From positions 1,426,001-1,490,000 of the forward strand of contig CP002190.1 of the NCBI GenBank assembly GCA_000525675.1: a DNA stretch of 64,000 nt, read 5' to 3'. The notes under the pieces are model-generated. The model saw nothing but the letters and a program-made list of their open reading frames with translations, had not been told where the DNA came from and did not search any database. Source of the DNA: Bdellovibrio bacteriovorus W (lineage in GTDB: Bacteria > Bdellovibrionota > Bdellovibrionia > Bdellovibrionales > Bdellovibrionaceae). Shown here piece after piece: positions 1 through 64,000 of the stretch (positions are counted from its first letter, which is position 1; each line of letters opens with the position of its first letter). Both the position numbers and the translations under genes were made by a program.

Positions 1-918
1 ACTTTGCACGAAGTGCTAGTGACGTTATCAAAACTAATGGCGCCGTTTGCACCCTTCATGGCTGAAGAGACGTACAAAAATTTATCGACTGTTCTGCCGA
101 ATGCGAAGAACAGTGTGCACTTAGAGAGCTTCCCTGAAGCAGATTTAAGTTTGTTAAGACCTGAATTGGAAGAAGCTGTTAAGGCGATGGATGCGCTTGT
201 AACTTTGGGACGTAATCATCGTGAAAAAATCGCGGTGAAAGCTAAGATCCCACTGAATAAAATCCGCATCATTCACCGTAGCTCAGATTTGTTAACAACT
301 CTGAAAAAATTTGAACCGTATTTCGTGGACGAGTTGAACTTTCGTGAAGTTATCTACGATGCCAATGAAGATCAGTTCGTGCAGGTAACGGCGAAGGCGA
401 ACTTCCCAGTTCTAGGTAAGCGTCTTGGACCAAAAATGAAATCTGTCGCGGCGGGTATTCAAGCTCTACCGCTGGAGAGCATCTTGAAATTAGAAAAAGG
501 CGAAGCTGTTGTTGTCGATGGTGAAGAGATCCAATTGGCTGACGTAGAAATTCGTCGTTCAGCTAAAGGTGATAATGCCGATATCTCTGTTCATCAGGTT
601 GTATCAATTGAGGTTGATCCAACAGTGACTCCGGAGCAAGAACGCGAAGGTTTAGCTCGCGAAGTGATGCGTAAAATTCAAGTCGCTCGCAAAACTGCAG
701 ACTTTCAACTGGATGATAAGATCCGTTTAGAACTTGCGGTTGAGGGTGGTTTATTAGAAGCCGTTGAAGCCCATAAAGAGATGCTGATGTCTGAAACACT
801 GACAGCAGATCTTAAGTTGTTGCCAATGTCTGCAGAACCAACAGGTAAATTCACTGAAACAAGTGATATCGATGGAGCTGCGATTAAAATTGGTGTGACG
901 AATCTACCGCGCGTATGA
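1..918 (+). CDS. ileS: Isoleucyl-tRNA synthetase, C-terminal part (5' end outside window)
   Basis: This is the tail of cytoplasmic isoleucyl-tRNA synthetase, which charges tRNA-Ile. The reading frame is open to the window edge, so the HIGH and KMSKS catalytic regions lie upstream. What is visible is the helical anticodon-binding domain (LMAPFAPFMAEETYKNL near the start) and a long C-terminal extension with a DUF5915-like segment (VTPEQEREGLAREVMRKIQ), seen in the long type of IleS that lacks the usual C-terminal zinc finger. The stop overlaps the next start as ATGA, so trmO is probably translationally coupled. Confidence 0.93.
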   Translation, partial: TLHEVLVTLSKLMAPFAPFMAEETYKNLSTVLPNAKNSVHLESFPEADLSLLRPELEEAVKAMDALVTLGRNHREKIAVKAKIPLNKIRIIHRSSDLLTTLKKFEPYFVDELNFREVIYDANEDQFVQVTAKANFPVLGKRLGPKMKSVAAGIQALPLESILKLEKGEAVVVDGEEIQLADVEIRRSAKGDNADISVHQVVSIEVDPTVTPEQEREGLAREVMRKIQVARKTADFQLDDKIRLELAVEGGLLEAVEAHKEMLMSETLTADLKLLPMSAEPTGKFTETSDIDGAAIKIGVTNLPRV

Positions 919-1670
919 AAAAAAACGGAGGCGTTTTTGAATTTGCAGCCATCGGGCATGTGAGGACTCCCTTTAAAGATAAGTTTGGAGTTCCTAGGCA
1001 GCCAGGGTTGGCTGCGGAGGCGAAGGGAGTGATTAAACTTCACTCGAATCCGGATTTAAAAACGGCTCTACGCAGCTTAGAAGAGTTCACTCATCTTTGG
1101 ATTGTTTTTGTATTTCACGAGCATGGCGGGAAAAGCTGGAAGCCCAGCATTCGTCCGCCGCGATTGGGTGGAAATCGTAAAGTGGGAGTCTTGGCCTCGC
1201 GCTCACCCCATCGACCCAATCCTATTGGAATTTCTGCTGTTACCATTGAAAAAATTGATCTTGAAGCTGAGGGTGGTCCTGAAATTTACGTGGGTTCTGT
1301 AGACCTCGTGGATGGAACGCCCGTGTTAGATATTAAGCCCTACATTCCCTATGCGGATTCCTTCCCAGAGGCCGGGGCTGGTTGGGCCTCAGAGCCTATT
1401 CCTCGCACGAAGGTGGAGTTTAGCGACGTAGCTCTTGCAGAGATAAAAAAACGCGATCCCGGTGGTGAGGCGCGCTTACAGCAAATGATTGTTTCTGTTC
1501 TAGAGTTAGATCCTCGGCCAGCCTATAAAAAGCGTCAGTTCCCAGTGAGTGATTCTAAATCATGGGGGCAGCGCTATGGTTTTGAGGTGCTTGGGCATGA
1601 CGTTAAGTATGAGATTCAAGAAAACCAGTTCTTGGTTTTTGCAATTCAAGACATGCCTGTTGAGAGTTGA
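915..1670 (+). CDS. tsaA: tRNA (N6-threonylcarbamoyladenosine37-N6)-methyltransferase TrmO (TsaA/YaeB family)
   Basis: TrmO uses S-adenosylmethionine to methylate t6A37 of some tRNAs. The TsaA-like beta-barrel spans about residues 10-155: FAAIGHVRTPFKDKFGVPRQ at the N terminus, then LEEFTHLWIVFVFHEH and the signature RSPHRPNPIGIS, then DLVDGTPVLDIKPYIPYAD. A C-terminal part of about 80 residues follows, with DPRPAYKKR, typical of the longer bacterial members. It starts inside the ileS stop (ATGA). A palindromic repeat lies just after its stop. Functional assignment comes from the family; the SAM-binding mode was not tested here. Confidence 0.9.
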   Translation: MKKNGGVFEFAAIGHVRTPFKDKFGVPRQPGLAAEAKGVIKLHSNPDLKTALRSLEEFTHLWIVFVFHEHGGKSWKPSIRPPRLGGNRKVGVLASRSPHRPNPIGISAVTIEKIDLEAEGGPEIYVGSVDLVDGTPVLDIKPYIPYADSFPEAGAGWASEPIPRTKVEFSDVALAEIKKRDPGGEARLQQMIVSVLELDPRPAYKKRQFPVSDSKSWGQRYGFEVLGHDVKYEIQENQFLVFAIQDMPVES

Positions 1671-1697
1671 TTCACTAGTCTGGTGTGAGGCGAGGGA

Positions 1698-1848
1698 TTT
1701 GCGGAGTCCACTTAGTGCAGTTCCTTGCGCTTCAGCGGCACAGCATCCTGCTTCAGTTACGGCCGCTGGCTTCGCCATCGGTTCGGGCCGTCCAGGCCCC
1801 CGCAAAGGCCGCTTTCGGCCAGGGACTGCACTAAGTGGACTCCGCAAA
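1698..1848. repeat. 151-bp palindromic element with 28-bp terminal inverted repeats
   Basis: Left arm 1698-1725 and right arm 1821-1848 are reverse complements with 27 of 28 matches; the core is GCGGAGTCCACTTAGTGCAG. The interior (about 95 bp) is GC-rich and itself rich in GGCC/GGCCG pieces, unlike the flanks. Long open frames cross it on both strands only because it is GC-rich and palindromic. It fits an intergenic repeat or MITE-like element, or a large RNA hairpin after trmO. The gap 1671-1997 holds nothing else clear except a weak promoter. Confidence 0.75.
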
Positions 1849-1944
1849 ATCTTGCTTTCAATCTTGTTGCTGGAATATTTTTTTGAATAAGCCACCTGTA
1901 ACATAAAACTTTTAAAAATGAATGAGCGATTAAAGTAGAAGTGT

Positions 1945-1972
1945 TTGTCTTTTTTAGATCCTGTGTTGTGAT
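1945..1972 (+). promoter_or_regulatory. Possible sigma-70-type promoter for the S9 peptidase gene
   Basis: TTGTCT at 1945-1950 and TGTGAT at 1967-1972 are separated by 16 bp. The -10 match is weak. Its position would put the transcript start just before the GTG at 1998, agreeing with the lipoprotein start chosen there. Confidence 0.25.
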
Positions 1973-1997
1973 AGGGGCTTGGAAAAGGATTTCTTCT

Positions 1998-4112
1998 GTG
2001 AAAAAAAGTATCAGTTTGTTCTTGATGTTCTTAGTCGCCTGTCAATCAAGCCCATTCTCTAAAAAAGAGGTCAGTTCTATGAATCTAAATGATCCCTATT
2101 TGTATTTAGAAGAGGTTGAGGGTGAAAAAGCTTTAGCCTTTGCAGAAGCGGAAACTGAAAGATCAGTAGCTCACTTTAAGAAAAGTCCTTTCTTTAATGG
2201 CTTAGAAAAAGATTTCAGGTCTTTGCTGTTGGCAACGGATCGCCTTCCGCTGGTGAGTCTAAAAAACGGAGAGCTTTATAATTTCTGGCAAGACGAGAAA
2301 AGTGTTCGTGGTCAGTGGAGAAAAACCAGTATCGAAAGCTACCGACAGGAAAAACCAAAGTGGGATGTGATCTTAGATATTGATGCTTTAGCAAAAAAAG
2401 AAAATGAAAACTGGGTTTGGAAAGGAGCTTCGACTCTGTATCCAAATCATGAGTTGGCCTTGGTCTATCTTTCTCGCGGTGGAAAAGATGCAGTGGTCGT
2501 GCGAGAGTTTAATATGCGCACACGACAGTTTGTAAAGGGTGGATTTTCATTGCCTGAAGCAAAGGGTTCCTTGCGTTGGAAAGATCGTGATCATGTTTTT
2601 GTAGCAACTGATTTCGGACCCGGAACAGTGACTGACTCTGGTTACCCAAGGCAGACCAAACTCTGGAAAAGAGGCACTCCGCTTTCTAACGCGAAATTGA
2701 TTTTAGAAGGTCAAGCGACGGATATGTCAGTGGGGACTTATGCGGGAATGGATGGTGAGAAAAGACACATCGTTCATACTGTGCGTTTGGGATTCTATAG
2801 CAGTAAAAAATGGTATGAGGATGAATCAGGTCAGATTTTTCCGATCGAGCTTCCAGAGGATTCAGAAATTACTGGATTCTTTCAGAATAAAATATTCATA
2901 GAACTACGCCAAGATTTGGGAAAATTTAAAGCAGGTAGCGTTGTTTTCATGCCAGTGAGTGAGATATCTAAAGGTATTGAGGCTCGCAAAAGCTTGAAAC
3001 TCTTATTTGCTCCCACGGATAAAAAGTATTTCCAGTGGATGGATACGACGAAGAATTACATCGTTCTAAATGTTATTGATAATATTTTATCTAAAATGGA
3101 AAAGGTGACATTTACAGATGATCACAATTTCAAAATTGAACCTGTTAAATTAGGTCATGAGGGAATGGCAAGGCTTGTATCGACTGAAGAAGAAAGCGAT
3201 CTTTTTCTTGCGCAGTACGTGGACTTTCTGACTCCGACTTCAATTTACATTGGAGATTTTTCTAAAAAAGACAACGCTTTGAAGTTAGAGAAACAATCGC
3301 CAATCCGATTTAAAAGTGACGACTTGAAAGTCGAAAGATTGCAAGTAAAGAGCCATGACGGCACTTGGATTCCTTATTTCGTGATTGCAAAAAAAGACAT
3401 TGTACTGAACGGAAAGAATCCGACTTTGCTTTATGGTTACGGAGGTTTTCAATCTGCGATGCAGCCTCGATATCTGGCGATGGAAGGTAAATCGTGGTTA
3501 GAAAGAGGCGGAGTTTATGTCATGGCGAACTTGCGCGGTGGAGGCGAGTTTGGACCACAATGGCATCAAGCTGTCTTGAAAGAAAATCGGTACAAGGTCT
3601 ACCAAGATTTTATTGCGATTGCTGAAGACTTGATTCGTCGCGGATTCACCTCGGCGCCTCACTTAGGAGTTTCCGGTCGCTCCAACGGTGGGCTCTTAAC
3701 AGGAGTGAGTTTTACCGCAAGACCTGATCTTTTTAATGCAGCTATCATTGGAGTGCCGTTGTTAGATATGCTTCGCTACCACAAGCTTCTTGCAGGGGCG
3801 AGTTGGATGGATGAGTACGGAAATCCTGAAGATCCAAAAATGCGTGATGCTATTTTGCGTTACTCGCCTTATCAGCGTGTGAGCGCTAGTGTGAAGTATC
3901 CAGAAGTTTTCATCATGACGAGTACCAAGGATGATCGTGTGCACCCGGGGCATGCGCGCAAAATGGTAGCCCGTATGAAGGAACAAGGTCATGAGGTTTT
4001 CTACTATGAAAACATGGAAGGTGGACACGGCGGCAGTGCGAACATTGAGCAGAGTATTTTATGGGATACCTTAGAGTACACTTATCTTTGGGAAAAATTG
4101 GGTAATAAGTAA
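1998..4112 (+). CDS. Prolyl oligopeptidase-family (S9) serine peptidase, predicted lipoprotein
   Basis: A 704-residue S9A-type peptidase, an N-terminal propeller followed by an alpha/beta-hydrolase domain that cleaves short peptides, often after proline. The frame is open upstream to 1941, but GTG at 1998 is preferred: AAAAGGA lies upstream and the product then begins with a lipoprotein signal (KKSISLFLMFLVAC), so the protein is probably anchored at the periplasmic face of a membrane. The catalytic triad is visible: Ser562 in GRSNGG, Asp in TKDDRVHPGH (about 645), His677 in GGHGG. It has its own terminator. A role in digesting prey peptides is inference. Confidence 0.88.
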   Translation: MKKSISLFLMFLVACQSSPFSKKEVSSMNLNDPYLYLEEVEGEKALAFAEAETERSVAHFKKSPFFNGLEKDFRSLLLATDRLPLVSLKNGELYNFWQDEKSVRGQWRKTSIESYRQEKPKWDVILDIDALAKKENENWVWKGASTLYPNHELALVYLSRGGKDAVVVREFNMRTRQFVKGGFSLPEAKGSLRWKDRDHVFVATDFGPGTVTDSGYPRQTKLWKRGTPLSNAKLILEGQATDMSVGTYAGMDGEKRHIVHTVRLGFYSSKKWYEDESGQIFPIELPEDSEITGFFQNKIFIELRQDLGKFKAGSVVFMPVSEISKGIEARKSLKLLFAPTDKKYFQWMDTTKNYIVLNVIDNILSKMEKVTFTDDHNFKIEPVKLGHEGMARLVSTEEESDLFLAQYVDFLTPTSIYIGDFSKKDNALKLEKQSPIRFKSDDLKVERLQVKSHDGTWIPYFVIAKKDIVLNGKNPTLLYGYGGFQSAMQPRYLAMEGKSWLERGGVYVMANLRGGGEFGPQWHQAVLKENRYKVYQDFIAIAEDLIRRGFTSAPHLGVSGRSNGGLLTGVSFTARPDLFNAAIIGVPLLDMLRYHKLLAGASWMDEYGNPEDPKMRDAILRYSPYQRVSASVKYPEVFIMTSTKDDRVHPGHARKMVARMKEQGHEVFYYENMEGGHGGSANIEQSILWDTLEYTYLWEKLGNK

Positions 4113-4122
4113 TTAGATTTTC

Positions 4123-4152
4123 AGGGGAAGGCTTTGCACTTCCCCTTTTTTT
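4123..4152 (+). terminator. Intrinsic terminator after S9 peptidase
   Basis: Stem AGGGGAAG / CTTCCCCT, loop of 8 nt, followed by a run of T. Confidence 0.9.
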
Positions 4153-4173
4153 CTGAATTTAGACATCTTCACT

Positions 4174-4233
4174 GATCTTTGCGTTGATCTTTGCGTTGAT
4201 CTTTGCGTTGATCTTTGCGTTGAACTTTGTGTT
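4174..4233 (+). repeat. 12-bp tandem repeat, five units
   Basis: Four perfect copies of GATCTTTGCGTT (4174-4221) are followed by one variant copy, GAACTTTGTGTT (4222-4233), and then the fragment GAACTGGGG. The array ends 20 bp before the sigma-54-type promoter at 4253. It lies between genes and encodes nothing evident. Confidence 0.95.
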
Positions 4234-4252
4234 GAACTGGGGTCGCTTTGGC

Positions 4253-4268
4253 TGGCACCTATGTTGCT
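4253..4268 (+). promoter_or_regulatory. Sigma-54 (RpoN) type -24/-12 promoter
   Basis: TGGCAC, five bases, then TTGCT: GG at 4254 and GC at 4266 are 12 bp apart, as in the sigma-54 consensus TGGCAC-N5-TTGCW. The expected transcript start is near 4279, about 48 nt before the GTG of the lipoprotein gene. Sigma-54 promoters need an activator bound upstream; the repeat array at 4174-4233 is a candidate site (inference). Confidence 0.75.
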
Positions 4269-4326
4269 TACTAAGGCCCTGGGGAAATATTGGTGTTATT
4301 TAGACATCAAAAATGAAAGGACCACA

Positions 4327-4977
4327 GTGAAGAAAATAATTTTATCAGGATTAATGGTGTGTACCATTTTTCTTAACGCTGGTTGTAATTCTTCAGAAAT
4401 TGCGGCTGGAATTATCGGGGTTGCTATTGGGATTGGTATTTCTTCAGGGGATCATGATCGTCATCATCGTCCTCCTGAACCGTATCCAGGGCCGCGTCGC
4501 CCAGTACGACCGCCATCGCCACCACGACACTGCCACGGACACAGATGCTACGCATCCACAGTGACGCTGCCACAGTTAGATGCGCAGCTGATTCTTTTTG
4601 CGGAAAGACATCAGATCTCATTGGACGTTGCTCAGAAAATCAAGACAGCTTTTCAGAATGTATCTAAGGACGGCTTAGCGTCTTTTGAGCAAATTGGTTT
4701 GAATTCAGCAGCTCTTCGTTCCATTAGCTCACGCAGTCTTCCTAAATCAGAATCTTTTGCTGCCATGGCAAAGAAGCTAGATATTTCAGAAGCGCAGGCG
4801 CGAGATATCTTAAAGACGGCAGTTGCTGACTTTGATGCTCAGGCGAATGATGTTGAAAGTGACTATTGGCAATCTTGTATGAGCAAAGGAAAGTGGAAAA
4901 CTCCACAAAATTCTTCATGCTCAAAGACGAGCTGGACAGGTTGTTCTCCTGGAACTGGGGCGACGCTTTGTTATTAA
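4327..4977 (+). CDS. Small predicted lipoprotein of unknown function, His/Pro-rich linker
   Basis: I do not recognise the family. GTG at 4327 is chosen over an upstream ATG at 4261 because AAAGGA precedes it, because the ATG lies inside the sigma-54 promoter, and because the product then begins with a lipoprotein signal, KKIILSGLMVCTIFLNAGC. After the Cys comes a glycine/isoleucine-rich hydrophobic stretch (AAGIIGVAIGIGIS), a His/Pro/Arg-rich linker, then a helical domain of about 100 residues and a Cys-containing C terminus (four Cys in the last 35 residues). The two hairpins downstream mark the transcript end. An envelope location is likely; function is unknown. Confidence 0.8.
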   Translation: MKKIILSGLMVCTIFLNAGCNSSEIAAGIIGVAIGIGISSGDHDRHHRPPEPYPGPRRPVRPPSPPRHCHGHRCYASTVTLPQLDAQLILFAERHQISLDVAQKIKTAFQNVSKDGLASFEQIGLNSAALRSISSRSLPKSESFAAMAKKLDISEAQARDILKTAVADFDAQANDVESDYWQSCMSKGKWKTPQNSSCSKTSWTGCSPGTGATLCY

Positions 4978-4989
4978 TTTTTTAAATTT

Positions 4990-5022
4990 GTCTACGGAAA
5001 GTGGGAATGTTTTTCTGTAGAC
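4990..5022. other. Strong hairpin before the terminator
   Basis: GTCTACGGAAA (4990-5000) pairs with TTTCTGTAGAC (5012-5022) with one G-T pair. It has no T run of its own and stands directly before the bidirectional terminator, so the lipoprotein mRNA would end in two hairpins. Confidence 0.6.
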
Positions 5023-5025
5023 ATG

Positions 5026-5057
5026 AAAAGGACTCCGCAAGTGGAGTCCTTTTTTTA
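5026..5057. terminator. Bidirectional intrinsic terminator between convergent genes
   Basis: AAAAGGACTCC and GGAGTCCTTTT form the stem, with A-run before and T-run after, so it can work for both the lipoprotein gene and the reverse-strand MutS-like gene. Confidence 0.88.
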
Positions 5058-5088
5058 CTTTCGCTCTTATGGGTTGTTATGTACAGGG

Positions 5089-6927
5089 TTAGCTCTTCGC
5101 TAACCCTTCTGAGATTAAACCTTCATTGGCCATGATGATTAAAGCATTGGTTGTTGGTGATGGGCCAAGTCCTAACTCGTAGGTGAAGAACATCTTTCCA
5201 TCGTCTGAAATTTTATCGCGAAAGTGCAAGTTGAACACAGATGAGTTTTCTTCACTCAGATTTGTGAGTTCTAGATCGTGAGTGGAAACGAATCCGCAGG
5301 CTGTGCTCGTTGCTGCTAGACTTGCGATGACCGAGCGGCTGCCAATTTGGCGTTCTTTATTATTGGTTCCCTTAAAAATCTCGTCGATTAGAAATAAAAT
5401 ACGGTCTCCACGGCGGCATTTCTCAAGGATAGATTTTAATTTTCTAACTTCAGCGTAAAAGTAAGAAAAGCCATCACTGAGAGAATCGCTCACTGTGATG
5501 CAAGTCTCTACTTCCATCACATGGGTCTTCATACTGTCGGCGAAAACGGGGGCACCCATGTTAGCAAGAATCTGATTTGTTCCGATTGTTCTTAAGAACG
5601 TAGATTTGCCCGACATATTTGAACCTGTCAGTAAACCCAAACGCTGATCGAGCGTGAAGTGAAAGTCATTTGCCTTGGTTTGTTCGCGCGGCAAAAGAGG
5701 GTGGAAGAACTGTTTTCCCATAAGGGGTTCTGATGAAGTTAACTCTGGAAAACTGCGCGTTTGATATTTAAATAATAACGTGAGTGAGCCGAGTGCTTCT
5801 ATATGAAAAAGCTCATCAAGGCAGGCGGGGAAATTCTTTTCAATAGCACGACGTTCTTTTTCTGCAAGATAGGCCGCGGTCACCGTCCACGGAGAAATTA
5901 AATTGATAAAGAAATGGAGAAGTGGATTTGTCTGGGTCCCTAAAAGACCCATAATCCACTCAAGCTTTCGCGCAGATTTTGCTGGCGAAGCTTTATAGAT
6001 ATTCGGCGTCAGGGTTTGAAGGAACTCTGACTTCTGAGTTTCTTTTTCAAGTTGGTGAAAAATAGGCGTGAGAACTTCAAGTTGAACATTGATGCCTAAG
6101 AAATTGCCAAAGACAGTGCTCGCTGCTGAAAGGCTCATCATGCTCAGAAGCGGAAAGAAGGCATAGGCCCATGTGGGAATTAGAGTCTGGGTGAAAGTGC
6201 TATAGAGTGCTAGAGCGAAAGTCGCAATCCAAAGAATCCAATTAGCGTAAAATAACTTTGAAAAACTATTGCCGACAAGTGGGGTTTTTAGAAACTGCAA
6301 TAGAAGATCGGAAGCGTCTTCGATTTCTTTTTGTGAAGCTCTAAGTTTGAGCTTTGTGTAGAACCAAGTGTGGGGAAGAAATTTTCTCAAAGAGTTTTGT
6401 CTTACTAAGAGAGCGTCGAACTCAGGAGTGTCTTTCATCCATTTAAGTAGACGATCCTGGCCACCATGAGTGATGGTTTCATTAAGCAGTGTCCATAGAG
6501 AATGAGGACCAACAAGGCCTAAATCCATTGGTAGCCCCAGTGCGCGCGCTTTTTTCTCGGCGTACTCATGGGAGGTTTTGGGCGGCAAGCCTTGGGTGCG
6601 TGCAAGCTGTCTTTCGTAAAAGTGACTCAGCTCTTTTAACTCTGTAACATAAGCGTTTATTTTTTTAGTTTTACGTACCAAAACTAAAAATGGAATAAAG
6701 AAGCCAAGGCTGAGAAGAGTTTTAAGTTCCGTGTTTTGGGGGAAGGCGATACTTGCTAAGGTTAGAAGCCAGATAATGCCTAAAATCAGACGACGGTTGC
6801 GATGAATATCCAACTGTGTTTGGAATTTAAGGTGGAGCGATTTCGTTTTTTCAAGACGACGAGAAAGATGTCGGATTGATACCAAAGAGTGGCGTATTAA
6901 CTGAGAAGAGGATGCTTGTGTATTCAT
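5089..6927 (-). CDS. Membrane-associated MutS-family ATPase (not MutS1)
   Basis: A 612-residue protein whose C-terminal third is a MutS-type ABC ATPase: Walker A GSNMSGKST near residue 434, Walker B LFLIDEIFKGTNN near 512, and STHD at the H-switch. It lacks the mismatch-recognition N domain (no FYE motif). Instead the N-terminal half has hydrophobic pairs, about residues 48-83 (LILGIIWLLTLASIAF, LLSLGFFIPFLVLV), and another group near 230-270 (WILWIATFALALYS), so it is probably a membrane protein. Related MutS-like membrane ATPases exist in Bacteroidetes and other groups, but the role is not established. A true mutS occurs at 45773. The start is uncertain: GAGAGG directly abuts the ATG. Confidence 0.82.
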   Translation of the reverse strand: MNTQASSSQLIRHSLVSIRHLSRRLEKTKSLHLKFQTQLDIHRNRRLILGIIWLLTLASIAFPQNTELKTLLSLGFFIPFLVLVRKTKKINAYVTELKELSHFYERQLARTQGLPPKTSHEYAEKKARALGLPMDLGLVGPHSLWTLLNETITHGGQDRLLKWMKDTPEFDALLVRQNSLRKFLPHTWFYTKLKLRASQKEIEDASDLLLQFLKTPLVGNSFSKLFYANWILWIATFALALYSTFTQTLIPTWAYAFFPLLSMMSLSAASTVFGNFLGINVQLEVLTPIFHQLEKETQKSEFLQTLTPNIYKASPAKSARKLEWIMGLLGTQTNPLLHFFINLISPWTVTAAYLAEKERRAIEKNFPACLDELFHIEALGSLTLLFKYQTRSFPELTSSEPLMGKQFFHPLLPREQTKANDFHFTLDQRLGLLTGSNMSGKSTFLRTIGTNQILANMGAPVFADSMKTHVMEVETCITVSDSLSDGFSYFYAEVRKLKSILEKCRRGDRILFLIDEIFKGTNNKERQIGSRSVIASLAATSTACGFVSTHDLELTNLSEENSSVFNLHFRDKISDDGKMFFTYELGLGPSPTTNALIIMANEGLISEGLAKS

Positions 6928-6963
6928 CCTCTCATGGTCACTAAAGATTCATTTGAAGGCAAA

Positions 6964-7524
6964 CTACTTTTTAGGGCGGTTCTTCATGTAGCCTAGGTAG
7001 TACTCGATAGCGCTTGTGATACTTAAAATAACGCTAATCCATAAAACGCCATAGCCAAATTTTTCAAGATAGGGAACTGGGTCCATGGGACCCATGATGA
7101 CTATAGGAATGGCAACCATTTGCATCGCCGTTTTCCATTTCCCGGCAGGCTTTGCGGCGATAATGATTTGATCCGCAGCCGCCACAGAGCGAAGGCCGCC
7201 GATAAAGTTATCGCGAGCTAAGATGATGATCACCATCCAAGCATCGATTTTTCCTTGAGCTAACAGCATAACGAGAACGCTAGTGACTAAAATCTTGTCT
7301 GCGATCGGGTCCATGAACTTGCCGAAATTACTTACTGCGTCGTATTTGCGGGCGTAATAGCCATCGTAATAGTCGGTAATGGAACCCATTAGGAATAAAA
7401 CCGCTGCTGCAATATTCCAGTAAAGGCTGTCTGGCCACATCATTGCCACAATAATGGGCACAATTACGATGCGACTTAGAGTAAAGCGCATTGCCAGTTT
7501 TTTCTGAAAATCAGTGTATTCCAT
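6964..7524 (-). CDS. pgsA: CDP-diacylglycerol-glycerol-3-phosphate 3-phosphatidyltransferase
   Basis: PgsA makes phosphatidylglycerol phosphate at the inner membrane, the first committed step to phosphatidylglycerol and cardiolipin. The CDP-alcohol phosphatidyltransferase motif D-x2-DG-x2-AR-x8-G-x3-D-x3-D is intact: DYYDGYYARKYD followed by GKFMDPIADK at about residues 47-75. Several transmembrane helices are visible and the length (186) is normal. AAGGA stands 6 nt before the ATG. It lies behind the MutS-like gene on the same strand and is divergent from the thioesterase gene, with a 50-bp shared upstream region. Confidence 0.95.
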   Translation of the reverse strand: MEYTDFQKKLAMRFTLSRIVIVPIIVAMMWPDSLYWNIAAAVLFLMGSITDYYDGYYARKYDAVSNFGKFMDPIADKILVTSVLVMLLAQGKIDAWMVIIILARDNFIGGLRSVAAADQIIIAAKPAGKWKTAMQMVAIPIVIMGPMDPVPYLEKFGYGVLWISVILSITSAIEYYLGYMKNRPKK

Positions 7525-7574
7525 GGAGTTCCTTTTAGTTGCTTCAACCTATCAGTTTGGAATAGAAAGAATCA

Positions 7575-7985
7575 ATGTTTATTCATTATCACACAGTGCA
7601 GTTTTATGAGACGGATTTGATGGGGATTGTCCATCACAGTAACTACCTTCGTTTTTGCGAAGAGGCTCGTGTTGCTTGGGCTTTGAGCAAGTCTCTGATT
7701 GACTATCAGAAGCCTGAATCAGCAAGTCACTTTGCGGTCTACGAGACTCAAGTGAAACATGTGAAGCCGGCTCTGTTTGGCGAAGCTCTTTCTGTTCAGG
7801 TTCAAGGTAAGGCTGAGGGAAATCGAATCATTTTTCAATATCGCATTTTGAAACCTTCAGGTGAAATTTGTGCCCTTGCTAAAACTGTGCATGTATCTTT
7901 AGATAAAAACTTAAAACTTATGAGAATGCCGGCTTCTATGAAGGCCGCTATGGAGACCGAACAATGGATAGAAACCTGGCTTTAG
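7575..7985 (+). CDS. Acyl-CoA thioesterase, YbgC/4HBT hot-dog family
   Basis: A 136-residue single hot-dog domain hydrolysing acyl-CoA thioesters. The family active-site region is clear: FYETDLMGIVHHSNYLRFCE, with the catalytic Asp and the HHSNY loop near residues 14-26. YbgC relatives are often tied to the Tol-Pal envelope machinery, but no tol genes are adjacent here. The last 22 nt overlap the start of glpX in another frame, indicating coupled translation. The precise acyl substrate cannot be read from the sequence. Confidence 0.88.
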   Translation: MFIHYHTVQFYETDLMGIVHHSNYLRFCEEARVAWALSKSLIDYQKPESASHFAVYETQVKHVKPALFGEALSVQVQGKAEGNRIIFQYRILKPSGEICALAKTVHVSLDKNLKLMRMPASMKAAMETEQWIETWL

Positions 7986-8923
7986 AGTTTGTACGTGTGA
8001 CAGAGGCCGCCGCTCTTCAATCGGCACTTTGGGTAGGACGTGGTGAAGAAAAAACGGCAGACGCTGCTGCTGTTGATGCCATGAGAAAAGCTTTTGATAC
8101 CATCCGTATGGATGGCACTGTGGTCATCGGCGAAGGCGAACGTGATGAAGCACCTATGCTCTATATTGGGGAAAAGGTAGGGCACATTTCCGATGATGCT
8201 CCCGTTCTGGATATCGCTTTAGATCCGCTTGAAGGCACAACGATCTGTGCTACAGGCGGACCAGGAGCTATCTCAGTTATTGCTGTTGCGGAAAAAGGAA
8301 AGTTCCTTCATGCGCCCGACACTTACATGGATAAGATTGCTTGTGGACCGGCAGCAAAAGGTAAGATTGATATTGATAAATCAGCAACTGAAAACATTCA
8401 TGCTGTAGCTGAGGCTTTAAAAAAACCTGTAAGTGAAATGACAGTCGTCATCTTGAAGAGACCGCGCCATGAAGCCTTGATTGAAGAAGCTCGTAAGACA
8501 GGAGCGAGAATTAATTTGATCGGCGATGGCGACGTTTCTGCAGCGGTGGCAGCAGCATGGCCAGAGTCTGGAATTGACTTGTTATTAGGTGTTGGTGGCG
8601 CTCCAGAGGGAGTTATCTCAGCAGCTGCTATGCAGTGTTTAGGTGGAGACTTTCAAGGCCGCCTCAAATTCCGCAGCGAAGAAGAAAAAGCTCGCGCTAT
8701 GAAAATGGGACTTAAAAATCCAGATAAGAAATTTACTTGTGATGAACTTGCAAGTGGATCTGTGATGTTTATTGCAACAGGCGTGACGGATGGGGCCTTA
8801 TTGAAAGGCGTAAGATTCTTAGGCGAAGGTCGAGCGACTACACATTCGATTGTTATGCGTTCAACTACAGGCACGATTCGTACGATCGAAGCTCAGCACG
8901 ATTTGCGTCGTAAACCAAAGTAA
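7964..8923 (+). CDS. glpX: Class II fructose-1,6-bisphosphatase GlpX
   Basis: GlpX removes the 1-phosphate of fructose-1,6-bisphosphate in gluconeogenesis. The 319-residue protein shows the family landmarks: RVTEAAALQSALWVGRG at the N terminus, MDGTVVIGEGERDEAPMLY (metal-binding acidic residues), LDPLEGTT, and LIGDGDVSAAVAAAWP with GVGGAPEGVISAAA in the C-terminal half. The length is typical. The start lies within the end of the thioesterase gene and the next gene begins 16 bp after the stop, so three or four genes probably share a transcript. Gluconeogenesis suits growth on amino acids, consistent with a predatory life (inference). Confidence 0.95.
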   Translation: MDRNLALEFVRVTEAAALQSALWVGRGEEKTADAAAVDAMRKAFDTIRMDGTVVIGEGERDEAPMLYIGEKVGHISDDAPVLDIALDPLEGTTICATGGPGAISVIAVAEKGKFLHAPDTYMDKIACGPAAKGKIDIDKSATENIHAVAEALKKPVSEMTVVILKRPRHEALIEEARKTGARINLIGDGDVSAAVAAAWPESGIDLLLGVGGAPEGVISAAAMQCLGGDFQGRLKFRSEEEKARAMKMGLKNPDKKFTCDELASGSVMFIATGVTDGALLKGVRFLGEGRATTHSIVMRSTTGTIRTIEAQHDLRRKPK

Positions 8924-8939
8924 GGCAAGATCTGAGGCT

Positions 8940-9239
8940 ATGAGTACTTCGTTGGTTTGTTTTAGTTGTCATAAAGAAAATAGCCTGACTGGAAACGTCG
9001 GTCGCCGTGATGAGTGTCAGCATTGCGGGGCCGATCTCCATGTTTGTAAGAACTGTGATTTTTACGACCCTAAAGCTTATAACGAATGCCGAGAGAATCA
9101 AGCTGACGTGGTTCGAGAAAAAGAAAGAGCGAACTTCTGCGACTACTTCACTCCACGCAAAGGTGGCGCAGGGGCTGAAGATAAAGCGGCCGCACTCAAA
9201 GCTGCGGCAGAGGCTCTTTTTAATTTTAAAAAATCCTAA
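8940..9239 (+). CDS. Small eight-cysteine zinc-ribbon-like protein
   Basis: A 99-residue protein of unknown function. The frame is open from 8850, but ATG at 8940 with GAGG just upstream is the natural start, 16 bp after glpX. Cysteines at 7, 10, 26, 29, 36, 39, 50 and 67 include three CxxC pairs (CFSC, CQHC, CKNC), so it probably binds one or two zinc ions (or conceivably an Fe-S cluster). A basic/alanine-rich helix ends the protein. No catalytic motif is visible. A short linking stretch (9240-9354) with no evident feature follows. Confidence 0.8.
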   Translation: MSTSLVCFSCHKENSLTGNVGRRDECQHCGADLHVCKNCDFYDPKAYNECRENQADVVREKERANFCDYFTPRKGGAGAEDKAAALKAAAEALFNFKKS

Positions 9240-9354
9240 AATAAAAAGTAATTTCTAATAGATTTTTGAATATATAGAAAGGTCGAAAGACTACTTAAAA
9301 AAGGTGCCAAAGAAGACGGGCAAGGGCTTCACGCCACTTACCCAAAGAAAGAGT

Positions 9355-9612
9355 CTATTTTAGATAAGTTAAAATAGCGATTGTTAAAATGCTACTGGCA
9401 GAAACCATTGCGCCAAGGCGGATAGTTAAACGAGTTTCTAATAAATTCAGATCTGCTCTAAATAAGTTTAAATCTGCTCTGATTATCTGCAGATCCGCTT
9501 TCGTAGCCACTTCATTCATAATCATCTCCGAGCTCACAGTGACAAAAGCTTCCGCATTTTCGCGAGAGACTCCCATCTGTTCTAGTCTCTTAGTGTACAG
9601 GAGTGTGTTCAT
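9355..9612 (-). CDS. Small coiled-coil protein with C-terminal membrane helix (DUF1640-like)
   Basis: An 85-residue protein. The frame opens at 9663, but ATG at 9612 has GAAAGGAAG about 9 nt upstream and gives the family-like start MNTLLYTKRLEQMGVSRENA. The layout matches the DUF1640 / CCDC90 type: short N-terminal helix, ATKADLQ, a heptad coiled coil with a duplicated RADLNL unit, then a terminal hydrophobic segment (LGAMVSASSILTIAILTYL). Such proteins are small membrane-anchored coiled coils of unknown bacterial function. It is the only reverse-strand gene between glpX and the RatA-like gene. Confidence 0.65.
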   Translation of the reverse strand: MNTLLYTKRLEQMGVSRENAEAFVTVSSEMIMNEVATKADLQIIRADLNLFRADLNLLETRLTIRLGAMVSASSILTIAILTYLK

Positions 9613-9801
9613 AAACTCTATCTTCCTTTCTTCATTAAGAATTCGGATAGAGTCCAAAGGCAAAAAACGAATCAGTCTGAAACGGTATTAAATCACTTCC
9701 TATGGGCGGAAACTTTTGGTGTCGGGCATATTTTATTAAATTCTTCCAAACAAGGTCCAGCTTCGAATTGACCGGAGCCGACTAGATCGACAAAATATGC
9801 T

Positions 9802-10233
9802 ATGGCAAAAGCATCAACAACAGAAGTTTTCAATTGTAGTCCTGAACAATTTTTCGCAATCATTTCTGATTATGAAAAGTACCACGAGTTTCTTCCGGAA
9901 GTGAAGCAATGCAAAGTTGTGAAATCTGAGGGAAATAAAAAACTCGTAGAGTACAGTGTTCAAGTTATTAAAGGGTTTAAATACAATCTTTGGATGACCG
10001 AGAACGCTCCAAATAGCATCACATGGGAGTTTGCTTCTGGTGACGTCTTTAAAACCTCTGTGGGTTCATGGAAGCTTGAGGATGAAGCTGGTAAAACTCG
10101 TGCTACATACAGCGTAGAGGCGACTTTTAACATGTTTGTACCAGGGCCTATTGCAAAAGCCTTAGTCAGTGTAAACTTGCCTAATATGATGTCGAGCTAT
10201 CATAAACGAGTAAAGGCGATCTATGGTGTCTGA
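9802..10233 (+). CDS. SRPBCC-fold protein, RatA / COQ10-like
   Basis: A 143-residue START/SRPBCC protein of the type II toxin RatA / COQ10 family. Its N terminus (EVFNCSPEQFFAIISDYEKY followed by HEFLPEVKQCKV) matches the family pattern for a polyketide-cyclase-like lipid-binding fold. In E. coli RatA blocks 70S formation, while COQ10 relatives bind ubiquinone; the sequence does not decide between these. The stop overlaps the next gene by 11 nt, so the two proteins are probably made together. Upstream, 9664-9801 shows no strong promoter match. Confidence 0.8.
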   Translation: MAKASTTEVFNCSPEQFFAIISDYEKYHEFLPEVKQCKVVKSEGNKKLVEYSVQVIKGFKYNLWMTENAPNSITWEFASGDVFKTSVGSWKLEDEAGKTRATYSVEATFNMFVPGPIAKALVSVNLPNMMSSYHKRVKAIYGV

Positions 10234-10618
10234 TGATGATTCTAAAAAGCAGGACGAAAAAGAGAGTTCAGATATAAAGGGCTTTCTGGGCGACACCGTG
10301 AAGAAGGTTTTTACAGCTGGGGTCAGTGCTGCGTTTATGACTGAAGAGAGTTTGCGCTCTTATGTCTCTGAATTAAAGCTTCCCAAAGAGGCTTTGAATT
10401 TATTAATTCAAGGGGCTAATAAGTCGAAGGATGAGATCACTCAAAAAGTGACCAAAGAGATCATCGGTATTGTGCAAAAAATTGATTTTGTAAAAGAAGC
10501 TTCTCGCTTTGTGGAAAATCATAAGTTCAAGATCACTGCTGAAGTGGACATAATCAAAAAGACACCATCGACATCGACAGAGTCTAGCTCCTTAGAAAAT
10601 AACGGATCTGGCGTCTAA
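10223..10618 (+). CDS. Hypothetical helical protein coupled to the RatA-like gene
   Basis: A 131-residue hydrophilic, mostly helical protein; I do not recognise a characterised family. It begins with an acidic/lysine-rich tail (DDDSKKQDEKESSD), continues with GFLGDTVKKVFTAGVSAAFMTEE and an amphipathic helical core that includes KDEITQKVTKEIIGIVQKI, and ends in a Ser/Thr-rich tail. The core resembles phasin-like or membrane-surface helices in general character only. It overlaps the preceding gene by 11 nt and is followed by a strong terminator. The context suggests a partner of the SRPBCC protein. Confidence 0.75.
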   Translation: MVSDDDSKKQDEKESSDIKGFLGDTVKKVFTAGVSAAFMTEESLRSYVSELKLPKEALNLLIQGANKSKDEITQKVTKEIIGIVQKIDFVKEASRFVENHKFKITAEVDIIKKTPSTSTESSSLENNGSGV

Positions 10619-10667
10619 AAAACAAATCCAAGGTCTGTCTCAAGTTGATACAAAATAAACCGATAAG

Positions 10668-10703
10668 AAGGGCATGGATCAAGAAATCTATGCCCTTTTT
10701 TCT
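10668..10703 (+). terminator. Intrinsic terminator after the RatA-like operon
   Basis: A 12-bp stem, AAGGGCATGGAT / ATCTATGCCCTT, with loop CAAGAA and a T run. It overlaps the nominal start of the small frame at 10674. Confidence 0.85.
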
Positions 10704-10901
10704 ATTTTTCTTTTCAGCATATGCTGTCATCAGTTGATGAGAACTCTTTTAACTCCTGTGAAGGGGAGTGTGGGGGCTTATTATACTCGCTCGGCGCTGC
10801 GAGTTAGCAAAGCTTATAGGGTCTTTGCGTGGGGTGCGATGAGCATGGCCTTTCTCGTAGGGGTCGGCGTTTCCTTTTATCAGGTCTTCGGCAGCATATA
10901 A
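10674..10901 (+). CDS. Possible small membrane protein (doubtful start)
   Basis: A 75-codon frame with two hydrophobic segments, IYALFSIFLFSICC and VFAWGAMSMAFLVGVGVSFY. The first ATG (10674) lies inside the terminator stem of the upstream operon, so translation from there would need a transcript reading through. A second ATG at 10737 would give a 54-residue protein with the second membrane helix only, but no clear ribosome binding site precedes it. No family recognised. It may be a real short gene with the later start or a chance frame. Confidence 0.35.
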   Translation: MDQEIYALFSIFLFSICCHQLMRTLLTPVKGSVGAYYTRSALRVSKAYRVFAWGAMSMAFLVGVGVSFYQVFGSI

Positions 10902-10982
10902 ATTATTAAACATTGAATTGGCATAAAGACTTCCCATGACCTTCGGGGATGATTGTGGCAGCCTTCTTACTGAGGAGGAATC

Positions 10983-12338
10983 ATGGCGCAATTTGAAACC
11001 ACCAATCCCGCAACCGGTTCGAAAATTAAAACCTATCAACATACTTCATTGCAGGATGCAGAAAAAAGTTTGCAAGCTCTCCAAGATGATTTCTTGAAGT
11101 GGCGAAAGCTTGATTTTGCAGAAAGATCTCAGTCGCTTCAGTTGTTAGCAGAGGCATTGCGTTTTCATAAAGAGGAACTGGCAATCCTTATGAACTCTGA
11201 AATGGGAAAAAGTCTTGCAGAGGGTAAAGCAGAAGTTGAAAAGTGCGCGGTGACTTGTGAATACTACGCCCTTGAAGGGGCTAATATGCTGAAAAATATC
11301 GAAGTCAGCCTGTCGCCTTATCCTCAGTGCTCCATTAGCTTTCAACCTTTAGGTATTGTCTTTAGTATCATGCCTTGGAACTTTCCTCTTTGGCAGGTGA
11401 TCCGCTTTGCAGCGCCTACGCTGATGGCGGGGAATTTAATTTTATTAAAACACGCAGATCTTGTGGCGGGGACAGCAGAGAAAATCGTTTCTATTTTTGC
11501 AAATCTTAAGACTCCCGTTCCTTTATTGCGACTTGCTCAAGTGACTCACGAAGACTCTGCACGTTTAATTGCGAATCCTTTAGTGCGAGCTGTGACGTTC
11601 ACTGGTTCTACTGATGGGGGAAGGGCTGTCGCTCAAGAAGCTGCAAAGAATTTAAAGAAAATTGTTTTAGAACTAGGTGGCAGTGATCCCTATATAATTT
11701 TAGCTGATGCAAATATCGAGAATGCTGCAAAGCTTTGTGCAAAGGCTCGCCTTGGCAACGCAGGGCAGAGTTGTGTGGCGGCAAAACGCTTTATTCCAGT
11801 GGCGGAAGTCAGTGAGAAATTTTTAAGTCTTCTTAAAACTGAGATGCAAGGTGTGGAGTTGGCCCCTTTGGCGCATTCTCGTTTTCAAAAGAAAGTCTCA
11901 GAGCAAGTTGAAAAGTTAAAGTCTTTAGGTGGCAAGATTGTTTTAGGCGGAGTTGCTCCAGAGGGTGAAAGTGCATTTTATCCTCCGACTATTTTGTATT
12001 TTGAGAAAAATCACCCCGAAATTCACAATGAAGAGATCTTCGGGCCGGTGGCAATGGTGATTCGTGCAGAGTCACCGGAGCAGGCTATGAAGATTGCGAA
12101 CTCTTCACCTTATGGTTTGGGGGGCGGTGTCTTTTCAGAGAATGTGGATGCGGCGAGGCAATGGATCGAAAAGGAGCTTGAGTCGGGCTTTGTCGTGGTA
12201 AATGATTTCGTCCGATCTGATGCGCGAATTCCCTTTGGGGGAGTCAAGAATTCAGGCTACGGGCGAGAGCTTAGTCAGTTTGGAATCCACGAGTTTGTGA
12301 ATATCAAAACAGTGGCTTCTGCAGGGGGAAAGATTTGA
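10983..12338 (+). CDS. Aldehyde dehydrogenase, succinate-semialdehyde dehydrogenase type
   Basis: A 451-residue NAD(P)-dependent aldehyde dehydrogenase. Cofactor-binding and catalytic features are visible: IMPWNFPLWQ, VTFTGSTDGGRAVAQEAAK (Rossmann turn), the general-base Glu in VLELGGSDPYI, and the catalytic Cys in GNAGQSCVAAKRF, followed by EEIFGPVAMV. It most resembles the GabD/YneI (Sad) group that oxidises succinate semialdehyde, but the substrate is not certain. GAGGAGG stands 4-5 nt before the ATG. Its end overlaps the TTG of tilS by 4 nt, so tilS is coupled to it. Confidence 0.9.
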   Translation: MAQFETTNPATGSKIKTYQHTSLQDAEKSLQALQDDFLKWRKLDFAERSQSLQLLAEALRFHKEELAILMNSEMGKSLAEGKAEVEKCAVTCEYYALEGANMLKNIEVSLSPYPQCSISFQPLGIVFSIMPWNFPLWQVIRFAAPTLMAGNLILLKHADLVAGTAEKIVSIFANLKTPVPLLRLAQVTHEDSARLIANPLVRAVTFTGSTDGGRAVAQEAAKNLKKIVLELGGSDPYIILADANIENAAKLCAKARLGNAGQSCVAAKRFIPVAEVSEKFLSLLKTEMQGVELAPLAHSRFQKKVSEQVEKLKSLGGKIVLGGVAPEGESAFYPPTILYFEKNHPEIHNEEIFGPVAMVIRAESPEQAMKIANSSPYGLGGGVFSENVDAARQWIEKELESGFVVVNDFVRSDARIPFGGVKNSGYGRELSQFGIHEFVNIKTVASAGGKI

Positions 12339-13300
12339 GTTCAAAGATTCTTTTGCATGCACTTGATCATGATGTCCTTAAGATTTTAAAGGACGAGGGG
12401 CTTCTTGATCGAAGAATACTTGTGGGGCTTTCAGGGGGAGTGGATTCAGTCGCACTCTTGCGAGTTCTTAGTAAGTTTTTGCCAAAAGAAAATTTGAAAG
12501 CGTTTTACTTCCATCATGGAGAACATGAGAACTCAGTTTATCGAGATGAAGCTCTGCTTTTCTGTGAAAAACTTTGTGCTGATTTGAATGTTGAATTTTC
12601 ATTTGAGAAAAATGAAGAGGTCGGTACTTCAGAGAACTTTTACCGAGAACTGCGTTATCAAGCTTTTTACGAACACATGGCTATTCATGGGTACGATGTT
12701 CTTGCCTTGGGGCATCATCGGGATGATCTTTTAGAGACAAGATTGTTGCGCCTGCTCCGAGGAACGGGGGGGCAGGGGTTAGTGGCGATGAGGCCGCTCC
12801 GCGAAGATATTTTCCGTCCGTTTCTAGGTAAATCAAAAAAAGATCTAGGCGATTATCTACTTTTGGAGAAGTTGCCTGTGATTCAAGACCCGAGCAATGA
12901 CTCGCTAGACCCTTTGCGTAATTGGTTGAGAGAATATTGGCTCCCTCAACTAGAGGAGCGCTCTGAGGGCTCAGTGGAGAGCCTTTCTCGCTCTCTAGAG
13001 ACTATCGCCAGCGAGCTTGATCGTCACGGTTCAGCTTGGGATCTCTTGGATGAAAATGAGGCATATAAGTCACACGGGCTGTCTCGTATTTACTATCTAA
13101 GTCTTTCTCGCTTCGAGCAGAGACGCCTATTGGCTCAATATCTAAACTCTCTGAAGATTAAAGGTTTTTCACAATCTCATCTCGAAGAGATTCAAAAGCG
13201 CCTAGACAATTCTCAGAAAGTGATCACATTCAGAGTGGGTGGGTGTAATTGGGAAGTTAACGCAGAGCAAATCAGAGTCCAGACTTCGATTTCTCAATGA
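12335..13300 (+). CDS. tilS: tRNA(Ile)-lysidine synthase
   Basis: TilS adds lysine to C34 of the CAU-anticodon tRNA-Ile so that it reads AUA. The N-terminal PP-loop ATPase motif is intact (ILVGLSGGVDSVALLRVL, about residues 29-46), as are the HHGEHENS and LGHHRDDLLETRLLRLLRG regions. The 321-residue length fits shorter TilS forms. The TTG start overlaps the stop of the aldehyde dehydrogenase gene; AGGGGG lies just upstream. ftsH follows 90 bp later, the same tilS-ftsH order as in many bacteria. Confidence 0.92.
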   Translation: MSSKILLHALDHDVLKILKDEGLLDRRILVGLSGGVDSVALLRVLSKFLPKENLKAFYFHHGEHENSVYRDEALLFCEKLCADLNVEFSFEKNEEVGTSENFYRELRYQAFYEHMAIHGYDVLALGHHRDDLLETRLLRLLRGTGGQGLVAMRPLREDIFRPFLGKSKKDLGDYLLLEKLPVIQDPSNDSLDPLRNWLREYWLPQLEERSEGSVESLSRSLETIASELDRHGSAWDLLDENEAYKSHGLSRIYYLSLSRFEQRRLLAQYLNSLKIKGFSQSHLEEIQKRLDNSQKVITFRVGGCNWEVNAEQIRVQTSISQ

Positions 13301-13390
13301 CTTTTAAGGTTGCGAAGTTTCTTTTTTTGAGATGCCATCCATGATACCCTGAGATAGATATACACAGACCTTAGTGTGAAAGGATATGAA

Positions 13391-15328
13391 ATGCGCTCAA
13401 CCCAGAAAACGATGGCCTTATGGTTCTTCCTGATAGTCATGGCCGTTTTTCTATTTCAAGCCTACGAGAGTAAGCATCAAAAAGTAATCACAGATTTCAA
13501 CTATCAAAAATTCTCTGAAGCCATCAAGGCCGGAGAAGTTCAATCCGTGACTTTCCGACAAGATTCTTCAGAAATCCTTGGTGAATTAAAGCCAGAGTTT
13601 GAAAAGAAATACAACGGTACTCATTTTGCGATAGTTGGTAACACTGGTGATAAGGGGCTGACGTTTCTGCAAGAAAACGGCATCACTCCTAATTACGAAC
13701 GCGCTGAAAATGGTGGATTCTTTCAAACGTTCATCGTGAACTGGCTTCCGCTCATTCTTATCGTGGCGATGTTTCTATTCATTATGCGCCAAGTTCAAGT
13801 CGGCGGTGGTAAGGCTATGTCTTTTGGCAAAAGCCGTGCTCGCCTTTTAACGGAACATAAGAATCGCGTGACGTTTAAAGAAGTAGCTGGCGTGGATGAA
13901 GCTAAAGAAGATCTGCAAGAGATCGTAAGCTTCCTAAAGGATCCAAGAAAATTCACAAAGCTGGGTGGACGTATTCCAAAGGGTGTTCTTTTGGTGGGTT
14001 CTCCAGGAACTGGTAAAACGTTGCTAGCGCGCGCGGTGGCGGGCGAAGCGGGTGTTCCATTCTTCACTATTTCTGGTTCTGACTTTGTTGAGATGTTCGT
14101 GGGCGTGGGCGCAAGCCGCGTGCGCGATCTTTTCGAGCAAGGTAAGAAGAATGCTCCTTGTTTGATTTTCATCGATGAGATCGACGCTGTTGGACGCCAT
14201 CGTGGTGCGGGTATGGGCGGCGGTCATGATGAGCGTGAGCAAACTCTGAATCAACTTCTAGTTGAAATGGATGGTTTTGAATCTACAGAAGGCGTGATCA
14301 TGATCGCGGCGACGAATCGTCCTGACGTTCTAGATCCAGCTCTTTTAAGACCAGGTCGTTTTGATAGACGCGTGGTTGTGAATAAGCCTGACCTTAAGGG
14401 TCGTGAGCAAATCTTAGGCGTTCACATGAGAAAAACTCCACTAGGTCCAGACGTTGAAGCTTCTAAAATTGCCCGTGGAACTCCTGGTTTCTCTGGTGCT
14501 GATTTAGAAAATCTTGTGAATGAAGCGGCATTGATGGCTGCTCGCTCGGATAAGAAATATCTTGAGATGGAAGACTTTGAAAAAGCTAAAGACAAAGTCA
14601 TCATGGGTTCTGAGAGACGCTCTATGGTCTTGACGGATGAAGATAAGAAAGTAACGGCTTACCATGAAGCTGGGCATACTCTTGTGGGTAAAAAACTTGC
14701 AGGTCTTGATCCAATTCATAAAGTGACGATCATTCCTCGTGGAATGGCTTTGGGTGTGACTCAAACTCTTCCAGAGAATGAGAGCGTTTCATTATCAAAG
14801 TCTAAAGCTGTCAACATGATTGCTTTCCTTTTCGGTGGTCGTGCTGCGGAAGAAGTGGTCTTTAATGACATCACTACGGGCGCTGGAAACGATATCGAAA
14901 GAGCCACCGAGATTGCTCGCCGTATGGTGACAGAGTGGGGAATGAGCAAGTTAGGTCCTTTGGCGTTTGAAAAACGTGAAGGTCCTGTGTTTTTAGGCAT
15001 GGGCTATGGCCAAACTTCTAGAGATTATTCAGACTCTAAGGCGCAAGAGATCGACGAAGAAGTGTCTAAATTTATTAACGATGGTTATGCAACTGCCGTT
15101 AAGATTTTGAAGGATCACTCCGATGCGTTAGAGCGTCTTGCTTTAGCTTTGTTAGAGTATGAGACTATCGACGGCCATGAAGTAGATATGCTTGTAAATG
15201 GAGCAGCCGTTGCTGAAATTGAAAAGTATCGTAAAAGCCGCAAAGATGGAGGTCTAGGACCTCAGGTGGTGGAAAAGAAAGATACTTCCAATGATCCTGT
15301 TGGAAATACAGGTCCAGTGACGATCTAG
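13391..15328 (+). CDS. ftsH: ATP-dependent zinc metalloprotease FtsH
   Basis: FtsH is a membrane-anchored AAA+ protease that degrades short-lived and misassembled membrane proteins. A GTG at 13376 is possible, but ATG at 13391 has AAAGGA 6 nt before it and gives the normal 645 residues. Order of parts: N-terminal membrane helix ([15 protein letters not shown]), periplasmic loop, second helix ([14 protein letters not shown]), AAA domain with Walker A GSPGTGKT, Walker B LIFIDEID and second-region-of-homology [18 protein letters not shown], then the protease domain with zinc motif HEAGH. A strong terminator follows. Confidence 0.97.
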
Positions 15329-15345
15329 TTTGATATGTAATCGGG

Positions 15346-15408
15346 GGAGTCTTTTCGGACGAAGTTTTGATCAATCTCAAAAATTCCGAAAAGGCTCCTT
15401 TTTTATTT
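15346..15408 (+). terminator. Intrinsic terminator after ftsH
   Basis: A 14-bp stem, GGAGTCTTTTCGGA (15346-15359) with TCCGAAAAGGCTCC (15385-15398), an unusually long 25-nt loop, and a T run. Confidence 0.85.
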
Positions 15409-15456
15409 TAAGATTTAGGTTTTTTGAAATTTAGTTCGTTTGCAGAGAGGGTCTTG

Positions 15457-16857
15457 ATGACAACTAAGAAAAACACTAAGAATGATAAGTCTGGACAAAG
15501 TCTTTTTGGAACAGATGGAATTCGTGGCACTGCTAATCAGTGGCCAATGACTCCAGAAACAGTGGTGAAAATTGGACAGGCCATTGGATATATCCTTCAG
15601 CAAAAGTTTAAAGACGCTCCGGGTGTGCATCGCAAAGTTGTTATCGGAAAAGACACCCGTCTTTCTGGTTATATGATTGAACAGGCCCTAGCGAGCGGAT
15701 TGAACTCTATGGGAATCTTCGTTCAACTTGTAGGACCATTGCCGACTCCAGGGATTGGTTATTTAACTCGCACCATGCGTGCTGCTGCGGGGATTGTGAT
15801 CTCCGCTTCTCATAATCCGTTTTATGACAATGGAATTAAAGTATTCGGTGCCGATGGATTTAAAATCTCTAGCGAGATGGAAAAAGAAATTGAGCGTTTA
15901 GTATTGGGTGAAGATCTCACTCAGTATCTTCCACCGAGCAAAGAAATCGGGCGCACTCGTCGTATCGAAGACTCCCAAGGTCGTTACATCGTTTATGTTA
16001 AAGGTACATTCCCTCTTGAGTACACTCTGGATGGAATGCGTATTGTCTTAGATACGGCCAATGGGGCGTCCTACAAGGTAGCACCTTCGGTATTTGAAGA
16101 GCTTGGGGCTGAAGTGATTCAGCTTGGCGATGAGCCTAACGGAACGAACATCAATGACAAGGTTGGAGCTCTTTATCCGCAAAAGCTTTCCGAAGCAGTT
16201 TTGCAATATCGTGCGGACGTGGGCATTAGTTTAGATGGCGATGCCGACCGTGTGATTATGGTGGATGAAAAAGGTGAGATCGTAAATGGAGATCGCATCT
16301 TAGCTATCAGTGCTTTGCACATGAAATCCCGTGGACTTTTAAAGGGTAATACCCTTGTTGCGACTCAGATGTCGAATTTTGGTCTTGAGAAGTGCATGAA
16401 CGACAACGGAATTAAACTTGTAAAAACCGATGTCGGCGATAAGTACGTTGTCGAAGAGATGCGTAAAAATGGCTATAACCTCGGTGGTGAGCAGTCTGGG
16501 CATATTATCTTCCTTGATCACACAACGACGGGTGATGGTTGTATTGCGGCGCTCAGTGTCTTAGCCGTGATGAAGCAGACGGGTAAGGAAATGAGTGAGC
16601 TGAATCACGTCTTTGAAGATGTTCCTCAGGTTCTGATTAATTGCCGCGTAAAGCGTCGACTTGAACTCAGTGAGATTTCGGGGTATGCGGAGCTTATTGC
16701 CAATGTCGAGAAGAAGCTCGCGGGCAATGGACGTGTATTTGTAAGATTCTCTGGAACGGAACCAGTCATTCGTGTTCTTGTTGAAGGGCCAGATAAAGCT
16801 CTTATCAATCAATACGCCGAAGAAATAGCATCCTTCTTAGAAAAAGAGTTGAGTTAA
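15457..16857 (+). CDS. glmM: Phosphoglucosamine mutase
   Basis: GlmM converts glucosamine-6-phosphate to glucosamine-1-phosphate for UDP-GlcNAc, feeding peptidoglycan and LPS. The frame opens at a TTG (15424), but ATG at 15457 behind AGAGGG is preferred (466 residues). N-terminal FGTDGIRGTAN, phosphorylated active-site Ser118 in SASHNP, metal-binding DGDADR, sugar-binding GGEQSGH and phosphate-binding RFSGTEPVIR are all present. The stop overlaps the pdxJ start by one base (TAATG). Confidence 0.96.
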   Translation: MTTKKNTKNDKSGQSLFGTDGIRGTANQWPMTPETVVKIGQAIGYILQQKFKDAPGVHRKVVIGKDTRLSGYMIEQALASGLNSMGIFVQLVGPLPTPGIGYLTRTMRAAAGIVISASHNPFYDNGIKVFGADGFKISSEMEKEIERLVLGEDLTQYLPPSKEIGRTRRIEDSQGRYIVYVKGTFPLEYTLDGMRIVLDTANGASYKVAPSVFEELGAEVIQLGDEPNGTNINDKVGALYPQKLSEAVLQYRADVGISLDGDADRVIMVDEKGEIVNGDRILAISALHMKSRGLLKGNTLVATQMSNFGLEKCMNDNGIKLVKTDVGDKYVVEEMRKNGYNLGGEQSGHIIFLDHTTTGDGCIAALSVLAVMKQTGKEMSELNHVFEDVPQVLINCRVKRRLELSEISGYAELIANVEKKLAGNGRVFVRFSGTEPVIRVLVEGPDKALINQYAEEIASFLEKELS

Positions 16858-17582
16858 TGAAAAATAAAATTCGTTTAGGTGTGAATGTGGATCACGTGGC
16901 GACTCTTCGCCAAGTTCGTGGTGGTAAAACAGCGTATCCAAATCTTATGGACATGGTGAAGCGCACAGTTAAAGGTGGCGCAGAGCAGATTACGATTCAC
17001 CTGCGTGAAGATCGTCGTCACATTCAGCTTGAAGACCTAAAAGCACTTTCTAAATCTTGTCCTGTGCCTTTGAATTTAGAAATGGCAGCCACTGCAGAAA
17101 TGGTGGGATACGCTCGTAAGTACCGTCCTGATTGGGTTTGTTTTGTGCCAGAAAAAAGAACGGAACTTACCACTGAAGGCGGCTTGAACGTTAAGAAAGC
17201 TTATAAAAAATTATTACCAATGGTTGAAAAACTTCAGCGCATTGGGATTGAGATCTCTATGTTCATTGAGCCTTCTATTGAGCAAGTGGAAGCCTCGTTC
17301 GAAGTGGGAGCTGACGCTGTTGAGCTTCACACGGGCAATTGGGTTCATTTAAAAGGTAAAAAGAAAGAAGCCGAGTGGAAGCGCTTGGTAGAAGCTGCTG
17401 AGTGGGCACATTACTTAGGTATGAATGTTCATGCGGGTCACGGTATTGATTATGAACACGCAAAATTGATCAATAAGCTTCCAGCTTTGAGCGAAGTAAA
17501 CATCGGTCACTCGTTGGTATGTTATGCGCTTGAAGATGGCCTTGAGGCTTCTACGCGCAAAATGCGTAAAATCTTAAAATAA
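16857..17582 (+). CDS. pdxJ: Pyridoxine 5'-phosphate synthase
   Basis: PdxJ condenses 1-deoxyxylulose-5-phosphate with 3-amino-2-oxopropyl phosphate, the last ring-forming step of the DXP-dependent vitamin B6 pathway. The 241-residue TIM barrel begins with the typical LGVNVDHVATLRQVRGG and includes GAEQITIHLREDRRHI, NLEMAAT, VELHTGNW and HAGHGIDY. It is joined to glmM and tsaE by one-base stop/start overlaps. The acpS gene often found beside pdxJ is not in this cluster. Confidence 0.97.
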   Translation: MKNKIRLGVNVDHVATLRQVRGGKTAYPNLMDMVKRTVKGGAEQITIHLREDRRHIQLEDLKALSKSCPVPLNLEMAATAEMVGYARKYRPDWVCFVPEKRTELTTEGGLNVKKAYKKLLPMVEKLQRIGIEISMFIEPSIEQVEASFEVGADAVELHTGNWVHLKGKKKEAEWKRLVEAAEWAHYLGMNVHAGHGIDYEHAKLINKLPALSEVNIGHSLVCYALEDGLEASTRKMRKILK

Positions 17583-18022
17583 TGACTTTTACCAAGACTG
17601 TTCATTCCTTGGATGAGTTGAAAGAGTTTTGGAAGGACTTGCTTCCAAAACTTCAGCCGCCTTTTGTATTGCTCCTCAGTGGCGATGTCGGGGCGGGGAA
17701 GACGACCTCTACGCAAATTATTGCGGAGCTTCTGGGGATGAAAAATGTGCAGTCGCCTTCTTTTGCAATCCATTTACGCTATGAGAATGCTCAAGGAGAA
17801 TCTTTAGATCATGTGGATCTCTATCGACTGAAAGACGACGATGATCTTGAGAGCTCGGGCTTTTGGGATTTGTTTCAAGAGCCCCAAGGACGCTTGATTA
17901 TAGAGTGGGCCGAAAGATTGAACTACGATTATCTTCCGATGAATTGGCAGAAAATAGATATTAGGTTTTCTAAAGATTCAATAACGCAAAGAACTCTGAG
18001 TGTTAAAGAAGTTGAGAATTAG
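17582..18022 (+). CDS. tsaE: tRNA threonylcarbamoyladenosine biosynthesis ATPase TsaE
   Basis: TsaE is the ATPase of the TsaBDE complex that makes t6A37 in ANN-decoding tRNAs. The 146-residue protein has Walker A SGDVGAGKTT (about residues 34-43), the switch-like SPSFAIHLRYE, DHVDLYRL and the C-terminal IIEWAERL, in family order. It is the last gene of the glmM-pdxJ-tsaE unit and is followed by a terminator. It pairs functionally with trmO and mtaB in this window, both of which act on t6A. Confidence 0.93.
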   Translation: MTFTKTVHSLDELKEFWKDLLPKLQPPFVLLLSGDVGAGKTTSTQIIAELLGMKNVQSPSFAIHLRYENAQGESLDHVDLYRLKDDDDLESSGFWDLFQEPQGRLIIEWAERLNYDYLPMNWQKIDIRFSKDSITQRTLSVKEVEN

Positions 18023-18046
18023 TTTTTTAGATAAAATGAGAAAATG

Positions 18047-18078
18047 AAAAAAGGAGCTTCTTATAAGCTCCTTTTTTA
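18047..18078. terminator. Bidirectional intrinsic terminator
   Basis: AAGGAGCTT / AAGCTCCTT stem with a 5-nt loop, flanked by A and T runs, between convergent tsaE and the nuclease gene. Confidence 0.9.
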
Positions 18079-18123
18079 TTTTGCAAGGTCAGAGAATCTC
18101 ACAATGTAGATCACAATTTTGTT

Positions 18124-18771
18124 TTAGAATGAGTATCCCGCCGAGCGAGCTACTTTTTGATTTTGAAAGAAGACTCTTTTCCATACAGGAACTTCGCCAA
18201 TATCAGCAGGGCGATAAAGTCTTTTAGTTTCTAAGTCGCCAACAAGATTGAATCCATCCATTCCACGCACTGACATGCGGAAGTCATAAGGAAGCTCCAG
18301 GTTTTCATAGCGACCCGAGAAGATTCCTAGATTTGCTATAAACCCTTCATAAGCTGCGGCACTGTAATCTGTGAGAGCGCGTTTAGAGAATGGATAAATA
18401 AAGTATAAAGCGCCGAGGCCTCGGCGAAGCATTTCTGCATTTACATCTAAGCCATCGTCTCTAAAAACTCTTCCCAAGATTCTTCCGTGCTTGTCTGTTT
18501 GATAGTCGTCACCGATACGCACAGAAGATCCACGTGGAGTTATTTCGCGCAAGACATCACAGGCATCCTGAGCTGCTTGGCCTTGGGATTTGCCAAAAAA
18601 GTGCAACTCTGGAGTATCGACGCCCATTAAACGGATGCGAACTTTTTCTTTGGTTTCGTTATCAACAATTGTCATTGTATCACCATCTTGAACGGCAATG
18701 ACTTTTCCAGAAATAGCGAATACGGATGGGGAAATAAGAACAAATAAGAGAGCTAAAATATGAATTTTCAT
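18124..18771 (-). CDS. Exported thermonuclease (SNase-like)
   Basis: A 215-residue staphylococcal-nuclease-type enzyme with an N-terminal signal peptide (KIHILALLFVLISPSVFA), so it acts outside the cytoplasm. Catalytic and metal-site residues match the family: DGDT (29-32), Arg47 and Asp52/Glu55 in RIRLMGVDTPE, and Arg97 in HGRILGRVF. The C-terminal 60 residues extend beyond the SNase fold and are not recognised. Digestion of prey or environmental nucleic acid is a reasonable inference for a predator. It converges on tsaE with a shared terminator. Confidence 0.9.
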   Translation of the reverse strand: MKIHILALLFVLISPSVFAISGKVIAVQDGDTMTIVDNETKEKVRIRLMGVDTPELHFFGKSQGQAAQDACDVLREITPRGSSVRIGDDYQTDKHGRILGRVFRDDGLDVNAEMLRRGLGALYFIYPFSKRALTDYSAAAYEGFIANLGIFSGRYENLELPYDFRMSVRGMDGFNLVGDLETKRLYRPADIGEVPVWKRVFFQNQKVARSAGYSF

Positions 18772-18884
18772 AGAAAGGGTTCATATCATTCCGGCTTTTT
18801 CTTGGGAAGAAAACGTTTCTATAAAATCAATGCTTTGGGGATCTTGTAAAAAATCCAAGCCGAAGGGGCAAGGATTAAGTAGGG

Positions 18885-20351
18885 CTAGGCTGCCTGTAGC
18901 CCCTTAATGAATTCATTAGAGAGCTTCTCCGCAAGACTTAGAGAAACTTTATTATAGGCTGACTTGTCGGCAATTCCTAAAATCATCCCCACCATCTTAT
19001 CAGCTATTAAAAGCGGCGTGATAGTAACGTGATCTGGAATGACTCCTGAGTTCCATCCATCAAAGAACTTCTCATTCACCTCATTCAATGAAATGTATCC
19101 ATGAAAGGGTTTTTGTGTTGAAGCCACGATATTAAAAACACTTGGAGTTTTTAAAGGTATGCGAAGAGCGGTGTCCTTCATGTCTTTAAAGTTTTCATCC
19201 CACGCAAAAGCAGTGAGTTGAGACTCAGAATCATCCAAAGTTAAAATCATCGACTTTTCAAAATGAGTTTTCATTTCACTTAAAGTAGCTTTGATTTTCT
19301 CAGAAATTGCTTGGGCATTTTTCTTTTTAATCTTTTCTAGAGTGAAATGCGCACTCGCCACAGGGTTCATATTAGGCTTAGCAGCTCCAGCAGGACGAGG
19401 CATAATAGGGATTGGCTTATTGCCAAAGCTATCCTCAAACGGAGGTGGGAAACCTGATTGTGGCGGAGGAGGAATGTGTGGTTTAGAGTTTGCTGCATCA
19501 TCAAGGCTTGCTGCTTTAGCTACAGCAGGCTCTTGAGGTGCTACCACAGTTGCTTCATTGGAAGAGTCGGTGTTTTGCACCATTGTGGCTTCAAGAGAGG
19601 CGCTTAAATCATTTTTTGAATTTAAAACCAAGATATCATTTGCAGCGGCGACCACAGGTTCGCTGATGATTTCAACAGGCTCATTGTCTGAAGTCTGTGG
19701 AGCTGATTGAGCAAGTGGTTGTAGTGATACAACTGTTGGTCCATCGAACAAACCTTCAAGACCTTCTTCGGCTGTTGCTTCCAAGGCAATTTCTTCAGAG
19801 CCAGAAGCCGTATTGCCTTGAGCAATATCGCCAAGGTCTTCCAATGAAAAGCCTTGATCTGGCGAAGATGTTTTTGGCGAAGAAGCTTGTAAGCTTAAGC
19901 CCTCAGGTGCTTCTTCAGTCTTAGTAGCTGGAGCCTCGACTGTGGCTTCTGGAGAGGCGTGCAGTGCTTTCCAAGCTTTTTCAAGATCAGCAGGCTGAGC
20001 TAGAATGAAACCACTTGCAGGATATTGTGGAAAATCCTGTGGCGGTTGAAGACACGCAATAATGAGTGAGCCGTCCCACTCCGCCACAGGCAGACACTCC
20101 GTTGACCAAGGATAATGGGTCGCCCACTTTGCGAACATTTCCTGAGAGATTGGAGTTTCTGAAAAAAATGAAGAGCGAATTTGTGGCAGAGAATAGTGAG
20201 TCATTGCCCAATGAAGATAGGTCTCAATCGAGAGACGATTTTCTTGGAGGCAGTATGCAAGAAGACTTAGAGGCGAACTGCTTTGCTCGTAAGATTCGGT
20301 AAGTCCTTGAAGTTGCTCTTTAAAATGTTCAAACCATGCTTGTTGACTCAT
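18885..20351 (-). CDS. Hypothetical cytoplasmic protein with Pro/Ala-rich centre
   Basis: No characterised family recognised. ATG at 20351 (MSQQAWFEHFKEQLQ) is preferred on the look of the N terminus, but an ATG at 20384 in the same frame is possible; neither has a strong ribosome binding site. Three parts: an N-terminal helical domain of about 150 residues, a low-complexity Ala/Glu/Ser/Pro centre (about 160-330, including PPPPQSGFPPPFED), and a C-terminal domain of about 150 residues (LTLDDSESQLTAFAWDENFK to GMILGIADK) that resembles a GAF-like sensory fold. The start lies downstream of an 11-bp tandem repeat that may regulate it. Confidence 0.75.
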   Translation of the reverse strand: MSQQAWFEHFKEQLQGLTESYEQSSSPLSLLAYCLQENRLSIETYLHWAMTHYSLPQIRSSFFSETPISQEMFAKWATHYPWSTECLPVAEWDGSLIIACLQPPQDFPQYPASGFILAQPADLEKAWKALHASPEATVEAPATKTEEAPEGLSLQASSPKTSSPDQGFSLEDLGDIAQGNTASGSEEIALEATAEEGLEGLFDGPTVVSLQPLAQSAPQTSDNEPVEIISEPVVAAANDILVLNSKNDLSASLEATMVQNTDSSNEATVVAPQEPAVAKAASLDDAANSKPHIPPPPQSGFPPPFEDSFGNKPIPIMPRPAGAAKPNMNPVASAHFTLEKIKKKNAQAISEKIKATLSEMKTHFEKSMILTLDDSESQLTAFAWDENFKDMKDTALRIPLKTPSVFNIVASTQKPFHGYISLNEVNEKFFDGWNSGVIPDHVTITPLLIADKMVGMILGIADKSAYNKVSLSLAEKLSNEFIKGLQAA

Positions 20352-20457
20352 CGCTATTTTTATCGGCGTTTTGAGCTGAAACATAAGTGATTTCGCAGGT
20401 AAACCCGAGAAGACTCGACCTTGGAAAGCAAAAAAAAGGCATCCAAATATTAAACTT

Positions 20458-20501
20458 GTCTCAACTTAAGACAAACTTAGTACAAACCTAGGACGAACCT
20501 A
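20458..20501. repeat. Four 11-bp direct repeats upstream of the hypothetical gene
   Basis: Units at 20458-20468, 20469-20479, 20480-20490 and 20491-20501 follow the pattern nnACAAACYTA (CTCAACTTA in the first). The spacing equals one helical turn. Read on the reverse strand they are TAAGTTTGT-like boxes, lying about 105-150 bp before the start of the gene at 20351; the array also contains the TAG stop of the upstream gene. Confidence 0.7.
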
Positions 20502-21239
20502 ATACGGTGCCGGAATATGAGGCAGATCTTGGCAAAGAATCATCAGCCCACCTGCTTGAAGAGGGGCGGCTTTTTGATCCAGATCCACAGAGTCCAAAAG
20601 AAGGTCGAGGTGAGATTTTAAAATGGCGCGAGAAAGAGTTTCCGGAGAGGAAATCCCTTTAAGACGGGCTGCTTGCATATACTCAGGCAGCGTACCTGCG
20701 ACTCGACGGATAGACTCAAGAGTGTGTCTGAAAAGACAGTTGTAACGAGGCTCTTGTTCAAGCCGGCGGATTTCTGCATCGGCTTCATGCGCAAGGCTTA
20801 AGTAGCTTTTATTTTTGTAGAGAGCCTTCAGCGTTGCATGAATTTTTTTAACATCAGGCTTGCGATAGTCTAAAATCGAACCAGCTCCGCGCGGGTTCAT
20901 TCTTCGAAACTCCGGAGTTTCTGCCATATCAACGAAGTCATTGCAGATCACGGGAATGCCTCGACTCTGAAAATAGCGAGCCCAAGTGTCAGCCAAGCCG
21001 GCCATAGGTAAAACTTTTCTCTCAAGTTCGATAAGCTTTTCAGAAATGGGCAGGCTGCGATTATTCGACAGTTGCGCGTAGAGCCACATTCTATGTGTAT
21101 TGATTTCAATGGCCTCGCGAATGTGAGCTTGTAGACATTTTCGATCGCGTGAAGTTTGGGCCTCAGCCTCTGCTGGAGATACCACGAGTCCTAAGATAAG
21201 CGCGCCCATAGCTAGAATGAAGAGTCTGAAGGTTTTCAT
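20499..21239 (-). CDS. Exported hypothetical protein
   Basis: A 246-residue protein with a clear signal peptide (MKTFRLFILAMGALILGLVV ending near SPAEAEA) and a helical, charged body. It has five Cys after the signal, suggesting periplasmic disulfides. Repeated Leu-rich helices (ISEKLIELERKVLPMAGLAD, ESIRRVAGTLPEYMQAARLK) give no family match that I recognise. It precedes the hypothetical gene at 20351 on the same strand, with a 147-bp gap carrying the 11-bp repeats. Function unknown. Confidence 0.75.
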   Translation of the reverse strand: MKTFRLFILAMGALILGLVVSPAEAEAQTSRDRKCLQAHIREAIEINTHRMWLYAQLSNNRSLPISEKLIELERKVLPMAGLADTWARYFQSRGIPVICNDFVDMAETPEFRRMNPRGAGSILDYRKPDVKKIHATLKALYKNKSYLSLAHEADAEIRRLEQEPRYNCLFRHTLESIRRVAGTLPEYMQAARLKGISSPETLSRAILKSHLDLLLDSVDLDQKAAPLQAGGLMILCQDLPHIPAPY

Positions 21240-21289
21240 AGGGCGTAAAGTAGCATAAAAGTCACTTTCCGGGGTTTTCAGTGAGAAGA

Positions 21290-21445
21290 ATTTGAAAAAC
21301 TCACTCGGTCTGTCGAGTTTCTAGTCATCCGGGAGGAGGCGGTCTTAAAGGGGCGGAGGAACCTATAAGGCCGCTGGGCTTTGCTAATGCCGTTCGAGGC
21401 AGGTATTTATTGCAAAGCCAAGGCTGTCTGTGGGGGCTTTCAAAT
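21290..21445. other. Structured intergenic region, candidate small RNA
   Basis: The 273-bp gap 21240-21512 has no plausible gene but much pairing potential. ATTTGAAA (21290-21297) pairs with TTTCAAAT (21438-21445), and CTCAC with GTGGG just inside. Within this closing stem are hairpins GCGGTCTTA / TAAGGCCGC (with one G-T pair) and GGCTTTGC / GCAAAGCC. A closed, multi-branched RNA of about 156 nt is possible, on either strand. It does not match tRNA, tmRNA, SRP or RNase P landmarks that I know; a 6S-like rod is one possibility. It could also be a leader of the cysteine desulfurase gene. Confidence 0.35.
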
Positions 21446-21512
21446 CAAAGTGAAAGAGTAATATTCTTAGAAGTTTTCAACACTTAAGAATTATGCTAGG
21501 TTGGCGCGACTT

Positions 21513-22721
21513 ATGAGTTCTACAAAGACCCTGCATTATTTCGATCACAATGCGACGACGCCTATTTGTCAGGAAGTTGTTGAGGCATTGCCACGTCTGG
21601 CGCAAAGCTGGGGGAACGCTAGTTCCATTCATTGGGCAGGTCGTGAACCAAAACATATTCTGCGTGAAACGCGCAAAACCGTCGCTGATATCATTGGTGC
21701 CAAAAGCCCGCTTGAGATTATTTTTACCTCTGGTGGAAGTGAATCGAATAATACAGTCATCAAGGGTGTCTTTGAATACTTACGTTCTGCTCCCTTTGTA
21801 GAGGCGCGCTTAAAGGGTCGCAATCACTATATGTGTTCATCGGTTGAGCATCCTGCGATTATTAAAACCATGGAGTTCTTGCAGTCTGAAGGTGCGAAGG
21901 TGGATTTTATCCCCGTGTCGCGTTCAGGACAGATTGATATGGAATTCTATAAAGCTCATCTCTCTGAAGACACAGCTTTAGTGACGGTGATGATTGCCAA
22001 TAATGAAACTGGAAATATTTTTCCTATCAAAGAGATGACCGAGCTTGCTCATGAAAAGGGTGCTCTCTTTCATACGGATGGTGTGCAAGCTTTAGGTAAG
22101 ATCCCAGTGAATGTGACAGACCTAGGGGTAGACTTTGCAACCTTCTCTGCGCATAAGTTTTATTCGTTAAAAGGCGCTGGATTTTTATATTCTAAAAAAG
22201 GCTCTCACTTTACTTCGCTTATTCATGGTGGTGGACAAGAACGACACCGTCGCGGAGGTACCGAAAATATTTTAGGTATCGCGGCCATGGGAGTTGCTGC
22301 GGAGAGATTGAAGCGCTTAGGTGAAGTCGCGCCTGAGATGACTAGGCTGCGTGACTTATTCGAGCAAAGAGTTTTGTCTGAGATTCAAAATGTTTCAGTA
22401 ACTGGAATCGAGTCTTTGCGCGTACCGAATACGAGTTCATTGGTTATTACTGGGGCTGATGGCGAAACTCTTTTGATGTCTTTAGATCTAGAAGGGTATG
22501 CCGTTTCTACGGGCGCGGCTTGTTCGAGTGGTAATCCAGAGCCAAGTCCTGTTTTATTGAACATGGGATTGAGCCGTCAAGAGGCTCAAAATAGTTTACG
22601 AGTGAGTATTGGTTGGGACACGACGGAAGAAGAGATTCATAAATTTGTGGAAACTCTAAAAGTCGTTGTGACGAGATTAAGAAGTATTCAATCAGATGAA
22701 GGAGAAACCTATCATGTCTAA
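21513..22721 (+). CDS. Cysteine desulfurase (NifS/IscS family)
   Basis: A PLP enzyme that takes sulfur from cysteine as a persulfide. ATG at 21513 is used (402 residues); an in-frame TTG lies 12 nt earlier. N-terminal YFDHNATTP, the PLP-Lys region [28 protein letters not shown] and the active-site Cys loop [13 protein letters not shown] are all present. It overlaps mnmA by 8 nt and no iscU follows, so it most likely serves tRNA 2-thiolation as the sulfur donor for MnmA, although a shared role with SufE (50949) in Fe-S assembly is possible. Confidence 0.93.
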
Positions 22722-23796
22722 AGGAAGAGTCCTTGTTGCTATGAGCGGAGGCGTGGACAGTTCAGCCGCGGCTGCGCTGTTAGTCGATCAGGGTTATGAA
22801 GTGATCGGTGCAACGATGCAAGTTTGGGATTACTCTGTTTGTGATATCGAAGAGGGTAATGGTACTTGTTGTTCAAGTATCGACGTTGATGATGCGCGCT
22901 CAGTGGCGGATCGCCTAGGGATTCCATTTTACGTCATTAACTGCGAAGCAAAATTTAAGGCAGCTGTCATTGATCCTTTTCTTAAGGCTTATCTAGAAGG
23001 ACAAACGCCACTGCCATGTGTGAACTGCAATACTTACCTAAAGTTTGATCATTTAGTTCGTAAAATGAAAGAATTAAACTGTGATTACTTGGCAACAGGA
23101 CACTACGCAAAAGTCGTTACTGATGAAAACGGCCAAAGCTCTATCCATACATCTGCCGATGATTGGAAAGATCAGACTTATTTCCTTTTCACAATTGAGC
23201 CAGATCTTGTTCCAAAGCTGATGTTCCCTCTAGGTGATATGAAGAAGCCAGAGGTGCGTGCTTACTCCGAAGCCAAAGGTCTTGTAACAGCCAAGAAAAA
23301 AGACTCCCAAGGGATTTGCTTTGTTGGCAATCAAGGGTATCAGAACTTCATTAAAGATCATGTGGCATCGAGTGTTCTTGCGACAAAGCGCGGGAAACTC
23401 CGTCGCTATCCTTCAGAAGAAATCATGGCAGAGCACGATGGCATTCATAACTTCACGATTGGTCAAAGTCGTGGTCTAGGTATGGATCATCACGAGAAAT
23501 TATTTGTATTAAAAATTGATGCAACAACAAACACCGTATGGGTAGGAGATGAAAAATATCTCTATGCAGAAGAAGTGCGTGTTGTAGATCCTCATCTTCT
23601 TTTAGATTTTGAAGATGGTGAAGAGATGAATGTTAAGATTCGCTATCAGCACAAAGGATCTTTAGCGCAAGTCTATCGTAATGAAAATGGCTATACTTTG
23701 AAATTTAAAGAGCCACAAAGAGCTGTAACTCCAGGGCAAGCAGCGGTTTTTTACCGTGAAAAGCAACTCGTGGGGGGCGGATGGATCACTCTTTAA
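22714..23796 (+). CDS. mnmA: tRNA-specific 2-thiouridylase
   Basis: MnmA thiolates U34 of tRNA-Lys, -Glu and -Gln using ATP and relayed sulfur. Start ATG 22714 is preferred because AAGGAG lies about 10 nt upstream; an earlier in-frame ATG (22696) precedes that signal. The PP-loop [16 protein letters not shown] is at residues 8-23. The catalytic Cys pair is visible in [11 protein letters not shown] and [10 protein letters not shown], and LATGHYAKV and DQTYFLF also match. It sits between its likely sulfur donor and mtaB, overlapping both. Confidence 0.95.
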
Positions 23797-25124
23797 AATA
23801 TAAAGTTCATACTTTTGGTTGTAAGGTGAATACTTACGACGCAGGTTTGATTCAAAAAAACATGAACTCTCATGGGTTTGCTCCTTTGATCACCGGCGAA
23901 AAAGAGGCGCGTATTCACGTGCTTAATACTTGCGCTGTGACCGCCGAGGCAACGAAAGAGGCCGTTCGCTATATTCGTCGATTGAAAGTAAAAGATCCTT
24001 TCTGCACGATTGTTGTTACGGGATGTGCAGCTCAAGTTGATACGGGTTCCTTTTCTGAACTTCCTGGTGCGGACCTTGTCGTTGCGAATTCGCACAAAGG
24101 ATCGTTGCCAGATCTTTTGAAAAAACATTTCCGTGGTGAACTCACTGAGAAGGTTTTTAAATCTAATATCTTTAAAAAAGAGGATTTAGAAGCTGGTGGT
24201 GGGATTGAGAAGTCTCACACGAGAACTTTCTTAAAGATTCAAGACGGCTGTAATAGCTTTTGTACTTACTGTATTATTCCCTACGCTCGCGGAAAGAGCC
24301 GTTCGATCTCTATCATGGATTTAGTAGATCGCGTAAATGCACTTTACGCTGAGGGCTCTCGCGAAGTCGTTCTTACGGGTGTTCACATTGGTGACTATGA
24401 AGATATTCAAGGCGAGAAAAAGCTTTTTATGGAAGATTTGATCGAGAATCTTCTTAAGCGCACCCAGATGCCTCGCTTCCGTTTATCAAGCCTTGAGCCT
24501 GTGGAAGTTTCAGAGCGCCTTTTGGATTTATACAGTGATCCACGCATGTGTCCTCATTTCCATATGAGCATTCAAAGCGCGAATACAGATGTCTTATTCC
24601 ACATGAAGCGTAAGTACACTCAAGACGATGTGAGAAAATCACTTTTAGCTATTGCTGAGAGAGTCCCTAATTCTTTTGTAGGCATGGATGTGATCACAGG
24701 ATTTCCTACAGAAACTGAAGAACAGTTTGAAGATACTTATCAGACCTTGGCGTCACTGCCATGGACGAAGCTCCATGTTTTTCCTTATAGCGAAAGACAG
24801 GGGACGCGGGCGGCAGCGATGGATGTCTCTGTATACCCTCACGTGCGTGCAGAGCGTGCGGCACGGCTGCGCGACCTCAGTATTCAACGTTACGAAGAAG
24901 AAGCTCGTAAACAGATTGGCACTTTGAAAAAAGTCATGGTCTTAAAAAATGCTGCCAAAGGTGGGCAAGGTTTAAGTCACGACTACTGGCCTGTGGATAT
25001 TCTAGGGGCAGAAAGTTTTATTGATCACTGGGCAGGGCAAGAAGTGGAAGTGCGAATCACTGATTATGACCATAGCAATAGGCAACACATGGAAGGCCAC
25101 TTAAAAGGCGAGGTCGTATCGTGA
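23781..25124 (+). CDS. mtaB: Radical SAM methylthiotransferase MtaB (acts on t6A37 of tRNA)
   Basis: MtaB inserts a methylthio group into t6A37 to give ms2t6A. Three parts: an N-terminal UPF0004 domain with cluster-binding Cys ([28 protein letters not shown]), the radical SAM domain with [16 protein letters not shown] (CxxxCxxC), and a C-terminal TRAM-like part. The sequence fits MtaB rather than MiaB; miaB is separate at 60692. It overlaps mnmA by 16 nt and rnc by 4 nt. The window also holds trmO and tsaE, other t6A enzymes. Confidence 0.93.
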
Positions 25125-25810
25125 AGGAGTTAGAGCAGCGATTGCAGTACCAATTCAAGAACGGAAGTCTTCTTGAGCGCGCTTTGACTCATAAGAGCTT
25201 TGCTAATGAGTTAAAGAACGCAACAGAACACAATGAAAAGCTCGAGTTTTTGGGCGATGCCGTTTTGGACTTACTTATTGGTGAATTGCTTTTTGAAAAA
25301 TACCCAGCTGACTCTGAAGGTGGGTTGTCGAAGAAGCGTGCCAGTATCGTGAATGAAGAAGTTTTATCTGATTTAGCAACCGAGATGGGGCTGAATAAGA
25401 TGATGCTTCTTGGAAAAGGCGAGACTCTGACGGGAGGCTCTAAGAAACCTCGACTGGTGTCTTCGTCATTTGAAGCTATCGTTGGAGCTATTTATTTAGA
25501 CGGAGGATTTGAGGTCACAAAAACAATTGTGCGCCGAGAATTTTCACCTTTGATTGATAGTATTTGTTCTGCAGAAGATTTTTTTAAAGATTACAAGACT
25601 CGTCTGCAGGAATTAGTTCAAAAGAGTCTGAAGGAAACTCCTCGCTATGAGTTGATTTCCGAAGAAGGTCCTCCTCACGACCGAGAATTTAAGGTGTGTG
25701 TAAAAGTTCAGAGTGAGGTCTGGGCCGAAGGATGTGGGCGTAGTAAAAAACATGCGGAACAAGATGCCGCAAAAACCGCCCTTGTAGAAAAATTTAAGGA
25801 GATAGTTTAA
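25121..25810 (+). CDS. rnc: Ribonuclease III
   Basis: RNase III cuts double-stranded RNA, processing rRNA precursors and regulating mRNAs. The 229-residue protein has the catalytic signature HNEKLEFLGDAVLDLLIGE near residues 38-56, the second acidic cluster SSSFEAIVGAIYLDGGFE, and a C-terminal dsRNA-binding domain (YKTRLQELVQKSLKETPRYE through GRSKKHAEQDAAK). A GTG start overlaps the mtaB stop (GTGA), and the stop shares one base with the era start, the common rnc-era arrangement. Confidence 0.96.
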   Translation: MKELEQRLQYQFKNGSLLERALTHKSFANELKNATEHNEKLEFLGDAVLDLLIGELLFEKYPADSEGGLSKKRASIVNEEVLSDLATEMGLNKMMLLGKGETLTGGSKKPRLVSSSFEAIVGAIYLDGGFEVTKTIVRREFSPLIDSICSAEDFFKDYKTRLQELVQKSLKETPRYELISEEGPPHDREFKVCVKVQSEVWAEGCGRSKKHAEQDAAKTALVEKFKEIV

Positions 25811-26718
25811 TGACTTATCGCGCAGGATTTCTAGGATTAATTGGTCAGCCCAATGCGGGCAAAAGTACCTTGATGAACTATCTCGTGGACGAGAAGGTTT
25901 CCATTGTATCAAACAAGCCACAAACCACTCGTCGTCGTATTCTGGGTATTTGGAGTACTGACAATGCCCAAGTCGTATTTGTAGACGCCCCAGGAGTTGT
26001 GGCTTCTGAGAAGGGCCTAAATGCATTTCTAGCGCAAGAGGCGAGAGATGTTATTGCCGATTCAGATGCGCTTTTGGCGATTGTCAGCGTTGATGAAGCT
26101 AAGCCAGAAGATGCAGAGAAAATTTTAGACATGGTTAAAGCCAGCGGTAAACCTTGGATCGGCGTTATTACGAAATCTGATATCGAAGAGAAAGCTCATC
26201 GTATTATGATTTTAAAGCGCATGATCGAAGAGCGTGGCGCTAAGGCCTTCAGTGTTTCTGTAAAAGAATCTGAAGATGATGTCGAAGAAAGAGAAGCGAT
26301 GTTGATCGAGTTTGCGAACTTGATGCCAGAAAGTCCCGCACCTCTTTATGAAACAGAGTTATTCACGAATGAAAATGTTCGTGAAATGGTGACTGAAATT
26401 ATTCGTGAAAAGTGTTTTGAGATTCTTCATCAGGAAATTCCATACTCACTTGCGGTGCGTATCATAAAATTTGACGAAGAAGGAACTCTACCGAAAATCT
26501 ACGCCGAGATTATGGTCTCTAAAGAGAATCATAAACCTATCGTGATCGGTAAAGAAGCAAAAGTGATTAAAGAAATTGGAACCTTAGCTCGTAAAGAAAT
26601 TGAAAAGCTAATGGGTGAGAAAGTGTTCTTGGATGTCCAAGTTGCCTTTAAGCCTGAGTGGTTTGAGAACAAAAGAATTATGAAGGAGTTGGGCTATGGA
26701 ACAAAATCAGAGGGCTGA
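25810..26718 (+). CDS. era: GTPase Era
   Basis: Era is an essential GTPase that binds 16S rRNA and helps mature the 30S subunit. G1 GQPNAGKST, effector region KPQTTRRRILG, G3 DAPG and G4 TKSD are visible, and a C-terminal KH domain (IVIGKEAKVIKEIGTLARKE) binds RNA. The 302-residue length is normal. It overlaps rnc by one base and der by 23 nt, so ribosome-maturation enzymes are translated as a tight group. Confidence 0.96.
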   Translation: MTYRAGFLGLIGQPNAGKSTLMNYLVDEKVSIVSNKPQTTRRRILGIWSTDNAQVVFVDAPGVVASEKGLNAFLAQEARDVIADSDALLAIVSVDEAKPEDAEKILDMVKASGKPWIGVITKSDIEEKAHRIMILKRMIEERGAKAFSVSVKESEDDVEEREAMLIEFANLMPESPAPLYETELFTNENVREMVTEIIREKCFEILHQEIPYSLAVRIIKFDEEGTLPKIYAEIMVSKENHKPIVIGKEAKVIKEIGTLARKEIEKLMGEKVFLDVQVAFKPEWFENKRIMKELGYGTKSEG

Positions 26719-28033
26719 GTTTTCGCCAAAAGTTGCAATTATCGGTCGTCCCAACGTAGGTAAGTCAACGTTTTTCAATATCGTTACGGACTCACGTAAA
26801 GCCGTTGTAAAGAATCAACCGGGTGTGACACGTGATATCTTAATCGAGCCGGTGGACATGTGGGGAAAGCAGTTCGATCTTATCGACACTGGTGGAATCA
26901 CTGAGGCTGGCGATATTTTTTCTAAATTGATTCGCGAGCAAGTGACTGAGTTTTTACATTCTGTGGACTTGATCGTTGCTGTGATGGATGGCCGTGTAGG
27001 CCTCGTTCCAGAAGATCGTGATATTATCCGTGTGGCAAAACAAGCTGGAAAGCCGTTCTTATTGGTCATCAATAAAGTCGATTCCATTATGGATGACGAG
27101 ACCGCAAAAACTGATTTCTATGAATTCGGTGTGGATATTATCTCTGCGTCTTTTGAGCAACGCCGTGGCGTTGGTGATGTTCTTGAATGGGTAGTTCAGC
27201 ACGTTCCTGTGGCTCCTGCGACGGTAAAAGAAGGTCTTAATATTGCTATCATCGGTAAGCCAAATGTTGGTAAAAGCTCGATCTGCAATCGTATCTTAGG
27301 CTCTAATCGTATGTTGGTATCTGATGTGGCAGGGACGACGATTGACTCAGTGGACACTCCTTTTATCTATAATGATACAAAGTACACTCTTGTGGACACT
27401 GCAGGTTTAAGACGTTCTTCACGTCGTGAAGAGGATCTAGAAATTATTTCTGCGTTTAAATCTCAAGAGGCTCTACGCAGAGCTGACATTGTTTTATTGA
27501 TGGTTGATGGGACGGAAGGTCCTTCGGATCAAGATGCGCGCATCATGCAGGCGATTTTGGAAGATCATAAAGCAGTGATTGTGGTTGCGAATAAATCGGA
27601 TCTTGGAAATAAAGAAGTTCCTGAGTATCGCAAAACGTTCAAAGAGCAATGCGAACGCACATTCCACTTCTTTAGAGACGTTCACGTGACGTTTACAAGC
27701 GCAAAGACAGGCGCTGGTATTGAGCAGTTGTTTGAAATGATCGAACTTGTAAAAGATCAGATGACAATGCGTATTCCGACGTCAGAGTTGAATGACTTCT
27801 TCTTTGAAACAATTCGTAAAGCTCCAGCTCCGGTTTGGGGTGTGACGAACGTGAAGTTCTATTACCTGACTCAGACTTATCAAAAACCACCAGCGTTTAT
27901 TGCGTTCGCGAATCATCCAGACGGTGTGACGAATGCTTATCGCCGTTTCTTAATTAAAAATATTAAGGAGCGTTGGAATCTTTGGGGAATGCCGATTCGT
28001 ATCTTCTGTATGAAATCTAGAGGCAGAGACTAA
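26696..28033 (+). CDS. der: GTPase Der (EngA)
   Basis: Der has two GTPase domains in tandem and acts in 50S subunit assembly. First domain: G1 GRPNVGKSTFF, DTGG and NKVD. Second domain, from about residue 180: GKPNVGKSSICNR, DTAG and NKSD. A C-terminal KH-like domain binds rRNA (VTNVKFYYLTQTYQKPPAFI, NIKERWNLWGMPIRI). The 445-residue length is typical. The start lies within the era gene, with GGAG upstream. The transporter gene begins 3 bp after the stop. Confidence 0.96.
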   Translation: MEQNQRAEFSPKVAIIGRPNVGKSTFFNIVTDSRKAVVKNQPGVTRDILIEPVDMWGKQFDLIDTGGITEAGDIFSKLIREQVTEFLHSVDLIVAVMDGRVGLVPEDRDIIRVAKQAGKPFLLVINKVDSIMDDETAKTDFYEFGVDIISASFEQRRGVGDVLEWVVQHVPVAPATVKEGLNIAIIGKPNVGKSSICNRILGSNRMLVSDVAGTTIDSVDTPFIYNDTKYTLVDTAGLRRSSRREEDLEIISAFKSQEALRRADIVLLMVDGTEGPSDQDARIMQAILEDHKAVIVVANKSDLGNKEVPEYRKTFKEQCERTFHFFRDVHVTFTSAKTGAGIEQLFEMIELVKDQMTMRIPTSELNDFFFETIRKAPAPVWGVTNVKFYYLTQTYQKPPAFIAFANHPDGVTNAYRRFLIKNIKERWNLWGMPIRIFCMKSRGRD

Positions 28034-28036
28034 GTA

Positions 28037-29401
28037 ATGGCTCAAAAACGTGGGGCTTGGCGCACAAGGTTTGGATTTTATCTTTTGGCTGTGGGATCTG
28101 CCTGCGGCCTTGGAAACCTTTGGCGCTTTCCTTACGTGGTGGGTGAAAATGGCGGCGGTGCCTTTATCCTGATTTATGTTTTTATGGCGCTGGCAATTGG
28201 GGCGCCGATGTTGATTGCCGAGCTGATGCTTGGTAAAAACAGCCGTCGCTCTGTGATCGTCGCTACTCAGCAGCTCAGTCAAAAGGCGGGAAAGGGATTT
28301 CGTTGGTCGGGAAGGCTTTCGGTTATTCTTTCGACCGTCGTCCTATCTTATTATGCAGTGATCAGTGGGTGGGTACTGCATTTCATTACCCAATTTGTCC
28401 TAGCTCTGTTTGTAGGTTCAGAGAGCATTACCTCGGACTCTAACTTAGCATCTTTGATGTCCAATGGATGGTTGCAGTTGATGTTAGCCTCTGTGCACAT
28501 TCTTGTTACCGTGGTCGTGGTTGTTAAAGGTGTTCAAGAGGGTATCGAGAGATGGATTGGATGGATCACGCCCTTATTTGTCGCTCTAGTCGGTATCTTG
28601 GTTGTGCGAGCGTTCTCATTGCCATCAACTTCTGAGGTTTTGCGTTTTCTTTTCTATCCTGACTTTTCAAAATTAACTCTCTCGTCGTTAAATCATGCTC
28701 TGGGGCACGTTTTCTTTACGCTCTCTGTAGGGTTTGGGACGATGGTGACCTTCGGTTCTTATATGCGTGACAGTGATCATGCGCCAACGGCGGGGTTTCG
28801 TGTTGCTCTTGTAGATACTGTGATTTCTTTAATTGCCGTGGTGATGATCTTTCCGGTGGCATTTCAAGCGACAAACACTCCACTGACAGACCCTGCTTTG
28901 ATGTTTGAGGTCTTGCCGAAGTACTTAATTGAAATCCCTGGGGGCGTACTCTTTGGATTGGCTTTCTTTGTTTGTCTTTATATGGCGGCTTTAAACGCAA
29001 GTATCGGTCTTTTAGAAGTTATTGTTTCTAATTGGATGGATATGCAAAAGCGGATGGAGCGGGGGCCTGTAACTTGGTTTTCAGGCGTTGTGGCCTTGTT
29101 CCTTACAAGTTTGCCAGCTCTTTCAAGTACGGTGTTTAAGAACGTCCGTATATCTGGCAGATCTGTGATTGAGCTTATGGACTCTTTGTTGATTAATTGG
29201 TTTTTGCCATTGATTGCTCTAGGGGTTTTACTGGCCTTTAATCTGGGTGTTTCTGACCAAGAAAGAGAAAGTAGCTTTGTCGATAGAGATAAATTTGTGA
29301 GCTACTCTATGTACCCTCATTGGAGTTTTATCCTGAAGTGGGTTGCTCCGGCGGTGATTCTTTTGGGGTTGTTCTTGCAAGTTATTGGGGTGCTTTCTTA
29401 A
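28037..29401 (+). CDS. Sodium-dependent transporter, NSS (SNF/LeuT) family
   Basis: A 454-residue inner-membrane symporter with about 11-12 hydrophobic helices. The first helix carries the family hallmark: AVGSACGLGNLWRFPYVVG followed by ENGGGAFILIYV, which forms sodium- and substrate-binding unwound segments in LeuT. Bacterial members import amino acids or related compounds with sodium; this substrate cannot be read. It is the last gene of the desulfurase-to-der run, 3 bp after der, and is followed by a strong terminator. Amino-acid uptake would suit a predator (inference). Confidence 0.92.
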   Translation: MAQKRGAWRTRFGFYLLAVGSACGLGNLWRFPYVVGENGGGAFILIYVFMALAIGAPMLIAELMLGKNSRRSVIVATQQLSQKAGKGFRWSGRLSVILSTVVLSYYAVISGWVLHFITQFVLALFVGSESITSDSNLASLMSNGWLQLMLASVHILVTVVVVVKGVQEGIERWIGWITPLFVALVGILVVRAFSLPSTSEVLRFLFYPDFSKLTLSSLNHALGHVFFTLSVGFGTMVTFGSYMRDSDHAPTAGFRVALVDTVISLIAVVMIFPVAFQATNTPLTDPALMFEVLPKYLIEIPGGVLFGLAFFVCLYMAALNASIGLLEVIVSNWMDMQKRMERGPVTWFSGVVALFLTSLPALSSTVFKNVRISGRSVIELMDSLLINWFLPLIALGVLLAFNLGVSDQERESSFVDRDKFVSYSMYPHWSFILKWVAPAVILLGLFLQVIGVLS

Positions 29402-29430
29402 AGAAGAATGGGCAACCAGTTTTAAAATAA

Positions 29431-29466
29431 AAAAAGGAAAGCTATTCAGGCTTTCCTTTTTTTTAT
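29431..29466. terminator. Bidirectional intrinsic terminator
   Basis: AAAGGAAAGC / GCTTTCCTTT stem with a 7-nt loop and A/T runs on both sides, between convergent genes. Confidence 0.9.
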
Positions 29467-29492
29467 GAATCTTCACTTTCTAAATGTATGTT

Positions 29493-30296
29493 TTAGAAGT
29501 TCAAACCGATGATGGCATGGAGTGAGTAAAAGTCTCCAGAGATGGGTTTAAGAAGTTTCTCGTTTCCTTCGATGAACATTTTCGATTCATCTTTAAATTC
29601 CACATAGTGATAAACTGCTTGAACTCCTAAGAAGGCTTTTTTGCGCATTAAAGGAATCTCTAAGCCCGCACCAAGATCGAAACCCATTGTTGAGTCACGA
29701 GCATAACCGTCAACGGCTCCAGCAGTACTTGTTAAAGTATAAGTTCTATAGAAGTTTCCAAATCCGCCTAAGATATAGGGATTTAGATCTGCAAGACCAC
29801 GCGTAACATTTTGCGTATTCATGTAGTACTTCAAGTCGACGTTGATAGAGGTAATGGATACGTTTCCAGAATAAGTTTCGCCACCGCCACCAGATTTTTC
29901 AGTTTGGAAGCGTACTCCATGGTCACCTGTTTGAAACGATAAGCTCATCGCAAGGCGAAGATCGAAGAAGTAGGTTAAGAAAACGCCAAAGTCAGGACCG
30001 CTTTGGTAAACGTCGGCAAAGTTACCAGTGAAGCCGCGAATACCACCGCCCACGCCAGCCGTTAGGAAGCGGCCGTTACGGAAAAAGTTGATGTCAGCTT
30101 CTTCATCAGATTCTTCGTCGAATTCACTGTAGTCAGTGAACGGGTCATAGGCCTCATCTGGGTCCATCTGAGCCACGCGGTACTGTTCTTCGTGCGAAGG
30201 TAATTGAGCCATGGCTTTATCAGGCATAGTAATGGTGGCTAGCGCTGCTAAAAGCGACGGCAATAGAAATACTTTAAGAATCACTTTTGACTTCAC
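29493..30296 (-). CDS. Predicted outer-membrane beta-barrel protein
   Basis: A signal peptide (about residues 1-30, ending near DKAMA) precedes an acidic segment (DPDEAYDPFTDYSEFDEESD) and then alternating aromatic/polar strands, ending in the typical C-terminal Phe (AIIGLNF). This resembles OmpA/OmpW-sized eight-strand barrels of the outer-membrane beta-barrel superfamily. GTG at 30296 is preferred to the GTG at 30308: GGGGGA lies just upstream and the promoter at 30315-30344 would start the RNA near 30308. Function unknown. Confidence 0.8.
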   Translation of the reverse strand: MKSKVILKVFLLPSLLAALATITMPDKAMAQLPSHEEQYRVAQMDPDEAYDPFTDYSEFDEESDEEADINFFRNGRFLTAGVGGGIRGFTGNFADVYQSGPDFGVFLTYFFDLRLAMSLSFQTGDHGVRFQTEKSGGGGETYSGNVSITSINVDLKYYMNTQNVTRGLADLNPYILGGFGNFYRTYTLTSTAGAVDGYARDSTMGFDLGAGLEIPLMRKKAFLGVQAVYHYVEFKDESKMFIEGNEKLLKPISGDFYSLHAIIGLNF

Positions 30297-30314
30297 AAGG
30301 TCCCCCACTGCTTC

Positions 30315-30344
30315 ATTATCGAACTAAATAGGGCAAAAGTTCAA
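30315..30344 (-). promoter_or_regulatory. Sigma-70-type promoter for the barrel gene
   Basis: On the reverse strand TTGAAC (30344-30339), 18 bp, GATAAT (30320-30315). Confidence 0.6.
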
Positions 30345-30396
30345 AAGAAAGTGTAAGGACCCATTGACGATGGACCAAGTGTGTCAGATTGAAGCA

Positions 30397-30939
30397 CTAA
30401 AGAGGTTCTTTAAGTGCTTTCTCAATGGCGTTGCGAATAGTGCTAGAGCTAGGTTTAGTGATTGAGGTCCAGCGTTCGATGACTTCACCTTTGCGGTTGA
30501 CTAGAAATTTCTCAAAATTCCAGCTCACATCTTTGAAAATCAGTCCAGGTTTGGCAGTGGTTAGGAATTCATAAACGGGTTGTTTAGAAGCTCCAGCAAC
30601 GGCGCCTTTTTCAAAAAAAGGAAAGCTTGTGCCATATTCACTCTGGGCAAACTTCTGAATGTCAGAGCCCTCGGCCTTTTCTTGTTTAAAATCGTTGGAT
30701 GGAAACGCCAAGACTGTAAAGCCCGATCCTTGGTAGTTTTTCTGAAGATCTTCAAGTTCCTTAAGTTGCGGAGTGAATCCACATTGAGAAGCTGTGTTGA
30801 CGACAAGAACAACTTTACCTCTGTAGGTAGAGAAATTGATCTTTTTGCCTTCGAGGCTAGTTGCTGAAAGATCAAAAAAGGAAGAAGCTAGGGCTGACGA
30901 AGAGATTAGAAGAGCTCCTAGGAATGTGACTAGTTTCAT
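30397..30939 (-). CDS. Exported glutathione peroxidase-family thiol peroxidase
   Basis: A 180-residue GPx-fold enzyme that reduces peroxides with a thiol donor. ATG at 30939 is chosen: GGAGG lies 8 nt upstream, and the product starts with a signal peptide (KLVTFLGALLISSSALA), pointing to the periplasm. Peroxidatic Cys53 is in VNTASQCGFT and the conserved Trp in SWNFEKFLV. The second motif reads FPSNDF where many members have FPCNQF, so the usual resolving Cys position is a Ser and the reductant may differ. Protection from prey-derived or host oxidants is inference. Confidence 0.9.
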   Translation of the reverse strand: MKLVTFLGALLISSSALASSFFDLSATSLEGKKINFSTYRGKVVLVVNTASQCGFTPQLKELEDLQKNYQGSGFTVLAFPSNDFKQEKAEGSDIQKFAQSEYGTSFPFFEKGAVAGASKQPVYEFLTTAKPGLIFKDVSWNFEKFLVNRKGEVIERWTSITKPSSSTIRNAIEKALKEPL

Positions 30940-31107
30940 AGCGGAAACCTCCATGTTTTAGGCCTTTTTATTTTAGATCCCCCGAAAGAGAATCTCAACT
31001 TTTCCTTCGAGAAATCTTCAATAGATGCAGCGCGCACCTTTGACTTTAAAGGGGCCTGATTTTCTAATGAAGATATCGCAAATACTGCAAGGCTCGGAGA
31101 AAAGTCC

Positions 31108-32388
31108 ATGGATACTGGAAGTCCCCTCATTATTGTATCGGCATTTGGTCGCGGTCATTGGTTAGCGGCTGAGCTTGCTAAAGAGGGATTGCCAGTAACA
31201 CTCTTAGATGTGACAGCTCAGCTTGGAGTTTGGCCTCCGGAAGACCAAGAAGGACCTTTTGGTTTTTTTCGTAATGATAAAATCAGCGAATCGCAGATCG
31301 AGCGCCTTTATTCGGATGATGCATTTGAAGAAAATGCCAACGGCTTCACTCTGTGGCTGAAAAATGGTCCGTTAGAGTGCAAAGGGCCGATGACTTCTTT
31401 TTCACTCGAAAAAAACGGACTTTCTGGTTTGGTGAAAGAAGCTTTAGCGGGTGACTTGCAAAGCACTAAGAAAGCTCAGCAATTAAACTTTAAGCAGAAC
31501 TGGCTCTTGCAGTTTGCCCATCAATGGGCCTCTACGACCTTCATGCCTAATGCCCTCGGAGTAAAGGCTGCTGATCCACTGCCACTCTTTTCTTCTTTTT
31601 TCAATCGTCAGAGCACGCGCAATGGACTTGAAAAGTCATTGGCTTGGCTCAAAAACAAAGGCGTTCAGGTTATTAAGCCGCAGGCGATTCGTGATTGTTC
31701 TTTTAGCTCACACAGTATGATCTCAGGACTTGAGATGGCAGCAGAGACTCAAGGGATCTTTAAGTTAGAGAGGCTGATTTGGACTTTGAGTAGCGAAGAG
31801 ACTTACTTTTTGAATGAAAAGTTAGGCAAGTATTTCTATCCATCAGGAATAGTTGAGTCTGAATGGAGCTGGGTTCGGTACCGAGTGCAGCTTCAGGCTT
31901 GCTCTGAAAGAGAGCAGCTCCCGAAGCACACATTGTTGATTGATGATGTAGAGTCGCCTTGGACCCATGAAAATATGCTCGTGGTTCAAAGAACGTCTTT
32001 GGCGGATCACTTTGATGTATGGATGAGAATTCCTACAGTACAAAGATTCAATAAAGAATACCTCAAAGAGCGTAGCGAGCGTATGCAGGAAAAACTTTTG
32101 CGTAAGATGGGTAAATCCCAACCAGAAGTAAACTCATTCCCTCAAGAGTATTATTACAACTATGCAGATTTGGGGCCTAGTCGTTATCCCGTATATAAAA
32201 ACCCTCCTGCTGAGCGCGTGAAAAAGAGTACCTATAAAAACTTTCACCTCAGTGGCCCTGAAGTTTGGGGTCAGTATTCATGGGGAGAATATTTTGAAAA
32301 TGATCAGAACACCCTAGCGAGTGTTTTGAAGTGGTGGAAAGATAAACTTCTTAAAGAGCAGAAAGAGCGAAAGGAAACTTTGTCATGA
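31108..32388 (+). CDS. Unknown protein with N-terminal dinucleotide-fold-like start, coupled to purB
   Basis: A 426-residue protein; no characterised family recognised. The N terminus (LIIVSAFGRGHWLAAELAKE followed by GLPVTLLDVT) looks like a beta-alpha-beta nucleotide-binding unit, as in FAD or NAD(P)-dependent oxidoreductases, although the glycine pattern (GRGHWLA) is not canonical. The rest is rich in Trp and Tyr (SWVRYRVQLQ, EYYYNYADLGPSRYPVY), with no membrane segment. GGAG precedes the ATG. The stop overlaps the purB start as ATGA, so the pair is coupled. A flavoprotein role is inference only. Confidence 0.75.
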   Translation: MDTGSPLIIVSAFGRGHWLAAELAKEGLPVTLLDVTAQLGVWPPEDQEGPFGFFRNDKISESQIERLYSDDAFEENANGFTLWLKNGPLECKGPMTSFSLEKNGLSGLVKEALAGDLQSTKKAQQLNFKQNWLLQFAHQWASTTFMPNALGVKAADPLPLFSSFFNRQSTRNGLEKSLAWLKNKGVQVIKPQAIRDCSFSSHSMISGLEMAAETQGIFKLERLIWTLSSEETYFLNEKLGKYFYPSGIVESEWSWVRYRVQLQACSEREQLPKHTLLIDDVESPWTHENMLVVQRTSLADHFDVWMRIPTVQRFNKEYLKERSERMQEKLLRKMGKSQPEVNSFPQEYYYNYADLGPSRYPVYKNPPAERVKKSTYKNFHLSGPEVWGQYSWGEYFENDQNTLASVLKWWKDKLLKEQKERKETLS

Positions 32389-33668
32389 TCGAAAGATATA
32401 CGCGCCCAGAAATGGGAAAGCTTTGGGCCAGTGATCAGCGCTTTGCGAATATGATGGAAGTTGAAATTGCTGTAGCGCAAGTACAAGCAGAGTTAGGGAT
32501 TATTCCAAAAGCTGCGGCCACTGCTATTGCTAAGAAGGCTAAGTTTTCTGTACCAAGAATTTTAGAAATTGAAGAAAAAACAAAACATGACGTGATCGCC
32601 TTTGTTTCAAATATGGCAGAAAACGTAGGTCCCCACGGGAAGTTTATCCATTTTGGACTGACTTCTTCAGATGTCTTAGATACCGCTTTTAGTTTGCAAG
32701 TCAGAGCGGCAGGGGACGTGCTGACGAAATCAATGCAGACCCTTGAGAAGTCTTTAAAAGCGCTTGTGAAAAAGCACGCAGGAACTCTGTGTGCAGGACG
32801 CACGCATGGAATGTTTGCAGAGCCGACAACCTTCGGTTTTAAGATGGCAGGGTTTCTAGCAGAGCTTCGCCGCAATCAAGCTCGCGTTCAAGAAGCTCTT
32901 GAAAACATGCGTATCTGTAAACTTAGCGGAGCTGTGGGAACATATTCGAGTCAATCCGAGAAAGTTGAGTCTTTAGTAGCAAAAAAATTGAAACTAAGAA
33001 CGGAAACGATTGCTACCCAAGTTGTCCCTCGCGATCGTCATGCAGAAATGCTCAATGCTCTAGCAATGTTGGGGACAGGGCTAGAAAGACTTGCTGTCGA
33101 GTTAAGACATTTACAGCGCAGTGATGTAGCTGAAGTGGTTGAGGGATTCACTCCTGGACAAAAGGGGTCCTCAGCAATGCCTCATAAAAAAAATCCTATC
33201 AGTGCGGAGAATATTACCGGACTTGCGCGCTTGTTGCGCTCTTATGCGATTGCAGGTCTTGAGAATGTAGCGCTTTGGCATGAGCGCGATATCAGTCACT
33301 CTTCAGTGGAGAGAGTTGTATTCCCAGATGCTTTCATTGTGGCTGATTATGCGGTTGCAAGAATGGCAAGACTGTTAGATGGCCTCTATGTGAATGAAGA
33401 ACAGATGATTATGAACATTCAAAGATCTCAAGGACAATTATTTAGTTCGCATGTGCTTTTAGCTCTCGTGAATAAGGGTTTAAAAAGAGAAGATGCCTAC
33501 GCGTTGGTGCAAGAATTGAGTCATTCCTTAAAGCGTGATGAACAGCTTGAGGATTTGGTTTTAAAAGATCCTCGCACCGCAAAGTTATTAAGTCGCAAAG
33601 AAATTGTCGAAATATTCTCTGGAAAAAAACACAAAGCTTCGATCGAAAAGATTATTAAGAGAGTTTAA
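32385..33668 (+). CDS. purB: Adenylosuccinate lyase
   Basis: PurB acts twice in purine synthesis, splitting SAICAR to AICAR and adenylosuccinate to AMP. The 427-residue fumarase-superfamily protein has the signature GSSAMPHKKNP in its flexible loop, HFGLTSSDVLDTA for substrate binding, and GRTHGMFAEP with the catalytic His. Length and motif order are normal for the short bacterial type. ATG overlaps the upstream stop; ldcA begins 2 bp after its stop. Confidence 0.96.
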   Translation: MIERYTRPEMGKLWASDQRFANMMEVEIAVAQVQAELGIIPKAAATAIAKKAKFSVPRILEIEEKTKHDVIAFVSNMAENVGPHGKFIHFGLTSSDVLDTAFSLQVRAAGDVLTKSMQTLEKSLKALVKKHAGTLCAGRTHGMFAEPTTFGFKMAGFLAELRRNQARVQEALENMRICKLSGAVGTYSSQSEKVESLVAKKLKLRTETIATQVVPRDRHAEMLNALAMLGTGLERLAVELRHLQRSDVAEVVEGFTPGQKGSSAMPHKKNPISAENITGLARLLRSYAIAGLENVALWHERDISHSSVERVVFPDAFIVADYAVARMARLLDGLYVNEEQMIMNIQRSQGQLFSSHVLLALVNKGLKREDAYALVQELSHSLKRDEQLEDLVLKDPRTAKLLSRKEIVEIFSGKKHKASIEKIIKRV

Positions 33669-33670
33669 AC

Positions 33671-34600
33671 GTGAATTGGAAATTTATTAAAGAAGGCGAC
33701 ATTATTGATGTGATTGCTCCTGGGTACGCTGTTGGTGCTGAGGAGATTGAAGGTGGACGTCGCTTTTTAGAAAATTGGAAACTTCAACCACGCATTCCGA
33801 AAAACATTATTAAACCGCACTTTTTACATGCCCATGATGACGAAGTTCGTTTTGAGTTTTTAAAGAAGGCTTTGCTTTCTGAAGATTCAAATACGATTTG
33901 GTGCTTGCGCGGTGGCTATGGCAGCAATCGCCTTTTGCCTTATTTGGCGAAGATGAAAAAGCCGAAAAAAGAAAAGTTAGTGATTGGTATTAGTGACATC
34001 ACCTCGTTACATAATTTTTTTATTCAAGAGTGGGGTTGGAAAACTCTGCATGCCCCCCTGTTAGATCGCTTGGGAAGAGGGCAAGTGTCTAAGAAGCATG
34101 AAAAAGAATTGAAAGATCTTCTTTTTGGCAAGACTCAAGAAATTGAATTTAAGAAGCTCAAGCCATTGAATGAAAAAGCCAAAAGCTTGAAGTCCAAACG
34201 TTCGCGAATTGTCGGAGGTAATCTCACGGTTTTACAATCAAGTTTGGGAACTCCATGGCAGATTGATGCACGTAATGCTTTTCTTTTCGTCGAGGATATC
34301 GGTGAACGTGGTTATCGCATTGATCGGATGTTTGAGCAGTTTGAGCAAGCGGGGATCTTTAAAGGTTGTCATGGATTAATTCTTGGTGACTTTATTGGCG
34401 GCGAAGAACCAGCTACAAAAAAGAATAATTTTAAAAAAGTTTTTGCAAGATGGGCCGGGGATTTGAATATTCCAGTTTTCACTGGGTTTGAGGCAGGACA
34501 TGCCATGATTCAAAGACCTGTGCCTATGAACACGCGTTGTGAATTGAGTGTCGTAAATAATAAAACGCAATTGCTCATTCAGTCTGGAGGTATTGCGTGA
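33671..34600 (+). CDS. ldcA: Murein LD-carboxypeptidase (S66 family)
   Basis: LdcA removes the terminal D-Ala from murein tetrapeptides in the cytoplasm during wall recycling. The 309-residue protein has nucleophile Ser85 in RGGYGSNR, the Glu of FVEDIGERGYRIDRM and His of GFEAGHAM, the Ser-Glu-His triad of the family. No signal peptide is present. GTG start, 2 bp after purB; the stop overlaps the GTG of the next gene. With mpl two genes on, it supports reuse of peptides from its own or prey wall (inference). Confidence 0.93.
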   Translation: MNWKFIKEGDIIDVIAPGYAVGAEEIEGGRRFLENWKLQPRIPKNIIKPHFLHAHDDEVRFEFLKKALLSEDSNTIWCLRGGYGSNRLLPYLAKMKKPKKEKLVIGISDITSLHNFFIQEWGWKTLHAPLLDRLGRGQVSKKHEKELKDLLFGKTQEIEFKKLKPLNEKAKSLKSKRSRIVGGNLTVLQSSLGTPWQIDARNAFLFVEDIGERGYRIDRMFEQFEQAGIFKGCHGLILGDFIGGEEPATKKNNFKKVFARWAGDLNIPVFTGFEAGHAMIQRPVPMNTRCELSVVNNKTQLLIQSGGIA

Positions 34601-35655
34601 AGTACTCTGTTTTAGAAAAAAATGTTATAAAAAATATTGAAGAGCATATCCGCGATACGGCTCCTGGCGTGATGGTTCGTGCCTATCAGGGCGGAAGAAT
34701 TATTTGTGATATCGCGGTCGGAAATACTTATGCTTATTATGATTTAGCAAGCCTGACAAAAATCGTTTTTACGACTCAAGCTATGATGTATGCCTATGAG
34801 CTGCAAAAGTGGACATTCCAAACGAAGGTTGTGGATGTGCTTTCGTGGTTTCCACATAATAACGTGCGCATCATCGAGCTTCTCACTCATAGTTCAGGAC
34901 TTCCTTGGTGGATTCCGGCTTATCAAGAGTTGATGAAGGACAGTGCCGATAAAAAGCGAGAACATCTGAAAAAGATTCTTACTCAGCAAGAAGTTCACAA
35001 AGAGGGGAAAGCTGTTTACTCGGATGTGGGTTTTTGGGTTCTTGGGTTTATCTTAGAAGAGTTTTTTCAAAAGCCTTTGGTTGAAATCTGGGAAGATATT
35101 AAAAATAAATTCTATTTAGGTACGACTTTGGAGTTTCATCCAAACAATGAACCTAAACTTAAAACTTCCTATTTCGCTCCGACAGAGGAATGCCCTGTAC
35201 GTAAGAAGCTGATTCAGGGCGAAGTTCATGATCTGAATTGCTGGTCCATGGGGGGAGTATCTACCCATGCTGGACTTTTTGGGAGTGTGGATGATGTGGG
35301 TTGGTACTCCTTGTTGTTGCGCTCTCAGCTTATGGGGATTGCGCGCTATTCGATCCGTCAAAAGACGGCAAAGCTCTTTGCACAAAGAGCCCTTCCGGAA
35401 GGCAGTGGCGACTGGGCAATGGGCTTTATGATGCCCACGGCAGGTTCAGCAAGCTGTGGAAGTTATTTCTCTTTAGAGTCTGTGGGGCACACAGGCTTTA
35501 CTGGTACCTCAATGTGGTATGATCCGAAGATGGATATGAGTGTTGTCATACTTTCGAATCGAGTTCTTTATGGGGTGGACAATAAAGCCTTTGCGGAACT
35601 GCGCCCAAAAATTCATAATTGGATTGTTGAAAATTATCGCCGTAGTGGTGTTTAG
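34597..35655 (+). CDS. Serine hydrolase, beta-lactamase/PBP4* (S12) family
   Basis: A 352-residue S12-type serine hydrolase. The SxxK motif is Ser52-Lys55 in LASLTKIVF; YSD (in GKAVYSDVGFW, about residue 140) takes the YxN place, and HTGFTG the KTG place, as in esterase or peptidase members. No signal peptide was found, so it should be cytoplasmic, unlike ordinary penicillin-binding proteins. GTG start overlaps the ldcA stop by 4 nt and mpl follows after 8 bp, implying a role on murein-derived peptides. The precise substrate is unknown. Confidence 0.85.
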   Translation: MKYSVLEKNVIKNIEEHIRDTAPGVMVRAYQGGRIICDIAVGNTYAYYDLASLTKIVFTTQAMMYAYELQKWTFQTKVVDVLSWFPHNNVRIIELLTHSSGLPWWIPAYQELMKDSADKKREHLKKILTQQEVHKEGKAVYSDVGFWVLGFILEEFFQKPLVEIWEDIKNKFYLGTTLEFHPNNEPKLKTSYFAPTEECPVRKKLIQGEVHDLNCWSMGGVSTHAGLFGSVDDVGWYSLLLRSQLMGIARYSIRQKTAKLFAQRALPEGSGDWAMGFMMPTAGSASCGSYFSLESVGHTGFTGTSMWYDPKMDMSVVILSNRVLYGVDNKAFAELRPKIHNWIVENYRRSGV

Positions 35656-35663
35656 GAGCTTTC

Positions 35664-37076
35664 ATGGAATTGAAACCAAATAGTCATGTTCATTTAATGG
35701 GAATTTGTGGAACGGCGATGGCCTCTTTGGCTGGTTTGCTTGTAGATCGCGGATTCAAAGTCACGGGAAGCGATTCTAACCCTTATCCTCCGATGTCTAC
35801 CCAGATCGAGAATCTAGGCATTCAAATCATGCGCGGCTATAAGGCTGAGAACTTAAAAGACCGTCCTGATTTTGTTATTGTTGGCAATGTGATTTCTGCA
35901 AACAACGAAGAAGCTCAAGAGTTGATGCGTTTAGAAATTCCTTACACTTCATTGCCAAAGGCGATGGGTGAATTGATCATTGGTTCTCGTCAAAGCATCG
36001 TGGTGGCAGGAACTCATGGGAAAACCACAACGACTTCGATGATGGCTTGGATTGCTGAAAGCGCTCAGTTAAAACCTGGCTTTATGATTGGTGGAATTCC
36101 TAAAAACTTTGCAAAATCCTTCAGAAACCCAGAGGGCGACTTCTTTGTGATTGAAGGGGACGAGTACGACACGGCTTTCTTTGATAAAGTTCCAAAGTTC
36201 ATTCACTACAAGCCAAAGCATGTGATTTTAACTTCAGTAGAGTTTGATCATGCGGATATCTATCGCGACTTAGATCATGTAAAAGAGTCTTTCCGTCAGT
36301 TATTAACAATGATTCCAGAAGATGGAACTTTGTTGGCTTGTGCAGATGATGCCAATGTTATGGAGTTAAGAGCTCTTGCAAAATGCAAAAAGAGTTTCAC
36401 TTATGGTTTGAAAAAAGACGCGGACTTTAAAGCAAAAGTTCTTTTTGAAAATGAAAAAGGTTTGGCATTTGAGGTTCATCATAAGGGCATGGTTCTAGGT
36501 CCTTACAATATGCAGATCACAGGCGATTATAATATTCTAAATGCAACAGCAGCTGTTGCGATGGCTTACTCTTTAGGGTGGTCTGAAAATCGTATTCAGA
36601 TTGCGATGGAGTCTTTTGAGGGTGTAAAGCGTCGTCAAGAAATCCTAGGTGAGCCTCGCGGTGTATTAGTGATCGAAGACTTTGCTCATCACCCGACAGC
36701 GGTGCGTGAAACTGTTTACGGAGTTCAGAAGAAATATCCACAGCGCAAAGTTTTTGCGATCTTTGAACCAAGATCTGCAACCTCTCGTCGTAAGATTTTC
36801 CAAAAAGACTATGTAGAGGCTTTGAAGGCATCTCATGAGGTGTTTATCGCATCTGCTTTTGATCAAGCTAAAATCGCAGAGGATAATAGATTCTCTTCTG
36901 AGGAGCTTGCAGCGGACTTAAGATCGACAGGTACAGAGGCGCATAGCTTTGACCAAGTCGATGCTATCGTAAGCTCTGTGACTTCAAAAGTGAAGTCCGG
37001 GGATTTGATCTTGATTATGTCCAATGGCGGCTTTGATGGTATCTATGGAAAGCTCTTAGGGGCTTTGAACGGGTAG
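35664..37076 (+). CDS. mpl: UDP-N-acetylmuramate:murein tripeptide ligase
   Basis: Mpl attaches recovered L-Ala-gamma-D-Glu-mDap tripeptide directly to UDP-MurNAc, short-cutting wall synthesis. The 470-residue Mur-ligase begins HVHLMGICGTAMASLAGLL (UDP-binding fold), has ATP loop VVAGTHGKTTTTSMMAW (about residues 112-128) and EGDEYDTAFFDK, and a C-terminal ligase domain with EDFAHHPTAV. These match Mpl rather than MurC. It ends the purB-ldcA-hydrolase-mpl run; just after it the accessory region begins. Confidence 0.95.
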   Translation: MELKPNSHVHLMGICGTAMASLAGLLVDRGFKVTGSDSNPYPPMSTQIENLGIQIMRGYKAENLKDRPDFVIVGNVISANNEEAQELMRLEIPYTSLPKAMGELIIGSRQSIVVAGTHGKTTTTSMMAWIAESAQLKPGFMIGGIPKNFAKSFRNPEGDFFVIEGDEYDTAFFDKVPKFIHYKPKHVILTSVEFDHADIYRDLDHVKESFRQLLTMIPEDGTLLACADDANVMELRALAKCKKSFTYGLKKDADFKAKVLFENEKGLAFEVHHKGMVLGPYNMQITGDYNILNATAAVAMAYSLGWSENRIQIAMESFEGVKRRQEILGEPRGVLVIEDFAHHPTAVRETVYGVQKKYPQRKVFAIFEPRSATSRRKIFQKDYVEALKASHEVFIASAFDQAKIAEDNRFSSEELAADLRSTGTEAHSFDQVDAIVSSVTSKVKSGDLILIMSNGGFDGIYGKLLGALNG

Positions 37077-37166
37077 TAAGGTTTCTCGCTCTCTTTTTAT
37101 TTTAGACAGAATCGAGATTGTTAGGGCTCTTTTTAATTTAAGTGGGTCGGCTGTGGATAAATTCCT

Positions 37167-37480
37167 TTAAACGGGACACGTGATATTGCGGACTACACCA
37201 CCCACAGCCTCACTCACTTCCTCAAGATCTTTTTTGAGGAAGTCGACCTCTTTCTCCAATAAGCTATTTTGTTATTAAGAGTTTTTTTATTTCGCTCCAC
37301 GGGGCGTCCCGCATCCAATGCATCCATCATTTGCTCGCGCCAATCGCGGAGTTCGCATGAGCTTATACCATTTGACCTTCAATATTTCCCGAGTTCTTCC
37401 CCCTTTAGACCAAAAGACTTCGAAACCATTCTTAACTTCATAGCTTTATTGAATCTTTGTTTGAGATCAATTTCTGTCAT
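37167..37480 (-). pseudogene. Degenerate transposase-OrfA-like gene
   Basis: From ATG 37480, behind AAAGGAG, the frame reads about 33 codons ending FGLKGEELGKY, then TGA at 37379-37381, then continues in the same frame as SNGISSCELRDWREQMMDAL, DAGRPVERNKKTLNNKIAY. Near 37260 a one-base shift moves the rest (LEKEVDFLKKDLEEVSEAV) to another frame, ending at TAA 37167-37169. A helix-turn-helix region followed by a leucine-zipper tail resembles IS3-type OrfA proteins. No matching OrfB was seen nearby, so this is a remnant. Family assignment is tentative. Confidence 0.6.
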
Positions 37481-37506
37481 CGTTACTCCTTTTTGAGTGC
37501 GACATC

Positions 37507-37535
37507 TTTATAGACAGGTTCCGCTAAGATGGTAA
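37507..37535 (-). promoter_or_regulatory. Promoter of the OrfA-like pseudogene
   Basis: On the reverse strand TTACCA (37535-37530), 17 bp, TATAAA (37512-37507), about 27 bp before the ATG. Confidence 0.5.
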
Positions 37536-37885
37536 AGCCCGTGCAGATGGATGTCGAGGGAGAGAGTAACGCATAGGGGGCCCACTTTTTCTAGAAAGAG
37601 GGCTTAGAGTGCTCACAGTATTAAGTACGAGCTTATCAAGATCTTCACTAAGGAGGGGGTCTTTGTTTAAGGTCTTGGTCAGGCATCCTCTTGTGGGCAA
37701 TTGGTGTCTCTGGGTGGGGCATATTTATTACATAAGTTCTAAATATAATAATGTTTTCAAATTTGAATGTATTTTTGCGAATCCTGTGCGTAATCTTATT
37801 TTGGGCAGGGGGGGCGGATGACGCAGATTTGTCTAAATATAGTAAGTAAAATTAGCTTAATCATCACTGCATCAAGGTTGCTCAT
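37536..37885. other. Gene-free stretch before the RHS gene
   Basis: I see no convincing gene in this 350-bp stretch. A weak promoter-like pair (TTGCGA 37775-37780, TATTTT 37797-37802, 16-bp spacer) could serve the RHS gene. Base composition becomes AT-rich toward its right end. Confidence 0.4.
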
Positions 37886-40800
37886 ATGAAAACCGCTTTA
37901 AGAACTATAGCGATCGTAGGAGTACTATTTACCTTTTCTTTGTCTGCCTACTCTAGTTGCGAGGAAGGTTTGATTACTTTTCTTAATTCTTTTAAAGGTC
38001 AGTGTGAGTCTGATGGATGTTCCCAGATATACATTGGCGCAGATTTTGTTCATAACACTGATGATATGCTTTATGGTTGTAATCAGACGGCTTGTTACGA
38101 CGATGATGAACATAGGGGAAGTTATTGGAGCTTGCGATTATGTTCGAGTTCTTATCCAAACTTTGAGGAAACTAATAGATTAAGATATTCCTTAACTTGT
38201 GGCTCAATAGTTAATACCGAAAGCCAGCAGCTTGGTGAAAGTGTTCCAGTAGTTGGAACGAATATGTCTCTTAGATATTTTAGTCATTGGACTCAATCAT
38301 ATAAATCGAATTATAAATTCTCTTCTTTAGTAGTTCGATCAGATTTTCCTACAAGTATTACGCAGGTAAATGTAACAGTAATGTCCTCTGACGGTGTTTA
38401 TGATTCTCAGGTCTATTATCCGTCGGGTATTGATATTGATTATACATTCAATTGGAATGGATTGGATGCATTAGGGAGCCCGGTATATGGCACAAAGACA
38501 TTCACGGTGCTAGTTACGCAAATTACTGCGGGTTTGTCGATACCAGCAACTTCTATTGTTGTACTGGGGACATTCGACTCTAAGTCTATTGGCCTTGGAG
38601 GATGGGTTCCTAGTAATTATGTATATTATGATATCAATTCTAAAAGGATATATAATTCTGATGGCACTGTGAGAAACGTTCAGGCGAATTTATTAAATTC
38701 AGGTCAGTATTTAGTGCCGGAGGAGAATGGTTCTCTGGTTTATATTATTTAATAATCAAGGTAAGTTGGAGCATATTAAGTCCGGTTTATTGGGCGCTAC
38801 ATTGCAAACCTTCGGATACAATTCAAATGGACATCTTATCTCAATTTCTGATGCGTTTGGCGGAGTAATACTATTTAGTCGTGACAGCTCTGGCAAGGTG
38901 ACATCAGTTGTTGCTCCGAAGGGGCAAGTTACAGCGTTAACACTTGATTTACATGACAATTTAATCGCCGTTACAAATTTAAACAGTGAAACTTATTCTA
39001 TGACTTATGGTTCGCAAAGTCGACTTCAAACACTTCAGAAGCCTGGCTTGCAGGTCAACTCATTCACTTATGATGCTGAGGGATTCCTGATTCAGGATTC
39101 TCATTCTGGAGGGTACTTTTTTGATTTGGTAAGGACATTGACTAATAATGTTTCAGTGACGACAGGAATGGGAAGACAGAGCTTGTATAGTACCTCAGGC
39201 GATTCATCATCAGGGAGTTCTTATAGTGTTACTCCAGGAGGAGTGCTGAGTACTCAGTCTTACAGCATTGACCCTAATTATTTGAATGAGAGTTTTTACA
39301 GAAATGGAGTAAACGTAGATACGACTTCTGTCAAAGATGAAAGGTTTTTAGAAGGAGCATACTATGAGTCTTCTCTATATCGTCAATATTCATCTGCATC
39401 TTATACAATTAACAGAACTCAATCACTTGTTTTAAGTAATCCTGATGATCCATTTTCGATTTTTTCTTTATCTTATCAAACACAAAAAGATAATTTTACG
39501 ATAAACTCGGTTTTTAGTCCGGTGACAAGAGAATGGACTCATACTACTGGAGAGGGGAAAGTGAGTAAGGTTGGCTTAGATTCTTATGAGCGAATTTCAT
39601 CATTAAGAAGGGGTAGTTTAAACCCTTTGATGTTTTCGTACTCAGGTAAAGATTTAACACAGGTTAGTCAAGGAACACGTCAAATTGAGTTCGCGTATAA
39701 TCCAACGACAGGTTTTTTATCATCTGCGACCGACTCTCTATCTCAAACTATTTCTTTTGGATATGATTCAGTTGGACGGCTTATTTCCAAGGTGCTTCCA
39801 GACCTTCGAGTAGTTGGATACACGTATAATAACAATGGTTATTTGACGAGTATCACTCCTCCAGGGCGTGCGGCTCATATCTTTGGTTTTAATTCTTCGG
39901 AATTGGCAAATTCTTATCATCCTCCTGCGTTGACAGGAATCTCTATAGTAAGCTCGAACTATGTTTATAATTCAGATAAGCAAATAACTTCTATCACGCG
40001 ACCTGATGGTGCTGTGATCAATTTTTATTATAATGCCACGACCGGTGATTTAGAGGCCTACAATACCCCGGCTGGTACATTTACCCAGACAATTGATTAT
40101 ACCAATGGTTTGCCGGCATTTGTGACGACACCTATTGGTATATCAACATCTATTACATATGTTGGAAGAAATTTAGAGTCTACATCAAGCTATGATGAAA
40201 GTAGCAACATGCTTTGGACCTATATGCCGGAGATAGGGACGACAGGGCTCATGCAGACTGACGTGGTAGTTAGTCCGGAATCATCATCAACTATAAGTTT
40301 TACCTATAATAACGACGAAGACCTAGTCACTGCAGGTGATATCTCTTTATCTTATGACACTCCTAATGGTCACTTAACTGGAACCTCGATAGAAGCTTCT
40401 TCTAGCAAGATTGATGACTTCTACACTTACAATTCTTATGGCGAAGTCACTGGCTATGTTGTAAAGCGTGGCGCTAATCCTGTTTTTGAGCTTAGCTTTA
40501 CTCGGGATGCTCTTGGGCGAGTTATTGAAAAATTGCAAACGATGAACTCAACCACTAAGAACTATTTCTATCAATTTGATAACTCAGGAAGGCTTGAGCA
40601 GGTTCAATTAAATTCTAGCATCGTGTCTACATACTCATACGATACGAACAGCAATCGCACAGGTGGAGTTGTTTACGGTACATCTACAGCTGGAGTTTAT
40701 GACGACCAGGACCGACTTAACTCTTATAATGTTTATGATTTTACTTACAACGCCAACGGAGAGCTGCAAACAAAGGTCAATACCCTTCTAAGTACAGCAA

Positions 40801-41366
40801 CGTCTTATATTTATGATGTATTTGGTAATTTAAAAGAAGTCACACTTCCAAGTGCAGACATTATAGCCTACGAGGTGGACGGCTTAAATCGTCGCATCGG
40901 TAAAAAACTCAATGGAGTTCTTCAAAAGCGTTGGGTCTATATGGATCAACTTCGCATCGCAGGTGAACTCGATGCTTCTGGAAGCATCTCAAAACGTTTT
41001 GTTTATGCCTCAAAACAAAACATTCCTGATTACATGATCTATGGTGGAGAGAATTATAGAATTATCTCTGATCACTTAGGCTCTTTAAGATTAGTGATCA
41101 AGGTTTCAGATGGTACAATAATCCAACGTATGGATCATGATGAGTTCGGTCGAGTGATAGAAGATACTAATCCGGGGTTCTTGCCTTTTGGGTTTGCCGG
41201 TGGGTTGTATGATCATCAGACAGGCTTTGTGAGATTCGGAGCAAGAGATTATGATTCCGAGATTGGGCGGTGGACGAGTAAGGATCCGATTTTGTTTAAT
41301 GGGCAGATGACGAATCTTTATGGGTATAGCTTTCATGATCCAGTTAACTCCGTTGACCTAGATTGA
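37886..41366 (+). pseudogene. RHS/YD-repeat protein split by a frameshift; ends at the core with no toxin tip
   Basis: Two frames join into one RHS protein of about 1,160 residues. Part one (37886-38752) has a signal peptide (MKTALRTIAIVGVLFTFSLS) and a Cys-rich N-terminal domain and stops after GSLVYII. Part two, in another frame, continues NNQGKLEHIKSGLLGATLQT with many YD repeats (YDSVGRLISKVLPD, YNANGELQTKVN) and the RHS core end (GFAGGLYDHQTGFVRFGARD, GRWTSKDPI, NLYGYSFHDPVN). Removing one A near 38748 restores VYIFNNQGK, so a +1 insertion is likely. The protein stops at VDLD, where other RHS proteins enter a variable effector domain. An ATG at 38727 behind GGAGGAG could restart part two. 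Confidence 0.8.
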
Positions 41367-41424
41367 TTTTTTGAGTTATTTTTTGGTCCAAATAAAAGTT
41401 GCTTAAATGAGTAAAGGAGCAACC

Positions 41425-42174
41425 ATGTCTATCAATTCAGAAAAAGATCTTGAAGGGCTTCGTCGAATTGGGCGGATTGTTGCTCGTTGTTTGCAACTCA
41501 TGCAATCAAAGTTAGAGCCTGGGATCACAACTGCGGACCTTGATTTGATTGGTGGCCAGTATTTAGAGTCCCATGGCGCAAGATCTGCTCCGAAGCTAAC
41601 CTATAACTTCCCAGGGTTTACTTGTATCAGTGTTAACTAAGAAGCGGCTCATGGTATTCCTGGGAATAAAGTTTTAAAAGCTGGTGACCTTGTCAATATA
41701 GACGTGTCAGCCGAACTTGATGGTTATTTTGCAGATACAGGAGGCTCGGCGATTATACCTCCAGAATCTAAATTGCATTTGCAGATTTGCGCGGTAGCAA
41801 AGAAGGCTCTTGAGAATGCCATGCTTGAGGCTCGAGCTGGTGCGCGATTAAATCGTATTGGACACGCAATTGAAAAAGAAGCGCGAGCTAATGGGTTTAC
41901 CGTGATTGAGAATATCGGAAGCCATGGGGTGGGGCGCGCTCTTCATGAAGAGCCTGATTTTATCCCAGGTTATTATGATAAAAGAGACACGCGTATCTTG
42001 CGTGAAAACCAAGTCATCACAATCGAACCTTTTATTTCTTCAGGTGCACGAGAAGTTTTTGACAACGGGGATGGGTGGACATTGATTACCAATCCTGGTG
42101 TTTTTACTGCTCAGTACGAACACACGATGGTCATTACGAAGGGGAAGCCTTTGATTATGACTTTGGCGAATTAA
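41425..42174 (+). pseudogene. map: Methionine aminopeptidase with in-frame stop
   Basis: A type I methionine aminopeptidase, which removes initiator Met. AAAGGAG precedes ATG 41425. The frame reads through NFPGFTCISVN, meets TAA at 41638-41640, and goes on without shift: EAAHGIPGNKVLKAGDLVNI. Relatives have Glu-Glu before AAHG, so a single GAA to TAA change explains the stop. Everything after it is intact: metal ligands in NIDVS, DTGG, GSHGVGRALHE, TIEPF and YEHT. Without readthrough only 71 residues lacking all metal ligands are made. It lies 58 bp after the RHS stop. Confidence 0.88.
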
Positions 42175-42267
42175 AAAATAGTTTGGGGCTATAAGATTTG
42201 TTATTTTATCTTTTATTATGATCTGTGCGAGTTAAGAATAAAAGATTTCCCTTTAGAAGCGAGGGAT

Positions 42268-44187
42268 TTAATAATAATACAAAACCCGCGCATCCAATCT
42301 TTGCACAGAATTTTCATCCTTCCCTTCAAAGCGAAGACTTAGCTTTTTATTCAAACTAAAATTCATACCTACGCTGTTTTGTCGAAACTCGTCTTGGACT
42401 CCCTTATAGTCATAGCGATAATAGGACTCAATAAGAAGGGCAAACCAATCCCTATTCCAGCGCAGAGTGAGGGCTGGGCCCAAACCCATCTTCCAGTGAT
42501 CTTCGACGAAGTCAGAGCTCGTAAGGAGAGAGGCCTTTAACCATAGGGCAATGTCGAGGTCTTTCCAGAAGCTATAAGTACTTCCAGAACCACCACTGAT
42601 CTCTGTCCATCTACAAAGTCGGTCGCAATTATTTTCATAACCTCTTTCCACGGCAACCTTAAGGCGCCATGAGAAACTCTTATTGAAATCATCAATCGGC
42701 GCTAGTGAAATGACTTCGTAGGCTGTGAACTTATCAAGGGCGATCTCGTGGGACTCTTCTGAATAAGTAAATGCGAAGTCGCCCATCGTGATTTCTGCTG
42801 TCGGTGGATACCCAATTTTAGGGTCTAATAAATCATGCAGTGAAAGTTTAAAGCCAAAGAGGTAGGATTTTGAATTATTCCACTCACGCATGCCAACTCC
42901 GAGGCGGCGAGACCCCTGCGCATCGTGAGGAGCTTCGCTCCAAGGAGGAGGAACCTTTACGGACTCAGAAGTGCCACCAAGCTCTGCTCGAGCAAACAGT
43001 ATTTCTTTTTTGAAGTGGTAGTGACCTTCTTTGCGTAAAATTTCTTTTGGATATCTGAAATCCATATAGTCCATGGCCGCATCAAGGACCTGACGTTGTT
43101 CATCCTTAGAAAGATCTTTCTTTAGTTTTTCTAAAGACTCTTCTCTGGCGAATTCTTGAATTTTACTTTGTTCGTTTTTAGAAAGGCTTTGGTAGCGTTT
43201 TGCAAATGTTGCGCGCCCCGAAGGTCGATAACTAATATTTTTGACCAAGCCTTGAGTTTCAAAAAGAGTCTGCACAGTATCTGCCGGCATGACTTGGGAT
43301 TTAAGCTTAGAAGTTAATTCAAGACTAGGGCGGGCCACTTCAAAGATTGAAAGAATTCGATAAGAGCAGTTTTCAGAAAAATAGTGATAGTTGAAATTAG
43401 CATTCAGCAATTCCCAAATGTAAGCCACGATGAGCTCCACTTCTTCGGGATTAAAACTAAGGTCATACTCCCAAAGATCACGGGATTCGAAATCATTGTA
43501 TTCGCGAACTTTGTAGTAATAGGGATTGATATCAAAGGACCCTGGCATCATTCCGGAGACACCTAAGAAGGAATAGACGAAGGGGTTTTCAGAGACTTTC
43601 ATCGCCGCATATCCAACGCCGTAGTCAAAGAGCTCATAGCGTTCGCCGTCTCTTGCGGAAGGACCTTTATTGATGCGCAAAAATGTATGCCCAAAGGCAG
43701 AGGCCGGATTGTTTAAATAATACGATGAGAAAACATAAGTCATGGATTGTGGTTGAAGAACTTCTTTGAATCTCTCAAAGCGATCGCATGACGGAGTTGG
43801 TAACTGAGTGCCACTGATTTTTTCTAAAAATAATTTCCTAGCTGGAAAAACGCAGGCAGCGGGATCTTCGTACTCGCCATCTTTGGATTTTATTTTGGTA
43901 TTTTTTTGAAAGGCCTGAATAGTTGCAAGAAGTTCGTTCTCAGGGTGAGTCTTGCCATCAGTGGCGATGAAGAAGTTTTTAGACTCAGCAGGGCTTTCAA
44001 AGCCTCCCCAAAACGTTTTTTGATATTGAACAAGGCGATGCCATTGTCGGTCTTCTGACCAACGATTTTTGAGGGCTCTTGTGGTTAAGTCTTCAGACGG
44101 AGTTTGCGTAAAACCGAGAAGTGGGAAAATCAAGAGCAGAAGGAAGCCCCCCGCTAGGCGGAGGGTCCTCTTTAAACTAGAAAACAA
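42268..44187 (-). CDS. DUF4105-family (Lnb-type) exported protein
   Basis: About 639 residues with a signal peptide (RLAGGFLLLLIFPLLGF). The DUF4105 domain, also called the Lnb N-terminal periplasmic domain, shows MTYVFSSYYLNNPASAFGHT and FSENCSYRILSIFE; its conserved His (FGHT) and Cys (ENCSY) suggest a papain-like catalytic pair. The C-terminal third alternates aromatic and polar residues and ends in VLYYY, suggesting beta strands, perhaps an outer-membrane barrel. TTG 44187 is chosen (AAGG 7 nt upstream), directly after the DUF3015 stop; TTG 44202 is an alternative. A GC hairpin (about 44143-44163) lies in its first codons. Confidence 0.8.
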   Translation of the reverse strand: MFSSLKRTLRLAGGFLLLLIFPLLGFTQTPSEDLTTRALKNRWSEDRQWHRLVQYQKTFWGGFESPAESKNFFIATDGKTHPENELLATIQAFQKNTKIKSKDGEYEDPAACVFPARKLFLEKISGTQLPTPSCDRFERFKEVLQPQSMTYVFSSYYLNNPASAFGHTFLRINKGPSARDGERYELFDYGVGYAAMKVSENPFVYSFLGVSGMMPGSFDINPYYYKVREYNDFESRDLWEYDLSFNPEEVELIVAYIWELLNANFNYHYFSENCSYRILSIFEVARPSLELTSKLKSQVMPADTVQTLFETQGLVKNISYRPSGRATFAKRYQSLSKNEQSKIQEFAREESLEKLKKDLSKDEQRQVLDAAMDYMDFRYPKEILRKEGHYHFKKEILFARAELGGTSESVKVPPPWSEAPHDAQGSRRLGVGMREWNNSKSYLFGFKLSLHDLLDPKIGYPPTAEITMGDFAFTYSEESHEIALDKFTAYEVISLAPIDDFNKSFSWRLKVAVERGYENNCDRLCRWTEISGGSGSTYSFWKDLDIALWLKASLLTSSDFVEDHWKMGLGPALTLRWNRDWFALLIESYYRYDYKGVQDEFRQNSVGMNFSLNKKLSLRFEGKDENSVQRLDARVLYYY

Positions 44188-44189
44188 AA

Positions 44190-44642
44190 TTAACCTTGGC
44201 AAGATTGAGCCAAAGATACGATCGCCTCAGAAGCGTTTACTTCTGGAGCATAAATGTTTTTGAAGTTTTGTTGAAGAGTGCTGTTGAACTCAGCGCCACA
44301 ACCTAACATGTCGTTAAGAGTGCTCAAAGTTTCGCCTTGGCCACGAGCGATGTCGTTTTCAAGAGCTACAGAGTTAGACTCGATGAAAGAGTTGATTTCT
44401 GCTTTTGCAAAAAGACCTTTACCGCAGTTTGAAGTACCTGATGTGATACCGAAAGTTTGAACACCAGTACCGTTTAAGGTAGCAGCAAGAACCTGAACTG
44501 GACCTTGTTCGTTACCAAAAACCATTGAACCTAAACCGCAACCAGCAGTTCCATAAACGCCATTGCCTTTAAGTACGTCACCAGCTGCGTGAGCTGACAT
44601 TGCAAAACCCAGAGTTGCAAGAACTACGATGAGTGATTTCAT
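44190..44642 (-). CDS. DUF3015-family exported protein
   Basis: ATG at 44642, with AAGGGAG upstream, gives 150 residues starting with a signal peptide (MKSLIVVLATLGFAMSAHA). The mature part matches the DUF3015 pattern: GVYGTAGCGLGSMVFGNEQG, then FGITSGTSNCG and a helical C-terminal half with two more Cys (MLGCGAE, AQSCQG). Four Cys suggest two periplasmic disulfides. The family is common in Bdellovibrio and some gamma-proteobacteria and has no established function. It is followed with no gap by the DUF4105 gene, implying one transcript. Confidence 0.85.
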   Translation of the reverse strand: MKSLIVVLATLGFAMSAHAAGDVLKGNGVYGTAGCGLGSMVFGNEQGPVQVLAATLNGTGVQTFGITSGTSNCGKGLFAKAEINSFIESNSVALENDIARGQGETLSTLNDMLGCGAEFNSTLQQNFKNIYAPEVNASEAIVSLAQSCQG

Positions 44643-44663
44643 TTTTTTCTCCCTTTGAACTAG

Positions 44664-44681
44664 TTCGACATCATTGTCGAA
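44664..44681. promoter_or_regulatory. Perfect 7-bp dyad upstream of the DUF3015 gene
   Basis: TTCGACA and TGTCGAA separated by TCAT, about 20 bp before the start codon, overlapping an AT-rich -10-like TATATT. It could be an operator or an mRNA 5' hairpin. Confidence 0.45.
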
Positions 44682-44895
44682 ATATAAATAGGAATAGAAA
44701 TTATGTTGGACGAAGAGGGCAAAGGCAAGTTCCTGAACTAATCTTAAATGTATTTTTTCTTTAAAAAGACAGAGGTCTGGGAGCATCTATTTCATTGAAA
44801 TAGGACCCACTTTGGTGATTGTCAGTAATTGATAAAATTGAGGGCAAATAGATTGAATGTCTTGCCTCAAAAGGCCTTAGAAAAGCAGCCAAAAA

Positions 44896-45519
44896 TTATG
44901 ACAGGGTCGACCAAGCAGGGTGCTTTCTCAATAGCTGAAAAGCTTTCTTGAGTTTTGCTTTTCCCTCTGGAGAGTGGGGCCAAGTGGAAATTCCACTGGG
45001 GTGAGGCAAGCAAAGAACATCTACTTTGTGACCCAGGTATTCTGTCTGAATCAGTTGACCGACAACATCGACGAGTTTTGTTTTTTTAGTGTATTGGGCC
45101 CCAAGAACTTCTTGGATAGCAATTTTTCCCACAGCTAGGATCAATTCTGGTTGAAGAGTATTTAACTCTCCTTGAATAAAGCTCTGACAATTTTTAATTT
45201 CATCCAATGTGGGAACACGATCTCCCTTTTGGGAAACCTTCCCAGGAAAGCATCTTAAAACCGCAGCCATATAAACATTTTCTCGGAAGTGCTCTTCTTC
45301 AACACCGGTGTGATCAAGAATCCATTTAAACAAGGTCTTACCAGCGGTGTAGGCGAAGGGACGGCCGTAAGTTGCCTCGTGAATACCAGGGGCTTGGCCT
45401 AAGAGGAAGATTTTTGAAATAACCGCTGGGCCATGAACAGGAGTGCCGCAAACGTGGGGGCATCTACGGCAAGATTCTATTTGTTGCTGAATTTTCTTTA
45501 AAAGACGCAGCTCTTTCAT
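44896..45519 (-). CDS. Uracil-DNA glycosylase, Fe-S (family 4/5) type
   Basis: A 207-residue enzyme removing uracil from DNA in base-excision repair. Fe-S ligands fit the family: Cys17 and Cys20 near the N terminus (SCRRCPHVCG), Cys90 (VLRCFPGK) and Cys111 (EIKNCQSF). The catalytic motif 1 reads GQAPGIHEA and the C-terminal motif LPHPSGIS, with Ala in motif 1 more like the family 5 (UDGb-like) group than GEAPG of family 4. No signal peptide. It stands alone on its strand, divergent from mutS. Confidence 0.88.
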   Translation of the reverse strand: MKELRLLKKIQQQIESCRRCPHVCGTPVHGPAVISKIFLLGQAPGIHEATYGRPFAYTAGKTLFKWILDHTGVEEEHFRENVYMAAVLRCFPGKVSQKGDRVPTLDEIKNCQSFIQGELNTLQPELILAVGKIAIQEVLGAQYTKKTKLVDVVGQLIQTEYLGHKVDVLCLPHPSGISTWPHSPEGKAKLKKAFQLLRKHPAWSTLS

Positions 45520-45772
45520 GTTTCTTTTATACGTGAAAAAAAGGGGGGCTAACAGGCCAGTCTCGATGAAAGTAAGCGGTCTCAGGAAAGATGGTTTTGA
45601 TCAAAAAAACCTTAAGTCAAATTCAAAGGAACCCTATTCTGCAGAGGGTAATAAGAAGTTTTTTCTTTTCAAGCTGACTTCGCTCTAGAGGCGAAAAATC
45701 TTCCTGAGATGCTTCATGGATGCGCCGCGTTTTGAGGTGAAATAAGCCCTCCGATTGGCTAGCTTTCCCCCT
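45520..45772. other. Divergent upstream region of mutS and the glycosylase gene
   Basis: No gene is evident. It contains a perfect 12-bp palindrome TTTTGATCAAAA (45595-45606), extended as GGTTTT...ACC, and small hairpins such as TTCGC...GCGAA near 45688. No promoter could be chosen with confidence. Confidence 0.4.
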
Positions 45773-48295
45773 ATGTCAAATCAAACACCTCTAATGAAGC
45801 AATACTGGGATATTAAGTCGGTCCATCAAGATAAAATCTTGTTATTTCGAATGGGCGACTTTTATGAAATGTTTTTCGATGATGCAGTAAAAGCAGCTCC
45901 CGTTATCGGTATCGCTCTGACGCAAAGAAATAAAAAGTCACAGGACGAGACTCCGATGTGTGGTATGCCCCATCACTCGATCTCAGGACCTATCAATAAA
46001 CTTTTAGGTGCAGGTTTTAAAGTCGCTATTTGTGATCAGTTAGAAGATCCAAAGCAAGCCAAAGGAATTGTGAAACGCGGGGTGACTCGTGTTTTAACTC
46101 CGGGGATGGTTTATGACTCTGATACTTTGGATGGCACAAAGCCTCACTATTTAGTTTCATTAGATCATGAATCTATCAGTTTCCTTGATACAACAACGGG
46201 TGAGGCCTTCTTTTTCCGCTCACAAAACCCAGATGAACTTCTGCGATTTATTCAAATTCTTCCTGTAGCAGAAGTTGTAGTTTCTGAAGCGCAAAGCTCG
46301 TTGCAAGAAAAATTGACCAACGTCCTTGTGAGTTTTCACGAAGATATCATCGAACCTGATCATAATCTTCTCAGCAAGCTTGCGCCACTTTCAGCTGCGC
46401 GCTTACTTTCTTATGTCAGAGCTCTTTCTGGCGATGAAGCATTGACGACAATTGCGGTTTTCGAGGAAAAAGATTTAGAACATCGCCTCGATATTTCCGG
46501 CACTGTACTTCGCCACTTAGAAGTGTTTTCGACCTACAAGGGCGAAGGGATCGGAAGTCTCTTCCATGCTGTTAATAGAACACAAACTTCGGCAGGGTCT
46601 CGTCTTCTGCGTCAGTGGTTGAGTTTTCCATTACGTGATCAAAAGGCTATTGAGGCTCGCTTAGATCGTATTGATTTTTGGAGAAGTCACGTGCTTGAGC
46701 TTAAGCGTGTGCGACAAATTCTAGGCCAGATGGGTGATATTGAACGTCGTCTAGGGAAGATCTCTCAACCTCAATGCAATGGTCGTGATCTGATTGCATT
46801 AGCAGGGAGCGTGCACGCGGGGATCAGTGCTTTGGAAGTTCTGCTTCATGCCTCTGGACAGACTCCGAATTTTGAAGCTCTGCGCGAACTTGCGTATAAG
46901 ATTGAAAGAACACTGGTCGAAGATCCGCCACTTTCGACGAAACAAGGTTACTTGATTCGCAATGGTATTTCTCCAGAGTTAGACGAGTTGATTGAGTTAT
47001 CGACTCACTCACAAGCTTTAGTTTCTCGAATGGAAGCTGAAGAAAAAGAAAAAACGGGAATCGCTAGTTTAAAGATTCGTTATAATAACGTTTTTGGTTA
47101 CTACATCGAAGTGACGAATACCCATAAAGATAAAGCTCCGGCGCACTATCAACGTAAGCAAACTTTGACGAATGCAGAACGTTACTGCACGGATGAGTTG
47201 ATTGAGTTAGAGCGTAAGGTTCTAAGTGCGAATTCAAAACGCGCGGACTTAGAATTTGAATTCTTCGAAAATCTTCGCCAAGAAATTTTAAAAGCAGCTC
47301 CAATACTTTTGCGGCTTGCGCATCAGTGCAGTGAACTTGATGTGATGAGTTCTTTGGGTTGGCTAAGTCTTGAAGAAAAATACGTGCGCCCACAATTTAG
47401 CGAGCGCAATGAATTGCGCCTTAAAGCCAGTCGTCATCCGGTGGTGGAGCAAACGGTTAAGAAAAACTTCGTGGCCAATGATATCGAACTTCAGCCACAT
47501 TCTTGTTTGCTTTTAACGGGCCCGAATATGGCCGGTAAATCCACATTGATGCGTCAAGTGGCTTTAGTGGCGATGATGGCTCAGATGGGATCTTTTGTTC
47601 CTTGTGATGAAGCGACTCTGCCAATATTCGATGCGCTCTTTACGCGTATTGGAGCCAGCGATCAATTGTCGGAAGGTCTTTCAACATTCATGGTTGAGAT
47701 GATTGAAACTTCAGCAATGTTGAAAAACGCCACTAAGAACTCTTTAGTGATTCTAGATGAAGTTGGTAGAGGCACGAGCACGTTTGATGGAATGTGCCTG
47801 GCTCAGTCCATTCTAGAGCATCTACTGAGTGAGACGAAGTCTTTAACATTCTTTGCGACCCACTATCATGAGTTGACAGCGCTTGAGACAAGCTATGGTC
47901 AGATTACCAATGCCCATATGACAGTGGCTGAAAGAAATGGCGAAATTCGTTTCTTGCATACTTTAGTGCGTGGTCCTGCTTTGAAATCTTACGGAGTTCA
48001 GGTGGCAGAGCTTGCGGGGCTTCCTGCGACAGTCACACGTCGAGCCAAGAGTCTTCTGCGTGACATTGAATCTCGTCGCATGACAGCGAGCAGTCAGTTA
48101 AGTCTTTTGGATGCAATGATGGAGAGTGAAGAAGTAGTTCCAGAGATTCAAACTTCTGAGATGCCTGAAGAGCTTCGTAGTTTGATGACAGAGCTTGAAA
48201 AGTTCCCGTTGATGCAATCAAGCCCTCTTGAGGCTATGAATCAAATCGCAAAATGGAAAGAAGTTGTTTCCAAGCACGCGCAGACTTTGAACTAA
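45773..48295 (+). CDS. mutS: DNA mismatch repair protein MutS
   Basis: MutS recognises mismatches and small loops and starts repair. The 840-residue protein (ATG 45773; an in-frame TTG lies 18 nt upstream, neither has a strong ribosome binding site) has the mismatch-reading N domain with GDFYEMFFDDA, connector, lever and clamp domains, and the ATPase with Walker A GPNMAGKSTLMRQ and Walker B VILDEVGRGTSTFDG, plus FFATHYHEL. The C-terminal helix-turn-helix for dimerisation follows (KSLLRDIESRR). A bidirectional terminator stands after it. It is distinct from the membrane MutS-like protein at 5089. Confidence 0.97.
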   Translation: MSNQTPLMKQYWDIKSVHQDKILLFRMGDFYEMFFDDAVKAAPVIGIALTQRNKKSQDETPMCGMPHHSISGPINKLLGAGFKVAICDQLEDPKQAKGIVKRGVTRVLTPGMVYDSDTLDGTKPHYLVSLDHESISFLDTTTGEAFFFRSQNPDELLRFIQILPVAEVVVSEAQSSLQEKLTNVLVSFHEDIIEPDHNLLSKLAPLSAARLLSYVRALSGDEALTTIAVFEEKDLEHRLDISGTVLRHLEVFSTYKGEGIGSLFHAVNRTQTSAGSRLLRQWLSFPLRDQKAIEARLDRIDFWRSHVLELKRVRQILGQMGDIERRLGKISQPQCNGRDLIALAGSVHAGISALEVLLHASGQTPNFEALRELAYKIERTLVEDPPLSTKQGYLIRNGISPELDELIELSTHSQALVSRMEAEEKEKTGIASLKIRYNNVFGYYIEVTNTHKDKAPAHYQRKQTLTNAERYCTDELIELERKVLSANSKRADLEFEFFENLRQEILKAAPILLRLAHQCSELDVMSSLGWLSLEEKYVRPQFSERNELRLKASRHPVVEQTVKKNFVANDIELQPHSCLLLTGPNMAGKSTLMRQVALVAMMAQMGSFVPCDEATLPIFDALFTRIGASDQLSEGLSTFMVEMIETSAMLKNATKNSLVILDEVGRGTSTFDGMCLAQSILEHLLSETKSLTFFATHYHELTALETSYGQITNAHMTVAERNGEIRFLHTLVRGPALKSYGVQVAELAGLPATVTRRAKSLLRDIESRRMTASSQLSLLDAMMESEEVVPEIQTSEMPEELRSLMTELEKFPLMQSSPLEAMNQIAKWKEVVSKHAQTLN

Positions 48296-48317
48296 GATTT
48301 TTGATAACACCAAAAAC

Positions 48318-48350
48318 AAAACCCCTTAAGATAATCACTTAAGGGGTTTG
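48318..48350. terminator. Bidirectional intrinsic terminator after mutS
   Basis: AAACCCCTTAAG / CTTAAGGGGTTT, a perfect 12-bp stem with a 7-nt loop. Confidence 0.88.
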
Positions 48351-48374
48351 TTTAAATAAATACTAAAAAGATTT

Positions 48375-48587
48375 TTACTGATTTGCAGAAGTGTTTGTAG
48401 GCTTATTTTTCTTAGGCCCAGTAACACCTGTGTGATTGCGCCAGTTGTATTGCGGGTCAGTTTTAGTTCTATTGTGCCAAGCTTCCCATTTCTTTTTTGG
48501 AAGTTTGTGAGAGACATTACCTTGTTCGTCGAAGATGTCAGGATCTTTACCGAATAAGAAATCACCCAATGTCTTTAAAATACCCAT
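48375..48587 (-). CDS. Small hypothetical protein (70 residues)
   Basis: A long overlapping frame exists, but ATG at 48587 with AAGGAG about 8 nt upstream fits best. The product begins MGILKTLGDFLFGKDPDIFD and continues NVSHKLPKKKWEAWHNRTKT, ending in a Lys/Asn/Thr-rich tail. No membrane segment or known family. The compact, charged, Trp-containing motif looks conserved rather than random. It faces mutS across a shared terminator and lies 106 bp from the next small gene on the same strand. Confidence 0.7.
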   Translation of the reverse strand: MGILKTLGDFLFGKDPDIFDEQGNVSHKLPKKKWEAWHNRTKTDPQYNWRNHTGVTGPKKNKPTNTSANQ

Positions 48588-48693
48588 TTGCACTACTCCT
48601 TGAATGAACTTCCTCAATATAAGCGGAAGAAGGGCAGAAGGGAAAGGTTGAATCGTCATCCTTCTGCTACTTGTCATATCCTTGCCGTAGGTC

Positions 48694-48957
48694 TTAAGAG
48701 CGTGGGTTTGCGCAAACGTCGATAATATCAAGACCGCGATCTTCAGAGACGCGACCATGACCTTTAAAGTGATTAAAGCACTGTTGAGCCGCCATTTCAT
48801 AGGCTTCTTCGTAACTGCCAGCACTGCGTTTGATTTCAAGAGATTCGCCTGAAAGCTGGTATTTGAAAGTGTACTGTTTTGAGGAAGGGTCGCGGCTTGT
48901 CCAAGCGTAGCTTAAAGAAGTGCTTAGTAAGATTGCGGTCATTAGTAGTGCTTTCAT
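48694..48957 (-). CDS. Small exported hypothetical protein (87 residues)
   Basis: ATG at 48957 follows AAGGAGATACCC. A signal peptide (MKALLMTAILLSTSLSYA) precedes a mature domain of about 68 residues with Cys in AAQQCFNHFKGHG and DVCANPRS, able to form one disulfide. The mature part starts WTSRDPSSKQYTFKYQLSGE and looks like a small alpha/beta domain. No family recognised. It is probably periplasmic or secreted. Confidence 0.75.
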   Translation of the reverse strand: MKALLMTAILLSTSLSYAWTSRDPSSKQYTFKYQLSGESLEIKRSAGSYEEAYEMAAQQCFNHFKGHGRVSEDRGLDIIDVCANPRS

Positions 48958-49323
48958 GGGTATCTCCTTGTTCAACCTTTGCTTTAATAAAGAGCAAGCA
49001 GGGGGCCAGAAGTCCTGCGGTGGGGCTTCGTTGAGAACTTTGGTATATATCTATAAGTGTCTGAAATAACGTATGAAATAGGGGTCTCAAAGTGAGTCGC
49101 GAAACCAAGGCCCTGTTAGGATTCAGAGGGTGCCAAAGTCAGGCGAGCACCTGTCTAAAAACTCGACAACGTTCTTCTTGCTAATGGGGGAAAGTGGGGA
49201 GGCCTTTTAGTGAATCGAGTGCGCGAGGAAGTCTAATAAGTCGACAGACTTTTTCTAATTTTCACAAGGGGGCGAAGTTGGTGGGGATTTGTGTTAAAAG
49301 AGCACATTGCAGGAGGTCCCGCC
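48958..49323. other. Intergenic region with hairpins
   Basis: A 366-bp divergent gap without a plausible gene. It contains GCAGG...CCTGC (near 49000), GGTGC...GCACC (near 49128-49150) and an AT-rich TATATATCTATAAG segment (near 49043) that could be a promoter. I cannot assign it further. Confidence 0.4.
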
Positions 49324-50100
49324 ATGAGAAGTTTCTTAGCTTTGATTTTGATATTTGCGTCGCTTCAAACTCAAGCGCGTATTTTATTGGTGAGTGATAT
49401 TGACGATACTGTAAAACTAGCAAATGTCGTGGATCTCGCGAATGCCGCGGTTTACGCTTTTGATGATAAGAGCAGTTTTGTAGGTATGAGTGAGCTTTAT
49501 AACTCCATAGTTAAAGACCGCCCCGATACAGATGTGCTTTATCTTTCTCGCGCGCCTGAGTGGTTTATGAAGAAGACTCATACGCGATTTTTACAGAATC
49601 GAAACTTTCCTGAGGGGCTTTATGTAGGGCGTACGAAGTATTCTTCAGCTGTTCATAAGCTCAATAACATCCGCGAGCAGATTCGTAAAAGCAATCCCGA
49701 CACTGTGATCATGGTGGGTGATAATGGGGAGCAGGATGCCGACGTCTACGCGCAGATCACTCAAGAGTTCGCTCAATCAGGAATTCGCTTTCTACAATTC
49801 GTGCGTATTGCTTACAACCAAAAGTCGAGTTTGTTTTTTGAGCAAGTTGGTTTTGTCACTCCACTTGAAGTCGCTTTGGATTTAGAAAAAGAGGGGGTAC
49901 TTCAGGCTTCGTCAGTACAAAATTTGATATCGACGGTACTTCCAAAAATTCTAGGTGAAAAAGGACGACCAGCAACTGGGCAAGTCGCGTTTCCGAACTT
50001 CGTGAAATGTAAAAACTTTGTATGGACTTGGGATGAAGAACTTGAGAGATTCCCTGAGTTAGTTTTTCTAAAAACGCGAATTAACTCTGTTTGTAGATAA
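49324..50100 (+). CDS. Exported APP1-like (DUF2183) phosphatidate phosphatase domain protein
   Basis: ATG 49324 follows AGGAGG at 7 nt; the first 18 residues (MRSFLALILIFASLQTQA) are a signal peptide. The rest is a HAD-type phosphatase related to the catalytic domain of yeast App1: SDIDDTVK (DxDDT, residues 25-29), LYLSRAPEWF as motif II and VMVGDNGEQDADVY as motif III/IV. Such proteins dephosphorylate phosphatidate. A secreted or periplasmic enzyme acting on membrane lipids, possibly of prey, is inference. The next gene begins 15 bp later. Confidence 0.85.
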   Translation: MRSFLALILIFASLQTQARILLVSDIDDTVKLANVVDLANAAVYAFDDKSSFVGMSELYNSIVKDRPDTDVLYLSRAPEWFMKKTHTRFLQNRNFPEGLYVGRTKYSSAVHKLNNIREQIRKSNPDTVIMVGDNGEQDADVYAQITQEFAQSGIRFLQFVRIAYNQKSSLFFEQVGFVTPLEVALDLEKEGVLQASSVQNLISTVLPKILGEKGRPATGQVAFPNFVKCKNFVWTWDEELERFPELVFLKTRINSVCR

Positions 50101-50115
50101 TTACTTTAGGTTCTT

Positions 50116-50937
50116 ATGTTATTAAAATACCAACTGCCTTTGATCTATCAGAAATTGCTTCCACGAGAGATTCTTGAATTCTCACCTCAAGAGACCAAGG
50201 CAGATTGTGACAATTGTAGTATGTCTCGACCGCGTTATAGCGGCCCCCATCCTTATCGAGAAGATCTCAAGTGCTGCACTTTTCATCCATTCATTCCCAA
50301 CTATATGGTGGGAGCTCTCTTAAGTGATGAGAACGCGGTAGCTGCACATCAGGTTTTTAAAGGCAAAATTGAACGCCGTGAATACGCCTTGCCAATTGGA
50401 ATGGTGGCTCCGGTTGCGTACCAAGTGCCGTTTAATAATCGTGCTGAAGGGGAGTTTGGGCAAAGAGAGGACTGGCTTTGCCCTTACTACAATCGTGAAA
50501 AGAACAACTGCAATGTCTGGAGAAATCGCGGCGTCGTTTGTACGACGTTTTTCTGCCAAAGCTCTTATGGGGATATGGGATTGGAGTTTTGGAATAAAAT
50601 GAATGACTATCTTTGGTACGTGGAGCTGGCTCTTTTAGAGGAAGCTCTAACGATGTTAGACTTTTCTCCGCGACAGGTGATGGAGTTGTTAGACTATCAC
50701 AATCGACAAAAAGGTAGTAAAGCAGAGATGCAGAGCAAGTTTTTGCCAGAGAAAAAAGCTCGCGAATTGTGGAATGGCTATTTTGATGATCAAGAAGGCT
50801 TTTATAAAAAAAGCTTTGATATTGTTTCAAATCTCGATAAGAAGGACTTTCACGAGTTGTTGGGTGAAACAGGGCAGATGCTTGAAGAGGAGCTTTTTGA
50901 AATCGTCCCACAACTTCAGTTATCAGGCGAAGAGTAA
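50116..50937 (+). CDS. Cysteine-rich protein, YkgJ/metal-chelating-like, before sufE
   Basis: A 273-residue cytoplasmic protein of unknown function. Cysteines cluster as CDNC (near residue 31), KCC (near 51), LCPYY, NCNVW and CTTFFC, resembling the zinc- or iron-chelating YkgJ/UPF0153 arrangement in which CPFL and CxVYxxRPxxCR motifs bind metal; here NCNVWRNRGVVCTTFFC is close to that pattern. The C-terminal 100 residues are helical. It sits 11 bp before sufE, which suggests a link to iron or Fe-S handling (inference). Confidence 0.7.
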   Translation: MLLKYQLPLIYQKLLPREILEFSPQETKADCDNCSMSRPRYSGPHPYREDLKCCTFHPFIPNYMVGALLSDENAVAAHQVFKGKIERREYALPIGMVAPVAYQVPFNNRAEGEFGQREDWLCPYYNREKNNCNVWRNRGVVCTTFFCQSSYGDMGLEFWNKMNDYLWYVELALLEEALTMLDFSPRQVMELLDYHNRQKGSKAEMQSKFLPEKKARELWNGYFDDQEGFYKKSFDIVSNLDKKDFHELLGETGQMLEEELFEIVPQLQLSGEE

Positions 50938-50948
50938 GGAAGAAGAAA

Positions 50949-51386
50949 ATGTCATTAATCCAAGATCGTCAGCAAAAGTTAATCAGTGAGTTTTCTGCGT
51001 TTTCTCAGTGGGAAGACCGTTATAAAAGAATCATCGAACTTGGAAAGAGTCTTCCTGAGATGCCCGAAGCTATGAAAACGGCTGATAATATTGTCAAAGG
51101 TTGCCAGTCTCAAGTCTGGCTTCACGCAAGTTTGAACGAAGACGGAACTATGCATCTTGTGGGTGATAGTGATGCTTTGATTGTTAAAGGCTTGGTAGCA
51201 TTGCTGTTGAATGTATATTCAGATGCTTCCCCGAGCGAAATTCTTGCGACGCCGCCTGAATTTTTACGTGCCTTGGGCTTCGAAGGAAACCTTTCTCCGA
51301 GCAGGGCTAATGGCCTGCACTCAATGTTAAAGCAAATCAAACTCTACGCGACAGCTTTTGATTACCTTTTGAAATCAAAAAAATAG
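50949..51386 (+). CDS. sufE: SufE/CsdE-type sulfur acceptor
   Basis: SufE takes persulfide sulfur from a cysteine desulfurase and enhances its activity for Fe-S assembly. The 145-residue protein has the family pattern WEDRYKRIIELGKSLP, then catalytic Cys52 in VKGCQSQVW and the C-terminal GLSPSRANGLHSML-like segment (NLSPSRANGLHSMLKQI). GGAAGAAGAA lies upstream. No sufS/sufBCD genes are adjacent; its partner may be elsewhere or the desulfurase at 21513. Confidence 0.93.
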   Translation: MSLIQDRQQKLISEFSAFSQWEDRYKRIIELGKSLPEMPEAMKTADNIVKGCQSQVWLHASLNEDGTMHLVGDSDALIVKGLVALLLNVYSDASPSEILATPPEFLRALGFEGNLSPSRANGLHSMLKQIKLYATAFDYLLKSKK

Positions 51387-51460
51387 TTTGTTTTTTAATC
51401 TAAGTTTATTCACACTTTCCTAGTAGGAAGAATTCAGGATGAATCTTCAGAGAGGAAAAA

Positions 51461-52327
51461 GTGAATAAAAGTTTTCTAACCACTATGGGCGTTGCAGTTC
51501 TTGCGACAATGACTGTCGGTTTCGTTAATGTTGGTCCAAGAGTTATTTACGGTGAAGACAATCGCGTAGATATCTATGAAGTTTCCAGAGCAGATTATCG
51601 TGAGCTTGCTGATTCCACTGTGGCTTTGATTCCTAAGCGCAATATTGCTATTGAAGCAAATGGCGAAATTAAAATCAGAGGCGGAAAATTTGGTACTGAG
51701 CGCCGTCTATGCTCAGACGAGCCTTTCTTTGATCAAGTTGTAGCAGCAAATTGCTCTGGTTCTTTAGTTGGTGAAGATCTTATTGCAACAGCTGGTCACT
51801 GTGTCAGCAACTCTGATTGCTCAAGCTATAACTTTGTTTTCGGCTTCACTATGCAGAATTCAAACACATTGAGAACTCTTTCTTCTGATGATGTTTATTC
51901 GTGCAAAGAAATCGTAGCTCGTGAGTACACTCGTAACCAAGACTACGCTCTTGTTAGATTGGATCGCGCAGTTAAGAATCGCCTCCCATTAAAAATGCAA
52001 AAAACTCCAGCACAACCTGGCGAAGAAATCTTTGTGATCGGTCATCCATCAGGATTGCCTTCAAAATTTGCTGACGGAGCCGCAGTTCGCACACAAGTGG
52101 GTGCTTACTTCCAAGCAAATCTTGATACATACGGTGGAAATTCAGGTTCTGCGGTATTTAACTCCCGCACAAAAGAGATCGTAGGTATCCTAGTTCGTGG
52201 CTCTAACGATTTCTCTTATGATCGTGAGCGCCAATGTACAGCAAGTGCTGTATGTCCTGACAATGGTTGCCGCGGCGAAGATGTGTCGAATATTTCTGAC
52301 ATTATCAATGCTGTAAATAAGCTTTAA
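51461..52327 (+). CDS. Secreted trypsin-like serine protease (S1)
   Basis: A 288-residue chymotrypsin-fold protease with an N-terminal signal segment (FLTTMGVAVLATMTVGF). The triad is clear: His113 in TAGHC, Asp161 in NQDYALVRL and Ser228 in GGNSGSAVF. Several Cys (84, 98, 114, 120, and a late cluster) suggest disulfides. About 70 residues between signal and domain may be a propeptide. GTG start behind AGAGAGGAAAAA. A short palindrome (TTCCTAGTAGGAA, about 51417-51430) lies upstream. It has its own terminator. A predation protease is a natural inference. Confidence 0.92.
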   Translation: MNKSFLTTMGVAVLATMTVGFVNVGPRVIYGEDNRVDIYEVSRADYRELADSTVALIPKRNIAIEANGEIKIRGGKFGTERRLCSDEPFFDQVVAANCSGSLVGEDLIATAGHCVSNSDCSSYNFVFGFTMQNSNTLRTLSSDDVYSCKEIVAREYTRNQDYALVRLDRAVKNRLPLKMQKTPAQPGEEIFVIGHPSGLPSKFADGAAVRTQVGAYFQANLDTYGGNSGSAVFNSRTKEIVGILVRGSNDFSYDRERQCTASAVCPDNGCRGEDVSNISDIINAVNKL

Positions 52328-52333
52328 GAAATG

Positions 52334-52364
52334 AAAAAGGGTGGTTCTTAACCACCCTTTTTTT
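52334..52364. terminator. Bidirectional intrinsic terminator
   Basis: AAAGGGTGGTT / AACCACCCTTT with a 3-nt loop, between convergent genes. Confidence 0.92.
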
Positions 52365-52382
52365 GTTCTGAAAATGTATCAT

Positions 52383-53366
52383 CTAACGAAGCTTGCGCTT
52401 AAGTTGATTCACTAAAGTCCAGTTGCGAGCAGGGGCTTCAACTTCATCTAAGAAGACCATAATATAAACGCCGCCTTCATCCATAATCTTTTCTGTTAAG
52501 TATTTTTTCTCAATCAGAGGATTAATGTCGTCAGCTTTAATGAGTTCACCGGTTTCACGCATGGAATCGTTCTGCACATCATTCAGGCTTAATTTGCGTG
52601 CGCCTTTGTGATTCGGCTCGATTTTACGGGCAAAGTGAATGACGCCATTGAGGATCTTCACCTCTTTGTCGTTTAAAGCAGGGAGACGGTCTTTTTCTTG
52701 TTTAAATAGCCACTCGTTGTACCAATCTACAAAAGCAAATAGATCTTGCGGGCGTTGATTGATAATTTTTTGCGAACCATCTCCACGGTCTTCTTGTTTT
52801 AGGTAACCAATGTCAGTCAGCGCATTCACCACGCTTTGCATTTTATTGGTAGCCTCTTGAAAAATCTGAATCGTGTAGTTGCGCAAGAGCACAGAGGTAA
52901 TACTGACAGCTCCGCCATCTTCCGGTTTGCCATAGCGATGGGAAACAAGATTTAAAATCGAAAGGTATTTGTTCGTAATATGTGGCGGAAAACGCTCTTC
53001 GTCTGTTGTAGTAGTTTCCAGCTCGCGCACTTTGCGGTTGGATTCACGCAAGTTCTCATTGAGTGTCTTCATGATGGCGCGAACCCACACAGGCAGTTGT
53101 TCCATCTGTTTAGCTAAAGAATCATAGGGGAGAGCAACAACTTCGCTATCTACCGCGGCTTTGATGTTGGCACTGCGAGGCTTCATGTCGAAAAGAGCCA
53201 TTTCGCCAACGATAGCTCCGGGTCTGATTTCGGCTAGAATAATTTCGCTATTACCTTTGGTCTTTGTGGCTATGAGTCCGCCAGACTTAACGATATACAT
53301 CGAATCTGGAGTATCGCCTTCGCGAAATAGATAGTGATCTTTTGATACTTTGCGAGCCTCTGCCAA
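52383..53366 (-). CDS. Cyclic-nucleotide-binding regulatory protein
   Basis: A 327-residue protein. The N-terminal cNMP-binding beta-barrel (about residues 5-105) has YLFREGDTPDSMYIVKSG and the phosphate-binding cassette VGEMALFDMKPRSANI, with the Glu and Arg expected for cyclic-nucleotide contact. After a linker, residues 130-205 look like a winged-helix or helical unit (TIQIFQEATNKMQSVVNALT), not a clear Crp HTH. The C terminus is unique. It may be a transcription regulator or a cNMP-controlled adapter. TTG start behind AAGGAAG. Bdellovibrio uses cyclic nucleotides to control its life cycle, so the class is notable. Confidence 0.8.
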   Translation of the reverse strand: MAEARKVSKDHYLFREGDTPDSMYIVKSGGLIATKTKGNSEIILAEIRPGAIVGEMALFDMKPRSANIKAAVDSEVVALPYDSLAKQMEQLPVWVRAIMKTLNENLRESNRKVRELETTTTDEERFPPHITNKYLSILNLVSHRYGKPEDGGAVSITSVLLRNYTIQIFQEATNKMQSVVNALTDIGYLKQEDRGDGSQKIINQRPQDLFAFVDWYNEWLFKQEKDRLPALNDKEVKILNGVIHFARKIEPNHKGARKLSLNDVQNDSMRETGELIKADDINPLIEKKYLTEKIMDEGGVYIMVFLDEVEAPARNWTLVNQLKRKLR

Positions 53367-53452
53367 ATCAAACTTCCTTTCTTATCAAAAACGTACTTAA
53401 AAATACTCTACTTTATCGGTGTAAAAAGAGGTGAACCTAATGGGGAGAATAA

Positions 53453-53483
53453 AAAAAGGAGTCTCTGATTGAGACTCCTTTTT
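53453..53483 (-). terminator. Intrinsic terminator after scoB
   Basis: AAAAAGGAGTCTC / GAGACTCCTTTTT stem, loop of 5 nt, T run on the reverse strand. Confidence 0.88.
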
Positions 53484-53510
53484 GAGACTAGCTTGAATGT
53501 GCCTGTGAAT

Positions 53511-54167
53511 TTAGAATTGCATAGGTTTACAGTCTGGAGCAATCGTCATTTTGCCTTCTGTCGCGGCAAGCACTTTTTCTGGAGTAAGGTCTGGTGCGTA
53601 CTCTTTCAAAACGAAGCCATTTGGAGTGATTTCGATCACGCCAAAGTCACTGACAATTTTTTTAATACAACGAACACCTGTTAAAGGCAGCGTGCATTTT
53701 GTACGTAACTTGGAGTTTCCCTCTTTGTCCGTGTGTTGCATAGCCACGATCACGTTGCGAGCACCTGCTACGAGATCCATAGCGCCGCCCATGCCTTTGA
53801 CCATTTTTCCAGGCACCATCCAGTTTGCGATACTTCCAGTTTCATCAACTTCCATAGCACCAAGAACTGTTAAGTCCACATGGCCACCACGAATCATAGC
53901 GAAGCTATCAGCGCTTGAGAAAAACGAAGCACCTTTAAGAGCCGTGACAGTTTGTTTACCAGCGTTGATAAGATCGGCATCGACTTTATCTTCCGTAGGA
54001 AAAGGTCCCATTCCCAAAAGGCCATTTTCGCTTTGTAACATAACGAATTTGTTATCAGGGATGTAGTTCGCAACCAATGTTGGAATACCAATGCCTAAAT
54101 TTACGCAGTATCCGTCTTCAACTTCTTGAGCAATACGTTGTGCGATTTGTTCACGAGTTAATGGCAT
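53511..54167 (-). CDS. scoB: 3-oxoacid CoA-transferase, subunit B
   Basis: Beta subunit of succinyl-CoA:3-oxoacid (acetoacetate) CoA-transferase, which activates acetoacetate for breakdown. The 218-residue protein carries the catalytic Glu47 in QSENGLLGMGPFP, the N-terminal VNLGIGIPTLVANYI and GGHVDLTVLGAMEVDE. It starts 3 bp after scoA ends; thiolase precedes both. The three genes together convert acetoacetate to two acetyl-CoA, or the reverse toward acetoacetate or polyhydroxybutyrate precursors. Confidence 0.95.
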   Translation of the reverse strand: MPLTREQIAQRIAQEVEDGYCVNLGIGIPTLVANYIPDNKFVMLQSENGLLGMGPFPTEDKVDADLINAGKQTVTALKGASFFSSADSFAMIRGGHVDLTVLGAMEVDETGSIANWMVPGKMVKGMGGAMDLVAGARNVIVAMQHTDKEGNSKLRTKCTLPLTGVRCIKKIVSDFGVIEITPNGFVLKEYAPDLTPEKVLAATEGKMTIAPDCKPMQF

Positions 54168-54170
54168 GGA

Positions 54171-54869
54171 TTAGTCCTTTCTTACCGTTTTTTGTTCGAT
54201 GCGTTTTTCATAGTTTGTACCTTTGAAAATGCGTTGAACATAAACGCCTGGAGTGTGAATTTGATCTGGATCTAATTCACCCACTTCAACAAGCTCCTCA
54301 ACTTCAACAACAGTGATTTTTCCAGCTGTTGCTGCCATGGGATTAAAGTTGCGTGCGGTTTTACGGAAAACAAGGTTACCAAAAGTATCTGCCTTCCATG
54401 CTTTTACCAGAGCAAAATCTCCAACAATGCCACGCTCTAAAACGTAATCGCGGCCATCGAAGTTTTTAATGTCTTTTCCTTCAGCAACTAAAGTTCCAAC
54501 TCCTGTTGGAGTGTAAAAACCTGCGATACCAGCGCCACCGGCGCGGATACGCTCTGCTAAAGTTCCTTGAGGGCAAAACTCTAATTCAAGTTCGCCACTC
54601 ATATAGAGCTTTTCGAAAAGTGCATTTTCGCCGACATAAGATGAGACCATCTTTTTGATCTGGCGATTTTGTAAAAGTAAGCCTAGGCCAAAATCATCCA
54701 CACCTGCGTTATTAGAAACGCAAGTGAGGTTTTTAACATTCATCTTACTAAGAGCTGAAATACAGTTTTCAGGAATACCACAAAGACCGAAGCCACCCAC
54801 GATAAGGGTCATTCCGTCTGTAATGCCTTCAAGCGCTGATTTTGCATCAGCAAAAATTTTCTTGCTCAT
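54171..54869 (-). CDS. scoA: 3-oxoacid CoA-transferase, subunit A
   Basis: Alpha subunit of the same enzyme, 232 residues. The CoA-binding N-terminal signature [16 protein letters not shown] is present, followed by [21 protein letters not shown] and [20 protein letters not shown]. The C terminus ([11 protein letters not shown]) is typical. It lies 15 bp after the thiolase gene and 3 bp before scoB, a normal operon order. Confidence 0.95.
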
Positions 54870-54884
54870 GAATCGCTCCGAAAA

Positions 54885-56063
54885 TTAACGAACAGCTTCA
54901 ATGATCAAGGCAACAGCTTCACCACCACCGATACAAAGAGTCGCAAGACCATAGCGTTTATTGTGAGTGTGAAGAGCATGCACAAGAGTTGTTAAAATAC
55001 GAGCACCAGAAGCTCCGATCGGGTGACCGATTGCCACTGCGCCGCCATGGATGTTTACTTTTTCAGCTGGGATCTCAAGTTCTTTCATTGCAACTTGAGT
55101 AACAACTGCGAAAGCTTCGTTGATTTCCCAAAGATCTACATCACCAACATTTAGATTTGCTTTTGCTAGAGCTTTTTTAATCGCGCCAACTGGAGCTGTT
55201 GTGAAGTATTTTGGTTCATGCGCAAAAGTGCCATGAGCTACGATGCGTGCTAATGGTTTAATGCCACGTTTGTTAGCTTCTGTTTCAGACATCAAAACGT
55301 GAGCAGCAGCTCCGTCGTTAATTTTAGAAGCATTAGCTGCTGTGATTGTTCCTGCTTTATCGAAAGCTGGGCGCAATCCAGGGATCTTATCGAAGTTTGT
55401 GTTAAACGGCTCTTCGTCTTTGTCGATAGTAACAGCACCTTTACGGCCTTCTACGACAACAGGGGCGATTTCATTCTTGAAAACACCTTTTTCCCAAGCA
55501 GTTTGGGCTTTTTTGTAAGAGTCGATTGCAAAAGCATCTTGTTCTTCACGAGTGAAGTTGTGCTCTTTTACGCAGATCTCTGCTGCATTTCCCATGTGGA
55601 AATTGTTATACGGGTCCCAAAGACCATCTTTAATCATAGAGTCGGTCATTTGAGTTGGCCCCATGCGGTAGCCTGAACGAGAGTTTTCTAAAAGATGCGG
55701 AGCCAAAGTCATGTTCTCTTGACCACCAGCTACTGCGATTTTTGTATTACCCAAAGCAATAGAGTCCGCAGCTAGCATCACGGCTTTAAGGCCAGATCCG
55801 CAAACTTTGTTGATTGTTAGGCATGGTACATTGTTATCAAGACCCGCAAAAAGAGCCGCCTGACGCGCAGGAGCTTGTCCCACACCCGCTGTTAATACTT
55901 CGCCCATAATGCATTCTTCGATTTCATTTGGCTTTACATTGGCTTTAGCTAAAGCTTCTTTAATAGCAACAGCGCCAAGCTTTGGAGCTGGAACAGAAGA
56001 AAAACCACCTTGAAAAGTTGCGACAGGAGTTCTGACGCTGCTTACGATTACGACATTTTCCAT
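54885..56063 (-). CDS. atoB: Acetyl-CoA C-acetyltransferase (thiolase)
   Basis: A 392-residue biosynthetic-type thiolase joining or splitting acetoacetyl-CoA. Nucleophile Cys88 is in TINKVCGSGLKA; the His and second Cys are in HGGAVAIGHPIGASGARI and TLCIGGGEA; NEAFAVV is also intact. GAGGTGA precedes the ATG. It is the first gene of the ketone-body operon with scoA and scoB. The substrate chain length cannot be proven but context favours acetoacetyl-CoA. Confidence 0.95.
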   Translation of the reverse strand: MENVVIVSSVRTPVATFQGGFSSVPAPKLGAVAIKEALAKANVKPNEIEECIMGEVLTAGVGQAPARQAALFAGLDNNVPCLTINKVCGSGLKAVMLAADSIALGNTKIAVAGGQENMTLAPHLLENSRSGYRMGPTQMTDSMIKDGLWDPYNNFHMGNAAEICVKEHNFTREEQDAFAIDSYKKAQTAWEKGVFKNEIAPVVVEGRKGAVTIDKDEEPFNTNFDKIPGLRPAFDKAGTITAANASKINDGAAAHVLMSETEANKRGIKPLARIVAHGTFAHEPKYFTTAPVGAIKKALAKANLNVGDVDLWEINEAFAVVTQVAMKELEIPAEKVNIHGGAVAIGHPIGASGARILTTLVHALHTHNKRYGLATLCIGGGEAVALIIEAVR

Positions 56064-56079
56064 AAATCACCTCAATATG

Positions 56080-56108
56080 TTGTCAATGCTCGGATACTTT
56101 TTTATATT
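56080..56108 (+). promoter_or_regulatory. Sigma-70-type promoter
   Basis: TTGTCA (56080-56085), 17 bp, TATATT (56103-56108), about 36 bp before the ATG at 56144. Confidence 0.7.
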
Positions 56109-56143
56109 TTAGATGCATAGTCAATTTACTAGGGAGTCAACGC

Positions 56144-57118
56144 ATGTCAGCTATATATTTCATTCTATCAGGACTACTCAGTTTCCAAGCTCATTCTGCA
56201 ACGATGGAAGTGGCGGCCAGTCCAGAAGATCGAATTTTCGTGCGCGGACTCGATGCACAGGTTCATTTTATAGCGCAAAGCACCCCACAATGGAAAGTTT
56301 CAGGCATTGAAGAGTCTGCTGAGGGGCAGTTTGTAATGACGAAAAAACAAGGGGTGCTTGAGATCCGCATGGTTGAACCCGGTGGTAAAAAGAACTGGCT
56401 GGCTTCTTTAACTCGTGGTGGCGCTCCGAAGAAAATTGAAATTGTGGGGCCCGCAGTACCCGTGGAAGTTCAACTCCGTGGAGGCAGCGTGATTATGCAA
56501 AAATGGGGAAAAGCAGCCAAAGTCAGTATGACAAGTGGGCGCTTTTCTGCAATCGGCGGTGCTGGTGAGTACAATATCCATGTTCAAAAGGGAGATATCT
56601 CTATTCAAGACCATCAAGGTCGTGTTGTGACGGATATGTACGCAGGATCAACCACGCTTTTGAATATCCAAGGAGACGCTCAGGCCACTGTCTTTACTGG
56701 GAATCTTAATATTGAAAAGATGCGAGGCAATCTCAACCTCTTCACTCAACAAGCGAACTCAAAAATCAATGCGAGCACAGGTTCTTTGCAATTTGATAAT
56801 GGCAAAGGCGCTCTGGCCGTGACCTCTTTTGAAGGACGCCTGGAAGGCCAAAATCTGGACGGCAGCATCAATGTTCACATGGCTTTGGATTCAGAACTTG
56901 ATGTTCGCTCAAAAGCCGGCCGAGTAGCTGTTCAAACACCAGCAAACTCAGGAATGAGTTTAAATCTATTAACCAATGAGGGTGAAATTGTTGTACCAGC
57001 ACCTTTACGCGTGACTCGTTTGAGCGCTGAGCGCAGCGTTCGTGGTAAGATGCGGGGCGATGCGCAAAGAGGAAGTGTTTTTGTGCGCAGTCAAGAAGGA
57101 ACAATTTCCGTGAAATGA
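56144..57118 (+). CDS. Exported DUF4097-like beta-helix protein
   Basis: A 324-residue protein with a short signal peptide (IYFILSGLLSFQAHSA) and then a repetitive beta-rich body, with repeating short strands such as GDISIQDHQGRVVTDMYAG, GNLNIEKMRGNLNLFTQQAN and SLQFDNGKGALAVTSFEG. This resembles DUF4097/DUF2807 putative adhesins with a right-handed beta-helix. No catalytic motif. GGGAG precedes the ATG, and a good promoter stands upstream. It is divergent from the thiolase gene. Probably periplasmic or surface-exposed; the function is unknown. Confidence 0.8.
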   Translation: MSAIYFILSGLLSFQAHSATMEVAASPEDRIFVRGLDAQVHFIAQSTPQWKVSGIEESAEGQFVMTKKQGVLEIRMVEPGGKKNWLASLTRGGAPKKIEIVGPAVPVEVQLRGGSVIMQKWGKAAKVSMTSGRFSAIGGAGEYNIHVQKGDISIQDHQGRVVTDMYAGSTTLLNIQGDAQATVFTGNLNIEKMRGNLNLFTQQANSKINASTGSLQFDNGKGALAVTSFEGRLEGQNLDGSINVHMALDSELDVRSKAGRVAVQTPANSGMSLNLLTNEGEIVVPAPLRVTRLSAERSVRGKMRGDAQRGSVFVRSQEGTISVK

Positions 57119-57182
57119 GTTGACGGGTTTCAGTAAATGATCCATTCAATTAAGGACTCTTTTCATCTAGGTATATAAAAAT

Positions 57183-58127
57183 ATGGCTAAAATCGTAAAA
57201 AAGAAGGCCCCTGCGAAAGCGGCGAAGGCGACTAAATCAACTTCGAAGGCGACCACTAAAAAAGCGGCACCTGTAAAAGCAGCTAAAGCGACAGCTAAAA
57301 AGGCTGAGAAAACTGTTGTGAAGAAAAAAGCAGCAGCAGCTAAGCCCGTTGTTAAAAAAGCAGCTCCTATTAAGAAAAAAGTAGAAGCTAAAGCTCCTGT
57401 TAAAGCAAAAGCAGTTAAGCCGCCGGTTAAAGAAGTGAAAGCGACTAAGAAGGCAGCAGCTCCTCAAGAGGAAGTTGTTAAAAAGCCTAAGAAAGTAGCT
57501 GAACCTCAGCCTGTAGTTGAAGAAAAGCCTAAAAAAGAGGCAAAAGCTGCGGCTGCCCCTAAAAAGGCCACTAAAGCTAAAAAAGAAAAAGAGAAAGAAA
57601 AAGACGACTCTATCGATGAAGATTTTATCTCGGAAGATGGACTTGGCGATGAAATCGGCGAGTACGAAGAAGAGTTAAAAGCCGTCGAAGAAGCTGATGA
57701 AGAAGTTGAAGTTGAGGAAGAATGGACTGGGGAAGAAAAATCTCCAGAAGATGAAGAGATCTACCTCACAGATGCTGAAGGTCGTCGCTATTGCCGCGCA
57801 AGAGATTGCGATCAGGCAGCTATTGTTGATGTTTATTGCCGTTACCACTACCTCCTTTATTGGAAGAAGATCCAAATTCGTAAGAAAATCTTGGATGATG
57901 GTAAGCTTGAAAGATACGTGGAAGAACTCACATCTCGTTATCCGGATAAGTTCTTAGAAATGATTCGCCGTGATCTACGCACTGAAAAAGACTTCTTAGC
58001 AGCGATTCAAGAGCTAGAGCTTGATGAAACAGCTCAAGAGAACGATTTTGAAGAGGATAGCCGCGACTTTATTGAAGAGGTTCGTGGGATGGAGAGTTCT
58101 TCGTCCGTAGACGACGACGACTACTAG
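57183..58127 (+). CDS. Three-part histone-H1-like / acidic / Cys-His protein
   Basis: A 314-residue protein with unusual layout: residues 1-140 are a Lys/Ala/Pro-rich tail of KKA/PVKA units like eukaryotic histone H1 or bacterial AlgP/HctB tails; residues 141-195 are strongly acidic; residues 200-225 contain a Cys-His cluster (C204, C209, C219, H222 in YCRARDC, VYCRYHY) fit for one zinc; then a helical domain (LERYVEELTSRYPDKFLEMI) and a second acidic end. The basic tail suggests nucleic-acid binding and the acidic part an internal mask or partner site (inference). A palindromic repeat begins 3 bp after the stop. Confidence 0.82.
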   Translation: MAKIVKKKAPAKAAKATKSTSKATTKKAAPVKAAKATAKKAEKTVVKKKAAAAKPVVKKAAPIKKKVEAKAPVKAKAVKPPVKEVKATKKAAAPQEEVVKKPKKVAEPQPVVEEKPKKEAKAAAAPKKATKAKKEKEKEKDDSIDEDFISEDGLGDEIGEYEEELKAVEEADEEVEVEEEWTGEEKSPEDEEIYLTDAEGRRYCRARDCDQAAIVDVYCRYHYLLYWKKIQIRKKILDDGKLERYVEELTSRYPDKFLEMIRRDLRTEKDFLAAIQELELDETAQENDFEEDSRDFIEEVRGMESSSSVDDDDY

Positions 58128-58130
58128 GTC

Positions 58131-58252
58131 GGTTGGTGAAAAGCGGGCGTCTGACTTCGTTGTCAGGCTCCGTCCTCTCTTCGGCGTACTTATAGTACGC
58201 CTGCGTTGCGGGCGAAACATTCCGCCTCACATACACCCACTTTTGACCAACC
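58131..58252. repeat. Multi-hairpin intergenic repeat
   Basis: Ends GGTTGGTGAAAAGCGGGCG (58131-58149) and the reverse complement of CACCCACTTTTGACCAACC (58234-58252) match except for three positions. Inside are CTGAC...GTCAG and a perfect GGCGTACT / AGTACGCC hairpin. GC-rich relative to its flanks. It fits a REP- or MITE-like element and stands directly after a stop codon. Confidence 0.7.
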
Positions 58253-58334
58253 TCGGTTCTCGGTTTGATTTGGAATCTATTGAGAATATTTGGTTTGTGC
58301 GGTGGTTTTTTGGGGAAATTTTGAAAATATTTTG

Positions 58335-58366
58335 GCCTGCGACGCGTAGTTGCAGGCTTTTTTTAT
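58335..58366 (+). terminator. Intrinsic terminator
   Basis: GCCTGCGAC / GTTGCAGGC stem (one G-T pair), 5-nt loop, seven T. It ends the transcript through the histone-like gene and the repeat. The rest of 58253-58476 holds no gene. Confidence 0.88.
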
Positions 58367-58476
58367 TGCAAGGTTTTAAGGGACAAAATAGAAACGATTT
58401 CGTTCTCAAAGTATAAGTCAGAAATTGGTCTGATGTTTCTACCTGCCACCGGAATGGCAGACTATTTGGAGGCCCT

Positions 58477-58953
58477 ATGCTAAAGAGCATCGCTCTTTGC
58501 GCCTTGATGATGTGTGCGTTAACCGCTAACGCCGATGTTCGTTTTCCTTCGGGACCTGATGCTTCACTAACTCCTGGAGTTTTGTGCAAGTCTTCTCGAA
58601 ACATAAGATATCCCGAGAAAATCAATTACTGTGATCGCAATGTTTCTTCGAACACTAAAAGAGAAGTGTTCATGCTTTATGATCAAATTGGTTTCCGTAC
58701 GCGTACGATGAAGCGCCAAGACTTTAAAATTGATCACTACATCCCGCTTTGTGCCGGTGGAAGTAACGACATTAAAAACCTTTGGCCACAACACATCACA
58801 GTCTACAGAATCACTGATGGTCTAGAGCAGGCTGTATGTGAGAAGATGGCAGCCGGACGATTGTCTCAGAAGCGCGGAATCGCGTTTATTGTAGAAGCTA
58901 AGAATAATCTTGAAAGAGCTTCTTACATCCTGAACGTTGTTCGCGGTCTTTAA
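58477..58953 (+). CDS. Exported HNH-like nuclease
   Basis: A 158-residue protein with a signal peptide (MLKSIALCALMMCALTANA) and an HNH-type core: Asp86-His87 in KIDHYIPLCAGGSND followed by Asn101 in KNLWPQ, the pattern D-H-x-P-L-x-x-GG-x-N of secreted HNH endonucleases. The mature part has four Cys. GGAGG lies a few bases before the ATG. The leader can form hairpins (CTGCCA...TGGCAG near 58442). With the exported SNase at 18124 it makes two secreted nucleases in one window. Confidence 0.85.
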   Translation: MLKSIALCALMMCALTANADVRFPSGPDASLTPGVLCKSSRNIRYPEKINYCDRNVSSNTKREVFMLYDQIGFRTRTMKRQDFKIDHYIPLCAGGSNDIKNLWPQHITVYRITDGLEQAVCEKMAAGRLSQKRGIAFIVEAKNNLERASYILNVVRGL

Positions 58954-58985
58954 TAAAGAAATTTTCATTTATTTAGTTTTTGCAG

Positions 58986-59011
58986 TGTGAGGGATTGAGA
59001 ACTCCCTCACA
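58986..59011. other. Perfect 9-bp inverted repeat
   Basis: TGTGAGGGA (58986-58994) and TCCCTCACA (59003-59011), loop of 8 nt, little T after it. It may end the nuclease mRNA or act as an operator just before the usp promoter. Confidence 0.5.
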
Positions 59012-59016
59012 TATTC

Positions 59017-59047
59017 TTGACTTGCGAAAGCTCCCCCTTGGTATGAT
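59017..59047 (+). promoter_or_regulatory. Promoter-like sequence before the usp gene
   Basis: TTGACT (59017-59022) and TATGAT (59042-59047); the 19-bp spacer is long. Confidence 0.45.
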
Positions 59048-59097
59048 GATAGCCGAGCGAGATTCCCAAAGGGGATTGCTGAATAAGGGGTTATATT

Positions 59098-60018
59098 ATG
59101 AGTCGCAAAAATGCCGTTCTACTAGCCGATGATCTTTCAAATAAAAATTCAGATACTCAGAAGAGATCGCAAATCTTGCAAAAGTTTGCAACGGACCTTG
59201 CGGGTCTTTTTGGATGCAAGACAGATCTAGCTTATATTTACAACACTCCACAGTGGGTGAGTCGTAACTTAACTCTTGAAGATGCCAAACGCATTGAAAC
59301 TCTAGAGTTTGAAAAACAATCTAAAGAAATGAAAAATATTTCTGCGTTTGATCGCCTGATTGTAAAACTAGGCTGGCCTATAGATTTACTTTTAAGACTT
59401 TCAAAAGATCAGCGCTATTCAGCAATGGTTCTAGGAACTAAAGCAGCTCACGGTATGGATCGTTTCTTTCTTGGAAGTGTTGCTGAAGAAGTTGCACGCT
59501 CTGTAAAAATTCCTTTATATATTCTTGGTCCAGCCGTGACTTCGACAAACTACCAATTAGATTCTAAAAATCTCCAGCTCGTTGTAGCGACAGATCTCAC
59601 GAAGCACTCGCGTGCAGCTGAAGCCTATGCTGTGGGGCTTGCGAAGAAGTTAGGTGCAAAGGTTCACTTTTATTACTCTCTCAAAGAGGTTGCAGAGAGT
59701 GCGCAAAAGTTTGCCTACCTAGGTGGCGATGCACTCCCTGTTTTTGATAATGTTTTAGAAGACCTTAAAAAAGACGCAATGGCATCCATGCAGAAAAAAT
59801 TAGATCGCTTGAAAGCCCAAGGTGTGAATTGCGACGCCCATATCGATTCTAGTGATGTGGAGTTAATCGATGGAGTTCTTAAACTTGCAAGCACTCCAAA
59901 CAGTCTTATTGTAATGGGTCATCAGGGACGCGGATTTATTGCGCAAGCTTTTTTAGGAAGCAACATGCGCAAAATTATCAGCCAAGCAAAAGTGCCTGTG
60001 GCTGTTGTGCGATCTTAA
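59098..60018 (+). CDS. Tandem universal stress protein (two UspA domains)
   Basis: A 306-residue cytoplasmic protein with two Usp domains, about residues 4-148 and 155-306. Both have the ATP-binding end pattern: LGTKAAHGMDRFFLGSVAEE in the first (partly degenerate) and MGHQGRGFIAQAFLGSNMRK in the second (G-x2-G-x9-GS). Usp proteins respond to starvation and stress by unknown means. Its TAA shares bases with the TAA of the convergent downstream gene, an unusual one-strand-to-other overlap. Confidence 0.9.
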   Translation: MSRKNAVLLADDLSNKNSDTQKRSQILQKFATDLAGLFGCKTDLAYIYNTPQWVSRNLTLEDAKRIETLEFEKQSKEMKNISAFDRLIVKLGWPIDLLLRLSKDQRYSAMVLGTKAAHGMDRFFLGSVAEEVARSVKIPLYILGPAVTSTNYQLDSKNLQLVVATDLTKHSRAAEAYAVGLAKKLGAKVHFYYSLKEVAESAQKFAYLGGDALPVFDNVLEDLKKDAMASMQKKLDRLKAQGVNCDAHIDSSDVELIDGVLKLASTPNSLIVMGHQGRGFIAQAFLGSNMRKIISQAKVPVAVVRS

Positions 60019-60608
60019 TGTAATTTGTTTTTATTGCGAGGTGAGGATGTCGTGTCCTCATCTTCTTTTTCCTCTTGGTAGTTTTCGTCATCTCGAGGCG
60101 GAGAAAGTTCCTCATCAAGCTCGGCGCGCGTCAGAGCATCTTCATCATCCATATCTTCTTCGTTGAAAAGATCTTCGTCTGTAAGGCCTAAGAGGCGATT
60201 GGCTTCTTCTTCAAGAGATGAGTTTTCTGTTGAAAACTGAAGAAATACTTTATTGCCCTGAAAATTAAATTCTTTCCAAGCATAGGGGAAGTCGACTTCG
60301 CCTTTGCTTTCTAGGTATTCCATCATCATACTAGCTGCCGCGTCCACGCAGTTGTGAATGCGCTGAAGGGCATCCTGCTCTGTCTGAGAATAGTTCATGG
60401 AAGTTTCGAAATTTGCCTGCGCAAGACGCCCTTTTTCAAGATATCCAACGCGCAGCATAATTTCTTCGCTATAAATGCGTCCGTCGATAATAAGAGTCGC
60501 ATCTTTTAAAAACTCAGCAAAGTTCTCGTTAAACACCGCTAGGATCTGATCCGAGTATTCTTTGGGAAATTTAGTCCAAGATTTTGAGCTTTTTAAGCGT
60601 GGATTCAT
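60015..60608 (-). CDS. Hypothetical protein with acidic C-terminal tail
   Basis: A 197-residue protein of unknown family. ATG at 60608 (MNPRLKSSKSWTKFPKEY) is chosen because GGAG lies about 10 nt upstream; an ATG at 60635 is also in frame. The first 140 residues form a mixed domain (ILAVFNENFAEFLKDATLII, NFQGNKVFLQFSTENS) and the rest is a Glu/Asp-rich tail with no fixed structure. The stop overlaps that of the usp gene, so no terminator fits between. miaB starts divergently 83 bp away. Confidence 0.75.
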   Translation of the reverse strand: MNPRLKSSKSWTKFPKEYSDQILAVFNENFAEFLKDATLIIDGRIYSEEIMLRVGYLEKGRLAQANFETSMNYSQTEQDALQRIHNCVDAAASMMMEYLESKGEVDFPYAWKEFNFQGNKVFLQFSTENSSLEEEANRLLGLTDEDLFNEEDMDDEDALTRAELDEELSPPRDDENYQEEKEDEDTTSSPRNKNKLH

Positions 60609-60691
60609 AGGGAAAGTCTCCATCAACTTTGACATTATTCTAAGGCTCCTCTATAACTCACTTTCTTTAATGACACAAGAGGTAACAAACG

Positions 60692-62053
60692 GTGGAAAAT
60701 ACAACGCAAAACCCTGAAACGACTCACCAAAATAACGATCTTGGACAAGGTCGTGGAGTTTATATTTCTACTTACGGTTGTCAGATGAACGTGAACGATA
60801 CAGAGCGCATGTATTCTCTTTTAGAGATGCAAAACTTTACGCCTGTTGAAAAACCTGAAGAAGCGTCTCTGATCATCATCAACTCCTGCAGTGTGCGCGA
60901 AAAGCCTGTTCATAAAGTTTATTCTGAAGTGGGCACTTTCCGTAAAATGAAAGAACGCAATCCAGATCTTAAAATCGGCGTCGGCGGATGCGTAGGTCAG
61001 CAAGAAAAAGACAATCTGATGAAAAATCAGCCGATGATCGACTTTGTTTTCGGAACAGATCAGATCGACAATCTTCCTAATATCGTAGCTCAATCCTATG
61101 CGGGTGATAAACGCCTAGTGAGTGCGAAGTTTGAACACCGTGCCCCTTACCACATTGAGACTATGGTTCGTAACCCAGGTGTCGCTACGTTCGTGAACAT
61201 CACAAAGGGTTGTGATAATTTCTGTACTTTCTGTGTGGTTCCTTACACTCGCGGCAGAGAGAAATCTCGTCCTCTTCAACACATCCTTACGGACATTCAA
61301 CATCTTGTTAAACGTGGCGTGAAGGAAGTGACTCTTCTTGGACAAAACGTAAATTCGTATAAGGGTGAGGAGGATATCGACTTCGCAGATCTATTAGCAA
61401 AGGTCGCAACGGAAACAGATATCGAGAGAATTCGCTATACGACTTCTCACCCTAAAGATTTCAATCAGAAGTTAGCTGATACGATGGCAGCTCACCAGGA
61501 TAAAATCATGGAGTATATCCATTTGCCATTCCAGTCTGGAAACTCACGTATTTTAGATCGCATGAATCGTAACTACACTCGTGAGCACTACTTAGAAAAA
61601 ATTGCGATGCTTAAAAAGACAATTCCAAATGTGGTCTTCTCTACAGATATCATTGTTGGCTTCCCGGGCGAAACTGAGGAAGAGTTTCGAGATACAATGA
61701 GTCTTGTGGAAGAAGTTGGATTTGAAACAATCTTTGCATTTAAATATTCTCCACGTCCATTTACAAAAGCTGCGAAGTTTGAAGAGCAAGTGGATGAGGA
61801 TGTGAAGTCTGAGCGCCTTAATCGCCTTTTTGATGCTCATGATAAAATGGCCTTTGAATTGGTAAAGCGTTATGAAGGTCAGACGATGAAGGTTCTAGTT
61901 GAACAAGTGGATCGCGAACATGGAAAAATCCAAGGACGCAGCACAGGTAACAAGCTAGTTCACTTTATGGGTGGTCCAGATCTTATTGGTAAAACAGTGG
62001 ATGTGAAAATCACTAAAGCCTTCCCGGCAGTTTTTAGAGGAGAAATGCTTTAA
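60692..62053 (+). CDS. miaB: tRNA-2-methylthio-N6-dimethylallyladenosine synthase
   Basis: MiaB adds a methylthio group to i6A37 of UNN-reading tRNAs. The 453-residue protein has the N-terminal cluster Cys of ISTYGCQMNVNDTERMYSLL, INSCSVRE and GGCVGQQ, radical SAM GCDNFCTFCVVPYTRGRE, DIIVGFPGETEEEF and a C-terminal TRAM domain (MKVLVEQVDREHGKIQGRS). GTG start. It is the i6A counterpart to MtaB at 23781. The next gene begins 3 bp after its stop. Confidence 0.96.
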   Translation: MENTTQNPETTHQNNDLGQGRGVYISTYGCQMNVNDTERMYSLLEMQNFTPVEKPEEASLIIINSCSVREKPVHKVYSEVGTFRKMKERNPDLKIGVGGCVGQQEKDNLMKNQPMIDFVFGTDQIDNLPNIVAQSYAGDKRLVSAKFEHRAPYHIETMVRNPGVATFVNITKGCDNFCTFCVVPYTRGREKSRPLQHILTDIQHLVKRGVKEVTLLGQNVNSYKGEEDIDFADLLAKVATETDIERIRYTTSHPKDFNQKLADTMAAHQDKIMEYIHLPFQSGNSRILDRMNRNYTREHYLEKIAMLKKTIPNVVFSTDIIVGFPGETEEEFRDTMSLVEEVGFETIFAFKYSPRPFTKAAKFEEQVDEDVKSERLNRLFDAHDKMAFELVKRYEGQTMKVLVEQVDREHGKIQGRSTGNKLVHFMGGPDLIGKTVDVKITKAFPAVFRGEML

Positions 62054-62056
62054 TCC

Positions 62057-62617
62057 ATGAATGACGTATTGGATTTTTCAAAATTAGGATCACAGATCAT
62101 TTTTTCTCAACCATCGGGAGAGGAAGAAGTTTTTCATCAAAAAGATTTGGTGAAGTTGATTCCCTATGGCCTTTCTGTCAGCAATGATGTGACTCGGCCG
62201 TTTTTGCTTTTAAAGGATGAGGCTCATCAATACACTCTGCCTGTGGCAGTAAGTCCTATTGATGCAGGCGTGGTGCTTTCACAGACTAATGGTCAGACAC
62301 TACAGTCTTCGCCTCATAAGTTTACAGCAATGCTATTAGAGTCAATGGGTATTGAGATCAAGCAAGCGGTCTTTGTTGAGATTCGTGGAGCTCATCAGTA
62401 CTTGCGTCTTTATATGACTGGTAATCCTCAGGCGAGTTCGTTTAAGATTCGCGCCGATGAAGCAATGTCTCTTTGTATGTATCTGCAAGTTCCGATGTTT
62501 GCGACGAAGGGTTATATTGGGCGATCACGTGTAATGAATGCGCAAGTTGAACAAAGTGCGATGCCGGCTTTTGATCAGTTCTTTGGAGCCGATCGAGGTT
62601 CGGGTCTTTTAAATTAA
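62057..62617 (+). CDS. Bifunctional nuclease-family (DUF151) protein
   Basis: A 186-residue protein of the BFN/DUF151 family. Its core matches the pattern PFLLLKDEAHQYTLPVAVSP, then DAGVVL and PHKFTAMLLESMGIEIKQAV, and FKIRADEAMSLCMYLQVPMF. Some members cleave RNA and DNA; others have only been described structurally. It follows miaB by 3 bp, an arrangement also known elsewhere, so it may act with tRNA modification (inference). A terminator follows. Confidence 0.88.
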   Translation: MNDVLDFSKLGSQIIFSQPSGEEEVFHQKDLVKLIPYGLSVSNDVTRPFLLLKDEAHQYTLPVAVSPIDAGVVLSQTNGQTLQSSPHKFTAMLLESMGIEIKQAVFVEIRGAHQYLRLYMTGNPQASSFKIRADEAMSLCMYLQVPMFATKGYIGRSRVMNAQVEQSAMPAFDQFFGADRGSGLLN

Positions 62618-62644
62618 GTTAAAGCTGATTTTAGAAGTTTAAAG

Positions 62645-62680
62645 GAAAAAGCCCTTTTCATGATGGAAAGGGCTTTTTTT
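62645..62680. terminator. Bidirectional intrinsic terminator
   Basis: AAAAAGCCCTTT / AAAGGGCTTTTT stem with A and T runs, between convergent genes. Confidence 0.9.
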
Positions 62681-62681
62681 A

Positions 62682-64000
62682 TTAAACAAGGGTTGGCTCT
62701 GGATTGATTTTCTGAAGAAGCAATTGCTCTTCTTCTTTCGTGTTTGTGACAATCATCAAGTCATCTTCAGACTCAAGCATAGTGCTCCCACGAGGGATGA
62801 ACTTCTTTCCTTTGCGATTGATAAAAATAATCAAAATACCTTCAGGTAAGTTTAAATCCACCACATGTTTCCCAATCCATGGAGAATTAGGTGGAATTGG
62901 GAATGAAAGAATATTTGCAAACGCGTTAATGTCCGTAGTCGGGGCCATGTGAGTAGCAGGGATTGACTCGGGAGTTTCTTTCGGAGTCTCAAGAAGGCCT
63001 AGCCAGCGTGCGACAGGCTTAATGGTAGAGCCCTGAAGGAGTACTGATGTGATAACGATAAAGAAGACGAGATTGAAAATGTAGTCAGCCTTTTGAGCTT
63101 TCGCCACAAATGGAAAAGTCGCCAAAATAATCGGTACAGATCCACGAAGGCCAACCCAAGATATAAGAAGCTTTTCCTTGAAATTGAATTTTGAAAAATA
63201 CATGAATACGAAGATCGTTGCAGGACGAGCTACGATAATAAGGAACGCAGAAATAAGAAGACCTTCACCAATCACTGGAGGAAGGCGCGACGGGAAAACC
63301 AGAAGCCCTAAGGTGATGAACATCGTAATTTGCATCAACCAAGCGATCCCATCGTGGAATATCATGGTTGAACGTTTGGAAACAAAGGATTGGTCAGAGA
63401 GGAAAATCCCGCAGATGTAAACTGCAAGGAAGCCATTGGCCCCCACCTTGTCGCTAAGAAGATATAAAAGCATGACAAGAGCTAGAGAAAGGACTGGGTA
63501 GAGACCTTCGTACTCAAGCTTGATGCGGTTAAATAGCCAACCCATAAGGCGCGCGGCAAAGAAACCAACAACACCCGCCATGATAAACTGAGTAACCACC
63601 TTTAAGGCCATGGCGGCGCCAGAAAATTCAGAAGTCTCCAGTAGCTGCAAGCAGAGCACTGTTAACATTACAGCCATGGGGTCATTCGAACCGGATTCAA
63701 ACTCTAAGAGGGGAGCGAGGTTGCCTTTGAGTTGCCCATGCTTGGTTCTAAGGGCTGCAAAGACGGCCGCGGCATCTGTGGAACTGATGATGCTGCCTAA
63801 GAGGAAGCTTTCAACCCAACTCCACTTTAAGAGCCAGTGTACAAAGACTCCGGTAATAACTGTGGTCAGAATTACACCGAAGGATGCTAGAACCAGTCCC
63901 GTTTTCATGATGGGGCGGATGCGTTTGATATTGGTGTCGAGTCCTCCAGAAAAGAGGATGTAAATGAGGGCGACCGTACCTAGACTTTGACTGAGAAGGG
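62682..64000 (-). CDS. CPA1-type cation/proton antiporter, C-terminal part (start outside window)
   Basis: A Na+ or K+/H+ antiporter of the NhaP2/CvrA type; the reverse frame is open to the window edge (LGTVALIYILFSGGLDTNIK visible there), so the first helices are missing. About nine hydrophobic segments remain, with GSIISSTDAAAVFAALR and FESGSNDPMAVML carrying conserved acidic residues of the ion path and WVGLRGSVPIILATFP. The C-terminal 90 residues form a TrkA-C (RCK_C) ligand domain (IGKHVVDLNLPEGILIIFIN), which suggests ligand control and a K+ function. Confidence 0.9.
   Translation of the reverse strand, partial: LLSQSLGTVALIYILFSGGLDTNIKRIRPIMKTGLVLASFGVILTTVITGVFVHWLLKWSWVESFLLGSIISSTDAAAVFAALRTKHGQLKGNLAPLLEFESGSNDPMAVMLTVLCLQLLETSEFSGAAMALKVVTQFIMAGVVGFFAARLMGWLFNRIKLEYEGLYPVLSLALVMLLYLLSDKVGANGFLAVYICGIFLSDQSFVSKRSTMIFHDGIAWLMQITMFITLGLLVFPSRLPPVIGEGLLISAFLIIVARPATIFVFMYFSKFNFKEKLLISWVGLRGSVPIILATFPFVAKAQKADYIFNLVFFIVITSVLLQGSTIKPVARWLGLLETPKETPESIPATHMAPTTDINAFANILSFPIPPNSPWIGKHVVDLNLPEGILIIFINRKGKKFIPRGSTMLESEDDLMIVTNTKEEEQLLLQKINPEPTLV

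Follow-up and report, generated by a model that had tools for sequence, protein, structure and literature searches.

A near-universal lysine-tailed knuckle protein of the Bdellovibrionota and its linked convergent partner gene

Among described bacterial proteins, the closest in layout to the one reported here are AlgP and PhaF of Pseudomonas, in which a disordered Lys/Ala/Pro tail of the histone-H1-like KPAA type is joined to a small structured domain. To our knowledge, neither protein carries a zinc knuckle. DNA binding in vitro is on record for the KPAA-repeat peptides of AlgP, and the similar tail of PhaF is believed to act likewise (PMC9239181, a text in which the word zinc is absent). Within the genus Bdellovibrio, the histones Bd0055 and Bd3044 are likewise candidate chromatin proteins. 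In the available text of Hocher et al. (PMC10627809), Bd0055 is the most abundant nucleoid protein of attack-phase cells and Bd1238 the only other notably abundant predicted DNA-binding protein of the nucleoid in that phase; the account given there of the attack-phase nucleoid fraction does not name a lysine-tailed knuckle protein. The available text of a 2023 review (PMC11318664) names HU, IHF, Fis, Dps and the two histones, and adds that yet unidentified proteins may help histone Bd0055. The words histone, nucleoid, purine and guanine are all absent from the main text of Karunker et al. (PMC3627812). Our literature search, with most subscription journals and bioRxiv preprints outside its coverage, found no publication on the lysine-tailed knuckle protein.

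The window analysed here is a stretch of 64,000 nucleotides from Bdellovibrio bacteriovorus W (contig CP002190.1, positions 1,426,001 to 1,490,000, forward strand), and its features are collected in Table 1. ORF 57183-58127 encodes a long, low-complexity, Lys/Ala(/Pro)-rich tail of the kind seen in AlgP, PhaF and Chlamydia Hc2 (residues 1-140, with 48 K+R, 36 A, 13 P and 12 D+E), then an acidic linker (residues 141-194, 28 D+E against 2 K+R), and then a conserved module of ~95 residues that begins with the Cys-His cluster. The tail of AlgP is C-terminal, whereas the tail here is N-terminal. The initial annotation had given the ORF, its strand, coordinates and length and the numbering of C204, C209, C219 and H222 correctly, and the composition confirmed its layout of Lys/Ala tail, acidic block and C-C-C-H cluster in a single ORF. 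The window contains 66 ORFs that start with ATG and reach 100 aa (any frame, overlapping ones counted). Measured over 80 aa, this ORF ranked first among them for K+A content, at 0.65 against 0.33 for the runner-up, and for positive charge, at +26 against +16. The C-terminal module was 52-86% identical among relatives inside the order, and the start MAKIVKKK was common to 22 of 103 distinct orthologues. Because module and start are both kept in relatives, the ORF is a real gene. A search for a long tandem DNA repeat behind the lysine tail found none in this genome, where three short arrays scored 30-43.

Table 1. Features of the knuckle gene, its partner and the intervening region (positions in the window)
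Feature	Position	Strand	Basis
Whole ORF, lysine-tailed zinc-knuckle protein, 314 aa plus stop	57183..58127	+	orthologues found
Basic Lys/Ala/Pro-rich N-terminal tail, aa 1-140	57183..57602	+	composition; variable among orthologues
Acidic linker, aa 141-194	57603..57764	+	composition
CCCH knuckle, C204-x4-C209-x9-C219-x2-H222	57792..57848	+	orthologue conservation; AF2 pLDDT about 90 or more
Helical part of conserved module, aa 220-304	57840..58094	+	alignment of 65 orthologues; AF2 helices
Acidic C-terminal tail, aa 295-314	58065..58124	+	composition; sequence not conserved
Terminator-like hairpin 3' of ORF 57183-58127	58334..58358	+	consensus scan
Purine riboswitch RF00167	58389-58484	+	48.8 bits, gathering 37
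Convergent partner gene of 206 aa, not assigned to any family; alpha/beta core with acidic tail	60015..60635	-	neighbourhoods, profile, AF2

A homologue search with the C-terminal 124 residues gave a single match in the protein's own genome. Counting that genome each time, it matched 58 of the 59 genomes in the relatives set and 221 of 240 sampled from the phylum Bdellovibrionota; a profile search again returned 221 of 240. Among sampled phylum genomes of good quality the module was present in 184 of 188, and it was single-copy in all but 2 of the 221 genomes (G085 and G168, two matches each). The related loci came mostly from Bdellovibrio, Bdellovibrionaceae and Bdellovibrionales, among them B. 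bacteriovorus strain kdesi (L041). From 116 loci one false match from Opitutales (L076) was removed and excluded from all counts, since the match covered only query residues 32-78, the reading frame concerned has no Cys cluster, and its genome yielded no profile match; this left 115 proteins, 103 of them distinct. The pattern C-x4-C-x9-C-x2-[H/D]-Y occurred at exact spacing in 103/103 distinct orthologues and so does not reflect chance, and because the loci were chosen by whole-module similarity, this figure measures conservation rather than discovery. The initial annotation had proposed checking the conservation of the four ligand residues, and their loss in orthologues was not seen: all three Cys were kept in 103/103 and the last ligand was His in 101/103, with Asp in two (L077 and L078). 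R220, Y223, W227 and D264, together with the three Cys, were invariant in an alignment of 65 members. On a tree with 49 family-labelled rows, 19 label changes were counted against a minimum of 18, which fits vertical descent; the bootstrap had not converged, and many forks stay open. No homologue was confirmed in viral contigs, phages or plasmids. The module was found in 0 of 96 genomes from the phylum of genome G253, an empty result that proves nothing by itself, and the scan of genome contigs for relatives used one query sequence and reaches close relatives only.

The region ahead of the module was far more variable. At least 80 residues preceded the knuckle in 98 of 103 orthologues, and 94 of 103 contained an 80-aa stretch of net +15 or more. 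The exceptions included the tail-less L094 (117 aa) and L093 (123 aa); a further one (L043) lies at a contig edge and may be cut. Of the 101 orthologues with sufficient length for this test, 62 had an acidic stretch (-12 or lower over 40 aa) before the knuckle; from L077 onward, where the loci are more distant, 7 of 38 tested had one. The linker motif GDEIGEY..ELKAVEE occurred in 23 of 103. Judged from composition across the orthologues, the basic tail is usual, fast-changing and sometimes absent, and the acidic linker is found mainly in the window's relatives. Since linker and tail both vary, the three-part layout amounts to a local version of a two-part family, made of a variable basic tail and a constant knuckle module. 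Self-masking by the acidic linker, which the initial annotation had proposed as a possible accompaniment of DNA compaction, was accordingly rejected as a general mechanism, as the linker is not conserved. The knuckle-plus-helix core was near neutral (median net +1), with its first part alone basic (median +5), and the C-terminal region past model residue 94 carried a median of -12 (65 orthologues). Many of the loci L087-L090, L095, L096 and L109-L116, mostly of family f17, had a conserved stretch of ~40 residues like EEIVSLADDFSLNEIFEAIQSLSFF just before the knuckle, in the position taken by the acidic linker and ILTDAEG in the window's relatives.

AlphaFold2 modelled the module (65 sequences) with a mean pLDDT of 73.1. 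Block values were 88-95 over the knuckle and first helices, then 72-77, then 42-58 later, so that the helices after the first ones (block pLDDT 53-77) were of moderate to low confidence. No Pfam or NCBIfam family matched the ORF, with nothing near cut-off and no HNH family in either library at E up to 10. PDB sequence profiles gave no significant match to the module (best E 0.39) and neither did Foldseek against the PDB (best E 3.4); the best VIA match was A20 ZnF7, with Z 3.7 over 31 residues. Neither Foldseek nor VIA listed a histone fold, a possible difference from Bd0055 and Bd3044, and VIA listed no larger domain; the histone-fold family PF07524 reached E 0.018 at best, with matches in 12 of the 65 members. 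The three Cys and the His (or Asp) at conserved positions suggest that the module would bind zinc.

The recurrent likeness of the knuckle was to phage HNH endonucleases. At E up to 1, phrog_1271 matched 52 of 65 members and phrog_5351 51 of 65 (best 4.8e-5 and 2.7e-4), and Foldseek against viral models returned many HNH proteins (best E 0.046). In both phage families the CCCH knuckle is followed by aromatic and basic residues, as here. The window's module covered only profile positions 36-107 of 361, with the HNH cores in these genomes at ~248-325; by this coverage the catalytic core is missing from ORF 57183-58127, which has instead the long lysine tail. The WRKY19-type zinc finger PF24906, from an otherwise different protein, showed weak likeness to the knuckle only (best E 0.00035; 12 of the 65 members reached E 1 or better). 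In three further genomes, from other families of the phylum, the phage profile also recovered small proteins that carry a tandem pair of CCCH knuckles (L143 2793-3080, L144 2708-3100 and L145 2730-3128); two of these proteins have Lys-rich tails. These matched the N-terminal regions of the phage HNH proteins at best E values of 2.9e-14 to 2e-10 and had no HNH core; in a profile comparison with our module only 30 columns, the knuckle itself, aligned (probability 53). Its likeness to all three groups indicates that the knuckle is probably a shared building block.

We found a second conserved element in the neighbourhoods of the knuckle gene (77 in all, comprising the loci over 4 kb plus the window). 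Homologues of the convergent gene 60015-60635 recurred in 57 of these and lay on the opposite strand in 55, and a partner profile found the gene in 196 of 240 phylum genomes. Among the matches listed (149 partner and 150 knuckle genomes, 132 common to both), the two genes shared a contig in 120 of the 132 and lay on different contigs in the other 12. In the same-contig genomes among these, the partner was downstream of the knuckle gene in 120 of 120 and convergent in 117, at a distance of at most 6 kb in 104 and within 100 bases in 16. This conserved linkage of a convergent acidic alpha/beta gene to the knuckle gene is new here. No family matched the partner (best E with PDB sequence profiles, 1), and by their profile matches the knuckle protein and its partner each represent a family without a name, both of them markers for most of the phylum. 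AlphaFold2 predicted an alpha/beta core for the partner (mean pLDDT 84.7; strand, helix, three strands, helix), followed by a tail of variable length and charge. The C-terminus of the partner proteins is frequently Leu-His, or a His that follows an acidic tail, and such a recurrence is unusual. Across 55 pairs the tail charges of knuckle protein and partner did not covary (Spearman 0.20, p 0.14; the expected sign was the reverse), and the orthologue L094 retains the partner in spite of its missing basic tail. The partner therefore probably touches the knuckle module rather than the lysine tail, and we reject the alternative that the two proteins are linked mainly through an acidic partner tail that shields the lysines.

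Our best explanation, to which we assign a probability of roughly 0.45, is that this chromosomal protein of the Bdellovibrionota, passed on vertically and normally present as one copy, is a two-part nucleic-acid tether, most likely nucleoid-associated, that works with a partner. The flexible Lys/Ala tail would bind DNA (or RNA) with no sequence preference, like histone-H1-like tails, and the zinc-knuckle and helix module would dock specifically, either on a partner or on a nucleic-acid structure, and would hold the conserved function; the acidic alpha/beta product of the convergent gene would most likely act in the same process. Binding of nucleic acid by the basic tail is plausible from its composition and from the behaviour of the AlgP and PhaF tails, and we infer the nucleoid role from the same two points; nucleoid location and interaction with the partner are thus presumed. 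For the tether we count the prevalence of the module, its invariant columns, the basic stretch, the vertical descent, the recurrent weak match to the HNH knuckle, the linkage of the partner, its retention beside the tail-less L094, and the precedent of the AlgP and PhaF tails. On the other side, L094 and L093 lack the tail, so that nonspecific DNA binding can account for only part of the function. Also counted against the tether are the near-neutral charge of the knuckle-plus-helix core, the fact that gene order can persist without physical interaction, and the other proteins named from the nucleoid fraction in the available text of Hocher et al.

We weighed several other explanations. An RNA- or ribosome-associated protein, with its tail on rRNA or mRNA, its knuckle on the ribosome or an RNA enzyme, and an HPF-like neighbour cooperating, is unlikely. 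The first half of the partner may indeed resemble HPF, and its best structural matches were HPF/YfiA proteins (Z 5.7 for Vibrio cholerae HPF, 5.4 for that of E. coli and 4.1-4.7 for others), but values below 8 lie in the range of common arrangements, type III secretion chaperones matched too (Z 2.6-3.6), and no PDB sequence profile gave an HPF match, so that we read the modelled fold as a hint only. HPF binds rRNA through a basic surface; the partner core is acidic (median net -8, range -15 to +1 in 55 members, taken as a proxy for its surface). The presence of miaB close by in 38 of 77 neighbourhoods would fit an RNA role, but these neighbourhoods are mostly from the window's own order (also L093 and L094). 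A DUF4097 (toastrack) protein lies directly upstream of the knuckle gene (56144-57118, +), and the same neighbour recurs in 34 of 77 neighbourhoods.

It is quite unlikely that the protein is a transcription factor or RNA-polymerase accessory whose module contacts the polymerase or a promoter while its tail anchors it on DNA. Some primary sigma factors carry Lys/Ala-rich extensions that keep them on DNA, and a single-copy, phylum-wide gene would suit such a role; the match to a sigma-factor model (E 0.64) was, however, compositional and far below the curated cut-off, and no transcription-factor family was prominent among the best 25 of 37 families in the Pfam member scan. We consider it improbable that the gene is the domesticated remnant of a phage HNH endonuclease, stripped of the catalytic core and extended by a tail. 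The matches of the PHROG HNH families and of the viral models to the knuckle, and of the double-knuckle proteins to the same phage profiles, could be read in this way, but the alignment with the double-knuckle proteins is confined to the knuckle, and a shared mobile knuckle explains the similarity equally well. A histone and histone-chaperone-like pair, with the acidic tail of the neighbour as a shield for the lysine tail, is very improbable. Linkage of the two genes is conserved and the charges in the window are opposite (+26 over 80 aa, against -17 for the partner's tail and -7 for its core), but the tail charges do not covary, most f17 partners are nearly tail-less beside a long lysine tail, and L094 has the partner and no lysine tail to shield.

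Between the two genes lies a separate regulatory element. The terminator consensus scan that placed a hairpin behind the knuckle gene found 5 hairpins on both strands, against a shuffle mean of 1.9. The purine riboswitch further downstream overlaps the start of ORF 58477-58953 (+). This ORF, judged by eye, begins like a signal peptide, and it matches HNH proteins weakly (E 0.002), so that its product is probably an exported HNH-like nuclease. The GACUA junction, which we take to mark guanine-type purine riboswitches, points to guanine as the ligand. The 3' strand of P1 contains GGAGG, and guanine may therefore switch translation of this ORF off; in a plain MFE fold of the stretch the aptamer P1 was not shown. 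The riboswitch was present in 11 of 13 related loci scanned, and the two loci that had none (L044 and L045) also had no nuclease match. Control by a purine switch would be unusual for a nuclease with the potential to digest prey DNA, and our literature search found no paper describing such a case.

The initial annotation had also suggested a nucleoid protein of the growth-arrested attack phase. Presence in 221 of 240 phylum genomes is housekeeping-like and argues against a role specific to that phase; a gene kept as one copy across the phylum more probably has a basic function. As sequence comparison presents it, the family combines known building blocks, is unnamed by any library used, and is linked to a second unnamed family. 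It is possible, if doubtful, that the two linked genes form a phylum-specific two-part system of chromatin or gene expression; if so, other bacteria would use unrelated proteins for the same core job. For a part in packing a large genome into the tiny cell of an attack-phase predator, this lysine-tailed protein is a direct candidate: it is nearly universal, its knuckle is invariant, and its partner gene stays consistently linked.
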